Assembly: GCA_022565335.1 (NCBI GenBank)
Contig: JAIUMY010000017.1
Location: 1 to 42,351 of the forward strand
Direction: 5' to 3'
Length of the DNA: 42,351 bases
From: Opitutales bacterium
GTDB taxonomy: Bacteria > Verrucomicrobiota > Verrucomicrobiia > Opitutales > T3Sed10-336
In this document: positions 1 to 42,351 of the stretch, piece by piece
How positions within the stretch are numbered: position 1 is the first letter of the stretch
How the letters are laid out: each line of letters opens with the position of its first letter
The notes under the pieces: model-generated
Database searches by the model: none
What the model was told of the DNA's origin: nothing
Seen by the model: only the letters and a program-made list of their open reading frames with translations
Translations under genes and position numbers: made by a program

Positions 1-23
1 ACCTTCTTCACCCCCGTCAAAAC

Positions 24-111
24 GCCGTCCAAAGTCTGACGACTTCGGCTACAGGACCCCTGCCACTCCCCTGAAACAGCCGTCCAAAGTCTGACGACTT
101 CGGCTACAGGA
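24..111. repeat. Direct repeat pair, 33 nt, 22-nt gap
   Basis: Two identical 33-nt copies lie at 24-56 and 79-111. Each begins GCCGTCCAAAGTCTGACG and ends CTTCGGCTACAGGA. The spacer between them is unrelated. No open frame of note crosses them, so this looks like a fragment of an interspersed intergenic repeat family rather than coding sequence. Confidence 0.8.
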
Positions 112-148
112 ACCCTGATCCCCGACAGATCGAATGGCTTTAGGTTCT

Positions 149-236
149 TATCAGTGTCCATCTGTGGTTGCAGCCTCCAAAAAGTCACGTTTTCGGCTAC
201 CTCTCCGCGCTCTTTGCGTCCTCTGCGGTTCAATCG
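149..236 (-). repeat. Interspersed repeat remnant
   Basis: This stretch contains the phrases TGTCCATCTGTGGTT and CTCTTTGCGTCCTCTGCGG, which I recognise as belonging to a repeat scattered in many environmental bacterial genomes. Read on the minus strand it gives the low-complexity peptide style QRTQRARRGSRKRD that is often mis-annotated as protein. The rest of 1-479 shows no gene I can support. Confidence 0.5.
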
Positions 237-479
237 TTATCGCGGGGTAAACCTGCTCGCTACAAACAAATCCACCGGCTCTTCGGCGGTTTCCGTTAGT
301 GTTCCACAACCACGCGAACACGGGACCAGCGGCATTGCTGGTAACAGGGTTCATGCAGGCCTTCAGTGGAGAGACCTCCCCTTCCCTTGCGGGGCTTTTT
401 CCAGGGTTTTAAAACGAATTGGACTCGACAAAGCCGACTGGCGTTTTATCGTGAAAGCAATTGTCTATTTTTCTTTACC

Positions 480-1043
480 ATGGGCCTTTTCGATACAGTA
501 AAACTCTCTGATCCGCTTAAAATCCCTGGATTTACCAAGTTGGTTTCAGAATTTCAGACCAAAGAATTCGGGTCTGCGATGAGAGTTTATACCATCGGTT
601 CCCTGCTCCCCGAATCGCCGGTTCATTATGGAATCGTTAAGGAACAGTTGTGGGAACCGTCTGAAGAGAATGAAAATGGTATCACGCAAACGATCTATCT
701 GGTCATTTGGCACCATATTCTGGCAGGCGTTTACCTGGAGGCTCAAGAGGCAGAGGAACGGTTACGCACGGTGGATCGGCTCGACCTGATTCGATGGCTT
801 GATCAGGCCCAGAGAAAAGCGCACCGGAGCCAGAGGCGCTATCAGAAATTCCACCATACTGTCAGTAACTACCATCAACACATTAAGAGATCGAACGGGG
901 AGAAAGAGACGCCGTTCGACTTTCTTTGGCGTTTGCCGGAGGAAATTCTCAACGATCCGGATCCGCTGGGCAAAATTCTCGAACAGGAAGCAGCGAAGGA
1001 AACGGAAAACGATGACGATAATCGCTATGATTGGTTTGATTGA
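480..1043 (+). CDS. Conserved hypothetical protein (MGLFD...FQTKEF type)
   Basis: This gene encodes 187 residues when started at the ATG at 480; an upstream in-frame start at 366 would add a basic stretch that overlaps repeat debris, so I reject it. I do not recognise a characterised family. The N-terminus MGLFDTVKL followed by FQTKEFG resembles small proteins of unknown function that begin MGxFD and carry an FQTKD-like motif. The middle (about residues 85-140) is rich in Arg, Gln and His and probably helical. The C-terminus is very acidic (ENDDDNRYDWFD). No signal peptide or membrane segment is seen. It stands alone, between repeat debris and a convergent gene pair. Function unknown. Confidence 0.7.
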   Translation: MGLFDTVKLSDPLKIPGFTKLVSEFQTKEFGSAMRVYTIGSLLPESPVHYGIVKEQLWEPSEENENGITQTIYLVIWHHILAGVYLEAQEAEERLRTVDRLDLIRWLDQAQRKAHRSQRRYQKFHHTVSNYHQHIKRSNGEKETPFDFLWRLPEEILNDPDPLGKILEQEAAKETENDDDNRYDWFD

Positions 1044-1177
1044 TCCTTTTGAATTGTGGGCAAATATTCAACAGCAATATAAGGCTTATAGTCCTTGAAA
1101 ACCGGTTTGCGATTTAAGGCCTATGGAGGAATACTTTAAGAAAGGATTCGTTTACGAAACCAGCTTCTGGCAACCAA

Positions 1178-1963
1178 TCATTCGGCAAGGGCTTCGGTCC
1201 GCAAATCGGAGGGCATTGCATTGCCCGGACGGTGAACGATCATGAGCGGGAGCTTAGCCGCTTTGGCGGCCAGAAAAGGGGTGACACCGCAGGCCCACCA
1301 GAGGGCTTGGGCGCCTTCCGCAATTCGTTTTCGGGCTTGCTCACAATCTCCCCCCGGCCAGGGGAGAAGGAGATCCGTTTCCCAGTTCACGGGAATTTGC
1401 TCCGCCGCCCCACGGTGGATCGGTCCCCCGTGGCAACGCGGAAAACGGGCGGTAAAGGCGGCTACTTCATCAGCCTTGACGGTCTCTTCCCAGATGCGCA
1501 ACGTCAGGGCCATTGGTCCGGAAAAAGGTTCGGCGGGTTGGCACCGGATTCCACTGCTCATCACTGCAGGGCCCCAGTCCGGAGCTAGACCCCGGTCGGC
1601 GAGCAAACCATCAAAACTAACCGAACTGCCAATGAGAAAGGCAACCGAACGGTCGGTCCACAGATCGTCTACCCGGGTCACCGATCGGTCTTTTTCACCA
1701 TGAATCAAAACATCATAGAGGCGCAGGTCCTGACGCAGATCACAGTTGGCGGCGATCTCCGGCGGCGGTGAGAATTGCCCCGGTGCCCCTTGCCAAATCA
1801 GCGGGCAAGCGTTTTGATTGGCGGCGCAAAAGGCGGCAAAAGCCGGCGCATGATCCCGATCCAGAATCACCAGATTAAGACACAGATAACCACTCAACAG
1901 GGTGGATGGATAAACGGTTACCTCGTCAGAACGACAGGCTTGGCGAAGGTCTCGGGGAGTCAT
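1178..1963 (-). CDS. DUF1445 / UPF0317 family putative hydro-lyase (D-glutamate cyclase-like)
   Basis: The product is 261 residues, the usual length of the family. It begins MTPRDLRQACRS, the typical opening of DUF1445/UPF0317 proteins, followed by the conserved LSGYLCLNLVIL and FCAANQNACPLI segments. The mammalian homologue converts D-glutamate to 5-oxo-D-proline; bacterial members are called putative hydro-lyases, and their substrate is not settled. The start is the ATG at 1963, which overlaps the stop of the upstream TIM-barrel gene as ATGA; the longer frame reaching 2137 lies inside that neighbour and is a shadow. The four-base overlap implies translational coupling and a shared pathway. 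A 5-oxoprolinase lies about 4 kb away on the same strand, which makes D-glutamate/5-oxoproline metabolism a reasonable guess. Confidence 0.85.
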   Translation of the reverse strand: MTPRDLRQACRSDEVTVYPSTLLSGYLCLNLVILDRDHAPAFAAFCAANQNACPLIWQGAPGQFSPPPEIAANCDLRQDLRLYDVLIHGEKDRSVTRVDDLWTDRSVAFLIGSSVSFDGLLADRGLAPDWGPAVMSSGIRCQPAEPFSGPMALTLRIWEETVKADEVAAFTARFPRCHGGPIHRGAAEQIPVNWETDLLLPWPGGDCEQARKRIAEGAQALWWACGVTPFLAAKAAKLPLMIVHRPGNAMPSDLRTEALAE

Positions 1964-2757
1964 ACGGTAAAAAGGCGGCGCAGGTAAGTGATCTCTTTGG
2001 CCAGGAGACTCAAATGTCGCTCCTGATCCTGGTGGGCGTAAAAGGGCTGAAGATTCCAGAGGCCTCTCCGGGGGCGCGTACCCCACCCTTCGGCCAGCTC
2101 CTGCCAATTGTTGGCCCCCTGTCCACAGGGAACCCATTCTCTCTCTCCCTCCGGACCGCAGCGTACATCCTTCACCCCGAGATCAGACCAGTGGTCGCCG
2201 AGAATCATCTCCATCCGCTTGGCGCCGCAGAGTCCCTCGTGCAATTGGTTCCCAGCGTCGGGCATCACACCGATTCGCTCTGTCGGGAGTCCTTCGACAA
2301 GAAAAGCAAGGGACTCGGGGGAGGTGACAAGCCGGTCATGGTGGACTTGATAAATGGCCTGCGCATCGTATCGTTCTAAAAGCGGGACCAGCTGCTCCAA
2401 AATCTTTCGGGAGGCATGGATTTGCTCCGGATAGGGCCGGGAGGGATCATGGGGTAAATGGGCTAATCGAAATCTTCGTATTCCTGCCTCAACCAGGACC
2501 TGTAAATCCCGCTCCCCGACCGCCGAGGGGTTCACCCCCCAAGTAGCAAAACAACAGTCCAATCCCTCCGCCCGAACGGCCTGGACAAAAGCGGGAACCT
2601 GTTTGGCCAATTGGCCAGGCTCCACCCAGAAACCCCGGCGAATAACCAGGTCAACCGCATCGGCCCCGGTATCCCGGAGACGACAGGCCAATTCCCTGAC
2701 TGGCAGATGCGCCAGAAATTTGGGGAAAACGGAAACGATTGGGACGTTCTTGGTCAT
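1960..2757 (-). CDS. Sugar phosphate isomerase/epimerase family, TIM barrel
   Basis: This 265-residue protein has the pattern of xylose isomerase-like TIM barrels. It shows alternating strands with acidic or His residues at strand ends: DAVDLVIRRGFWVEP, GLDCCFATWG, AIYQVHHDRLVTSPE, IGVMPDAGNQ, VKDVRCGPEGERE. The HHD, DAGN and KDVR segments sit where the metal and substrate ligands of the family lie. I start it at the ATG at 2757 (MTKNVPIVSVF), not the upstream alternative at 2778. It is the first gene of a minus-strand pair whose second member is the DUF1445 gene, joined by an ATGA overlap. Substrate unknown; a sugar or hydroxy-acid epimerase or isomerase is the general expectation. Confidence 0.8.
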   Translation of the reverse strand: MTKNVPIVSVFPKFLAHLPVRELACRLRDTGADAVDLVIRRGFWVEPGQLAKQVPAFVQAVRAEGLDCCFATWGVNPSAVGERDLQVLVEAGIRRFRLAHLPHDPSRPYPEQIHASRKILEQLVPLLERYDAQAIYQVHHDRLVTSPESLAFLVEGLPTERIGVMPDAGNQLHEGLCGAKRMEMILGDHWSDLGVKDVRCGPEGEREWVPCGQGANNWQELAEGWGTRPRRGLWNLQPFYAHQDQERHLSLLAKEITYLRRLFTV

Positions 2758-2947
2758 GGGGAGAGGGCGTTTCGGCAAGAGTGTCGAGTCATCATCCCGA
2801 CAGTCTCTTCACGTATTTGTTCAAGGCAAACCAATGGTTCGTCTCTTCAGGGAAAGCGGGATAAGATTTTATTTCTGAAACTCGACAAAGCCATAAGAGT
2901 TGCTAAGATCAAGTTTCTTTCGTCCTTCCTTCAATCCCCCTATTCCG

Positions 2948-4126
2948 ATGTTGAATCTCGCTCTCTTTGGCCCTCCCGGTGCTGGTAAAGGAACGCAGTC
3001 GCAGAAACTGATCGACCAGTTCAACCTTTCCTACATCTCCACGGGGGATTTGCTGCGCAAGGAACTTGCCGCGAAAACCTCCCTCGGCCAGCAAGCCAAG
3101 GATATCATCGCTTCGGGGGGATTGGTCTCAGATGAAATCATTGTCCAACTGATCGAAAAAACCATTTCCGGAAATCCGGGCACCAAGGGGTTTCTCTTTG
3201 ATGGTTTCCCCCGCACGCTGATCCAGGCTTATATTCTGGAAGGACTGATGATCAAGCTGCATACGTCCCTCACCGCCCTGGTCAATCTTGAAGTCCCGAA
3301 CGAGGTTTCCATTGAGCGTTTGGTGAACCGGGGCAAAACCTCCGGTCGGTCGGATGACCATGATACGGTCATCCGCCAACGACTCCGTGAATATGAGGAA
3401 AAGACTCTTCCGGTGCTGGAGTTTTACAGTGACAAGGGGATTTGCCACAACCTCGACGCCACGCAGGCTATCGAGGAGGTAAACCAACAGATTCTCGGAA
3501 TCATTCACCAGGAGCTAAGCAAACAGCTTTTCAATGTCGTACTTTTTGGATACCCCGGTTCGGGGCGGGGCTCCCAAGGGAGGGCTTTGGCGAAGGCCTT
3601 TGGACTGGAATATGTGGCGACCGGTGAAATGTTGGAGGAGGAAATCCGGTCCGGCAGCAATTTCGGCCAAAAGATTCAAAAGCTCTACGACAACGGCGAG
3701 TTGGTTCCCGACGAAATCGTGATTCCCCTGATCGAAAAACGCCTCGCCCGACGCGAAGGGGTCAAGGGGTTTATTTTCAAGGGATTTCCCCGAACCCTGG
3801 TCCAAGCCTATATCCTGGAAGGGTTGCTGAAAAAACACGGGGCCTCGATTGATTTGGTCCTGGATCTTGAGGTACCTACCCTGGAGTTGATCAAAAGGCT
3901 GGACCAGCGCAGCAAAACCGACCGTTGTATGCCCTACGATACGAGTACCGAGAAGATTGTCCGGCGCTTGCAGGAACACGAACAAAAAACGATTCCGGTT
4001 ATCGACAAATATCAGCAGTTACACCGCATCACGAGGGTCAACGGGGAGGGTTCTTTCGATGAAGTGTTCGCGAAGTTGTCGGAAAAAATTTCCCAGGGCA
4101 TCGAGGGCGTTACCCCGCCGGCCTAA
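2948..4126 (+). CDS. adk: Tandem adenylate kinase (second domain degenerate)
   Basis: Adenylate kinase interconverts ATP plus AMP and two ADP in the cytoplasm. This 392-residue protein carries two adenylate-kinase-like domains in a row. Domain 1 (about 1-190) looks active: P-loop GPPGAGKG at 8-15 with Lys14, TGDLLR at 32-37, DGFPRT at 85-90, short lid with RSDD, and RQRL. Domain 2 (about 195-385) keeps the fold but has changed key residues: the P-loop reads GYPGSGRG (Arg207 in place of Lys), TGEMLE replaces TGDLLR, KGFPRT replaces DGFPRT, and the RSDD motif is lost. It is therefore probably a pseudokinase or regulatory half. The start is the ATG at 2948, because the longer frame adds no kinase sequence. 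The gene converges with the DUF429 gene, five bases apart, with no visible terminator. Confidence 0.93.
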   Translation: MLNLALFGPPGAGKGTQSQKLIDQFNLSYISTGDLLRKELAAKTSLGQQAKDIIASGGLVSDEIIVQLIEKTISGNPGTKGFLFDGFPRTLIQAYILEGLMIKLHTSLTALVNLEVPNEVSIERLVNRGKTSGRSDDHDTVIRQRLREYEEKTLPVLEFYSDKGICHNLDATQAIEEVNQQILGIIHQELSKQLFNVVLFGYPGSGRGSQGRALAKAFGLEYVATGEMLEEEIRSGSNFGQKIQKLYDNGELVPDEIVIPLIEKRLARREGVKGFIFKGFPRTLVQAYILEGLLKKHGASIDLVLDLEVPTLELIKRLDQRSKTDRCMPYDTSTEKIVRRLQEHEQKTIPVIDKYQQLHRITRVNGEGSFDEVFAKLSEKISQGIEGVTPPA

Positions 4127-4131
4127 GACTC

Positions 4132-4854
4132 TTATTGGTGCGGCAGGAGATCTTTGGGCAACCAGATCCATCCGGGGTCCGGATTCCGGCAGACTGAGGG
4201 ACCTACCATTTTCTCTCGCTCCTCCCCCAGAACCCGAGCGCCCAAGGCACACCAATAGGCATCAATTTCGTCCTGATGACGATTTTTCATGGTTTCCGGA
4301 TGAACCTTTCCCTGCAGACTTTGGCTTCTCTTGAGACCGGAGGGATAGGTTTCGAAAATTTGCCAGCGGTGCCGATTGGTCCAAAGGCCCGCTTCACGGG
4401 AGGTGCGGGCAAATTTTGCCAGGAAATGAACGCCTTTGGTGGCCTGACTGCCAATCATATCCTTAAGAGGAGACAGCGGTTTCAATCCCTGCCGAAACCA
4501 AAACATCTCGGTCTCCCGGTAGAGATAGGGGTTTTCCTGGGACCCCCCGATGTCCCCGGCCTCCTGGTGGTGGACAATCAAATCGATAAACCCTCTGGAA
4601 AAAGAAAGCGGGGTATCGATGCCCATAAACAAAACCTCGGAGCCACTGAACGAATTCCCGCATAACCTGCCCGCCTTGACCAGCCATTGTTCGGGGGTTT
4701 GCGCTTGGTTGATCACCGGTCGCAAATTCCCCCGCCAGGGAGAGCCGAGGAACTTTCCGGCCGCATCGAGAAATACCAAGGCATCGCGGCTTTGCGCATT
4801 ACGGTCGCAATTCCAGCCTCCCACATCCCAACCAGCATAGAGTTTTGGGGTCAT
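4132..4854 (-). CDS. DUF429-like predicted RNase H-fold protein
   Basis: The protein has 240 residues. It has the acidic-motif layout of DUF429, a family predicted to adopt an RNase H-like fold. GWDVGGW at 8-14 supplies the first Asp, GIDTPLSF around 79-86 the second acidic strand, FETYPSG at 168-173 the third, and HQDEIDAYWCALGA near 193-206 the C-terminal acidic helix. In DUF429 these residues would hold metal ions. Activity has not been established for most members, so nuclease function is an inference. It starts with ATG at 4854 and is not overlapped by neighbours. Downstream it converges with adk; upstream lies the first composite repeat block. Confidence 0.65.
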   Translation of the reverse strand: MTPKLYAGWDVGGWNCDRNAQSRDALVFLDAAGKFLGSPWRGNLRPVINQAQTPEQWLVKAGRLCGNSFSGSEVLFMGIDTPLSFSRGFIDLIVHHQEAGDIGGSQENPYLYRETEMFWFRQGLKPLSPLKDMIGSQATKGVHFLAKFARTSREAGLWTNRHRWQIFETYPSGLKRSQSLQGKVHPETMKNRHQDEIDAYWCALGARVLGEEREKMVGPSVCRNPDPGWIWLPKDLLPHQ

Positions 4855-4930
4855 GGGCTACTATCACCAAGACATCGCGCGAGGCAAGAGGCGAGGCTCT
4901 TTTCTTTGAAGAATGTATCGATTCTTGAAA

Positions 4931-5143
4931 TACGCCCCTCAACCCAACCATTCGAGCTCGGAGAGACCCTCGCCCTCCCAGGAACGTACCCGCCGGGAGG
5001 GACATGTGTCCTTGCTTTAGGTGCGAAAACAGCCCCAAGGACAGGAATGTCCTTGCTCCTTATTGGGAAACAGCCCCAAGGACAGGAATGTCCTTGCTCC
5101 TTATTGGGAAACAAACCTAAGGTCACGGGTCCTTGCTCCTTAT
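4931..5143. repeat. Composite interspersed repeat, copy 1
   Basis: This is the first of three copies of a composite repeat (others at 12330-12494 and 12568-12782). It has an A part holding ATTCGAGCTCGGAGAGACCC and CTCGCCCTCCCAGG, a B part ending TTGCTTTAGGTGCGAAAACAG, and C units of 41 nt. Each C unit contains a perfect hairpin, AAGGACA-GGAA-TGTCCTT. C units start at 5033 and 5074, with a decayed third at 5114-5143. The 41-nt period is not a multiple of three, so minus-strand frames through it change frame from unit to unit. It is non-coding in my reading. Confidence 0.85.
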
Positions 5144-5161
5144 CTTCTTGGCTTCCTTGGG

Positions 5162-5182
5162 GATCGGTTCTCAAAACCGATC
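5162..5182. other. Perfect 8-bp dyad spanning the manA stop codon
   Basis: GATCGGTT at 5162-5169 and AACCGATC at 5175-5182 form a perfect 8-bp stem with a 5-nt loop. The manA stop codon (5171-5173) lies in the loop. On the minus strand the hairpin is followed by CCCC rather than a T-run, so it is not a standard intrinsic terminator; it may be a 3' stabiliser or chance. Confidence 0.35.
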
Positions 5183-6112
5183 GGTCAAAAGAAGAACCGA
5201 GGGAGCTTTGGCGGTAAGAACGAACTCGCCGGCATAAGGCAGAATGGCGTTGCTGGCGAGAGGCAGGGGCTCACCATTCAACTCCACTTCGCCACGGACG
5301 AGGCTGAGGATTTTAGCGGCTTCACCGGAAGAAAAATGGAGAGTCTCGCCTTCCTCGAGAGCAAATTCCCGAAGACAAAACTCGCGGCAATCGGCAAGCA
5401 CACGGCTTTCCTTGGAGGGCGGCAGGGGTTCGGGTTCGAAGTCCTCGAAATCGATACTCTTCAAACTTTCCTCAATATGGAGGGCCCGGGGCTGACCATC
5501 CAAACCAACCCGTCCCCAATCGTAAACCCGATAGGTGGTATCACTGTTTTGCTGAATTTCCAAAATAAGATTCCCTCCATCGATGGCGTGAAGGCGCCCG
5601 CTCTCTACGAGAATGGAATGCCCTTCGGAAACGGGGAAACGATGCACCAGCGGCTCCAGGCGTTCTTCCCGGAGAGCGGCTTCAAACTCTTCCTTGGTCA
5701 CGCCTTTTTTTAAACCCACGATCAATCCGGAGCCTTCGGCGGCATCGGCCACATACCAGTTTTCGGTTTTGGGCTCACCCTGCAGCTCTCCTGCCACGGC
5801 GGCGGGAGGGTGGACTTGCAGGCTCAGTCTTTGCTGGCAGTCCAGCCATTTGACGAGTATTGGAAAGGGGGTTTGAGGATCGTAATCCGGTCCCATGATT
5901 TCGAGCGGAAAATTTTGCAGGAGTTCCCGCAAAGTCTTACCGGCATGGGCCCCACCCTGCACCACCGACTGCGCTTCCGGTCGGTCAACAATTTCCCAGC
6001 TTTCCCCGATCACTTTGGCCCCGGGCAAGGAGCGCCCGAGCTTTTCCTCGAGACCCCGGCCGCCCCAGACGCGTTCTTGATAAATCGGTTCAAAAAATAT
6101 GGCTTCATTCAT
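5171..6112 (-). CDS. manA: Mannose-6-phosphate isomerase, class I
   Basis: Phosphomannose isomerase interconverts mannose-6-phosphate and fructose-6-phosphate in the cytoplasm and feeds GDP-mannose and mannose catabolism. This 313-residue protein is the short bacterial type I form. The zinc ligands are visible: Gln99 and His101 in SLQVHP, Glu117 in KTENWY and His175 in GRLHAIDGG. Further family marks are ERVWGGRGL near the N-terminus and QQNSDTTYRVYDWGR, followed by a cupin-like C-terminal part. I start it at the ATG at 6112; a TTG five codons upstream is possible, but its ribosome site is no better. It lies between 5-oxoprolinase upstream and a composite repeat block downstream on the same strand, with 176 bases to the former. 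Confidence 0.92.
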   Translation of the reverse strand: MNEAIFFEPIYQERVWGGRGLEEKLGRSLPGAKVIGESWEIVDRPEAQSVVQGGAHAGKTLRELLQNFPLEIMGPDYDPQTPFPILVKWLDCQQRLSLQVHPPAAVAGELQGEPKTENWYVADAAEGSGLIVGLKKGVTKEEFEAALREERLEPLVHRFPVSEGHSILVESGRLHAIDGGNLILEIQQNSDTTYRVYDWGRVGLDGQPRALHIEESLKSIDFEDFEPEPLPPSKESRVLADCREFCLREFALEEGETLHFSSGEAAKILSLVRGEVELNGEPLPLASNAILPYAGEFVLTAKAPSVLLLTDRF

Positions 6113-6288
6113 CGTTCCGTCATTCAAGTGGGCTGGCGCCCTCCGTCAACGCTTTTACGTGACGATGGCGGAAAGTGGTAGGCGAGGTTACAATTAAGAG
6201 TTAAGAAGTGGAGTGTTTTTACGACAGACCACCCAGTGGAGCTCAGCGAAAGCCCGCTGTTTTCCTTTCCCAAGGGGAGTCTGCGACC

Positions 6289-9200
6289 TTACTTCTCCTT
6301 CCCCCAGGCGCCGCCGCCGGGGGTTTCGAGACGAATGGCTTCCCCGGCTTGCAGGGAGAGAGCGGTGTTTCCACGAAGGGGCTGGCGGGTCTTTTCGGCG
6401 TCGAGATAGAATTGTTCCCCAACTTTTCCGTCTGCGCCTCCGTTGCGTCCATAGGGCTTTTCTTTGCGGTGCTGAGCCAGAATGGACACATCGACGGGTT
6501 CCAAAAAACGAATCTGGCGCACTAAACCATCTCCCCCAGGCCAGCGTCCAACGCCTCCGCTGTTGCGGCGCAGAGAGAAAACTTCCAATCGGACAGGATA
6601 CCGTTTTTCCAATATCTCCGGATCGGTGATGGCGGTATTGGTCATATGGCTGTGCAAACCGGAAGCTCCGGCCTCCCCTTCTCTGGCCCCGCAGCCTCCG
6701 CCAAGGGTTTCATACAAACGGAATCCCTCCCCGCCAAAGACGAAATTGTTCATCGTTCCCTGGCTGCCCGCTTCCTGGCCAAAGAGCAATAACAGGAGAT
6801 CGACCAGGCGTTGGCTGGTTTCCACATTTCCCGCCACCACGGCGGGATTGGGCCCTTTTTCGGAAAATGGCGGGGCCAGGATACCTTCCGGAATCTCCAA
6901 CTGAAGGGGTTCCAGCAAGCCTTCATTCAGCGGCAGGTCTTTGGCCACCAATTTGCATAAACTATAAAGCACCGCACTACGGACGATCCCCATGGTGGCA
7001 TTCAGATTTCCCGGATGCACGCCCTCGGTCCCTGCAAAATTCAAGCGCCATCGCTCTTCATCAACCTTCTCGAACCGGACCACCAGACGGGTGCCATCAT
7101 CCAACGTTTGCGCCACCCGGGAATGTTCGGGACGGAGGGCAGAGAGGGCCTGAACGGTCTGCGCGGCAACCATTTCCCGTAACCGGCGGCCATAGTGCAA
7201 AACAGTCTCCACCCCGAAGTTTTCCGCCAAGGCGCGCAGCAATCGCTCTCCTCTACGATTAGCCGCCACCTGGGCCCGCAAGTCGGCGAGGTTTTCCTCC
7301 ACCGCCCGACTCGGCCATGGCCCTTGCCGCAAGGTTTTCTCAATGGTTTCCCACTGGGGCTTTCCGCCCCGAAACACCAAGGTCGGCAAGAAAACCACGC
7401 CCTCTTCTTCCAGGCAGCTGGCATCCGGGGGCATCGAACCAGGGGACTTTCCCCCCATCTCCGCGTGATGGGCACGGTTGACCACATATCCGAGAAGCGT
7501 ATCACCGGAAGTAAACACGGGCGTGATAACGGTCAGATCGGGCAAGTGGGACCCTCCATACAGGGGATGATTGGTGACCACCACATCGCCGGGACCGAGC
7601 TCCATCTTTCGACAAACCTCGCGGACACACAATCCCAGGGAGCCCAGATGCACGGGCACATGGGGGGCGTTGACAATCAATTGGCCCCCGGGGTCGAGCA
7701 AGGCACAGGAAAAGTCCAACCGTTCCCGTATATTGGTCGACAGCGCGGTTCGCCGCAATTGTTCTCCCATTTCCTCGGTCAGGCTACGAAAGCGGTTGGT
7801 GAATAGGCTGAGCCGGAGCGCGGCATTGGCTTCTTGCCCGCCTTCTGCCGGCGTATCGGGGTCCGCAGCAGCAGACTGCGATTCTTCGTGAACCGCAAGC
7901 AAAGTTCCCTCCCTGCCTCCCCGGGCAAACCATCCCGGTTCCAGAAAAAAGGAACAGGTCCGGTTCTGAAAAAAAGTCGGGCCGCGAAAAGTTTTTTTCT
8001 CCGAGACCTCATCCAGGGAAACCCGTTGTTCCGCTTCCGCATCAACCTCCTGGCCGTCCGCAAACACCTCTTTGGCAGTCTCCCTGGTGGCTCCGCAAAA
8101 ACGGATTTGCAGCCGGACCAATTCCAAGGGTCTTTCCTCCGCGCGGTATCCAAAAACCTCCTCGAAACGTTCCCAAAAGGCTTCTTGCACCGAAGCGGCA
8201 AGGATTTTTTCAGGGTTCAGGAAAACCTCCAATTCACTCTCCTGCCCGAGCAAACGCAGGGCCGCCCGGTATTCCACCGGACGCAGGTCATGACTTTCGC
8301 CCAAATCCTTTTGCAAACTCTCTTCCCCCTCTTGACGCAAATCCTCCACTACCGAACCGAGACGGGAGGCAGCGGTTTCCCAAGGTTCCAGAATTTCCTT
8401 TTGGAAAACCTGCGTCGGCACCGCGGCCGCCAACCCATCGGCACTCAATAAGCCCGCCCGGGGCGGAAAAATGACCGTTTTCAGCCCCAGCAAATCCGCC
8501 AGTGAACAAGCATGTAAACCACCGGCTCCGCCAAAGGCCACCAAGGGGTACTCCACGAGATCAATGCCTTCCTGTAAGGAAATTTTCCGAATCGCTCCAG
8601 CCATGGTTTCATTGGCAATACGCAGGAAGCCCTGCAAAACCCGCTCCCGGGACATATCCTGCCCCGCGGTATTCAAGGCCTGGCAGATTTCGTCCAAGGC
8701 TTCTTCCGCGGCCTTGATTCGCACCGGAACCCCAAAATCCTCCGGGGCAATCCTCCCCAAAAGAACCTGCACATCGGTCAAAGTCAAAGGACCACCGGCA
8801 CCATAACAAGCGGGCCCGGGAAAGGATCCGGCACTCTCCGGCCCCACCCGCAAACGGTGTCCGTCAAACGAACAAATACTCCCCCCACCGGCGGCCACGG
8901 TTTCGATGCGCAGGGAAGGTGACTGAATGCGGGCGCCAGCCACTTCGGTTTCCTGAACCAGCGGGAAGGTTCCGTCCCACCGGGCCACATCGGTACTCGT
9001 TCCGCCCATGTCGAAACTCAGACATTTTTCAAACCCCGCCCGCTTGGCGGCCTCAGCGGCTCCCACCACGCCTCCGGCAGGCCCGCTCAAAAGGCTGTCC
9101 TTGGGATGAAACAAAGCCCGCGGAACCAACCCGCCCGCACTGGTCATCACCTCCAAACGCGACCCCTCCCCCAGCGCCCGGTCCACCCGGTCCAGATAGT

Positions 9201-10050
9201 TTTGCAGAATCGGAGCGAGGTAAGCATCGGCAATCGCGGTCTCCATGCGGGCCTGAAAATGGATCAAGGGGGACAAGCGGGAGGATAAGGATAAAAAGGA
9301 AAAGCCCTCGTCGCGGAGGCGTTGCGCCAACCGTTCCTCCACCTCCGGATTGCGGTAACTGTGGAGGAACGCAAGGGCGATGGACTCCGGGGCAAACTCC
9401 CGGCAGGCCTCGACCAGGGCGTCCTCTTCCTCTCGGGTCGCCTTGCGCAACCAATTCCCCGAGGCCTCCAGACGGGCCGGATAGCCGAGGGCCTTGGCCA
9501 CCAAAACCTCCCGGTTTCGCGGAAAGGCAAAAAGGTCCGAACGCTGCTGGTTGCCGATCAGGGGCAAATCCTCCAACCCCTCATTGGTAATCAAGAGGGT
9601 GCGGGCCCCTTTACGTTCGAGAAGGGCATTGGTTCCCCGGGTCGTGGCCAAACGCAGATGCAGGGCCGGCAAAGCTTTCCCGGCAGGAGTTTGAGTGAGG
9701 ATCCTGGCCCCCAGAACGGGAGGCTCCTCGGGACAAATAATTTCCATGGCCCCACCATCCGCCCAGGCTTCCTCGGCCTGGCCTTTCACCCCGTAGGTAT
9801 CAGACGAAAGCTTCGTGAACCCACCCAGCGTGGTTTCGGAGGAGTCGCCCAACAAGCGGGCTTTCCAACCCACCGCAAAATCATCCGGCAGTTCCACCGG
9901 CAAGGTCAAATGCCATTGTCCCCCCTGACGTGACAGTTCTCCCCGCAAGGCACTATTGGAAAGGATCTTCACCTCCCGGGCCTGGCCGTCCGGGGACAAC
10001 CCGAGACAGTCGGTAAAGGTTCCACCGGTATCTATCCAAATCTGCCACAT
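6289..10050 (-). CDS. 5-oxoprolinase, fused HyuA-HyuB type
   Basis: ATP-dependent 5-oxoprolinase opens 5-oxo-L-proline to L-glutamate. The 1253-residue length matches the fused eukaryote-type enzyme, not the three-gene PxpABC system. The HyuA half shows WIDTGGTFTDC near the N-terminus, TTRGTNALLERKG, IGNQQRSDLFAF (characteristic of oxoprolinases) and the phosphate-binding FDMGGTSTDVARWDG. The HyuB half (about residue 740 on) shows NIRERLDFSCALLD, the HHAEMGGKSPGS segment, GNVETSQRLVDLLL, SQGTMNNFVFG and LGGGCGAREGE. The start is the ATG at 10050; a GGAGG lies almost against it, so the TTG seven codons upstream remains possible. A related hydantoinase or acetone-carboxylase-like activity cannot be fully excluded, but the IGNQ motif favours oxoprolinase. 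Confidence 0.9.
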   Translation of the reverse strand: MWQIWIDTGGTFTDCLGLSPDGQAREVKILSNSALRGELSRQGGQWHLTLPVELPDDFAVGWKARLLGDSSETTLGGFTKLSSDTYGVKGQAEEAWADGGAMEIICPEEPPVLGARILTQTPAGKALPALHLRLATTRGTNALLERKGARTLLITNEGLEDLPLIGNQQRSDLFAFPRNREVLVAKALGYPARLEASGNWLRKATREEEDALVEACREFAPESIALAFLHSYRNPEVEERLAQRLRDEGFSFLSLSSRLSPLIHFQARMETAIADAYLAPILQNYLDRVDRALGEGSRLEVMTSAGGLVPRALFHPKDSLLSGPAGGVVGAAEAAKRAGFEKCLSFDMGGTSTDVARWDGTFPLVQETEVAGARIQSPSLRIETVAAGGGSICSFDGHRLRVGPESAGSFPGPACYGAGGPLTLTDVQVLLGRIAPEDFGVPVRIKAAEEALDEICQALNTAGQDMSRERVLQGFLRIANETMAGAIRKISLQEGIDLVEYPLVAFGGAGGLHACSLADLLGLKTVIFPPRAGLLSADGLAAAVPTQVFQKEILEPWETAASRLGSVVEDLRQEGEESLQKDLGESHDLRPVEYRAALRLLGQESELEVFLNPEKILAASVQEAFWERFEEVFGYRAEERPLELVRLQIRFCGATRETAKEVFADGQEVDAEAEQRVSLDEVSEKKTFRGPTFFQNRTCSFFLEPGWFARGGREGTLLAVHEESQSAAADPDTPAEGGQEANAALRLSLFTNRFRSLTEEMGEQLRRTALSTNIRERLDFSCALLDPGGQLIVNAPHVPVHLGSLGLCVREVCRKMELGPGDVVVTNHPLYGGSHLPDLTVITPVFTSGDTLLGYVVNRAHHAEMGGKSPGSMPPDASCLEEEGVVFLPTLVFRGGKPQWETIEKTLRQGPWPSRAVEENLADLRAQVAANRRGERLLRALAENFGVETVLHYGRRLREMVAAQTVQALSALRPEHSRVAQTLDDGTRLVVRFEKVDEERWRLNFAGTEGVHPGNLNATMGIVRSAVLYSLCKLVAKDLPLNEGLLEPLQLEIPEGILAPPFSEKGPNPAVVAGNVETSQRLVDLLLLLFGQEAGSQGTMNNFVFGGEGFRLYETLGGGCGAREGEAGASGLHSHMTNTAITDPEILEKRYPVRLEVFSLRRNSGGVGRWPGGDGLVRQIRFLEPVDVSILAQHRKEKPYGRNGGADGKVGEQFYLDAEKTRQPLRGNTALSLQAGEAIRLETPGGGAWGKEK

Positions 10051-10129
10051 GCCTCCATCTAAAGAGACCAAAGGAAAATCGACAAGCCCCCGCAGGATAT
10101 TTTGCCGGTTTTTCTTTTGGAGGCCTCTG

Positions 10130-10231
10130 CTGTTTTGTCGGAGGGAGTTTACCTCCCGATTGGCTGTTTTGTCGGAGGGAGTTTACCTCCCGATTGGCTG
10201 TTTTGTCGGAGGGAGTTTACGCCTCGATTGG
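10130..10231. repeat. Three 34-nt tandem units with internal hairpins
   Basis: Units at 10130-10163 and 10164-10197 are identical; the third at 10198-10231 has changes at its 3' end. Each contains GGGAG and CTCCC around TTTAC, an internal hairpin that is broken in unit 3. There are no spacers, so it is a minisatellite rather than a CRISPR array. It lies in the intergenic region upstream of both the 5-oxoprolinase and the Fe-S carrier. Confidence 0.85.
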
Positions 10232-10470
10232 CGTAGGCCCGACGCACCACCCCGCCTTCCGCTTTGCTGCAGGCACCCCTCCTCAACCGAGGCGGGGAGT
10301 CCGAATGCGTTCGGCAACGCCGCAGCAGGCTGCGACTGGCAAAAGCGGCAAGTTGAGCTTGCGAAATCCCGCCGAGCTACGCGAGGGAAACCAGCGAAGC
10401 GCAGTCGGGAAGCTTGCCGCCCTTCGGCAAACTCAGAAACCCGAAACCATTTTTGCCTCCGCCAAATAGT
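10232..10470. repeat. GC-rich intergenic block full of short palindromes
   Basis: This block continues the gap 10051-10514. It contains many small dyads: CCCCTCCTC paired with GAGGCGGGG, CGAATGCGTTCG, GCAGCAGGCTGC, GCAAGTTGAGCTTGC and CTCAACCGAG-like arms. Short open frames exist, but their peptides are low-complexity Arg/Gln/Pro and do not look real. I read it as a mosaic of interspersed palindromic repeats typical of this genome. Confidence 0.55.
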
Positions 10471-10514
10471 TACCGGGCTTGACTCCGCGAAAATTTGGGT
10501 ATCCTCATATAGGT

Positions 10515-10832
10515 ATGATTGAACTTACTGAAGAAGCAGCAAAAAAAATCCGTGCTCTGCATAGTGAGCAGGAGGACTCTTCACGTTTGATGCGGGTATT
10601 CATCGAGCCCGGTGGCTGTTCGGGTTTTGAATATGGAATGTCCTTTGACCATCCGAAGGAAGGTGATCATCAGATCCAAAGCCAAGGGCTGACCGTCTTG
10701 CTCGACCCCGACAGTGGGGAATACTTCAAAGGCTGTAAGGTTCACTTCGACGATGGCCTTCAGGGAAAGGGTTTTGAAATCATCAACCCCAATGCCAAGA
10801 GCACCTGCGGCTGCGGCAAAAGTTTTAATTAG
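10515..10832 (+). CDS. A-type iron-sulfur carrier (HesB/IscA/ErpA family)
   Basis: This is a 105-residue A-type carrier, the standard length. It binds iron or a [2Fe-2S]/[4Fe-4S] cluster and hands it to apo-proteins. The three conserved cysteines are present: Cys35 in GGCSGFEY and Cys98 and Cys100 in TCGCGKSF. The start is the ATG at 10515 (MIELTEEAAKKI, the normal family opening); the frame extending to 10479 adds unrelated residues. A TTGACT lies at about 10480-10485, but I see no good -10 at the right distance, so the promoter is uncertain. The photolyase gene starts three bases after the stop, so the two are probably cotranscribed. No isc or suf genes are nearby. Confidence 0.93.
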   Translation: MIELTEEAAKKIRALHSEQEDSSRLMRVFIEPGGCSGFEYGMSFDHPKEGDHQIQSQGLTVLLDPDSGEYFKGCKVHFDDGLQGKGFEIINPNAKSTCGCGKSFN

Positions 10833-10835
10833 ACG

Positions 10836-12266
10836 ATGTCAGACCGTTTGGCTTTGGTGTGGTTTCGGGAGGACCTTCGCCTATCCGACAACCCGGCATT
10901 GAGTCTGGCTTTGAAAGAAAATGCGGCGATCATTCCGGTCTTCATTTTCGACAGTTGCGGCATTCATACCCGTCCCCTCGGTGGGGCTTCCCGCTGGTGG
11001 TTGCATCACTCGCTGGAAAGCCTGCAAAAGTCGCTGGCAGCGAAAAAATCCCGTCTGATTTTGCGGCAGGGGGACCCGCAAAAGATTCTTCCCCAGTTGC
11101 TCAAGGAAACCGGCGCGGAGGCGGTGTACTGGAACCGGATTTACGAACCCGGAGGAATCGAACGGGACAAACTTCTCAAAAAAGACCTGCGGGACCAGGG
11201 AGTAACGGTGCGCAGCACCAATGGGGCCCTGCTGCGCGAACCCCACACCGTGGCCAACAAAGCGGGTACCCCCTTCAAGGTCTTTACCCCCTTCTGGAAA
11301 CACCTCTCCACTCTGGAGATTGATAAGCCCCAACCCGATCCGCCAAAAACCTTTTCCAGCCCGTCTGACTGGCCGGAGAGCGAGACTCTGGCGGACTGGA
11401 AGCTTTTACCCAAAATCCCCTGGGACAAACATTTTCCTGACCGCTGGACCCCCGGGGAAGACAACGCCGCCAAGGCCCTGACGCAATTTCTTCGCCAGAG
11501 TGTAACCAGCTATCAAAAAGACCGGGATTTTCCGGCCCTTCACGGAACCAGCCGGCTGTCCCCACACTTGCACTTTGGCGAAATCAGTCCACGCCAGATC
11601 TGGTGGAAATGCCAGGCTTCGCAAAATTCCGACCATCCAAGCCTGCGAACTTTTTTGTCGGAGGTCGGCTGGCGGGAATTCGCCTACCACCTGCTCTATC
11701 ATTTCCCCCATACCACCAAGGAGCCGCTACAGGAAAAATTCAGGGACTTCCCCTGGCGGCAAAGCCGCCCCGACCGCCGCGCCTGGGAAAAGGGCGAAAC
11801 CGGCTATCCCATTGTCGATGCCGGGATGCGGGAACTTTGGGCGACCGGTTGGATGCACAATCGGGTGCGCATGATTGTGGGATCCTTTCTGGTAAAGAAC
11901 CTCCTGCTTCCCTGGCAGGAAGGAGAGGCTTGGTTTTGGGATACTTTGGTCGATGCCGACGCTGCCAGCAACACTTTGGGCTGGCAGTGGGTCGGAGGGT
12001 GTGGAGCCGACGCCGCGCCCTACTTTCGCGTTTTCAACCCCATTCGGCAAGGCGAACGGTTTGACCCCGAAGGCGAGTACGTCCGACGCTGGATCCCCGC
12101 ATTAAAGAAAATGCCGAAAAAGTATATACATGCCCCCTGGGAATGTCCGCCGGAGCTTCTCGCCCGGGCAGAGGTGGAACTCGGCAAGGATTATCCCGAG
12201 CCCATGGTGGACCATCGCGAAACCCGTCAGCGGGCCCTCGACGCCTTCGCCCAGACGAAAAAATAA
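10836..12266 (+). CDS. phrB: Deoxyribodipyrimidine photolyase (class I)
   Basis: DNA photolyase uses light and reduced FAD to split cyclobutane pyrimidine dimers. The protein is 476 residues, the usual length of class I enzymes. The N-terminal antenna-binding domain (about 1-135) opens LALVWFREDLRLSDNPAL. The C-terminal FAD domain shows SRLSPHLHFGEISPRQ, EVGWREFAYHLLYHFP, GYPIVDAGMRELWATGWMHN, NRVRMIVGSFLVKNLL and DADAASNTLGWQWVGG, with the Trp residues of the electron chain. The asparagine after DADAAS favours a true CPD photolyase over a cryptochrome. It follows the Fe-S carrier by three bases. A GGAGG-like site is not obvious before the ATG, so translational coupling is likely. Confidence 0.95.
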   Translation: MSDRLALVWFREDLRLSDNPALSLALKENAAIIPVFIFDSCGIHTRPLGGASRWWLHHSLESLQKSLAAKKSRLILRQGDPQKILPQLLKETGAEAVYWNRIYEPGGIERDKLLKKDLRDQGVTVRSTNGALLREPHTVANKAGTPFKVFTPFWKHLSTLEIDKPQPDPPKTFSSPSDWPESETLADWKLLPKIPWDKHFPDRWTPGEDNAAKALTQFLRQSVTSYQKDRDFPALHGTSRLSPHLHFGEISPRQIWWKCQASQNSDHPSLRTFLSEVGWREFAYHLLYHFPHTTKEPLQEKFRDFPWRQSRPDRRAWEKGETGYPIVDAGMRELWATGWMHNRVRMIVGSFLVKNLLLPWQEGEAWFWDTLVDADAASNTLGWQWVGGCGADAAPYFRVFNPIRQGERFDPEGEYVRRWIPALKKMPKKYIHAPWECPPELLARAEVELGKDYPEPMVDHRETRQRALDAFAQTKK

Positions 12267-12329
12267 GAAGGGCCCCGCCGGGGGAGCGGACAAACAATCC
12301 CAGATGCACCCACCCGGCAGGAGGACAAC

Positions 12330-12494
12330 CGCCAAGAAGCCGCACCTCAACCTGACCATTCGAGCTCGGAGAGACCCTCGCCCTCCCAGGGATCGCACCC
12401 CAAAGGGCATGGGCATGTGTCCTTGCTTTAGGTGCGAAAACAGCCCCAAGGACAGGAATGTCCTTGCTCCTTATTGGCAAGAGTCCCAGAGGCC
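12330..12494. repeat. Composite interspersed repeat, copy 2
   Basis: This copy has the order A-B-C-D: CCGCACCTCAACC and ATTCGAGCTCGGAGAGACCC, then GGCATGTGTCCTTGC and TTTAGGTGCGAAAACAG, then one 41-nt-type C unit with the AAGGACA/TGTCCTT hairpin at about 12448-12465, then TCCCAGAGGCCGG. It differs from copy 1 by a GATCGCACCCCAAAGGGCAT insert in place of the GAACGTACCCGCC segment. It lies just after the photolyase gene in the 717-bp gap before ileS. Confidence 0.85.
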
Positions 12495-12567
12495 GGAAGG
12501 TCCCGCTGAGCTTTCGCGCGGTGACCTGTTGTATGTGCCCAGTCGGAACCGCCCAGTCGATGAACGT

Positions 12568-12782
12568 CCGCCAAGAGGCCGCACCTCAACCCAACCATTC
12601 GAGCTCGGAGAGACCCTCGCCCTCCCAGGGATCGCATCCCCCAAAGGGCATGGGCATGTGTCCTTGCTTTAGGTGCGAAAACAGCCCCCAAGGACAGGAA
12701 TGTCCTTGCTCCTTATTGGAAAACAGCCCCAAGGACAGGAATGTCCTTGCTCCTTACAGGCAACAGTCCCAGAGGCCGAACC
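12568..12782. repeat. Composite interspersed repeat, copy 3
   Basis: The order is A-B-C-C-D. It repeats CCGCACCTCAACC, ATTCGAGCTCGGAGAGACCC and TTTAGGTGCGAAAACAG, then two C units with AAGGACA/TGTCCTT hairpins (starting near 12687 and 12726), and ends CAGTCCCAGAGGCCGAA like copy 2. The number of C units differs among the three copies (two plus a remnant, one, two), which shows the 41-nt unit expands and contracts. Confidence 0.85.
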
Positions 12783-12834
12783 GGCCCAGAGAAAAGCGTT
12801 CCGGGGGCAAATTGGCCTTGGCAATCCTTTCATT

Positions 12835-12928
12835 ACCGCTTTGGTGGGAACCGGCAAAATCCCAATGTTTTCATTTGCCAAAGCGGTCCGCAGATTCTAC
12901 AGTCAAACCTTTTTATATGACCGCTTGG
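12835..12928 (+). promoter_or_regulatory. Candidate structured leader upstream of ileS
   Basis: ACCGCTTTGG at 12835-12844 is the exact reverse complement of CCAAAGCGGT at 12878-12887, giving a 10-bp stem. Inside it, TGGGA and TCCCA can form a 5-bp inner stem. Downstream, ACCGCTTGG at 12920-12928 could pair with the same CCAAAGCGGT apart from one bulge, so two exclusive folds exist. The ileS start is 55 bases further on. I see no T-box sequence and no T-run after a stem, so the mechanism is open. Confidence 0.4.
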
Positions 12929-12983
12929 GACGCCGGGACCGGCCCCAACAAGACACTGATGCCTAATAAGCAGTTTATCCGTA

Positions 12984-15779
12984 ATGGCCAAAGACTTTAA
13001 AGACACCCTCAATCTTCCGCAAACGGGATTCCCGATGCGGGGCAATCTTGTCAAACGCGAACCCGAACGTTTCGGCCGCTGGGAAAAGGAAAAACTCTAT
13101 CGAGCCATTCAGAACAAAAACAAAGAGGGCGAACCTTTTATCCTGCACGACGGCCCTCCCTTCACCAACGGGGATGTCCATATTGGTACCGCCCTGAACA
13201 AGATCCCCAAAGATACCATCACCCGGTATTTTTCCATGCGGGGACGGCGCGCCCCCTATGTACCCGGGTGGGATTGCCACGGGCTGCCGATTGAATACAA
13301 AGTGTCGAGGGAACTTCAAGCCCAAGGCAAGGAGCTGTCCCGCGCCGACCTCCGCCAAGCCTGTGCGGAATTTTCGGCCCGCTATATCGAAACCCAACGG
13401 GCCCAGTTCCAACGTCTCGGAGTGCTGGCAGATTGGGAAAATGAATATCGCACCATGGACCCGGCCTACGAGGCCGAAATCCTCCGGGCCTTTGCCCGCT
13501 TCGTCGAAAACGATCTCGTGTACCGGGCCAAGAAGCCGGTCCTCTGGTCGATCCCCTGCGGAACCGCACTCGCGGAGGCCGAAATTGAATACAAAGACCA
13601 CCAATCACCCTCCATTTGGGTGAAATTCAAAACGACCGGAGATCTTCCGGGCATTGACGGCCCGGTCTCGCTGGTTATCTGGACCACCACCCCCTGGACC
13701 CTACCCGCCAATCTGGCGGTTGCAGTCCACCCCGAACTGCGTTATCTCGCGCTGCGCACGGACTCCGAAACCTATATCGTCGCCGCCGAAAGAGCCGAAG
13801 ATTTCCAGGCCGAGACCGAACTCAGCAATCTCCAGACCATTGGGGAATTCATGGGTAAAGATCTGGAAAACCTCGCCACCAAGCACCCTTTTATCGACCG
13901 CCAAAGCCCGGTCGTCCTGGCTGATTATATCACCACCGACACCGGAACGGGCTGCGTCCACATCGCCCCCGGACACGGTTTGGACGACTATCTGACAGGA
14001 CAAAAATACGGCCTGCCGGTGTACTGCCCGGTGGACGATCAGGGGAAATTCGCCGACGACGGGCAGATTCCCCCGGAATTGGTAGGACTGGAAGTTTTGG
14101 AGAAAAAACCCGGCCGCAGCCCGGCCAATGGCGGCGTTCTCAAAATGTTGGATGCGGCCGGAGCCCTGCTTGCCCTGAAACAATACCACCACTCCTACCC
14201 CCATTGCTGGCGCTCCAAGACCCCGGTGGTTTTCCGCGCAGTGGACCAATGGTTTATCGGGCTCGACAAAAACAACGCCCGCGAAAAAACCCTGGAAGCG
14301 ATCAACAAGGTCAAGTGGATCCCCTCCTGGGGCGAATCCCGAATCCGCGGCACGGTGGCCAGCCGCCCCGACTGGTGCATCAGCCGGCAACGCTCCTGGG
14401 GCATTCCCATTCCGGTATTCTATAATGCCGATGGAGAACCCGTTTTAAACAGCCGGATTATCAATCAAGTCGCTGACCGCGTGGAAAAGGAAGGCACCCA
14501 ATTTTGGTTTGCCGAGGAGGATCAAAAACTCGCCGAAACCTTTCTGCCCGAAGGCACCAGTGGTAATGGTGTTCGCAAAGGCCTGGATACGCTCGACGTC
14601 TGGATCGATTCCGGGGTTTCCCACCTTGCCGTACTGGACCGCAATCCCGAGCTCCGCTGGCCCGCCGATCTTTATCTTGAGGGCAGCGACCAACACCGGG
14701 GATGGTTTCAAAGTTCCCTGTGGACAGCGGTACTCAGCAAGGGAGAGGCTCCCTACAAATCCGTATTGACCCATGGTTTTGTCGTTGGCGGTGACGGACG
14801 AAAAATCAGCAAAAGCGACGGTAAACCGCAAACCGCGGATAGCTACATCAAGACCTGGGGAGCCGACATCATCCGACTGTGGGTAGCCTCCACCGACCTG
14901 CGGAATGATGTCCCTATTTCCGACGATATTCTGAAACAAGTCGCGGAAAACTATCGCTCTTTCCGCAACACACTGCGGTTCCAGCTCTCCAATCTGTATG
15001 ATTTTGATCCGGCGAAACACGCTGTGGCCTTTGAGGATCTGCATCCCATCGACCGTTGGGCGCTTCACCAAACCGCCCTCTACCTAGAGGCCGCTGAAGA
15101 GGCGTATGATCAGTTTTCCTTCCAGAAAGTGCAACAACTGGCGACGCATTTCTGTACTCAGGTTCTCTCGGCCACCTACCACGATGTTCTCAAGGACCGC
15201 CTCTATACCCTCGCCCCCAACCATCCTCTCCGTCGTTCCTCGCAAACCGCTTTGCGCTCCATCCTGGAAGTCCTGGTCAAAACCCTGGCCCCCATTCTGA
15301 CCTTTACCGCCGATGAGGCTTGGAACCACCTTCAAGGTGGCGACGATTACGGCGCGGACTCGATCCACTTGCAGAACTGGCCGGAAACTCCGGCAGAATG
15401 GAAACAGGAGACCCTTTTTCAGGAAGTCGAACAATTGCTCCGTTTCCGCGGGCCCGTGAATGAACAACTCGAAAAAGCCCGCCAGGACAAAACCATCGGC
15501 AAATCGCTGGATGCCAAGGTGGTGATCAAGAGTGATTCCGACAACCCTCTTTTCGCCCTTCTGCAGGGATACGAAACCTTTTTACCGGAATTCTTTATCG
15601 TCTCCGAGGTTTCCCTGGAAGCCTCCCAGGGCGAACCTACCGTCGAAGCCTTTCATGCCGAAGGAGTCCGCTGTCCGCGTTGTTGGCGGTGGGTTCCCAA
15701 ACTCGTGGCCGCGAGCGATAGCGAGGAAGTTTGTCCCCGCTGTGCCGAAGCCCTGAGTGCTCTTTCCACCTCTTCCTGA
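12984..15779 (+). CDS. ileS: Isoleucyl-tRNA synthetase
   Basis: This enzyme charges tRNA-Ile with isoleucine and edits valine. The protein is 931 residues, matching the bacterial zinc-containing form. Marks in order: HIGT at 66-69 (the HIGH signature, inside PPFTNGDVHIGTALNK), the CP1 editing domain with VIWTTTPWTLPANLA and TDTGTGCVHIAPGHG, SGVSHLAVL with DLYLEGSDQHRGWFQ, and KISKS at 607-611 (the KMSKS loop). The C-terminal zinc ribbon CPRCWRW...CPRCA is intact. ATG at 12984 starts MAKDFKDTLNLPQTGFPMRGNL, the usual opening. It leads a forward group with the DksA-like gene 26 bases downstream, and a structured leader lies upstream. Confidence 0.97.
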   Translation: MAKDFKDTLNLPQTGFPMRGNLVKREPERFGRWEKEKLYRAIQNKNKEGEPFILHDGPPFTNGDVHIGTALNKIPKDTITRYFSMRGRRAPYVPGWDCHGLPIEYKVSRELQAQGKELSRADLRQACAEFSARYIETQRAQFQRLGVLADWENEYRTMDPAYEAEILRAFARFVENDLVYRAKKPVLWSIPCGTALAEAEIEYKDHQSPSIWVKFKTTGDLPGIDGPVSLVIWTTTPWTLPANLAVAVHPELRYLALRTDSETYIVAAERAEDFQAETELSNLQTIGEFMGKDLENLATKHPFIDRQSPVVLADYITTDTGTGCVHIAPGHGLDDYLTGQKYGLPVYCPVDDQGKFADDGQIPPELVGLEVLEKKPGRSPANGGVLKMLDAAGALLALKQYHHSYPHCWRSKTPVVFRAVDQWFIGLDKNNAREKTLEAINKVKWIPSWGESRIRGTVASRPDWCISRQRSWGIPIPVFYNADGEPVLNSRIINQVADRVEKEGTQFWFAEEDQKLAETFLPEGTSGNGVRKGLDTLDVWIDSGVSHLAVLDRNPELRWPADLYLEGSDQHRGWFQSSLWTAVLSKGEAPYKSVLTHGFVVGGDGRKISKSDGKPQTADSYIKTWGADIIRLWVASTDLRNDVPISDDILKQVAENYRSFRNTLRFQLSNLYDFDPAKHAVAFEDLHPIDRWALHQTALYLEAAEEAYDQFSFQKVQQLATHFCTQVLSATYHDVLKDRLYTLAPNHPLRRSSQTALRSILEVLVKTLAPILTFTADEAWNHLQGGDDYGADSIHLQNWPETPAEWKQETLFQEVEQLLRFRGPVNEQLEKARQDKTIGKSLDAKVVIKSDSDNPLFALLQGYETFLPEFFIVSEVSLEASQGEPTVEAFHAEGVRCPRCWRWVPKLVAASDSEEVCPRCAEALSALSTSS

Positions 15780-15805
15780 ACCTTTCCCCTAACCTCTGAA
15801 ACACC

Positions 15806-16840
15806 ATGCCTAAGAAAAAATCCGCGACCAAAAAAACCGCCAAAAAAGCGATCAAGAAAGTTGCTCCCAAAAAGTCCGCACAAAAGAAAATCGCCGCTAA
15901 GAAACCGGCGACCAAAAAGACGGCGACCAAAAAGACCGTAGCCAAAAAAACATCGCCCCAAAAGGCGGCAGCGAAAAAAACCGCCGCTAAGAAAGCAACC
16001 TCAGCCAAAAAGATGGTAAGCAAAACCAAGAAAGCGGCGACGACCCCAAAAGAGGTTGCGAAAAAAGGCCCCTCCGAAACCGCCCGTAAGTTAAAAGAAA
16101 AGCTGCAGTCTGCTAAAAAATCCTCCGGCAAAACGGATCCCAAATCCAAGAACCGCCCCGTTGCCTTCAGCTTTGAAGAAGCCGAAGAACTGGCCAGCCA
16201 ATTTGGAGCATCACAGGAATCACCAAAATCCAAAACGAAGAAAAAAGCGGCGGCAAAGAAGGTAGCCCCTCCAAAAAAGGCGGCCGCAGAGCCTCAACCG
16301 GAACCGGATCTTCCGGTCGAAAAACGCACCCACCAAGCCGCCTCGCTAGCTGATATTCTGGGAACCAGCAGCAAACCCAAGGAGGAACAACCAATCCCCA
16401 AAAAGTTCGAGAAATATTATAAGCTACTCCTCGAGCTTAGGGACCATGTGATGGCCGAGTTTGATCTCCACTCCAAGGATACCCTCAAGCGATCCGCCAA
16501 GGAAGATACTGGGGACCTGTCCTCCTACAGCCAGCACATGGCCGATGCCGGCACCGATGCCTTCGACCGTGACTTCGCGCTGAACCTACTGTCCACGGAA
16601 CAGGAAGCACTCGCCGAGATCGAGGCCGCCATCCAACGAATCCGCAAAGGAACCTACGGTATTTGTGAAATCAACGGAAAACCCATCAATAAAAACCGTT
16701 TGGTGGCAGTGCCCTTTACCCGTTTCTCCATCGAAGGCCAAGCTGAGTTTGAGAAAACCAAGCGTCGCAATGTCCAACGCGGGGGCGGATTTGCAGAATT
16801 GACTGGCGATGCCGCTCAATTCCTCGCCGACGACGATTGA
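15806..16840 (+). CDS. TraR/DksA-family protein with histone H1-like lysine-rich N-terminus and degraded zinc finger
   Basis: The 344-residue protein has two parts. Residues 1-165 are a Lys/Ala/Thr-rich, disordered tail made of KKTA/AAKK repeats like histone H1 C-termini and chlamydial Hc proteins, interrupted by an acidic-helical piece (about 118-140). Residues 200-322 form a DksA/TraR-like domain: coiled coil with MADAGTDAFDRDFALNLL (the acidic tip region), then KGTYGICEINGKPI...TRFSIEGQ. The four zinc cysteines are reduced to one: Cys287 is kept, while Asn290, Ser308 and Gly311 take the other places. DksA acts in the RNA polymerase secondary channel; here the tail suggests additional DNA or RNA binding. 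The stop shares one base with the lspA start (TGATG), so the genes are coupled. Confidence 0.88.
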   Translation: MPKKKSATKKTAKKAIKKVAPKKSAQKKIAAKKPATKKTATKKTVAKKTSPQKAAAKKTAAKKATSAKKMVSKTKKAATTPKEVAKKGPSETARKLKEKLQSAKKSSGKTDPKSKNRPVAFSFEEAEELASQFGASQESPKSKTKKKAAAKKVAPPKKAAAEPQPEPDLPVEKRTHQAASLADILGTSSKPKEEQPIPKKFEKYYKLLLELRDHVMAEFDLHSKDTLKRSAKEDTGDLSSYSQHMADAGTDAFDRDFALNLLSTEQEALAEIEAAIQRIRKGTYGICEINGKPINKNRLVAVPFTRFSIEGQAEFEKTKRRNVQRGGGFAELTGDAAQFLADDD

Positions 16841-17448
16841 TGGCCAGGGATACCCAACCCAATTGGACAGACGACGAGACTAAACCCACGCCCCTTGAAA
16901 AACTTTTTCAAAGAGCGTGGAGGTATCGCATCTTTTGGGTTTTGGCCCTAATCGTCGCAATCCTTGATCAGTTCACCAAAACCTGGGTCACCCTAACCCT
17001 GCCTTTGGGATCCTACCATCCTCCCCACCGCATTGATGTACTTGAGGGGTTCTTTCACATTGTCCATGTATCCAATACCGGAGCCGCCTGGGGCATTCTT
17101 CAAGGATGGAGTTTCTTCCTCGCCTTGTTTTCCCTCCTTTGCCTGGTTCTTATTTATATTTTCCGCGGCGCCCTGCACTTATCCCGGACTCCCTGCCAAT
17201 GGGCTTTCGGTCTGTTGGTCGGTGGCGTCATCGGGAACCTCGTCGATCGGATTCTCCGCGGACATGTGATCGACTTTTTGGATTTTCATTTGGGCAGTTA
17301 CGCGTGGCCCGCTTTCAATATCGCCGATGCCGGAATATTTTGCGGGGTGGGCATATACCTGTATTATAGCTTTTTTCTCGAACAGCGTTATCCCCCCCAC
17401 AATTCCCCAAGACGAAAAAAGACTGAAGAAAATTCCCTTAACCCTTAA
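16840..17448 (+). CDS. lspA: Lipoprotein signal peptidase II
   Basis: LspA removes the signal peptide of diacylated prolipoproteins in the inner membrane. The product is 202 residues with four hydrophobic segments at about 33-50, 90-108, 121-137 and 158-178. The conserved motifs are present: LDQFTK around 42-47, VSNTGAAWG at 77-85, GNLVDRI at 132-138 with catalytic Asp136, and FNIADAG at 159-165 with catalytic Asp163. The N-terminal 30 residues are a hydrophilic extension and the C-terminus is basic. The ATG at 16840 overlaps the preceding stop by one base; the TTG just before it is less likely. An OmlA-like lipoprotein at 39761-40201 would be one client. Confidence 0.95.
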   Translation: MARDTQPNWTDDETKPTPLEKLFQRAWRYRIFWVLALIVAILDQFTKTWVTLTLPLGSYHPPHRIDVLEGFFHIVHVSNTGAAWGILQGWSFFLALFSLLCLVLIYIFRGALHLSRTPCQWAFGLLVGGVIGNLVDRILRGHVIDFLDFHLGSYAWPAFNIADAGIFCGVGIYLYYSFFLEQRYPPHNSPRRKKTEENSLNP

Positions 17449-17514
17449 CCCTTTCCGTCCATTACTAAAAAACATCTCTTTCAACGCACCCTGAAAACCG
17501 ACGAAATTTACGAC

Positions 17515-18813
17515 TTGGTGGTTTGCGGTGGCGGCCCCGCCGGTTGCGCTGCCGCAGTGCAAGCCGCCCGCCTGGGCTTGCGGACCCTGCTTCTGGAAAG
17601 CACCGCCAACCTCGGCGGTATGGGCACCTCCGCCTACGTTTCCCAATGGTCGCATTGCGCCAACGGTGAACATCCGGTTATCGGGGGCTTTATTCTTGAA
17701 TTGATAGAGGATTTGTTTCGCCGTGGCCACCTGCAGCCCGGCGTGACCGAGGAACGGTGGACCCGTGACTACAACCGGGGGTTTGGCTTCGACCCCGAAG
17801 CCTTGAAAAGATTGCTCGACGAGAAATGTCTGGACGCCGGGGTGGAAATCCGCTTTTTCAGCCGCATTGTGGATGCCGAAGTGGACCCCAAACAAAAGAC
17901 CATCCAGGGGCTTATCACCCATGACGTCGAAGGCTTGCGCTTTATTCCGGCACGGACGGTCATTGATGCCACCGGCGATGCCGTGGTCGCCGATGCCGCC
18001 GCCATCCCCTATGAGCAAGCTGGCCGCGAGACCCAGCACATCATGCCTCCCACCCTTTGCGGTTTGGTCGGGGATGTTGATTTCACCTCCTTCGATCGCC
18101 GCCGCGACCAGGAAGCCGCCCTAGAGAAAGCGTTGGACGAAAATTTCTTCAGCCAGCCCGACCGCCATGTGCCCGGCCTCTTCCGGGCGGGAGAAACCCA
18201 TGGTACGTTGAATGCCGGGCACCTTTTCAAAACCGATGCGGTAAGCACCCAAAGTCTGAGTCAGGCCCTCATCAAAGGCCGGAAATTGGCCGAGGAATAT
18301 ACCGACTTTCATCGAAACTATTTATCCGGTTGTGAAAAAGCACGACTCCTGACTACTGGCCACCTCCTCGGCGTGCGGGAATCCCGTAGAGTGGTGGGGG
18401 AATACTCCCTGAATATCGATGACTACCTTGCCCGACGAACCTTTCCGGACCAAATCGCCATTTATTGCAAGCAAGTTGACATCCATGTGTACGACCTGTC
18501 GGAGGAAGAGTACCAACGATACCATGAGGAATTCAACAACCCAAAACGCCTTCTCCAACCGGGCGAATACTTCGGCGTCCCCTACCGGATTCTCGTTCCC
18601 CAGGGCTGGAAAAACCTCTGGGTAGCGGGCCGCTGTGCCAGCACCGATGTGAAGGTCAATGGATCCCTGCGGGACCAACCCGCCTGCAGTATGATGGGTC
18701 AAGCGGCCGGAGCGGCGGCCTTTCTGGCCCTTCGCGACAAACAGGATGCCCCCTCGCTCGACACGGAGCATCTCCGCAAACTTCTCCGCGAACACCAAGC
18801 CAATTTACCATGA
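17515..18813 (+). CDS. FAD-dependent oxidoreductase (FAD_oxidored family)
   Basis: The protein has at least 432 residues with a Rossmann FAD site at the N-terminus (DLVVCGGGPAGCAAAVQAAR, then LLLESTANLGGMGT) and the C-terminal FAD-binding VAGRCASTDVKVNGSLR...MGQAAGAAA typical of the PF12831-type family. Substrate unknown. The start is unusual: between the lspA stop and the GGGPAG motif the frame has no ATG or GTG. TTG at 17515 would cut into the first beta strand, so translation may begin upstream at CTG 17491 or ATT 17461, with the frame open from 17449. The stop overlaps the start of the next gene (ATGA), so the pair probably acts in one short oxidation pathway. Confidence 0.85.
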   Translation: MVVCGGGPAGCAAAVQAARLGLRTLLLESTANLGGMGTSAYVSQWSHCANGEHPVIGGFILELIEDLFRRGHLQPGVTEERWTRDYNRGFGFDPEALKRLLDEKCLDAGVEIRFFSRIVDAEVDPKQKTIQGLITHDVEGLRFIPARTVIDATGDAVVADAAAIPYEQAGRETQHIMPPTLCGLVGDVDFTSFDRRRDQEAALEKALDENFFSQPDRHVPGLFRAGETHGTLNAGHLFKTDAVSTQSLSQALIKGRKLAEEYTDFHRNYLSGCEKARLLTTGHLLGVRESRRVVGEYSLNIDDYLARRTFPDQIAIYCKQVDIHVYDLSEEEYQRYHEEFNNPKRLLQPGEYFGVPYRILVPQGWKNLWVAGRCASTDVKVNGSLRDQPACSMMGQAAGAAAFLALRDKQDAPSLDTEHLRKLLREHQANLP

Positions 18814-19757
18814 GCCAATCCTCTCCGAAAATCGTTGTTCTTGATGGATACACCCTCAATCCCGGCGACCTTTCATGGGCTGACTTGGAAGCCATCGGAC
18901 CCTGCACCATTCACGGGCACACCCCAAGCGATCAAATCGAAGCTCGCAGTAAGGATGCCGATATTCTGCTCACCAACAAAACGCCACTCGCCGCCGGAGT
19001 TCTGCAAAAATGTCCCAACCTCCGCTATATTGGCGTCCTGGCCACCGGCTACAATGTGGTGGATACCCAGGCGGCCAAGCAGAAAGGGATTCCCGTAACC
19101 AATATTCCCGGTTATGGCTCTGATTCCGTGGCCCAGCATACCATGGCCCTATTGCTTGAGCTGGCCCGTGGGGTTGGCCAGCATTCGGAAAGCGTACGCT
19201 CGGGCGAGTGGAGCAACCAGGTCCATTTTTGCTACTGGAAAACTCCACAATGGGAACTAACCGGAAAAACCATCGGTATTGTCGGGCGGGGGGCGATCGG
19301 GCAAGCGGTCGCTCGCCTCGCTGAGGCTTTCGGAATGAAAGTGCGTTTTATCACCCGCCAGGGAGGTGAAGCCGAAAAGAAAGAAATCTTCGCCCAAGCC
19401 GATGTGCTCAGTCTGCATTGCCCCCTCACTCCGGAAACGGAAAACCTGATCAACGCCGAAAGTCTTGGTTGGATGAAAAAAGGCGCCTTTTTGCTCAATA
19501 CCAGCCGCGGACCCTTACTTGATGAGTCAGCCGTGGCCGGGGCCCTGCGTGCCGGAACGCTGGCCGGGGTTGCCGTTGATGTCCTGCGCCGCGAACCGCC
19601 CTCCCCCGACAACCCCCTCTTGTCCGCACCGAATTGCTTGATTACACCTCATTTGGCCTGGGCCACCAAAGAGGCCCGACAAAGATTGATGGATATTGCA
19701 GTACAGAACATCAAAAATTTTCTGGCGGGCTCCCCGGAGAATGTGGTGAACCTCTGA
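18810..19757 (+). CDS. D-2-hydroxyacid dehydrogenase, glycerate/hydroxypyruvate dehydrogenase-like
   Basis: The 315-residue protein is an NAD(P)-dependent D-2-hydroxyacid dehydrogenase. The N-terminus IVVLDGYTLNPGDLSWADLE is the typical opening of glycerate dehydrogenases. The cofactor domain has GIVGRGAIGQAVARLAEAFG, and the catalytic residues appear as Arg in NTSRGPLLDE, Glu in DVLRREPPSPDNPLL and His in ITPHLAWAT. The likely reaction is hydroxypyruvate/D-glycerate or glyoxylate/glycolate interconversion. It overlaps the FAD oxidoreductase gene by four bases (ATGA). A short dyad TTGCGC-TT-GCGCAA follows the gene but has no T-run. Confidence 0.9.
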   Translation: MSQSSPKIVVLDGYTLNPGDLSWADLEAIGPCTIHGHTPSDQIEARSKDADILLTNKTPLAAGVLQKCPNLRYIGVLATGYNVVDTQAAKQKGIPVTNIPGYGSDSVAQHTMALLLELARGVGQHSESVRSGEWSNQVHFCYWKTPQWELTGKTIGIVGRGAIGQAVARLAEAFGMKVRFITRQGGEAEKKEIFAQADVLSLHCPLTPETENLINAESLGWMKKGAFLLNTSRGPLLDESAVAGALRAGTLAGVAVDVLRREPPSPDNPLLSAPNCLITPHLAWATKEARQRLMDIAVQNIKNFLAGSPENVVNL

Positions 19758-19817
19758 CCCTAAGGTAAGGCTTGCGCTTGCGCAACGCCGGCGAGGGGTG
19801 AACGATGAAAGCGCGGC

Positions 19818-20393
19818 TCAAGGTGACGGCAAAAAAGCATCCCGGTTTGCTTTCAAGGGCTGAACGGGCGGCAAGGGACATTCCGGAAAATCTTCCGCGA
19901 CCTGCTGCCGGAAAGCTTCATCGGCGTAGTATTGCAAATGCAGTAGAGAAGGATCCGGTTGGGCCTTGGTAGGGTATTCATCCATATCAAAGTGACAACA
20001 ACCACCGGGCGCGGGAAGCAAAAGCCGCTTGGGCAATATTTCCCGACAAAGCATCTCATAAAACTCTTCATCGGTGAGATGATCGGTATAATCAAAAAAG
20101 ACGCGAAGTTCCCCAAGAGCTTGCACCAGCTGCCAAAGAAGATCTCCTACCGGACTTTTTTGCTCGACTGGCAAGGTAAAGCCCTTTTCTGCGGAAAGAT
20201 GTTCCCTGAGAGTTTTTTCCTCGCCTTGCTCAAAAGCCAACGCCCGCTCCCAAACCTGTCGCTGCTCGACCAGCGACAGTCCGGACAAAGGCAACCGGGC
20301 AACCGGTTGACCTAAAACCTTTTCCGCTTGGGCACGTAAAGTTCCAAGGGCCAGAAGAGTATCGAGAGGAGAATCGTGGGAGAATGAGTTCAT
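19818..20393 (-). CDS. Conserved hypothetical protein with a CCH(x)D patch
   Basis: The product is 191 residues; I do not recognise it. The N-terminal half (1-100) looks helical. The region 99-140 holds the most distinctive sequence: FFDYTDHLTDEEFYEMLCREILPKR, then LLLPAPGGCCHFDMDEYP. The clustered Cys132, Cys133, His134, Asp136 and Asp138 could form a metal site or structural core, but that is only inference. No signal peptide or membrane segment. It starts with ATG at 20393, diverging from the WYL regulator with 187 bases between starts, and converges with the glycerate-type dehydrogenase gene. Confidence 0.7.
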   Translation of the reverse strand: MNSFSHDSPLDTLLALGTLRAQAEKVLGQPVARLPLSGLSLVEQRQVWERALAFEQGEEKTLREHLSAEKGFTLPVEQKSPVGDLLWQLVQALGELRVFFDYTDHLTDEEFYEMLCREILPKRLLLPAPGGCCHFDMDEYPTKAQPDPSLLHLQYYADEAFRQQVAEDFPECPLPPVQPLKANRDAFLPSP

Positions 20394-20455
20394 GGCAATG
20401 CGGGGTTTTATTTAGGCCTTTCTTTCTACTCGTTCTGAGGTATCCGGTCAATGTT

Positions 20456-20508
20456 CTTTTTCGGTTTTTCCTTAATATCGTATTTTTTATGAGGTAAAAA
20501 CCAAAAAG
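20456..20508 (+). promoter_or_regulatory. Inverted repeat and shared promoter motif upstream of the WYL regulator
   Basis: Arms CTTTTTCGGTTTTTCCT (20456-20472) and AGGTAAAAACCAAAAAG (20492-20508) are reverse complements apart from two one-base indels. In the centre and right arm lie AATATCGTATT (20474-20484) and ATGAGGTAAA (20489-20498). Both recur, in the same order relative to the gene, upstream of the MFS gene at 22747-22769. The dyad ends 72 bases before the regulator's ATG and is a good candidate operator for autoregulation. Confidence 0.5.
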
Positions 20509-20580
20509 AGTGCTCATGTGTTCATTTAATTCTTGCCTCTTTCCATGTCTTTCCCAAGGATTCGGAAAATCTTACTTACT

Positions 20581-21408
20581 ATGAATACTGAATTAGGTAA
20601 ATGGAGCGAACGTCAACGCCTGGCCTTTATCGAAAGAATGCTTTTCTGGAGAGGCTACATCAATCGCAAGGACGTCATTGATTACTTTGGGATATCCCCT
20701 CCCCAAGCGACCAATGATCTGGTGCATTACACCACTCTTAACCCGGAAGGCTGCCGCTACAACGTGCGCAAGCGCCGCTACGAAACAACGGATACCATGG
20801 AGCCTCGCCTTATCCATCCCGACTTCGGACGGGACACCGAATTCCTGGGCAGTCAGATAAGGCCCCAACCGGACATTCCCTTCATCCTCGAGCCTACCCT
20901 TCCCATAAGAACCGCCAGCATCCCGGTGGCCAGGGAACTTTGCCAGGCCGTCCACCGCAAACAATCCATTGAAATACAGTATTGGTCGGTAAACTCCGGA
21001 TCGGCCCTATGGCGGCGAATCACTCCCCGGGGATTTGCGCATGATGGCCTTCGCTGGCATGTCCGCGCCTGGTGCCACCAAAATGAGGATTTCCGGGATT
21101 TTGTCATCGGCCGCATGAAAGGCACCCGCGATCCCGAACCAAGTCCGGAAGCCGACCGCATTGATGATGATTGGGTATCGGAAGTTTGCCTGCACCTGCG
21201 CCCGAACCCGGCTGAGCAGGACAATGTTCGCAAAGCCATTGCCATGGACTACGGCATGAGAGCACAAAAGCTTACCTTACGGGTACCCCGTGCCATGCTG
21301 GTCTATACCGCTCGGCGAATGGGTTTCATAAAAGAACCTACCCCCGCTAACCTCCCCATGCTCAACGAGCTGAAACAGCTTGAATGGTACAAGTTGTCGA
21401 ATAAGTAA
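20581..21408 (+). CDS. WYL-domain transcriptional regulator, CapW/BrxR-like
   Basis: The protein is 275 residues with the three-part layout of CapW/BrxR repressors: winged HTH (about 9-75), WYL ligand domain (about 110-185) and a C-terminal dimer region (about 190-275). The opening WSERQRLAFIERMLFWRGYI, DYFGISPPQATNDLVHY and RRYETTDTMEPRLI match that family well. The WYL motif is replaced by RWH around 158-160 followed by VRAWC, as often in BrxR types. Relatives repress BREX or CBASS defence loci and sense nucleic-acid-like ligands; none of those genes is visible here. I start it at the ATG at 20581; ATG 20545 is also possible, and neither has a clear ribosome site. A dyad lies upstream and a terminator-like hairpin follows. 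Confidence 0.85.
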   Translation: MNTELGKWSERQRLAFIERMLFWRGYINRKDVIDYFGISPPQATNDLVHYTTLNPEGCRYNVRKRRYETTDTMEPRLIHPDFGRDTEFLGSQIRPQPDIPFILEPTLPIRTASIPVARELCQAVHRKQSIEIQYWSVNSGSALWRRITPRGFAHDGLRWHVRAWCHQNEDFRDFVIGRMKGTRDPEPSPEADRIDDDWVSEVCLHLRPNPAEQDNVRKAIAMDYGMRAQKLTLRVPRAMLVYTARRMGFIKEPTPANLPMLNELKQLEWYKLSNK

Positions 21409-21410
21409 CT

Positions 21411-21431
21411 AAATCCGAGTAAGGATTTTTT
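21411..21431 (+). terminator. Probable intrinsic terminator after the WYL gene
   Basis: AAATCC, six-base loop, GGATTT and a run of Ts (21426-21431) directly follow the stop codon. The stem is only 6 bp. A second hairpin, TGCCGCA/TGCGGCA at 21442-21467, follows and may help separate this gene from the convergent MFS gene. Confidence 0.5.
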
Positions 21432-21478
21432 GGGTCCCTCGTGCCGCAGCCACCCTGAAATGCGGCATTTAGGATAAA

Positions 21479-22723
21479 TCATTTCCTTTCACCGGCTTCT
21501 GACTCGCCGGTGAGCCCGTCGGTATTTTTTTGCTGATTCGGCAGGAAGAGCCAAAGCATGAAGCAGGAGACGGTCGTCAACAGACCCGCATAGAAATAGA
21601 TCGAAAGCAGACTGTTTTCCGCCAAGGAACCAGCCCACAGGTGCCCGACGACCCGTGAACTGCCGGCAATGGCCATGGTATAGAAACCCTGAATCGAGCT
21701 GCGGAAATGATCACCGGCTAAGCTGTTGAGGAAAAGAACCGGCCCGACTTGCAGAGCGATAACCACCATTCCGTGGAAAATCTGGCTGACAACGGCCATG
21801 CCGACCGTGGGAAATGCCGCCAGGAGAAACATTCGTAGCGCCGTCAAGGCCATGGCGATGACCAAAAGACGGCGAAGTCCCAGCTTCCGCAGGGCCCAAC
21901 CGAAGCCCAGAATGAAAACAATCTCCACCACCACACCAATATTGAAAACCAATCCTGCGGATCGCTCGCTGAGTCCAATTTCGCGAGTGAGGTAGAGAGG
22001 ATAAAACCCGAAGTACGCGGCCGACCCAAGATGAGCTAAAAACAGGGCTATGCCGATAACGACCATGCGGGGATTGGCGAAAACGCGAATGGCTTCCATC
22101 GTTGGCAGGGCTCGTTTTTCCCCTTTTTGTTGTTTCATTGCTGGGGCCGCCACGAAGGATGGCAACCGTAGAGTATTCAGGTATCCCAGTACCCCCACGA
22201 ACGCGGCGACATACAAAATGACCACCGTTGAGGCCCCCCACCAAAACAAAACGAATAAAAACAAGCTGGGGACGATGAATCCGATGGTGCCCCAAACCCG
22301 GACCTGATGGTAAGGCGTTTCCGGAAGACCTCTTTTCCTTCGCCCCTTTTGCACGGAAAAATTCAAACCGTCCTGCAACGGGATGACCGATACAAACAAT
22401 AACATGTGCAAACCGAGAAAAACAAAAGCGGCCCAGGGCGTTCCCCACCAAGCCAAGGCCAACATGCAGGCAGTCGATCCCAAAAAGATCCAGGATAAGA
22501 GCCTCTTTCCACCGAAACGGGAATCGGCCAAACCCGTGATCAGAAGCGGCGAAATGACGATGGCCATACTTGAGAGTGCCAGAAGTTGCCCGATAACACT
22601 CTCCCGCAGACCTACTTCCTCGCGTAGATAGATTACCAAATAGGGCAATAAACATCCGATAAAAGCATAGGATAGAAAGAACTGTGTTCTTACCGGATAA
22701 AAGTCCTGAAAGTAATTTTTCAT
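21479..22723 (-). CDS. MFS transporter (MFS_1-like / nucleoside-symporter-like)
   Basis: A 414-residue inner-membrane transporter with about twelve hydrophobic segments. Marks of the superfamily are GLADSRFGGKRLL between helices 2 and 3 and RVWGTIGFIVPSLFLF near helix 5, the latter seen in MFS_1-like and NupG-like proteins. The central loop (around residues 190-210) is basic and polar, as expected between the two six-helix halves. The C-terminal tail is hydrophilic. The substrate cannot be read from sequence; sugars or nucleosides are the common substrates of these subfamilies. ATG at 22723. The gene converges with the WYL regulator and shares a promoter motif with it, so the regulator may control it. 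Confidence 0.87.
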   Translation of the reverse strand: MKNYFQDFYPVRTQFFLSYAFIGCLLPYLVIYLREEVGLRESVIGQLLALSSMAIVISPLLITGLADSRFGGKRLLSWIFLGSTACMLALAWWGTPWAAFVFLGLHMLLFVSVIPLQDGLNFSVQKGRRKRGLPETPYHQVRVWGTIGFIVPSLFLFVLFWWGASTVVILYVAAFVGVLGYLNTLRLPSFVAAPAMKQQKGEKRALPTMEAIRVFANPRMVVIGIALFLAHLGSAAYFGFYPLYLTREIGLSERSAGLVFNIGVVVEIVFILGFGWALRKLGLRRLLVIAMALTALRMFLLAAFPTVGMAVVSQIFHGMVVIALQVGPVLFLNSLAGDHFRSSIQGFYTMAIAGSSRVVGHLWAGSLAENSLLSIYFYAGLLTTVSCFMLWLFLPNQQKNTDGLTGESEAGERK

Positions 22724-22746
22724 ACAAAAAAATTTATAAACCGCAA

Positions 22747-22773
22747 TTTACCTCATGGAATATCGTATTAATT
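22747..22773 (-). promoter_or_regulatory. Second copy of the shared motif, upstream of the MFS gene
   Basis: On the minus strand this reads TTAATACGATATT, then CC, then ATGAGGTAAA, and the MFS start codon follows 23 bases later. The plus strand shows the exact 11-mer AATATCGTATT (22759-22769), also at 20474-20484, and TTTACCTCAT (22747-22756), the reverse complement of ATGAGGTAAA at 20489-20498. Same order and similar spacing in front of both genes suggest a common regulator. Confidence 0.45.
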
Positions 22774-22785
22774 TTGTATAAAAGA

Positions 22786-22815
22786 AAAACCTCCCTACTG
22801 AAGGGAGGTTTTTTT
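22786..22815 (-). terminator. Intrinsic terminator of the coiled-coil/HTH gene
   Basis: A clean hairpin with arms AACCTCCC and GGGAGGTT and a 7-nt loop is flanked by A-runs on one side and T-runs on the other, so it can act on both strands. It lies 22 bases after the minus-strand gene ending at 22838, which is the gene it most likely serves. It also insulates the MFS promoter. Confidence 0.85.
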
Positions 22816-22837
22816 ATAAAAAAGAAAGATAAAAAAC

Positions 22838-23179
22838 TTAGGAGCGTTTTTTCACTAACCCTAAATCCTGTTTGATATTTTGCACGGAGGCCGTGGATAT
22901 ACCGAATTCCCGGGCCACTTGACTTCCACTGGCGCCGCCCCGGAGGGCCTCCCCTATTTTTTCCCGCAGTTCGGGGGTGATCCGTCCCCGGCCTTTCCCT
23001 TTGGTGGCGCTTTTCCGGCCAGCAGCCGCTTCCAGCTCGCTGATCAATTCATCGATACTGTTGAGCCCGACCTGCTTATGCAGGCTCAGCAATTCGGCTT
23101 TGCGCTGTTCGGCGGCCTGCTTTTCGAGCTCTGCCAGTTCTTGTTTTTTTCTTTCAATTTCTTGGTGTATGTTGTCCAT
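22838..23179 (-). CDS. Small H-NS-like coiled-coil protein with C-terminal HTH
   Basis: The protein has 113 residues. Residues 1-52 are a strongly predicted coiled coil (EIERKKQELAELEKQAAEQRKAELL, in the style of the H-NS/MvaT oligomerisation region). Residues 55-66 are a basic linker, RKSATKGKGRGR, resembling the DNA-contacting GRGR of H-NS. Residues 68-104 form a helix-turn-helix of the resolvase/Hin type (ITPELREKIGEALRGG, SQVAREFGISTASVQNIKQ). The combination suggests an oligomerising DNA-binding protein, perhaps a nucleoid protein or silencer; this is inference. I start it at the ATG at 23179; the longer frame adds a hydrophobic stretch over the promoter. A perfect palindrome lies upstream and a strong terminator downstream, so it is its own transcription unit. 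Confidence 0.8.
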   Translation of the reverse strand: MDNIHQEIERKKQELAELEKQAAEQRKAELLSLHKQVGLNSIDELISELEAAAGRKSATKGKGRGRITPELREKIGEALRGGASGSQVAREFGISTASVQNIKQDLGLVKKRS

Positions 23180-23229
23180 AGGAAAATTCAATAATGGGAT
23201 AATTGCAGAAGTAAGCAAATCAAAATGTA

Positions 23230-23248
23230 GATTTACCATTGGTAAATC
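23230..23248. promoter_or_regulatory. Perfect 19-bp palindrome upstream of the coiled-coil/HTH gene
   Basis: GATTTACC, ATT and GGTAAATC form a perfect 8-bp dyad with a 3-bp centre, the geometry of a dimer operator. It sits 51-69 bases before the ATG at 23179. Its core GGTAAA also occurs in the ATGAGGTAAA motifs before the WYL and MFS genes. Autoregulation or shared control is inferred. Confidence 0.6.
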
Positions 23249-23297
23249 CCGATAAAACGACCCTTCCCGAAAACTTTAAACCAGGAAGCTTATAAAT

Positions 23298-24542
23298 CTA
23301 CACGTTTGTCATGGATTCCAGTTCGTTGACAACGGCTCGGGGTCCGTTTTCCTTCTCTAAGTGCCGGGCAATTTCGGTCGCCCTGGTTTGATAAAGCTGA
23401 TCTTTTTCCAGAGTTGCCAAGGCTTGGGGCAGTTCCTCCGGCCAAGTTTTGCGGGAAAGCCCAAACCCTACTCCCAAACGCTCGATTTGGGCCGCAAAAA
23501 AAGGTTGGTCGGCAATATGGGGAACAATGATTTGCGGTTTCCCGGAGTGCAGGACGCTGGCGGTAGTCCCGGCCCCACCGTGGTGGACCACCGCGCTGGC
23601 ATGAGCAAAGAGATGGTCATGACTGACCGGCCCGACCAATTTCACATGGGGTTGCGGCGTTGGCAGGGCGAAACCACTCCAGCCAGCCTGCAGGATCACT
23701 TTCCTGCCCGGGGGCCAATGATCAAGAAACCGGGCCATGGTTTTGTCCGCCTCCGCATCGACCATACTTCCAAAGGTTATCACCGGAACCTTTGCCCCTC
23801 CGGTAAAGTTTCGGATTTCCTCATCCAAGGAAACCTCGTCGGCGTTTTGCCAACGACAATAGCCGACAAAACGATACCGTTGGGGATCCTTCTCTTCTCC
23901 TTGTCGTAACAGCGGAGAAACCCCAATGAACACCTTCTGCGCCGGGGCGGAAAAAAAGTCGCGAACCGTTCGTCCGGCGAAGGGACTGTCCTTCAGCGCC
24001 GAAGCCAATAATCGCGCCATCACCAGGTCGGCCGTTTTCCAAAGAAAGGCGGCCCACCACCTTCGCCATGCCCCGGGAAACCATGGGGGCAGCGAAGGGG
24101 TGCCATAAGGAGCACGGTCAAGCAAAGGCACGGTATTGGGGGCAAAGGCCATCGCGGCCTCAGGTTTACCCTCCATCTCTGCGGGCAAAAATTTGCCCAG
24201 GGGAAACAAATAGGAAGACACCACGACATCGGCTTCTTCGACCAAGGGGCGGACCACCGCCAGACTTTCCTCCAGATACGGAGCCATCGTCCGATACAGG
24301 TATTGCAACTGACGGGCAGGGCCGCGGTGGTCATACATCCCCGCCATAATACGGGAAAGGTCCTCCTGCTGCCAATGCGGAGGCAAGGACACAAATGCAG
24401 CACCCGCCCTCTCAATCTCCTCCTGAAAAACCGGAAAGGTAGCGAAAGTCACCACATGGCCGTTTTCTCTCAGAGCCCGGGCGACGGCAATAAGCGGAAA
24501 AATATCCCCGGTGGAGCCTTGGGAAGTTATAAAAACCTTCAT
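23298..24542 (-). CDS. GT1-family (UDP-glycosyltransferase-like) glycosyltransferase
   Basis: The 414-residue protein has the GT-B fold pattern of the MGT/sterol glucosyltransferase and RhlB group. The N-terminal acceptor domain starts MKVFITSQGSTGDIFPLIAVARAL. The C-terminal nucleotide-sugar domain has VITFGSM at about 254-260, VKLVGPVSHDHLFAHASAVV and the signature HHGGAGTT at 320-327, then PQIIVPHIADQPFFAAQI. Acceptors in this group are lipids, sterols, carotenoids or small hydrophobic metabolites. A CrtI-type desaturase lies 4 kb away, so a carotenoid acceptor is possible but unproven. The start codon overlaps the stop of the pyrophosphatase gene (ATGA), so the two are translated together. 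Confidence 0.87.
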   Translation of the reverse strand: MKVFITSQGSTGDIFPLIAVARALRENGHVVTFATFPVFQEEIERAGAAFVSLPPHWQQEDLSRIMAGMYDHRGPARQLQYLYRTMAPYLEESLAVVRPLVEEADVVVSSYLFPLGKFLPAEMEGKPEAAMAFAPNTVPLLDRAPYGTPSLPPWFPGAWRRWWAAFLWKTADLVMARLLASALKDSPFAGRTVRDFFSAPAQKVFIGVSPLLRQGEEKDPQRYRFVGYCRWQNADEVSLDEEIRNFTGGAKVPVITFGSMVDAEADKTMARFLDHWPPGRKVILQAGWSGFALPTPQPHVKLVGPVSHDHLFAHASAVVHHGGAGTTASVLHSGKPQIIVPHIADQPFFAAQIERLGVGFGLSRKTWPEELPQALATLEKDQLYQTRATEIARHLEKENGPRAVVNELESMTNV

Positions 24543-26245
24543 GGCTCCTTCGCCTTGGACTCCTCCGAATAAGACATCGGGTCGGGCAGACTATTCAACA
24601 CACTGGTAATAAACGGCACCAATTGCTTTTTCCGACTGACCACCCCTTGCAGGTCGAAAATATCCGGAGCATAGGCCTGTGGATATTGAATGCGACCAAT
24701 GAAATCCTTGTCCCCTTTCACCGCCAAAAGGGAATTTTGGGTGTTGATATCGGTAACCAGCAAGGCGGAGAAATGCAGATTTTCAGCTTGTCGGGTTTCC
24801 TCTAAAGCCCCCAGGAGCGCTTCCCGGTGCTCCAGGAAATTTCCATAGCCCAACTCCTCCACCTGCGAGAGGGAGAATTTCCAGGAACGCTCGTGGTATT
24901 TCTTGAAATCCGAACGAACCACCTCCTGGGGACTTTGCGACAAAATAATTGACCCCGAACTGAAGATCAGGTCGGCCAATTCATCGCGGGATACCCCCGC
25001 CAGCGATTCCAGCCAGGTCAGGATACGGTCGTCCTTGAGGGTGGCGGTCGGACTTTTCAAATTCAAGGTGTCGGAGATAATCCCTCCCATCAACAAGCCG
25101 GCAATAGAGGCTTCGGGCTCACAATTCTCCCGACGATAAAAATCCGCGATGATGGTGCTGGTGCTACCCACCGGCTCATTCATAAAGAGAATCGGAGAGG
25201 AGGTGTGGAGATTGCCGAGGCGATGATGATCAACAATTTCCTGAATATTGACTTGGTCCGCTCCGGGCACGGCTTGGCCCAGTTCATTATGGTCCACCAA
25301 AATAATATCCGTTGCGGTAGGCTTCAAAAGGTCGGTACGGGTGAAAATACCTTTCAATCGTTTGGCCTCATCCACCACAAAAAAGGCCGGTTGGGCCATT
25401 CCGGCGGTTCGCCGGCGTGCCTCCTCGACACTTTCATCGCCATGAAAGAAGACCACTTCGGAGGAAATCAACCGACTGATCGAGGAAGCGGAACGAATAA
25501 TCCAGGCCGTCGTCGCACTGTCGTAGCGACTGATGACCAGACTCACCCCCTTTTTTTGCGCATCTGCCAAAATTTCCGGCTCCACCTTCAAATCTCCGGT
25601 AATCACCAGCAGGCGCACCCCATATTGAATGGAGCGCTGCTGAATATCCCACCGGTCTCCCACAATTATGATACTTTTGCTGGGATCGACATCCTCAATT
25701 TCCGAAAATTTCCCAAAAGACCGGACATCCATTGCGCCCACCCGGACATAGTAATCGTCGACCATTTCCTCATCCTGGCTGCACAAAACTTCCGCATCGA
25801 GAGCCCGTACAATGTTGGCCACCGAAGTATGAACCCGTCTCATTTCCTTGGGTTCACGTAATTTGGGAATAAAATATTCTCCCAACTGAAAGACGGAAAC
25901 CATTCCCTCCACTTTCTTATCGGCCCCCACGACCGGGAGCACCCGCACGTCATGACGGTCAATCAAGCTGAGTGCCTCGTGACAGGTGGCTTCCGGTTCG
26001 ACCGAAACCACCTCGCGTACCATGATGTCCTTCACCCGCGGGGTTACATCACCGATAAAGTCGGGCAACTTTTGGCCAAACCGGTTGAGAATGGCCTCAA
26101 TGCGGGCATTGGAATTTCCACAACGACAAGAGAGGTGTGGTCGGTCGGAGAACCGATTTTTAAAATCTGCATAGGCAATTGCTGCACAGATTGAATCCGC
26201 GTCGGGATTGCGATGTCCAATAATAAGAACGGGATTTGATGCCAT
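24539..26245 (-). CDS. ppaC: Manganese-dependent inorganic pyrophosphatase with CBS-DRTGG insert
   Basis: Family II pyrophosphatase hydrolyses pyrophosphate using Mn/Co. The 568-residue protein is the long regulated form. The DHH domain is interrupted: IIGHRNPDADSI at 8-19 gives the first metal residues, then a CBS motif (about 72-130), a DRTGG-like domain (about 140-255) and a second CBS motif (about 258-308), and the DHH domain resumes with LVDHNE at 316-321 and VDHHRLG at 338-344. The C-terminal DHHA2 domain ends with SRKKQ at 537-541, which binds the phosphates. CBS inserts in this family bind adenine nucleotides and tune activity. ATG at 26245. It is the first gene of a pair with the glycosyltransferase, whose reactions release nucleotide leaving groups. 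Confidence 0.94.
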   Translation of the reverse strand: MASNPVLIIGHRNPDADSICAAIAYADFKNRFSDRPHLSCRCGNSNARIEAILNRFGQKLPDFIGDVTPRVKDIMVREVVSVEPEATCHEALSLIDRHDVRVLPVVGADKKVEGMVSVFQLGEYFIPKLREPKEMRRVHTSVANIVRALDAEVLCSQDEEMVDDYYVRVGAMDVRSFGKFSEIEDVDPSKSIIIVGDRWDIQQRSIQYGVRLLVITGDLKVEPEILADAQKKGVSLVISRYDSATTAWIIRSASSISRLISSEVVFFHGDESVEEARRRTAGMAQPAFFVVDEAKRLKGIFTRTDLLKPTATDIILVDHNELGQAVPGADQVNIQEIVDHHRLGNLHTSSPILFMNEPVGSTSTIIADFYRRENCEPEASIAGLLMGGIISDTLNLKSPTATLKDDRILTWLESLAGVSRDELADLIFSSGSIILSQSPQEVVRSDFKKYHERSWKFSLSQVEELGYGNFLEHREALLGALEETRQAENLHFSALLVTDINTQNSLLAVKGDKDFIGRIQYPQAYAPDIFDLQGVVSRKKQLVPFITSVLNSLPDPMSYSEESKAKEP

Positions 26246-26430
26246 GAGTGTTGAATCTGGTTTTGGTCAAAAAATGAAAGAGAATAGTGAAAAGGGCAAA
26301 AGATTTCGTTAGGACGAAAAGGCAGCAGCAGCAAAAGACTTATTTGACCACCTTGCCCTTCTGCTCTAACTTTATCTTTTCAATCTTGTCAGCAGACCCT
26401 ATTCCTAAAAACAGTTTCACTCAAAATCTC

Positions 26431-27603
26431 GTGAAGAAGCAAATTTTCATTTATCTACCCAACCGCCAGGAAGCCAGCCTACTGGCCCACTTGTTGTTCG
26501 ACTTTGGCTATCTCCCGACATTTTTTTCAAAAAAGGATGACGCTCTGGCGGAATTGGCAGAAAGCAGGTCATTATTTACCCTGATTGTGCTTCCCTACGA
26601 AGAAAACGAAGAGAACCCCTTCGGACTAATCGAAAAAATCCGCAAGGAACACCCCTTTACCCCGATTTACATGATCGGCCCGAAACTGAAGCTGGATTCG
26701 ATCACTCACGCCATTCGCCTGGGCGTTCGGGATATCTTTACCCCTCCCCTTTCCTGGGAGGAAATTGTTGCCTCGGTCGATGCTTTGGCAAGAGGAAAAA
26801 AACGTAACAAAAAGCATACTGAAACAATCACGGCCCGCGTTAAGGAGCTTATCGGCAGCTTTAACCCCGCGCCAACTCCCCTTGCAACTGACAACGACAA
26901 GCCCGAAGGCAGTGCCGAAGTCGAGGAACTGCAGAAAAAAGTTAAGGAACTTGAGGATCAGGTGGAGAGCCTTTCCCAAAGCGGAGTCGATTCAGCCGAA
27001 GTCTCAGAGGAGGTTCTGAATTTTAATCCGGCCGAAATTGCTCCGGCAGAATCAATGGCCGATGACATGGCCGCCCTCCTGAAAGCCTACCAGGAACTCG
27101 CCGAAATCGCCGGGAAGCAACAAGCCGAGATACGCCAGGTCATCGCCGCCGCCAAAGCCAAGGAAAAAGACCTGGAGGAAGCGCAAATGCTGATGACCGA
27201 AAGAGATGCCTACCTTGAAGAGTGCGAGAATACGATGATGGAGAAAACTCAAAGTCTTCACGAGAAAGAGGTGGAACTCGAGCAAATGAAAGACGAGATC
27301 TTCCAGGAAAAAGCCCGTTTGGCCAAAGCTGCCGCCGAAGGATCCGGGGGAACCGAGGCTCTCGGCGAATTGGAAAAATTTAAAACCGAACTGGAAGAGG
27401 AACGGAAATCGCTCGCTGAACAAAAGAAAAAATTTGAAGAGGATAAACGCCAATGGGAAAAGGAACGGAAAGCCTCGAAAAACCAGCCATCTGCCTCCAC
27501 TCCCCAAGAATCTTCGCCAGAGTCGGAGGATGCGGAGGGGGAAAAAGGAGAAGCCTCCTGGAAACAAATGCAAAAACGGTCCAAACTTATCCGCTCTTGG
27601 TAG
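26431..27603 (+). CDS. Pseudo-receiver domain plus long coiled-coil protein
   Basis: With the GTG at 26431 the protein has 390 residues; the frame is open further upstream, but the added residues do not extend a domain. Residues 1-122 look like a response-regulator receiver fold: KQIFIYLPNRQEASLLAHLLFDFGY, FTLIVLPYEE, YMIGPKLK, AIRLGVRDIFTPPLSWEEI. The phosphoacceptor Asp at the end of strand 3 is replaced by Pro55 (LIVLPY), so it is unlikely to be phosphorylated. Residues 190-400 of the frame are heptad-rich coiled coil (EVEELQKKVKELEDQVESL and a long Glu/Lys helix), with a charged tail. No membrane segment. Perhaps a scaffold or cell-division/chemosensory adaptor; function unknown. It precedes tRNA-Lys. 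Confidence 0.75.
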   Translation: MKKQIFIYLPNRQEASLLAHLLFDFGYLPTFFSKKDDALAELAESRSLFTLIVLPYEENEENPFGLIEKIRKEHPFTPIYMIGPKLKLDSITHAIRLGVRDIFTPPLSWEEIVASVDALARGKKRNKKHTETITARVKELIGSFNPAPTPLATDNDKPEGSAEVEELQKKVKELEDQVESLSQSGVDSAEVSEEVLNFNPAEIAPAESMADDMAALLKAYQELAEIAGKQQAEIRQVIAAAKAKEKDLEEAQMLMTERDAYLEECENTMMEKTQSLHEKEVELEQMKDEIFQEKARLAKAAAEGSGGTEALGELEKFKTELEEERKSLAEQKKKFEEDKRQWEKERKASKNQPSASTPQESSPESEDAEGEKGEASWKQMQKRSKLIRSW

Positions 27604-27688
27604 AAAGGGCCCGATGAAGGGAATTTTTTTCATTTTTCTTCTTGCCCGCTAGCCCCCTTCTGCTCTATCTTCTTCTTTTTACCAAATC

Positions 27689-27761
27689 GGGTCGATAGCT
27701 CAATTGGTAGAGCAGTTGACTTTTAATCAATTGGTTCAGGGTTCGAGTCCCTGTCGACCCA
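27689..27761 (+). tRNA. tRNA-Lys (anticodon UUU)
   Basis: The 73-nt cloverleaf is complete. Acceptor stem GGGTCGA/TCGACCC with discriminator A at 27761, D arm GCTC/GAGC-type with TTGGTAG, anticodon arm GTTGA/TCAAT with loop CTTTTAA and anticodon TTT at 27722-27724, and T arm CAGGG-TTCGAGT-CCCTG. CCA is not encoded; a T-run follows. It lies 20 bases before rpmH. Confidence 0.97.
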
Positions 27762-27781
27762 CTTTTTTTTTCCTTCAAGCC

Positions 27782-27925
27782 ATGCAACCAACATTTCGTC
27801 CATCCAACCTTCGCCGGGCCCGTAAATTCGGATTCCGCGCTCGTATGAAAACCCGTAGTGGCCGCGCCATTATCAACGCTCGTCGCCGTAAAGGTCGCAA
27901 GCGCCTGACGGCCTCTGACGAATAA
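27782..27925 (+). CDS. rpmH: 50S ribosomal protein L34
   Basis: The 47-residue product [20 protein letters not shown]... carries the L34 signature [25 protein letters not shown]. It is a small basic protein of the large ribosomal subunit. The start is the ATG at 27782; the longer frame runs back through the tRNA and is not real. rnpA follows after 14 bases, the near-universal rpmH-rnpA order. Confidence 0.97.
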
Positions 27926-27939
27926 GTTCGTAGAGCTCC

Positions 27940-28314
27940 ATGTCGCTTCCCCGTGAGTTGCGGTTAACCCGTTCACGGGATATACAAATTGCCCGCGAGA
28001 AAGGAACCCGCACCAATGGTGGACCCTTTCTCGCTTTTTTTTGGCTTCCACCGGAGGATTCCCGAGAACCAGTCCCCCTCCCACCACGCCTTTGCGTGGT
28101 CACCTCGCGGAGAGTCGGCAATGCTGTGCTACGCAACCGCGCCCGCAGAATTTTCCGCGAAATCTTTCGAGCTCAGCTTGAGGCTCTCCCAAACGGAACC
28201 CAGGTGGTCATTATCGTACGCCGCAGCTTTCCCAATTATTCCTTTCAGGATTTACAGGAACGCTTTCAAAAAGTTATCCGCTGGTGGAATAAACAGCGCG
28301 AGCCAGTTAAATAA
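27940..28314 (+). CDS. rnpA: Ribonuclease P protein component
   Basis: RnpA is the protein subunit of RNase P, which with the M1 RNA matures tRNA 5' ends. The product is 124 residues and carries the conserved RNR helix SRRVGNAVLRNRARRIFRE, preceded by RLCVVTS. The region from 30 to 50 is a slightly long Pro/Glu insertion (WLPPEDSREPVPLPPRL). In most bacteria yidD and yidC follow; here the next gene is a convergent CrtI-type desaturase whose 3' end overlaps this one by eight bases (28307-28314). Confidence 0.95.
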   Translation: MSLPRELRLTRSRDIQIAREKGTRTNGGPFLAFFWLPPEDSREPVPLPPRLCVVTSRRVGNAVLRNRARRIFREIFRAQLEALPNGTQVVIIVRRSFPNYSFQDLQERFQKVIRWWNKQREPVK

Positions 28315-29800
28315 ATCTCTCCAAAACCTTGGCACTGCTCACCACCCCCGGCAAACCTGCCCCGGGATGCGTCCCGGCACCGACAAAGAACAGACCCTCG
28401 ACATCCTCGCTTTTATTGTGCGGACGAAACCAGGCGCTTTGCGTCAGAATTGGTTCAAACTGAAAAGCTGATCCGAGATAGGCATCCAGTTTGGACTCAA
28501 AATCCGCCGGAGTAAAAATGAGTTTGGAAACCAAATGCTTGCGCAGGTCAGGGACCAGATGATCTTTCTCCAAAGAGGCCAGGATGCGATCCGCATACTC
28601 CTCTTTGATCGATTCCCAATCCTGGCCACCTCCAAGATGAGGAACCGGGCTGAGTACGTAGAAGCCTTCGCAACCCTCCGGAGCCAAAGAGGGATCGGTG
28701 CGGGTCGGCGCATGCAGGTATAGGGAAAAGTCCTCGGCCACGATTTTCTTGCGGAAAATGTCCCAAAGAAGCCCCTCATACCGTGGGCCCAGAACGATCG
28801 CATGATGGGGCAAATGCTCATAGGTGCGGTCGGTTCCAAAGTAAACGACAAAGAGGGACATCGCGTAGCGCATTTTCTCCAGCCGTTTATCAGTCCATTT
28901 CCCCCGGTGCTCCGGTTTGACGAGCTTTCGGTAGGTATTGGCGACATCGCCATTGGAGACCACAGTGTAAGCGGGAAATCGGGTTCCATCAACCGTCCGG
29001 ACAGCCCGGACGCAGCCATTCTCAACTTCGATCTCCTCCGCTCGCGCATTCAAATGAATCTTTCCCCCAATATCGGTGAACATCTTGACCAAGCCCTGAA
29101 CCAAGGCCCCGGTTCCCCCCATAGCGAAGTGCACGCCCCAGGTTTTTTCCAGATAATGAATCATCGAATAAATCGACGAGGATTGCAGGGGATTCCCACC
29201 AATCAACAGAGGCTCGAAAGAAAAAACCTGGCGTAACCGGGGGTCCTGGATAAAGGACGATACTTTCTTGAAAACGGACTGGTCAGCCCGCAGCCGAATT
29301 AAGTCCGGGGCCACTTTGAGCATTTCCCAGATAGTATGGAAAGAATGATCGGCCAAGTCGGTAAACGCGCGATCAAAAATCCGGCGGCTGTAGTCGAGAA
29401 ACTTGCGATAGCCTTCAACATCCTCTTTATTGAAGCGGGCGATCTCCGATTCCAAGGATTCTTGATCCCCACGATAATTGAACTCCATACCGTCAGGGAA
29501 ATAAATGCGATAATAGGGATCACAGGGAACTAATTTTACGTAATCCTCGAGTTTTTTCCCGGCCACCGTAGCCAGTTCCTCAAAAATAAAGGGCACAGTC
29601 ACGATCGTTGGTCCCGCATCATATATAAACCCTTGGTCTTCATAGACGTAGGCCCGTCCTCCGGGTTTATCCCGCATCTCCAGGATGGTTGTTTCATACC
29701 CCTTGGCCTGCAACCGGATAGCCGCCGCCAATCCCCCAAACCCACTACCAATGACCACCGCCTTGCGACGACCTTTTGAAGACTCTTTTTGTGTGCTCAT
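28307..29800 (-). CDS. crtI: CrtI-family phytoene desaturase
   Basis: CrtI-type desaturases introduce double bonds in phytoene or related C30/C40 polyenes with FAD. The 497-residue length is typical. The N-terminal dinucleotide-binding motif is KAVVIGSGFGGLAAAIRLQAKG (from about residue 13), followed by LEMRDKPGGRAYVYEDQGFIYDAGPTI. The C-terminal signature reads GLFFVGAGTHPGAGLPGVVSSAKV. I start it at ATG 29800 (MSTQKESSKG), since the longer frame would add a hydrophobic stretch in the promoter. Whether it is a C40 desaturase, a C30 CrtN-like enzyme or a carotenoid isomerase cannot be decided from sequence; no crtB or crtY lies nearby. It diverges from pabA and overlaps rnpA tail to tail. Confidence 0.88.
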   Translation of the reverse strand: MSTQKESSKGRRKAVVIGSGFGGLAAAIRLQAKGYETTILEMRDKPGGRAYVYEDQGFIYDAGPTIVTVPFIFEELATVAGKKLEDYVKLVPCDPYYRIYFPDGMEFNYRGDQESLESEIARFNKEDVEGYRKFLDYSRRIFDRAFTDLADHSFHTIWEMLKVAPDLIRLRADQSVFKKVSSFIQDPRLRQVFSFEPLLIGGNPLQSSSIYSMIHYLEKTWGVHFAMGGTGALVQGLVKMFTDIGGKIHLNARAEEIEVENGCVRAVRTVDGTRFPAYTVVSNGDVANTYRKLVKPEHRGKWTDKRLEKMRYAMSLFVVYFGTDRTYEHLPHHAIVLGPRYEGLLWDIFRKKIVAEDFSLYLHAPTRTDPSLAPEGCEGFYVLSPVPHLGGGQDWESIKEEYADRILASLEKDHLVPDLRKHLVSKLIFTPADFESKLDAYLGSAFQFEPILTQSAWFRPHNKSEDVEGLFFVGAGTHPGAGLPGVVSSAKVLERFI

Positions 29801-29852
29801 AGTTATTAAGGCTGCGAATATGAGTATTAAAGAAAAAAAAGGCAACTAATCG

Positions 29853-29972
29853 ATGAAGTTTGCCGGGGACTCCCCGCAGGGAGACTTTGACAAGCCCTCC
29901 AGTAATGAACCTTCCACGGAGGGCTCTGGAAATACTCATCACGGATTTGCCTCTTGTCTTGGCAATGAATAA
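29853..29972 (+). other. Short open frame and hairpins in the pabA/trpG leader
   Basis: A 39-codon frame starts at ATG 29853, ten bases after AAAGG, and ends at TAA 29970-29972, before the pabA start at 30004. Its hydrophilic peptide has no known motif and could be chance. Over the same bases lie exclusive dyads: CGGGGA/TCCCCG (29864-29876) against CTCCC/GGGAG (29870-29883), and an 8-bp stem AGCCCTCC/GGAGGGCT (29893-29925). No Trp codons are present, so this is not a classical trp attenuator. Confidence 0.3.
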
Positions 29973-30003
29973 ACTCTACTGTTAACCGTTTGAAATACTT
30001 ACC

Positions 30004-30585
30004 ATGCTACTGGTTATCGACAATTTTGACTCCTTCACCTTCAACTTGGTGCAATACTTCGGACAACTCGGGGTAAACCAGAAGGTCGTGCGCAATAATG
30101 AAATTACCCCTGAGGAAGCCCTGGCCCTGAACCCGGAACGCATTGTCCTCTCGCCCGGGCCTTGTTCGCCCAACGAAGCGGGGGTCAGCATGGAAATGAT
30201 TGCTACTTTCGCGGGAAAAATCCCCCTTTTCGGGGTCTGCCTCGGGCATCAATGTATTGGCCAGTTCTTTGGCGGAAAGGTCGTTCGGGCGGACCGTTTA
30301 ATGCATGGCAAGACCTCCCCCATACAGCATCATGGGGAGGATCTTTTTGCCGGCATTCCCTCCCCCTTCCCCGCCACCCGGTACCATTCCCTCCTGGTCG
30401 AGCGCGAAAGCTTTCCCGGGGACTTGGAAATTACCGCCGAAACACAGGAGGGAGAAATCATGGGGTTGCGACACCGGACTTTACCGATCTGGGGGGTTCA
30501 ATTCCATCCGGAGTCCCTGGCCACCGAGCACGGACTGACCCTCCTTCGTAACTTTCTGGAACTTAAAGCCTCCCAAGCTGCCTGA
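30004..30585 (+). CDS. pabA: Anthranilate / aminodeoxychorismate synthase component II (glutamine amidotransferase)
   Basis: This subunit releases ammonia from glutamine for anthranilate (tryptophan) or 4-amino-4-deoxychorismate (folate) synthesis. The 193-residue length is standard. Class I amidotransferase residues are present: nucleophile Cys79 in GVCLGHQ, and His168 and Glu170 in VQFHPES; the N-terminus [19 protein letters not shown] is diagnostic of TrpG/PabA. Sequence alone does not separate PabA from TrpG, and many bacteria use one protein for both. No partner trpE or pabB is in the window. nrdR starts one base after the stop, so they are cotranscribed. Confidence 0.93.
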
Positions 30586-30586
30586 C

Positions 30587-31069
30587 ATGCGCTGCGCGAA
30601 ATGCCATTCAACGGAGAACAAGGTCATCGATTCGCGAATCGCCAAAGATGGGTCTTCCATCCGCCGGCGCCGGGAATGCACCCAATGCGGTTACCGCTTC
30701 ACCACGGTAGAGGAGATTCTTCACGAGAATGTTGTGGTGCTCAAAAGAGACGGGACCAGGGAACCTCTGGACCGTAACAAACTGGCCGCAGGCATTCGCA
30801 AAGCTTGCGAAAAGCGCCCCGTTGATTTGGAACAAATAGATCTCATGGTCACCGAATCGCTGGAGGAATTGGAAAAGGCCTACAGCTTTGAAATTCCCGC
30901 CGAAGCCATGGGCGCAAAAATCATGGAAAAACTGCGTCCGATTGACCAGGTCGCCTATGTCCGCTACGCCAGCGTCTACAAAGATTTTCGCGACGTATCG
31001 GAGTTTCTCAACGAGATTGACCAATTGCAGATCGGCTCCGAGGCCCGCCTCAATGTCCCCTTCACCTAA
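30587..31069 (+). CDS. nrdR: Transcriptional repressor NrdR
   Basis: NrdR represses ribonucleotide reductase genes by binding NrdR boxes in response to ATP/dATP. The protein is 160 residues. The N-terminal zinc ribbon has Cys3, Cys6, Cys31 and Cys34 (MRCAKC...CTQCG), with the DNA-contacting RRRREC. The ATP-cone (about 49-139) starts VVVLKRDGTREPLDRNKLAAGI and ends QVAYVRYASVYKDFRDVSEF. All expected features are intact. It sits between pabA and an unknown gene whose start at 31053 overlaps its end by 17 bases. No nrdA/B gene is in the window. Confidence 0.96.
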   Translation: MRCAKCHSTENKVIDSRIAKDGSSIRRRRECTQCGYRFTTVEEILHENVVVLKRDGTREPLDRNKLAAGIRKACEKRPVDLEQIDLMVTESLEELEKAYSFEIPAEAMGAKIMEKLRPIDQVAYVRYASVYKDFRDVSEFLNEIDQLQIGSEARLNVPFT

Positions 31070-31571
31070 AAACACTCACTTCCTTCGCGCCGGACAAGCT
31101 CAATTATGGGACTTTCTTTTCTCCGAACTCGCTGAACCGGATCCCTTCTTCTGGCAGCAAATCGAGGAAGGGGTCCGAAAAGCCCTGGCCGACCAAAAGA
31201 AAGACCGGAACACCTCCACCAAAAACTTCCTGGACGCGCTTCTGGAATTAAGGGAAAAGTGGGATTTACCTCCGGTGGGGTTGGCTTATCTTAATCTTCG
31301 TGAGACTTCTTACCAAGGGGACCCCTTGTTTCTGCGAACGGAGGTAATCCAATTGATGAAAAGCATAGCTTCCTATGCCCGAGCGGCAGTGGTCATTGAA
31401 GGACTACGGCTTAGCGCCCAAGGACCGTTTCGCCATTGGTCACGAGCCGCGCAAATTCGTTACGCCGAGACCCTTTCCCTCTTGCGCGAAATCATTCGCC
31501 GCTATTCCCGAAAGTCCGCCGAAGTCCATTTAATTCTCCTCGAACCAACAATGGATGGAGGAAAATTTTGA
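31053..31571 (+). CDS. Hypothetical protein overlapping nrdR
   Basis: The product is 172 residues from the ATG at 31053, a 17-base overlap with nrdR; the frame extends further upstream inside nrdR but there it is a shadow. I recognise no family. It is mostly helical in appearance, with RAGQAQLWDFLFSELAEPDPFFWQQIEEG near the start and AYARAAVVIEGLRLSAQGPF and RYAETLSLLREIIRRYSRKSAEVHLILLEP later. No signal peptide or membrane segment. The overlap and same direction imply coupling to nrdR. It converges with dtd, 18 bases apart. Confidence 0.7.
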   Translation: MSPSPKNTHFLRAGQAQLWDFLFSELAEPDPFFWQQIEEGVRKALADQKKDRNTSTKNFLDALLELREKWDLPPVGLAYLNLRETSYQGDPLFLRTEVIQLMKSIASYARAAVVIEGLRLSAQGPFRHWSRAAQIRYAETLSLLREIIRRYSRKSAEVHLILLEPTMDGGKF

Positions 31572-31589
31572 GAAGCCGGAAAACCAACT

Positions 31590-32045
31590 TCACTTTCCAC
31601 TTTTGGCCCGTGAATCCAGCAGAAGCGTAATCGGCCCGTCATTGACCGATTCGACCTCCATCAAAGCACCAAATCGTCCGGCCGCCACCGTCAATCCTTC
31701 CCGGGCACGGAGATTTTCCAAAAAGTATCGGTAGAGGGTCTCTCCCTTTTCCGGATTGGCCGCACGGTGCCAGGAGGGCTTGCCCCCTTTCCGGCAATTG
31801 GCGAAAAGGGTAAACTGACTAACCACCAAAAGGCTTCCACCCGCTTCCGCCACGCAAACCTCCGGTCCCCCGGACACCGGAAACATGCGAAGTGACAGAA
31901 TTCGGCGGATCAGCCAGTCTGCATCCTCGCCTTGGTCATCCTGTCCAACGCCAAGGTAGACCAACCAACCGCGCCCAATGGCCCCTGCCAGCTCGCTACC
32001 GACACGCACTTTGGCCGAAGTAACCCTCTGCAAAACCGCCTTCAT
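31590..32045 (-). CDS. dtd: D-aminoacyl-tRNA deacylase
   Basis: DTD removes D-amino acids (and glycine mischarged on tRNA-Ala) from tRNA. The 151-residue protein has the full signature: MKAVLQRVTSAKVRV at the start, SQFTLFANCRKGGKPSWHRAA at 76-96 with the catalytic-site motif SQFTLFA, and NDGPITLLLD at 135-144 carrying the Gly-cis-Pro element that reads chirality. An XRE-family regulator gene ends 27 bases upstream on the same strand, so the two are probably cotranscribed. Confidence 0.96.
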   Translation of the reverse strand: MKAVLQRVTSAKVRVGSELAGAIGRGWLVYLGVGQDDQGEDADWLIRRILSLRMFPVSGGPEVCVAEAGGSLLVVSQFTLFANCRKGGKPSWHRAANPEKGETLYRYFLENLRAREGLTVAAGRFGALMEVESVNDGPITLLLDSRAKSGK

Positions 32046-32072
32046 GCACGGTATGCCGTCTTCGCCGGGAAA

Positions 32073-32486
32073 TTACTCAAAATCCCCTTCTTCACGCGGG
32101 AAGTCGACGAAAGGACGTTTATCCAGAGGAAAGGTCAGCTTTAGTTGGGTCGTTATGTAACCCTCTAAATCACGATCTCCCTCGGCTGCTTTCCAAACCT
32201 TCCGCAGATACTCAATTGCCGGATTTTCACCCACCAGGGTATTTGTCCGACCAATCATCGGGGTCTTTGCGGGAGGATTGACCGCAAGCTCACGGTCTAT
32301 CCTTTGGGCAAGCTCAACCAGCGATTGGCTGGGTTCTTTACGACCGGTTTCGATCTGACAAATGTAGTTTTTTGAAACCTTTACCATATCCGCCAATTCC
32401 GCTTGAGTAAGGCGGTATCGTTTACGCATTTGTAAAAAATCGAATTTTGGTGAAATTTCCTGGTTCAATGAAGTGTTTGAGTGCAT
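32073..32486 (-). CDS. XRE-family HTH regulator
   Basis: The 137-residue protein has one Cro/C1-type HTH at about 20-70: MRKRYRLTQAELADMVKVSKNYICQIETGRKEPSQSLVELAQRI, a textbook example. The C-terminal half (70-137) is unfamiliar: it includes MIGRTNTLVGENPAIEYLRKVWKAAEGDRDLEGYITTQLK and ends with an acidic tail, and may bind a ligand or partner. ATG at 32486; the upstream stretch is AT-rich with TATGAT as a possible -10. Target genes unknown; dtd directly downstream is the obvious candidate, and autoregulation is common for this family. Confidence 0.88.
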   Translation of the reverse strand: MHSNTSLNQEISPKFDFLQMRKRYRLTQAELADMVKVSKNYICQIETGRKEPSQSLVELAQRIDRELAVNPPAKTPMIGRTNTLVGENPAIEYLRKVWKAAEGDRDLEGYITTQLKLTFPLDKRPFVDFPREEGDFE

Positions 32487-32891
32487 TGATTTATATTATT
32501 TTTTTAGATCATATTTTATGCCTTAGAAAGGAGTTCTCTACAAGCAAAAACCAACAGTATTGTGTCCTTAAAACAGATAGAGTTCCGAAACCAACGACAA
32601 AAAGGCATATAAATTCTCAAAATCTCTCCCCTCCTCTCCCAAAGGGCTAAATTGTATACTTTTGTTACGTTTATCTTTTAAGCAGGAAAGTTATTCTTCT
32701 TAAAACAAAACAAGAAATCGCCTTTAGTAAAGTCCCCGTAAAGCTATAAATAGTCCCATAAGGTCCTCGGACGCATTCGTTCCAGACTCTAACCCGATCC
32801 GTCAAATAGGATAAAGTTTACGATTGTTCGCATTGAAAAAATCGCTTTCGAGCGCCCTCCGCCGCTCCCCAAAAGAATATATACTTAACAA
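32487..32891. other. AT-rich intergenic region without a gene
   Basis: This 405-bp gap lies between the XRE gene start and the 3' end of thrB. It is clearly more AT-rich than its surroundings. I see a possible -10 (TATGAT, minus strand, near 32506) for the XRE gene and a weak terminator near 32836, but no open frame, RNA gene or long repeat that I can support. Confidence 0.6.
32836..32855 (-). terminator. Weak candidate terminator after thrB
   Basis: On the minus strand a short CGCT-CGAA-AGCG hairpin is followed by a run of six Ts. The stem is only 4 bp with a stable tetraloop, so efficiency is doubtful. It lies 37 bases after the thrB stop. Confidence 0.3.
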
Positions 32892-33791
32892 TCAACCCGA
32901 ACAGTCTATTGCCCGCATTCCCTCATTGTCCGCTTTGACCAAAAACGAGATGGCTGGAATGGAGCGGTCTTCAAAAATTTGCTCCATGGCCAGTTTGACT
33001 TGTTCTTGGCGTTCCTCTGAAACCATGGCTACCAGAGAAGAGCCACTCCCGCTCAACCAGGTTCCCCAAGCGCCGGAATTCTTGGCGGCAACCAAGGCCT
33101 CTTTTCCCCCGGGAATGGCATTGAGTCGGTAAGGTTGGTGAATATGTTCAGACAAATCCACCTTCGCCAGTCTTTGAAAATCCCCCGAAAGAAAAGCACC
33201 GAGAAAATAACTCAGGGAATTCAGACTTTGCACAACCTCCTTAAAAGGAAGATTTGCGGGCAGGACAGAGCGGGAATCTTTGGTTTTCACTTCCATTTCC
33301 GGACTGACCAAAACAAAAGAAAGCTCGTTTGAAACCGGGAACTTTAAAAAATCGTCCAAAACCCAGCTGTCGGGTTTCAGTTTTGCAACGGTCAGACCAC
33401 CAAAAATGGAGGCCACCGCATTATCCGGATGGCCTTCGAGCATAGTCACCTCGCGGGCAATAGCCTCCCGGCTCAAATTGGTTCCCATAAGCTGGTTCAA
33501 AGCGGCGAAAATTCCTGCCCTTACCGTTACACTCGAACCCAACCCCCTCGAACGGGGAACCGAACCTGAAACATTCACCGAAAAAGCCTCAACGGGTTTA
33601 CCGGTAAGGTCGAAAAAGGCTTGGCCCACCGTTTCGAAAAAGGCCTTGTTCTCTTGGTTTTCGCCACGGTCCGACTCCTCAAAGGTCACCTTTACCTCAT
33701 TATAGAGCGACAAGGCCATGCCCAGGGTATCAAAGCCCGACCCCAAATTGGAAGTACTGGCAGGAACTAGGAAAGAAGAGGAACGACTCAT
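32892..33791 (-). CDS. thrB: Homoserine kinase
   Basis: ThrB phosphorylates L-homoserine on the way to threonine. It is a 299-residue GHMP kinase. Marks: VPASTSNLGSGFDTLGMAL at 9-27 (homoserine kinase opening), the ATP-binding PRSRGLGSSVTV at 79-90, EGHPDNAVASIFGGL at about 114-128, and GAWGTWLSGSGSSLVAM near 241-257. All three GHMP motifs are readable. It ends the minus-strand group rpoZ-smpB-thrB; the smpB stop is 11 bases upstream of its ATG. No thrA or thrC is present in the window. Confidence 0.95.
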   Translation of the reverse strand: MSRSSSFLVPASTSNLGSGFDTLGMALSLYNEVKVTFEESDRGENQENKAFFETVGQAFFDLTGKPVEAFSVNVSGSVPRSRGLGSSVTVRAGIFAALNQLMGTNLSREAIAREVTMLEGHPDNAVASIFGGLTVAKLKPDSWVLDDFLKFPVSNELSFVLVSPEMEVKTKDSRSVLPANLPFKEVVQSLNSLSYFLGAFLSGDFQRLAKVDLSEHIHQPYRLNAIPGGKEALVAAKNSGAWGTWLSGSGSSLVAMVSEERQEQVKLAMEQIFEDRSIPAISFLVKADNEGMRAIDCSG

Positions 33792-33802
33792 GGTAAAAAG
33801 CT

Positions 33803-34276
33803 TTAGCGACGGCCTCGCAAATCCCGCTCGACGTCCATCATCTGAGCTTTCTTTTTGAGGTCCTCTCTCTTGTCATACATTTTTTTGCCTTTGCCAATCC
33901 CCAATTCAATCTTAAGCAACCCCTTTTTAAAATACGCTTTCAAAGGCACCAAGACCGAGCCCTTTTGATTCACTTCGGTTTCCAGTTGCCGGATTTGCTT
34001 ACGGTGCAAAAGAAGTTTACGTGGTCGGGTCGGATTGTGATTGTTGAGATTGCCAAAGGAATAGGTGGCTATTTGAAAATGATACAAAATCACTTCCCCC
34101 TTTTCGATCCGCGCGAAGGAGTCGGTCAACTGCCCTTTGCCTTCCCGCAAAGATTTAATTTCCGTGCCCAGCAGCTTTATCCCAACTTCCAGCGAATCTT
34201 CGATCAAATAATCGCGGCGCGCCTTGGCGTTCCGAAATTCTTTAAACCGATTCCCTTCTTTTTTTTTTGCGCTCAC
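33803..34276 (-). CDS. smpB: SsrA-binding protein
   Basis: SmpB binds tmRNA and delivers it to stalled ribosomes. From the GTG at 34276 it has 157 residues, the normal size. Typical motifs are NAKARRDYLIEDSLEVGIKL, GTEIKSLREGKGQLTDSFA, NNHNPTRPRKLLLHRKQI and the basic C-terminal helix KKMYDKREDLKKKAQMMDVERDL. TTG at 34291 is an alternative start, six bases after the rpoZ stop. Right after the start lies a run of ten A residues encoding three lysines, a slippage-prone site. It sits between rpoZ and thrB. I found no tmRNA gene nearby. Confidence 0.95.
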   Translation of the reverse strand: MSAKKKEGNRFKEFRNAKARRDYLIEDSLEVGIKLLGTEIKSLREGKGQLTDSFARIEKGEVILYHFQIATYSFGNLNNHNPTRPRKLLLHRKQIRQLETEVNQKGSVLVPLKAYFKKGLLKIELGIGKGKKMYDKREDLKKKAQMMDVERDLRGRR

Positions 34277-34297
34277 CGCGTTCCGGAGCAACGGACC

Positions 34298-34501
34298 TTA
34301 CGAATCTGCCAACTCGTATCCAATCTGCCCCTCGATGATTTCCTTTAGGGCAATATCCTCCAGATCCAGTTTCTCAAGTGAATGAACCAGTGGCTTGAAA
34401 CCACCGTCTTTCAGCTGTTTAACCCGACGGGATACCACATTGATCAAAATGTAGGGGTCGGGAATGATTTCCTGGGCTTTTTGCAAATAGTCGTCTCTCA
34501 C
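34298..34501 (-). CDS. rpoZ: RNA polymerase omega subunit
   Basis: The 67-residue product reads RDDYLQKAQEIIPDPYILINVVSRRVKQL followed by LDLEDIALKEIIEGQIGYE, the core pattern of omega: the VSRRVRQL helix and the IALREI segment. It assists assembly of beta-prime into RNA polymerase and binds ppGpp in some species. The start is a GTG at 34501 with an AGAGGA ribosome site about 8 bases upstream. smpB follows closely. Upstream, in the 134-bp gap to murJ, lies a weak dyad AAGGGC/GCCCTT at 34546-34568. Confidence 0.9.
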   Translation of the reverse strand: MRDDYLQKAQEIIPDPYILINVVSRRVKQLKDGGFKPLVHSLEKLDLEDIALKEIIEGQIGYELADS

Positions 34502-34635
34502 GGCGCTTTCCTCTGGTTGGATGAAAACCAGTAATCAAAGCGAATAAGGGCCCCATGGTCAAGCCCTTTTACAAGAGAAGCGGAAATTCTCTCCGGCCAC
34601 CGGTTTTATTTTTTCCCCGCAGGCTCCGTAATTTT

Positions 34636-36210
34636 CTACGCGCCTTTTCCCTTTTGCCTTGGTCCCGGGCGCACCATTTTACTCAGCACCTGTTGCAGGT
34701 CCTTATATCCCTCCAACCGCAGCGCCCAAACAATCAGCCCGTAAAGTAAAATCCCCAACGGAACCAGGAGGCAAACCTCCACCACAGCGGCCCATTTCTC
34801 CGATTCGATCCACTGGGAAAACGCCGGCCACCAAACCAACACCCCAGCCATCACCCCTCCGGCAAAAAGAATTTTCAAAAGATCCTCCCAAATTCGGCCC
34901 ACCCGCAGTTCAGCCTGCGCCCGTGACAAATATAACTGCAGAAGCAAGGCCTGACCACTCATCGAGCACAAATTCGCCAAGGCGAGACCCGCCGTTCCCC
35001 AAATTCTCATGAAAACAAGACTACAGGCCAAATTCACCAGGAATGAGAGCCCCGCGATGCGTACCGGAGTCGAGGTGTTTTTTAACGAGTGAAACCCCCG
35101 GGTGGAAAACGACGCCCACGCATAAAAGGGAATGCTGAGCGCAAAGATAGCCAGAATAGGTCCGGTTTGCCGCACACTCTCGGCGCCAAACGCCCCCCAT
35201 TGGAAAAGCGCCGTCACGATAGGTTCACGGAGAACGATCAACCCAACTCCGGCCGGAATGGTAACCACAAAAATCAAGCGCAGCCCACGACGGTAGGCAG
35301 AACCCATCGCCGCCCAGTTGGCTTCCGAAGCATAGCGGGACAGCAATGGAAAAATCACCGTGGCCACGGCGATGGCAAAGACCCCCAATGGCAACTCCAT
35401 CAAGCGATTGGCTAAATACAAAAGGGAAACCGCAGCTTCATCGAGCGAAAAGGCCAGCATCCGTGAAACCACCACGTTGATCTGGAAAATCGCCGTTCCC
35501 GCCAATCCCGGCACCATGAGAAGAGCCACTTGCCGCAAACGGGCCGAACCCTCAAACGAAAGCCTCGGGCGCCACCCTTCACGGTAAAGGGCCCAAGCCG
35601 GAATTAAAAATTGTAGCAGCCCCCCAAAGAGTACGCCAGCGCAGAGAAAACCCATTTTCTGCCCCGGCGTCTCACCCCACCAAAGCGCCGCCCCACCCAA
35701 AAAAAACAATATGGAAAGGTTCAGCCACACCGCCGACAAGGCGGGCACCGCGAACCGCTGCAAAACATTCAGGGCCGCTGATACCATCGCCGCCAGGGCT
35801 ATGAAAATCAAATAGGGAAACAGAATCTTTCCCAACTCGGCACCCTCATACCACCGTTGAGGCAATCCGGGCCAAAAAGGCAGTAGAAAGAAAACCAATA
35901 TCGCCAAACCACACAACAGAAGAGAGGTCAGTAAAAGCCAACTCATCACCTCATTCACCAACCCCCAAGCCCGGGCTTTCCCCTTTTCCTGAAGTTCGTC
36001 GGTATAGACCGGAACCAAAGCCGCATTCAATGACCCTTCCCCCAATAGCCTCCGAAACAAATTAGGCAGGGTAAACGCGAAAATAAAGGCCGAGTGTAAC
36101 GCCGTCGTGCCAAAAACCGCAAAGGTCAGGATATCCCGCAGCAACCCCAACACCCGGGAAAGGATGGTCGCGAGGGAAACAACACCAATACGGAGAAGGT
36201 TTTGGGACAT
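34636..36210 (-). CDS. murJ: Lipid II flippase MurJ
   Basis: MurJ flips the peptidoglycan precursor lipid II across the inner membrane. The protein is 524 residues with about 14 hydrophobic segments. The N-terminus has the diagnostic LSRVLGLLRDILTFAVFG (around residues 17-34), with the following LPNLFRRLLGEGSLNAALVPVYTDEL containing the conserved basic residues of helix 2. Later marks are VPGLAGTAIFQINVVVSRMLA and RLMELPLGVFAIAVATVIFPLLSRY. I start it at ATG 36210 (MSQNLLRIG) rather than the upstream TTG. It diverges from pta with 300 bases between. Confidence 0.95.
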   Translation of the reverse strand: MSQNLLRIGVVSLATILSRVLGLLRDILTFAVFGTTALHSAFIFAFTLPNLFRRLLGEGSLNAALVPVYTDELQEKGKARAWGLVNEVMSWLLLTSLLLCGLAILVFFLLPFWPGLPQRWYEGAELGKILFPYLIFIALAAMVSAALNVLQRFAVPALSAVWLNLSILFFLGGAALWWGETPGQKMGFLCAGVLFGGLLQFLIPAWALYREGWRPRLSFEGSARLRQVALLMVPGLAGTAIFQINVVVSRMLAFSLDEAAVSLLYLANRLMELPLGVFAIAVATVIFPLLSRYASEANWAAMGSAYRRGLRLIFVVTIPAGVGLIVLREPIVTALFQWGAFGAESVRQTGPILAIFALSIPFYAWASFSTRGFHSLKNTSTPVRIAGLSFLVNLACSLVFMRIWGTAGLALANLCSMSGQALLLQLYLSRAQAELRVGRIWEDLLKILFAGGVMAGVLVWWPAFSQWIESEKWAAVVEVCLLVPLGILLYGLIVWALRLEGYKDLQQVLSKMVRPGPRQKGKGA

Positions 36211-36510
36211 GCGCACATTCCGCAAACTTCTCCCCTTAAAGGCAAGCCCAAGCTTCTTTCACCGCAACAATTCCCCGAATCCCTCAAGAAATCGGGCTTT
36301 CCCTCTCTTGGAAATGCTTCCCATATTCTGATCCCCCCATTTTCCCCGATCATCTCCAGCATTATAATCCTTAATTCCCAATCCATAACGCCGTCCTCCC
36401 CCCCGGGGAGCACCGAAACAATTGCGATTTTGCGTTTGTCAGAAGACGTAAGCTTTGCTTATTTATAACTTTCCAACCCCACCCCGAAAAACTCCCAACT
36501 CATTTCTCTC
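36211..36510. other. Divergent intergenic region murJ/pta
   Basis: Three hundred bases separate the two starts. TTGTCA at 36436-36441 could be a -35 element for pta, with the AT-rich TTATTTATAAC some 17-22 bases downstream, but the -10 match is poor. No dyad, repeat or open frame stands out. Confidence 0.4.
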
Positions 36511-37548
36511 ATGTCTCTAATCGACCGCCTTACCGCTAAATTACAACGCCACCCGAAAAGGATTGTTTTTCCCGAAGGCTCCGACCCCCGCATCCTGCAA
36601 GCTGCCCGCCAGTTCAAAACGCGTCGCATGGGCGTGCCCATCCTCCTTGGGGATCGGTCGGTCATTAAGGACCGCGCCGCCAAACTGGATATCGATCTCA
36701 CCGGAATTCGCCTCATCGAACCGGAACGCAGTGAGAGTTTTCCTGATTTCGTCAGAAATCTTGAGAATGTTCGCCGCTATAAAGGTATGCATATGGAGGA
36801 AGCGACCGCAGCGATGAAAAACCCCAGCATCTTTGCCACCATGATGTTGGCAACGGCCCAAGCCGATGCCATTGTCTCCGGAGCCACGGCCTCAGCGTCC
36901 TCCGCCCTCCGCCCTCTTTTTCGAATCATTCCCCGGCAGGAAGGCGTGGAAACCGCCAGCTCCATGCTTATTCTCGATTTGGAAAATAAAGATTTGGGCC
37001 TGGATGGGGTCCTCTTCCTTGCCGATTGTGGCGTTTTACCCGATCCCACCGCTGAACAACTTGCTGATATCGCTATCACCACCGCGCGCATTGCCAATCA
37101 CCTGACCAATGAAGTTCCCCGGGTGGCCATGCTGGGCTTTTCCTCCAAAGCCAAAACCGCCAAACACCCGGCCATCGCCAAAATGCAGTCCGCCACCGCT
37201 TTGGCCAGGCAAAAGATCCGTTATTCCGGCGACCAATTCGAAATCGACGGCGAGATGCAGGTCGATGCCGCCCTGGATCGCCGCACTGCGGAAATCAAGG
37301 GAGTTGGCGGCTTTGTTGCGGGCCGTGCCAATGTTCTCATCTTTCCCGACCTCAACAGCGGAAACATTGCCGCTAAACTGGTCCAAACCATATCCGGAGC
37401 CAATGCCTACGGCCAAATTATTACCGGTTTGCAAAAACCTGCCGCGGAAGTAAGCCGGGGCATGAGCGCACATGACGTCTTCGGGGCGGCCACGATTGCT
37501 GGTTGCCAGGCCATTGATATACGCTTGTTGTATGGAAACCCTAATTAA
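36511..37548 (+). CDS. pta: Phosphate acetyltransferase, catalytic domain
   Basis: Pta interconverts acetyl-CoA and acetyl phosphate. The 345-residue protein is the short single-domain PTA_PTB form. The start RIVFPEGSDPRILQAARQF is typical, followed by DAIVSGATASASSALRPLFRII, LFLADCGVLPDPTAEQLADIAITTA, VAMLGFSSKAKTAKHP, EIDGEMQVDAAL and VLIFPDLNSGNIAAKLVQ; all are core active-site segments of the family. In E. coli the same enzyme has an N-terminal BioD-like/DRTGG regulatory region; here a separate gene encoding such a region follows 11 bases later. No acetate kinase gene is adjacent. Confidence 0.95.
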   Translation: MSLIDRLTAKLQRHPKRIVFPEGSDPRILQAARQFKTRRMGVPILLGDRSVIKDRAAKLDIDLTGIRLIEPERSESFPDFVRNLENVRRYKGMHMEEATAAMKNPSIFATMMLATAQADAIVSGATASASSALRPLFRIIPRQEGVETASSMLILDLENKDLGLDGVLFLADCGVLPDPTAEQLADIAITTARIANHLTNEVPRVAMLGFSSKAKTAKHPAIAKMQSATALARQKIRYSGDQFEIDGEMQVDAALDRRTAEIKGVGGFVAGRANVLIFPDLNSGNIAAKLVQTISGANAYGQIITGLQKPAAEVSRGMSAHDVFGAATIAGCQAIDIRLLYGNPN

Positions 37549-37559
37549 ACCCATTCACC

Positions 37560-38711
37560 ATGCCGCCCGCTGAACCCGAAGAACCAAAGGTTTTGATGGA
37601 AAAACCCATCAACCGGGAGACCAAACGCATTTTTGTTGCCGCTACCCGGCAAAACGACGGGAAAACCACCTCCTGCCTAGGGCTTTACGCCGCCCTGCAA
37701 GCGCGCTTCCCAAGAGTGGGCTTCATTAAACCGGTAGGACAAAGGTTTATCGAGGTCGATGGATTCAAAATTGATGAAGACTCCTTCTTACTTGATGCCA
37801 TTTATAAGGTGGACGTTCCCATCAGCTCAATGAGTCCCATTGCCATTGATTCGACCTTCACCCGGCGGTATCTGAAAAACCCCGGCACCGCACTCGGCAA
37901 GCTGGTCGATCAACTCTGCCGTTCTTTTGACCGGGTTTCCTGGGAAAAAGATTTTACCCTCATCGAAGGAACGGGCCACGCCGGGGTGGGATCCGTCTTC
38001 GACCTTTCCAATGCCCGGGTGGCCAAAATCCTCGGAGCCAAAGTGATCATTGTTTCCCAAGGCGGCATTGGCCGCCCGGTCGATGAAATCTCTTTAAACA
38101 AAGCCCTCTTTGATAAGGAAGGCGTCGAAGTCATCGGAGCGATCATCAACAAGGTTCAAGGCGATAAAATGGAGATGGTGCAGGACTTTGCGGGACGGGC
38201 CCTAAAGCGTATTGGCATTCCGTTGCTGGGGGTTTTACCAATCCAACGTATGTTGACGGCTCCCAACTTAGGCCAGGTTGCCGAAGAAATAAAAGGCCGC
38301 TGGATTAACGGCAAAGCGGATGGCGAGGATGAACGCATCATGAGGTTTGTTATTGGGGCTATGACCGCCAAAGGTGTTATCGATTACCTCCAACCCGGGG
38401 TCTTGATTATCACTCCGGGCGACCGCGACGACATTCTCCTGGCCGCTATCGCCAATGCGGGAATCTCCGGAAAAAAAGTTATCTCCGGGATCATTCTTAC
38501 ACGCGATATCATGCCCCATCCCAAACTAATGGAACTGCTCGCCCAAACCAATATTCCGGTAATCGCCGCAGTTGAGGACAGCTACGCCATCGCCTCCAAA
38601 ATCGCCGGAATGACCATCAAAACCCAGCCACGGGACAAAGACAAATTCCCCATCATCAAAAACCTGATCAACGATCATGTCGATATGGATACGCTGATCA
38701 ATTCGTTTTGA
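37560..38711 (+). CDS. P-loop (BioD-like) plus DRTGG protein, counterpart of Pta N-terminal region
   Basis: The 383-residue product matches the N-terminal regulatory part of long Pta enzymes. Residues about 20-240 form a BioD-like P-loop NTPase: IFVAATRQNDGKTTSCLGLY with a Walker A-type GKTT, VGFIKPVGQRF, DFTLIEGTGHAGVGS and VIGAIINKVQGDKM. Residues about 265-375 form a DRTGG-type domain with RFVIGAMTAKGVIDYLQPGVLIITPGDRDD. In long Pta proteins these regions tune activity. Encoded immediately after the catalytic gene, it probably forms a complex with it. ATG 37560 gives a disordered N-terminal lead; ATG 37596 is an alternative. Confidence 0.85.
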   Translation: MPPAEPEEPKVLMEKPINRETKRIFVAATRQNDGKTTSCLGLYAALQARFPRVGFIKPVGQRFIEVDGFKIDEDSFLLDAIYKVDVPISSMSPIAIDSTFTRRYLKNPGTALGKLVDQLCRSFDRVSWEKDFTLIEGTGHAGVGSVFDLSNARVAKILGAKVIIVSQGGIGRPVDEISLNKALFDKEGVEVIGAIINKVQGDKMEMVQDFAGRALKRIGIPLLGVLPIQRMLTAPNLGQVAEEIKGRWINGKADGEDERIMRFVIGAMTAKGVIDYLQPGVLIITPGDRDDILLAAIANAGISGKKVISGIILTRDIMPHPKLMELLAQTNIPVIAAVEDSYAIASKIAGMTIKTQPRDKDKFPIIKNLINDHVDMDTLINSF

Positions 38712-38832
38712 GAATAAACTTCTTTCCCCCTTCACAATTCTTTATCCGTTCTGGAAAAAAGAGCCTTCAGCTGGTAAGCCAGATCCTTTTGACCATGTCC
38801 CGCACAAACCGAACAGAGCCAACGCAGTACTC

Positions 38833-39756
38833 ATGAAGCCAGGGAATGACAAGGGCGGAAATGAACGCCTTTCCACCGAAGACTCCTCCTCTCCTCCTCT
38901 TTTGGATACCCGGGCCATCCTTAGGAAAATCGAACATTCCCCCATCCGAAAACTCGGCCAAAACTTTCTGACCGACCCCAACATCATCCGCAAGTCATTG
39001 GAACTCGCCCAAGTTACGGCCAAAGATACGATAGTTGAAATCGGTCCCGGATTGGGCACCCTCACCAGGGCTCTGCTGCAAAAAGGAGCTACCGTCCACG
39101 CGGTGGAAAAAGATCCCGCTTTAACCCAATGGCTTCGAAATGATTTGTGTCCTCACTACCCGGATACATTCCACCTTACGGAAGGAGACGCCTTGCAATA
39201 CCCAACCGCCGGATTGCTGAACAGTGCAGACTACAAAATCGTCGCCAACCTTCCCTATGCTATCAGCACCCCCTGGATCGAAAAAGTCCTGGCATGGCCT
39301 GAGTTGCCTTCCGTAATGGTCCTTATGCTACAGAAAGAGACCGCCGATCGATTTGCCGCATCCGCGGGAACCAAACATTTTTCCGCTATCACCATACTCT
39401 TGCAAGAGGCCTACAACTTTGCCCCCGGCCACCGCGTTTCCGCAAGATGTTTTCATCCGGTCCCCAAAATAGATTCCTACCTTTTACACCTCCGGAAAAA
39501 AGATCACCCGGTTTTTTTCGATAACGGACAAAAGGACTTCCTCCGGAGAGTGTTTACCCAAAGACGCAAACAACTCGGCGGCCAACTACGGAAACTACTC
39601 CCCGGGCTGCCCCCTGCCCAATGGGAGGCTTTTTTAATCAAAGAAGGGTATTCGGCCCAAAGCCGCGCCGAAGAAATCCCCCCAACGGCGTGGGTTGCAT
39701 TATTGCGCCTCCGGGAAAAACATCTGCAAAAGGCCATTTCCTCCGATCATGACTAG
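38833..39756 (+). CDS. rsmA: 16S rRNA dimethyladenosine transferase (KsgA/RsmA)
   Basis: RsmA dimethylates two adjacent adenines in helix 45 of 16S rRNA (A1518/A1519). The 307-residue protein begins with a 35-residue hydrophilic extension, then the family opening KLGQNFLTDPNIIRK (40-54). The SAM-binding motif VEIGPGLGTLT is at 68-78, acidic VEKDPAL at 91-97, GDALQ at 118-122 and catalytic NLPYAIST at 139-146. The C-terminal helical domain shows FHPVPKIDSYLLHL and VFTQRRKQLGGQL. The start is ATG 38833. It converges with the lipoprotein gene, four bases between the two stop ends. Confidence 0.96.
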   Translation: MKPGNDKGGNERLSTEDSSSPPLLDTRAILRKIEHSPIRKLGQNFLTDPNIIRKSLELAQVTAKDTIVEIGPGLGTLTRALLQKGATVHAVEKDPALTQWLRNDLCPHYPDTFHLTEGDALQYPTAGLLNSADYKIVANLPYAISTPWIEKVLAWPELPSVMVLMLQKETADRFAASAGTKHFSAITILLQEAYNFAPGHRVSARCFHPVPKIDSYLLHLRKKDHPVFFDNGQKDFLRRVFTQRRKQLGGQLRKLLPGLPPAQWEAFLIKEGYSAQSRAEEIPPTAWVALLRLREKHLQKAISSDHD

Positions 39757-39760
39757 CCCC

Positions 39761-40201
39761 CTACCGACCACGACGGCTTTCCCCAAATTCGACCAAAATC
39801 TCATCCCGGAAAACTAGCCGCATTTTCTCGTAGAATTGCTGGCGCGTGCGGTCAACTTGTCGACGGTGATAAGTACGACTGAATCTCGCAAAATCACGGA
39901 CTTGGTAAGAATCAACCACCAGAAAACTCCCCAAATAAATCCAATGAGTTTCGGTCTCCTCCATCGTCACCCTGCGCTGCACCTGATCCGGATTGCCCAA
40001 GGCCAGCCGAACCATCTCCGTACTGAACCCCAAAGCAATCTCACCATTTAAAATTTTATTCTGCTCTTCCTCGGATAAACTGGAAAAGTAAAGTTCATTT
40101 TCCGCGACCCGCTGTTCCGGAGTACTCGCACACCCCGCTAACAGAGCGAAAACCACGAAAGCGCAAAGACAAAGGAACGGGAGATGTTTTATTTTTGTCA
40201 T
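39761..40201 (-). CDS. OmlA/SmpA-like outer-membrane lipoprotein
   Basis: The 146-residue product has a lipoprotein signal: basic MTKIKHL, hydrophobic core, then the lipobox LLAGC with Cys24 as the acylated residue. The mature part contains KILNGEIALGFSTEMVRLALGNPDQVQRR, the helix-turn motif of the SmpA/OmlA/BamE-like fold (the small lipoproteins that support the BAM complex), followed by ETHWIYLGSFL. The C-terminal third is strongly basic and helical (FARFSRTYHRRQVDRTRQQFYEKMRLVF). A BAM accessory role is possible but not shown; many OmlA-fold proteins have other jobs. ATG at 40201. Confidence 0.85.
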   Translation of the reverse strand: MTKIKHLPFLCLCAFVVFALLAGCASTPEQRVAENELYFSSLSEEEQNKILNGEIALGFSTEMVRLALGNPDQVQRRVTMEETETHWIYLGSFLVVDSYQVRDFARFSRTYHRRQVDRTRQQFYEKMRLVFRDEILVEFGESRRGR

Positions 40202-40323
40202 GACTCAATACTGACCGCAAAAACAACCCCAGGTGCTGATTATTCTTCCGGAGATGCTAATATCAATTGATTTTCCCTCCAAACTCCTTACCCTCAAGCT
40301 ATAACTCTCATCCCCTTACAGCC

Positions 40324-42108
40324 ATGATCTTCACTCGCAAAATAGGAAAAATCATTCGCGGCAAAACCACCCCATTTCATCTCTACACCGCGACCTTACT
40401 CGGAGCCTTGATCGGGTTTTTACCCTCCTTTGCGGCAGCCCCCGGGTATTTCCTCCTTCTTTTAGTCCTTTTGATCCTGCTGAACGCCAACTTGTTTCTC
40501 GGTGGCCTGTTTATCTTAGTGGGGGCCTTGTTTTCGGAATTACTCCTCCCAGTCTCTTTTCGCATCGGCCAGGTCCTCCTGGACGGACCACTGGGCGGCT
40601 TGTTCGCCATCCTCGTGAATGCACCGGTTTTCGCCTGGTTTGGCCTGGACAACTACAGCTTGGTTGGCGGCATACCGATCGCCCTGGCCCTGGGTTGGGC
40701 CGGAGGATTTGGAGCCCGCTCGGGCTTACGCGCCCTCAGACGCAAATTAGGTTCTCTGGAAACAGACTCCCCCAAATACAAGGAGTGGACCAGTAAGTTT
40801 TGGGTCCGGGCTCTCTTTTGGATTTTATTCGGTGGAATTAAGGGCAAAGCACCCATGGCCGAATTGGCAGACCTGCGCAAAGGCTCTGTGTTTCGGCCCC
40901 TCGGCCTCCTTCTCGCGGGGCTAACCGTACTGTTTTTATTTGTCTGCTCACTCTTCCTCTCCGACTTCATTCTCACTACCCAGACGCGCCACGCACTCGA
41001 AAAAGCCAACGAAGCAACCGTTGACCTCGGCGGAGTCGATCTGCGTCTCCGCGAAGGGCGCCTAACTCTGCACGGCCTCGCCCTGGCCGATCCCGAAGAT
41101 TTGCAACGCAACCGTTTTGCGGCCACTACCGTCGAAATTGATCTTAGTACCAACGATCTTCTGCGCAAACGTTTTGCTTTCGACAATATTGAGGTAACCG
41201 GTGGGCGCATCAACTTTCCCCGCGAAACCCCCGGCGTTCGGATTGCCCGGCCGGCACCCCTCCCCAGCGAAGATGAGGTCGAGGACGAGGAACTCAAAAC
41301 CTTGGAAGATTACTTGGCTGAGGCCGAAGTCTGGCAAGAACGATTGCGCAAAGTCCGCGAAATTCTGGAGCGCTGGGAACGCGATGGGGAGGAACCCATT
41401 GAAGAACGCGATCCCAACTGGCGGGAACGCGTTCGCGAACGCGCTGCCCAGACCGGATACGCCACCGTTACCGCCTCTCACCTCCGGCGACAAAACCCCA
41501 CCCTGACCATCCACCGCCTGCTGGCGGGAGACGTCCTATTCCACGGTTTGCCGGAAGAACGATGGACCATCACCGGTCGCAACTGGTCCACTCAACCACG
41601 ACTCCTGCCGGAAAGTCCGGAGTTGAATATCGAGACCGACAGCGAACGTTTCGGGATGAACGTGAACCTGAAGGGATTTTCCCAACAAGCCGGCGAAAAT
41701 GACCTGCGTTTCTTTGCCCACGATATTCCCGTAGAAGAAATTCGCAATCTCCTCCGCGACCCGTCAAATTTCCCCCTTTCCGGAGGATTGGCCAGCTTTC
41801 ATATCGAAGGGACTTTCTCTCCGCGGGCCCTGAACCTTCCCTTCGAAACCACTTTCCTTAACACCACCGTTACCGTTCCAGGCATAGGAGAGCGGGCAGT
41901 GGAGGAATTACGTCTCCCCTTATCCCTCGAAGGTGCCATGGATCAGCCCAGACTGCGGATTTCTGATGACGAATGGGCCCAAGCCTTACGCGACACCGGC
42001 CAACAAGAACTCCAGCGTCGCGGAGAACAGTTACTGCGCGACCAACTGGGCGGAGACTCCGAAGATTCCGACCCCGTTCGCGGAATGCTCGAAGGCTTGC
42101 GGCGGTAA
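40324..42108 (+). CDS. Fused TIGR03546-like membrane / TIGR03545-like AsmA-type protein
   Basis: The 594-residue protein has two parts. Residues 1-145 resemble TIGR03546/DUF2062 proteins: TPFHLYTATLLGALIGFLPSFAAAPG, then three strongly hydrophobic segments (about 41-60, 60-78, 88-107) and a Gly-rich helix (113-132). A further membrane segment at about 192-215 (PLGLLLAGLTVLFLFVCSLFL) anchors a periplasmic part that resembles TIGR03545/AsmA-like beta-rich domains: VDLGGVDLRLREGRLTLHGLALADP, TVEIDLSTNDLLRKRFAFDNIEVTGGRINF. An acidic coiled-coil insertion lies at about 316-380. TIGR03546 and TIGR03545 are, to my knowledge, usually adjacent separate genes; here they are one frame. The start is ATG 40324. 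Likely an envelope or lipid-transport protein. Confidence 0.75.
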   Translation: MIFTRKIGKIIRGKTTPFHLYTATLLGALIGFLPSFAAAPGYFLLLLVLLILLNANLFLGGLFILVGALFSELLLPVSFRIGQVLLDGPLGGLFAILVNAPVFAWFGLDNYSLVGGIPIALALGWAGGFGARSGLRALRRKLGSLETDSPKYKEWTSKFWVRALFWILFGGIKGKAPMAELADLRKGSVFRPLGLLLAGLTVLFLFVCSLFLSDFILTTQTRHALEKANEATVDLGGVDLRLREGRLTLHGLALADPEDLQRNRFAATTVEIDLSTNDLLRKRFAFDNIEVTGGRINFPRETPGVRIARPAPLPSEDEVEDEELKTLEDYLAEAEVWQERLRKVREILERWERDGEEPIEERDPNWRERVRERAAQTGYATVTASHLRRQNPTLTIHRLLAGDVLFHGLPEERWTITGRNWSTQPRLLPESPELNIETDSERFGMNVNLKGFSQQAGENDLRFFAHDIPVEEIRNLLRDPSNFPLSGGLASFHIEGTFSPRALNLPFETTFLNTTVTVPGIGERAVEELRLPLSLEGAMDQPRLRISDDEWAQALRDTGQQELQRRGEQLLRDQLGGDSEDSDPVRGMLEGLRR

Positions 42109-42351
42109 TAAAGATTCACGCCTTAGCCTCAGGACTCCTGACCCACATTTCCCGGAAACCCGACATCGAAAATTTCAAGTTGTTTTTGAATAAAGACTTA
42201 AGCGCAAGACGATAGGCTCTGCTCAGATGGATCGTGTGAAACGGCAAAGGAAACCCTTTTCGCGAGAGAATACCGGCAAGTTATCGCATGAGAGGTGAAA
42301 AGAAACCTAAGTCCCGGAGGGACGGGCCGAAGGTAGGCGTGGATGGCAATC
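42109..42351. repeat. Intergenic tail with edge copy of a palindromic repeat
   Basis: No gene is visible after 42108. The hairpin GTCCC-GGA-GGGAC at 42311-42323 followed by GGGCCGAAGGTAGGCGTGG resembles the start of an interspersed repeat known from many environmental genomes; it is cut by the window end. Short open frames at 42118-42215 have no support. Confidence 0.4.

What the first reader, a model, noticed from the sequence alone, without database searches (positions are those of the whole stretch)
20456..22773. WYL regulator and convergent MFS transporter share a promoter motif: a candidate undescribed regulon
Seen: AATATCGTATT occurs at 20474-20484 (before the WYL gene) and 22759-22769 (before the MFS gene). 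ATGAGGTAAA occurs at 20489-20498 and, on the minus strand, at 22756-22747. In each promoter the near-palindromic AATA..CG..TATT precedes ATGAGGTAAA by 2-4 bases, pointing toward its gene. The plus-strand copy sits in a 53-bp inverted repeat. CapW/BrxR-type WYL repressors bind dyads before their own gene. Inference: the regulator controls itself and the transporter, giving a ligand-sensing export/import module rather than a defence locus. The motif also contains ATGAGGTAA, a Met-Arg-stop mini-frame, probably coincidental.
Basis: partly seen in the sequence, partly recalled or inferred. Interest (0 to 1): 0.7.

Follow-up and report, generated by a model that had tools for sequence, protein, structure and literature searches.

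The report
Orphan CapW-like regulator beside MFS transporter
A bacterial gene switch whose relatives usually guard anti-virus systems sits here beside an unrelated transporter gene; the two control regions share two rare short DNA words, but the closest sister species lacks them in front of the switch gene, so the idea that the switch controls the transporter remains an unproven lead.

Summary
AATATCGTATT and ATGAGGTAAA lie exactly where stated before both genes. They are rare: a relaxed two-part pattern hits only three times in the 3.29-Mb genome, two of them these. Two nearby shared 10-mers arise in 26 of 50,000 shuffled copies of the two promoters.

The regulator is a clear CapW/BrxR-family WYL protein. 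In the only same-genus relative its DNA-binding domain is 69/70 identical and the gene order is the same, but the words are degraded (9/11 and 6/10 bases) and the inverted repeat is gone. The best-conserved stretch of the promoter lies just downstream, at 20506-20538. That relative's contig ends inside the transporter gene, so the transporter promoter cannot be compared.

New here: six related regulators in other genera of the order (45-54% identical) lie next to CRISPR-Cas operons (I-C, I-E, I-G), while this genome has no Cas1 and no Cas3 above cut-off. Best read as an orphan CapW/BrxR repressor, probably autoregulated, with the MFS gene a plausible, unproven second target. New member of a known kind; modest interest.

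The parts
20581..21408 (+). WYL-domain transcription regulator, CapW/BrxR family (275 aa; alternative in-frame ATG at 20545)
   Evidence: PF13280 1.4e-11; phmmer to S. maltophilia CapW 7tb6 1.7e-34, BrxR 7t8k 1.1e-26
20455..20509 (.). imperfect inverted repeat before the WYL gene; candidate autoregulatory operator
   Evidence: z -3.9; not kept in G001 (z -0.34)
20474..20484 (+). AATATCGTATT (short dyad, 4+4 bp)
   Evidence: 9 of 11 bases kept in G001, dyad broken
20489..20498 (+). ATGAGGTAAA, part of the right arm of the inverted repeat
   Evidence: 6 of 10 bases kept in G001
20506..20538 (+). nearly invariant 33-bp block (GTGCTCATGTGTTCATTTAATTCTTG...), likely core promoter/leader of the WYL gene
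   Evidence: 33-base perfect run in the alignment to G001 against 76% over the whole intergenic region
21479..22723 (-). MFS_1-like / nucleoside-H+-symporter-like transporter, convergent with the WYL gene
   Evidence: PF12832 3e-39, PF03825 3.2e-30; convergent MFS end also present in G001 at 87%
22747..22756 (-). ATGAGGTAAA before the MFS gene
22759..22769 (-). AATACGATATT (AATATCGTATT on +) before the MFS gene
22785..22813 (-). terminator-like hairpin that separates the MFS promoter from the upstream gene

Best explanation
An orphan CapW/BrxR-family WYL repressor (winged HTH - WYL - WCX) that most likely binds as a dimer upstream of its own gene, represses itself, and lets go when its WYL domain senses a ligand (inferred from the family). 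It belongs to a lineage whose members in other genera of the order mostly sit beside cas operons, and in this genus it is uncoupled from them. The nearby convergent MFS transporter gene carries the same rare two-word element within its roughly 64-bp promoter and is a plausible second target. Shown: family, gene order, rarity of the shared words, lack of conservation in the sister species at the WYL promoter. Inferred: DNA binding, autorepression, ligand control, control of the MFS gene (I give the last about 0.35).
For: Homology to CapW and BrxR over about 240 residues. Related WYL proteins (45-54% identical) beside type I-G, I-E and I-C cas operons. No Cas1 and no Cas3 above cut-off in the window's genome. 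Same WYL/MFS neighbourhood in G001. Rare double word in both promoters only. Strong inverted repeat before the WYL gene that recalls the stem-loop with an operator at its tip before Acinetobacter brxR (PMC9122589).
Against: In G001 (DNA-binding domain 69/70 identical) the words and the inverted repeat are degraded while neighbouring bases are invariant. The MFS copy has no symmetric second half-site (read from the sequence). MFS homologues occur in family members where no WYL orthologue was found. A plain alignment of the two promoters is not significant (5% of shuffles).
Confidence: 0.45

Rival explanations
1. The shared words are a chance similarity between two AT-rich promoters; the WYL protein regulates only itself, through the conserved block at 20506-20538 or nearby, and the MFS neighbour is unrelated.
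For: Words not conserved in G001 although the block beside them is. Local alignment score reached by 5% of shuffles; 12.6% of shuffles share some 10-mer. Convergent genes carry no strong expectation of co-regulation.
Against: The double word is rare genome-wide and in shuffles (26 of 50,000).
Confidence: 0.4
2. The regulator is a remnant of, or trans-acting controller for, a CRISPR-Cas system: it still controls cas genes elsewhere in relatives such as G001 and has lost its main target in this species.
For: G001 has a type I-C-like cas operon with no WYL gene beside it, and its cas3 promoter carries AATATTTTCTATGATAAT, matching the WYL/cas3 intergenic region of G029. The pattern TTATCATAGAAANTATT has one exact hit in each of these two genomes and no exact hit in five others. 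A motif built only from WYL promoters of another genus scores that promoter at p 0.005.
Against: G001's own WYL promoter does not carry a good copy. G029 and G001 both have I-C-type cas operons, so the match may be shared ancestry of cas promoters. The pattern was derived from these two sites.
Confidence: 0.15
3. The shared element is the site of a different transcription factor that controls both genes.
For: Non-conservation despite a nearly identical DNA-binding domain fits a site not read by the WYL protein.
Against: The element was found at only these two promoters in the genome, which flank a regulator gene; no other candidate factor was identified.
Confidence: 0.1

Closest known systems
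CapW (WYL repressor of CBASS operons; S. maltophilia 7tb6, P. aeruginosa, E. coli)
   Same: wHTH-WYL-WCX protein, homologous over about 240 residues; an inverted repeat lies before its own gene
   Different: no CBASS or other recognised defence gene beside it here; neighbour is an MFS transporter; binding not tested
BrxR (WYL repressor of BREX loci; Acinetobacter 7t8k, E. fergusonii)
   Same: homologous protein; Acinetobacter brxR also has a long stem-loop with a pseudo-palindrome before the gene (PMC9122589); about half of BrxR-family members are not beside known defence genes in the downstream survey (PMC9122601)
   Different: no BREX genes; the candidate operator is not conserved in the sister species
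Sll7009, WYL negative regulator of type I-D CRISPR-Cas in Synechocystis
   Same: precedent for WYL proteins that repress cas genes (PMC4012209), as the cas-linked Opitutales relatives probably do
   Different: the window's copy has no cas genes; orthology to Sll7009 not tested

Membership tests
CapW/BrxR-family WYL regulators | sequence homology over the wHTH, WYL and WCX regions | tested here: met
   phmmer 1.7e-34 to CapW over residues 7-249, 1.1e-26 to BrxR; PF13280
CapW/BrxR-family WYL regulators | palindromic operator upstream of its own gene, near the promoter | tested here: inconclusive
   inverted repeat 20455-20509, z -3.9, but not kept in G001
CapW/BrxR-family WYL regulators | linkage to a phage defence system (found for about half of BrxR homologues, so typical rather than defining) | tested here: not met
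   no PADLOC hit in ten nearby proteins other than the WYL itself; no Cas1 and no Cas3 above cut-off in the genome
CapW/BrxR-family WYL regulators | homodimer, DNA binding, repression relieved through the WYL domain | not testable with these tools
   needs purified protein and reporter assays
   G001: 9/11 and 6/10 bases, against a 33-base perfect run just downstream
   G001 contig ends inside the MFS gene; no match to the upstream region elsewhere in G001

The most novel reading that the evidence does not exclude
A CRISPR-linked CapW/BrxR-type repressor was detached from its defence operon and rewired to control a membrane transporter through a newly evolved two-word operator in this species.
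Probability: 0.2. Interest if true: 0.5.

Novelty: new member of a known kind. Interest (0 to 1): 0.3.

Why it matters
About half of the CapW/BrxR-family regulators surveyed in PMC9122601 had no known downstream defence target, and what such orphans do is open. Here is a tractable case: an orphan with one obvious candidate target and a sister species to compare, in a bacterial order where related regulators flank cas operons of several types. If the MFS link were shown, it would be a concrete example of an immune regulator that took on a metabolic or transport gene.

Tried and rejected
AATANNNTATTNNNNATGAGGTAAA with 3 mismatches gave only the WYL site and two poor hits. Pairwise alignment of the window's WYL promoter with orthologous promoters found no convincing shared element beyond G001 (best was G028, p 0.014 uncorrected). 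A motif from five WYL promoters of one other genus (TAAAAAGT-N10-TCATAAAAAGT) fits the window's WYL promoter only marginally (p 0.05 for one of four versions) and the MFS promoter not at all. By eye I thought GTGCTC...TGTTTA joined the window's conserved block to cas-linked promoters; alignment statistics did not support this. The simple sigma-70 scan found no promoter in the region. Structure prediction was not run: the family is clear from sequence.

Full report
What was claimed and what is there. The inverted repeat before the WYL gene is real (arms 20455-20472 and 20492-20509) and folds better than all 200 shuffles (z -3.9). The WYL gene starts at 20581 (an in-frame ATG at 20545 is possible); the MFS gene runs 22723-21479 on -.

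Is it more than chance? The whole genome (3.29 Mb, 196 contigs) has three matches to AATANNNTATTN{0,12}GAGGTAA: the two reported and one inside a coding sequence. In 442 kb of this genome AATATCGTATT occurs only at these two places, and ATGAGGTAAA four times, intergenic only here. When both promoters are shuffled with dinucleotides kept, two non-trivial shared 10-mers lying close together arise in 26 of 50,000 trials; among 15,931 real intergenic pairs ten show it, most of them involving what look like dispersed repeats. A plain gapped local alignment is less impressive, reached by 5% of shuffles. With about 190 promoter pairs in the window and words chosen after the fact, I read this as suggestive, not proof.

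Conservation. The nearest relative (G001, same genus; apparently GenBank contig JAFIGF010000041, Opitutales) has the same gene order on the left side of the window and the convergent MFS gene. Its WYL protein is 87% identical, with 69 of the first 70 residues identical. Yet its promoter reads AATATCTTAAT and ATTATATCAA where the window has the two words (9/11 and 6/10), and its inverted repeat is lost (z -0.34), while 33 aligned bases beginning at about 20506 are perfectly kept against 76% over the whole intergenic region. A DNA-binding domain this similar should read the same site, so the exact words are unlikely to be an old, selected operator; a degenerate or recently evolved site remains possible. 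G001's contig ends inside the MFS gene, and the window's MFS upstream region has no match elsewhere in G001, so the MFS promoter cannot be compared.

What the regulator is. It matches CapW and BrxR structures by sequence over about 240 residues. The searches found related proteins (45-54% identical) in other genera of the order next to cas operons: type I-G (G028, G039, one copy in G054), I-E (the other copy in G054) and I-C (G029), with cas proteins confirmed by PADLOC models, and in G301 beside a cas7-like/cas3-like set recognised by eye. More distant ones (34-35%) lie beside Cas12a, Cas9 and a Druantia/Dpd-like pair, and others, by eye, beside a Wadjet-like and a restriction-like locus. Further out in the class many copies have no obvious defence neighbour, in keeping with the published figure that about 48% of BrxR homologues lie upstream of known defence genes (PMC9122601). 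The window's genome, 92% complete, has no Cas1 and no Cas3 above cut-off, and ten nearby proteins gave no PADLOC hit except the WYL protein itself. So this copy is an orphan, which is common for the family.

The transporter. It belongs to the MFS_1-like / nucleoside-H+ symporter group with no curated NCBIfam cut-off reached. Its substrate is unknown. Homologues in the same family of bacteria (39-46%) occur in genomes where no WYL orthologue was found (G004-G007; G004 has only a short weak WYL-domain match), and in G002 and G028 both genes exist on different contigs. In G002 it lies near vitamin B12/iron-type ABC transporter genes, and in G028 near an AraC regulator and a GH4 glycosidase. Dependence on the WYL protein is therefore not general.

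How it most likely works. By family precedent (CapW and BrxR bind palindromes near their promoters and repress; PMC9122588, PMC9122589, PMC9122601), the protein probably binds upstream of its own gene and is released by a ligand in the WYL domain. The inverted repeat recalls the stem-loop with the operator at its tip before Acinetobacter brxR. Control of the MFS gene through the shared words is plausible, at about one chance in three; chance similarity is about as likely. A third option, trans control of cas genes, is hinted at in G001, whose cas operon has no WYL gene beside it but carries an element matching the WYL/cas3 intergenic region of G029; that match may simply reflect related cas promoters.

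Verdict. Observation confirmed; regulon interpretation partly supported and not established; protein and layout are a new member of a known kind.

Noticed in passing
L063, L065, L066, L067, L068, L069, L070 (related loci): CapW/BrxR-like WYL genes of Opitutales lie beside cas operons of several types (I-G, I-E, I-C, Cas12a, Cas9), suggesting a regulator class shared across CRISPR types in this order.
   Followed up: partly
L095:3382-3398 and L067:8851-8867: The cas3 promoter of G001 (no WYL gene beside it) and the WYL/cas3 intergenic region of G029 share AATA[GT]TTTCTATGATAA[CT]T in otherwise dissimilar promoters; possible operator acting in trans.
   Followed up: partly
L066:8169-8436 and corresponding regions of L065, L068, L077, L102 (genus g35): Five WYL promoters of one genus, four of them beside cas genes, share TCATAAAAA preceded 18 bp upstream by a TAAAA-containing repeat.
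   Followed up: partly
window 12267-12983: Intergenic region with repeats containing the palindromic unit CAAGGACAGGAATGTCCTTGC; parts of it recur in other intergenic regions of this genome, and its length differs in G001.
   Followed up: no
window 20530-20581: The WYL frame is open upstream of the assigned start in both this genome and G001, with an in-frame ATG at 20545; the true start is uncertain.
   Followed up: no
window 22838-23239: Small protein (133 aa) with a weak match to a transposase helix-turn-helix domain, just upstream of the MFS gene; the DNA from 22724 to 24600 has no match in G001.
   Followed up: no

Follow-up and report, generated by a model that had tools for sequence, protein, structure and literature searches.

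The gene at 40324-42108 on the forward strand of the window (the whole stretch of Opitutales DNA that was analysed, 42,351 nucleotides) is a real, selected and divergent member of a fused architecture that has already been reported, with a TIGR03546 and a TIGR03545 module sharing one frame. The fusion as such is not new and has been in print since 2014, when NAMH_0533 of Nautilia profundicola, Nautilia being a member of the Campylobacterota, was named as a fused TIGR03546+TIGR03545 gene and FTT_0505 of Francisella tularensis was termed a plausible one (PMC4035852). For the protein of the window I tentatively propose, with somewhat less than even confidence, that a polytopic DUF2062 inner-membrane module is joined to a short AsmA/DUF748-like periplasmic beta domain and that the two handle lipid at the inner membrane. 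The protein would then unite in one chain the TIGR03546/TIGR03545 pair, which some bacteria encode as two genes; its DUF2062 module would keep the groove next to the bilayer and perhaps admit lipid. Lipid transport may fairly be inferred from the kinship with DUF748 and AsmA; literature searches with the family names and the Francisella locus tags found no function for TIGR03546, TIGR03545 or any of their members, and no paper was found that joins DUF2062 with AsmA.

The frame is single and intact, running over 594 codons from an ATG at 40324 to a stop codon that ends at 42108, with zero internal stops. This ATG was preferred to an alternative TTG start at 40267, which would give 613 residues, because the relatives start at the position of the ATG. 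The NCBIfam model TIGR03546 matches residues 8-123 (profile positions 7-120 of 154; 35.0 bits, E 1.2e-8), and TIGR03545 follows in the same open frame at residues 203-350 (profile positions 14-157 of 556; 52.6 bits, E 2.7e-14), so that the direct match of this protein alone covers only the first quarter of the TIGR03545 profile. The first-pass annotation had claimed that both families are present in one 594-residue chain, and these two matches, with which the relatives agree, confirm it; it had named a lack of significant matches as the outcome that would speak against a fusion, and since both parts match significantly this outcome is absent. Both scores lie below the curated cut-offs (79.45 bits for TIGR03546 and 173.35 bits for TIGR03545), and by these profile comparisons the protein is related to both families, though divergent; with it, a divergent subfamily of the fused form comes into view that scores under the cut-offs of the curated models. 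In the Pfam part of the proposed profile search, DUF2062 is matched below its gathering score (E 0.0012), and the AsmA profile reaches E 0.36, hence no match at E 0.01. DUF748 is matched at residues 196-301 (E 4.7e-8, 32.0 bits against a gathering score of 50), and no profile of the AsmA/TamB/DUF748 clan exceeds its gathering score in this protein in the Pfam search.

The chain opens with the TIGR03546/DUF2062-type membrane module at residues 8-123 (40345-40692). Hydropathy averaged over 28 sequences locates hydrophobic stretches within residues 24-81, at 114-130 and at 195-213, the latter (40906-40962, peak 2.57) being the predicted last transmembrane helix and the anchor of the AsmA-like part; L102 entered this average without its start, and was used complete in the charge, periodicity and profile comparisons. 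Ahead of this helix lies a basic loop at residues 137-192 (40732-40899); at residues 136-192 the means over the same 28 sequences are 13.3 basic (K/R) and 4.9 acidic (D/E) charges, compared to 4.9 and 0.3 at residues 1-20 and 1.1 and 2.3 at residues 80-110. The positive-inside rule predicts a cytoplasmic location for the N terminus and this loop, and a periplasmic one for the residues beyond 213; the AsmA-like part would hence lie in the periplasm. This part starts with the stretch matched by TIGR03545 and DUF748 (residues 203-350, 40930-41373) and continues with a putative helical, coiled-coil-like insert at residues 327-354 (41302-41385), a predicted beta-rich second half at residues 391-545 (41494-41958) and a predicted C-terminal helix at residues 548-575 (41965-42048). 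Strand-like periodicity prevails at residues 215-305 (43 of 82 windows, versus 21 helix-like) and more so at residues 391-545 (99 of 146, versus 18), and helix-like periodicity is found at residues 326-390 and at the C-terminal end; as the signals are mixed in the membrane module (43 strand-like and 56 helix-like of 141 windows), periodicity is a rough guide only. Topology and beta periodicity together support the anatomy proposed here, and the arrangement typical of the AsmA clan, an N-terminal transmembrane anchor followed by a beta-rich periplasmic part, is present as far as sequence can tell.

AlphaFold models, computed from two-sequence alignments with the relative at locus L022, were of low confidence (pLDDT 40 for the whole protein, 45 for residues 205-594 with their L022 counterpart). 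In the model of residues 205-594, blocks with a pLDDT of 54-80 occur only in the last ~130 residues; it shows strands near the C end. The C-terminal helix is present in both models, and the secondary structure of the whole-protein model also has a helix at the insert. A Foldseek search with the low-confidence model returned nothing under E 0.001, and the best VIA-align Z was 5.0, which is at noise level. TamB (5vtg) was considered as support for the fold and rejected, its VIA-align Z of 3.7 (rmsd 4.7, 73 aligned) being tied with Sm-fold proteins. A search by sequence for a relative of solved structure found none, the best hit (E 0.046) being a coiled-coil protein.

AsmA-like proteins are described as inner-membrane-anchored lipid carriers between membranes, and TamB, YhdP and YdbH as having phospholipid-carrying grooves of more than 700 beta-rich residues (PMC8593681); DUF748 has been called similar to TamB and AsmA (PMC4494059). 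The beta-rich stretches of the fused protein total ~245 residues by the periodicity boundaries, and measured against those >700 residues it seems unlikely that the fused protein spans the periplasm alone. The genome of the window contains one PF04357 (TamB-family) match in a frame of 1308 codons, so such a bridge may already exist there; a match to PF05170 was not found in this genome.

Kinship with the two families can be followed through the relatives. Twelve fused proteins, including that of the window (alignment A2), align from end to end with 22-41% identity to the window protein; both NCBIfam families are matched in all 12 and, at E 0.01, DUF748 in 11 and DUF2062 in nine of them. The NCBIfam model for BspA, a Brucella effector, also hits two of the 12 with E values no higher than 0.01, presumably via the DUF2062 module. 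Profile-profile comparison relates the N-terminal module to other DUF2062 proteins with 95.8% (E 7e-9, nine sequences). The single frame of 795 residues in genome G282 (L110:7651-10038) scores over both curated cut-offs, with 346.8 bits for TIGR03545 (profile 6-555) and 159.6 bits for TIGR03546 (profile 1-153). The clade of the window protein (21 sequences) matches a second clade of fused proteins (six sequences) across 562 columns at 100%, and this second clade in turn matches G282 at residues 11-304 (99.4%) and 413-584 (84.6%), reversed controls reaching at most 2.2%. The window clade itself reaches G282 only over residues 9-313 (98.1%), and the C-terminal half is therefore tied to TIGR03545 via the intermediate clade. 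Directly and through these relatives, both modules belong to the wider TIGR03546/TIGR03545 superfamily.

At E 0.001, TIGR03546 matches 70 and TIGR03545 matches 126 of 194 genomes drawn evenly from the phylum, mostly through DUF2062-type or AsmA-type matches at unrelated sites. Among the matches listed, the two share a single frame in at least 11 genomes (G000, G055, G050, G087, G127, G126, G035, G159, G091, G119 and G158). The first-pass annotation had described the two modules as usually separate neighbouring genes and had called for a comparison of both forms in related genomes; among the matches listed, no TIGR03546 and TIGR03545 matches were seen adjacent in separate frames in the 194 genomes. 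A survey of 177 genomes of the order with profile A2 at E 1e-6 yielded matches in 41 genomes: 18 intact (one frame without inner stops that extends at least to profile position 566 of 596), seven interrupted, partial or remnant (G394, G507, G512, G453, G470, G441 and G429) and 16 resembling the AsmA-like start only. Among the matches listed, the fused form is thus the sole intact form seen in the phylum in these two surveys. A general contig search matched one locus only, L022, on a contig titled Acidobacteria bacterium, and in its phylum 14 of 199 genomes match profile A2 (E 1e-6), G194 and G318 at full length, G282 over profile positions 8-324 in a frame of 800 residues, and the other 11 partially. 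No relatives were found in viral contigs, nor in plasmids (three queries). The fused form is accordingly widespread in at least one further phylum, beyond the printed Nautilia and Francisella genes, and the fusion is not the accident of one genome. The genome of the window is a draft of 196 contigs, in which two genes might have been wrongly joined by an assembly or frame error, but the like architecture in 18 of the 177 genomes of the order and at full length in two of the 199 of the other phylum refutes such an artefact almost entirely, as does a same-genus copy, in G434, with 510 of 594 residues identical (86%).

Compared to this G434 copy, dN is 0.086 and dS 1.61 (NG86), giving a dN/dS of ~0.05 that is rough because dS is near saturation; dN is lower in residues 1-190 (0.056) than in residues 191-594 (0.101). 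Both modules are clearly under purifying selection. In genus g134 (loci L103, L120 and L121), the fused gene is interrupted at three different places (G441, G453 and G470) and survives as a remnant in G429, next to an intact copy in G418. In G441 the gene is divided into two frames that overlap, the break falling near residue 170, between the two modules. A functional two-gene form was considered for it and rejected, and the split is read as decay or sequence error because in this genus G453 and G470 have their interruptions elsewhere and G429 holds a remnant. Such broken copies within one genus, the patchy spread in the order (18 of 177 genomes intact) and a beta part that is short for a bridge would all suit an accessory envelope-assembly factor, whose AsmA-like part serves the assembly of outer-membrane proteins or a polymer as a scaffold or chaperone and whose DUF2062 module is a mere anchor, with no lipid moved. 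However, conservation in the DUF2062 module is no lower than in the periplasmic part (the mean frequency of the commonest residue is 0.57 at residues 1-150 and 0.42-0.52 at residues 215-545), which is beyond the need of a bare anchor, and I regard this explanation as rather doubtful.

Under the preferred reading of lipid handling at the inner membrane, the two modules would act as one machine, as the first-pass annotation had suggested. This remains reasonable, both modules being under purifying selection and the deep splits of their trees mostly agreeing, although the agreement is incomplete. Of 25 splits, 11 are common to the two module trees (28 sequences). One of these sets the window clade apart from G282 and the second fused clade, with support of 0.88 (N tree) and 1.00 (C tree). 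Three splits of the N tree that are supported at 0.9 or above clash with equally supported splits of the C tree, two of them concerning the placement of G194 and G318 (from the phylum of L022), G126 and G439. Some exchange or tree error may lie behind these clashing splits; the trees fit an old joint history with noise or exchange, which leaves a single fusion unproven. The agreement of the main splits would also suit an N-terminal module that acts as an active lipid flippase or scramblase and feeds the groove, with loader and carrier in one chain, and the partnership of DedA and AsmA suggested in PMC10127716 makes such a plan plausible. Set against this, the profile comparison of the DUF2062 module gave 4.9% with VTT/DedA (PF09335) and 0.4% with PF06695, though this comparison has no power because its positive control, VTT versus PF06695, also failed with just 0.9%; PF09835 does not occur in the main text of PMC7818093. 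I consider an active flippase or scramblase unlikely here, and a self-contained loader and carrier, in which DUF2062 transfers lipid through the inner membrane, or out of it, and is covalently joined to an AsmA-like groove, less probable still. If true, it would correspond, in one chain, to the pairs of scramblase and bridge that have been proposed in eukaryotic autophagy and, as DedA and AsmA, in bacteria.

The neighbourhood of the gene was compared in 33 regions, i.e. the end of the window and 32 loci. The fused gene forms a cluster in 31 of them, an overlapping frame having been taken instead in the two exceptions (L096 and L114), and the next most common cluster occurs in five of the 33 regions, so that no conserved partner gene was found. 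This fits a gene that does not need a co-transcribed partner, and it makes the fused gene one protein in which the cooperation of DUF2062 with an AsmA-like groove could be tested. In the window, a small lipoprotein-like gene on the reverse strand (39761-40201; DUF6491 E 0.0089, below cut-off) adjoins the fused gene, and a relative of it lies beside the fused gene in G434 as well. Further upstream on the forward strand, a phosphotransacetylase (PTA_PTB, 36511-37545) and an AAA_26+DRTGG protein (37560-38708) are encoded by adjacent, separate genes. The enteric Pta has these parts in a single chain, in the reverse order.

Among known systems, NAMH_0533 and FTT_0505 resemble the window protein in carrying both families in one chain, by the description in PMC4035852, and in comparison to these two, known here by that description, the window protein is a divergent relative that stays under both curated cut-offs. 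G282 has the same order, TIGR03546 and then TIGR03545 in one chain, but is ~200 residues longer, mainly around the helical insert, which is far longer there, and shares 25% identity over residues 44-324. The stand-alone DUF2062 proteins are homologous to the N-terminal module (the 95.8% and E 7e-9 given above), but those among the matches listed are without the AsmA-like part that the window protein has. AsmA, YicH, YhdP and TamB have, like the window protein, an N-terminal transmembrane helix and a beta-rich periplasmic domain matching DUF748; whereas proteins of the AsmA/DUF748 type are described as anchored by a single helix (PMC8593681), the window protein adds a preceding DUF2062 membrane module.
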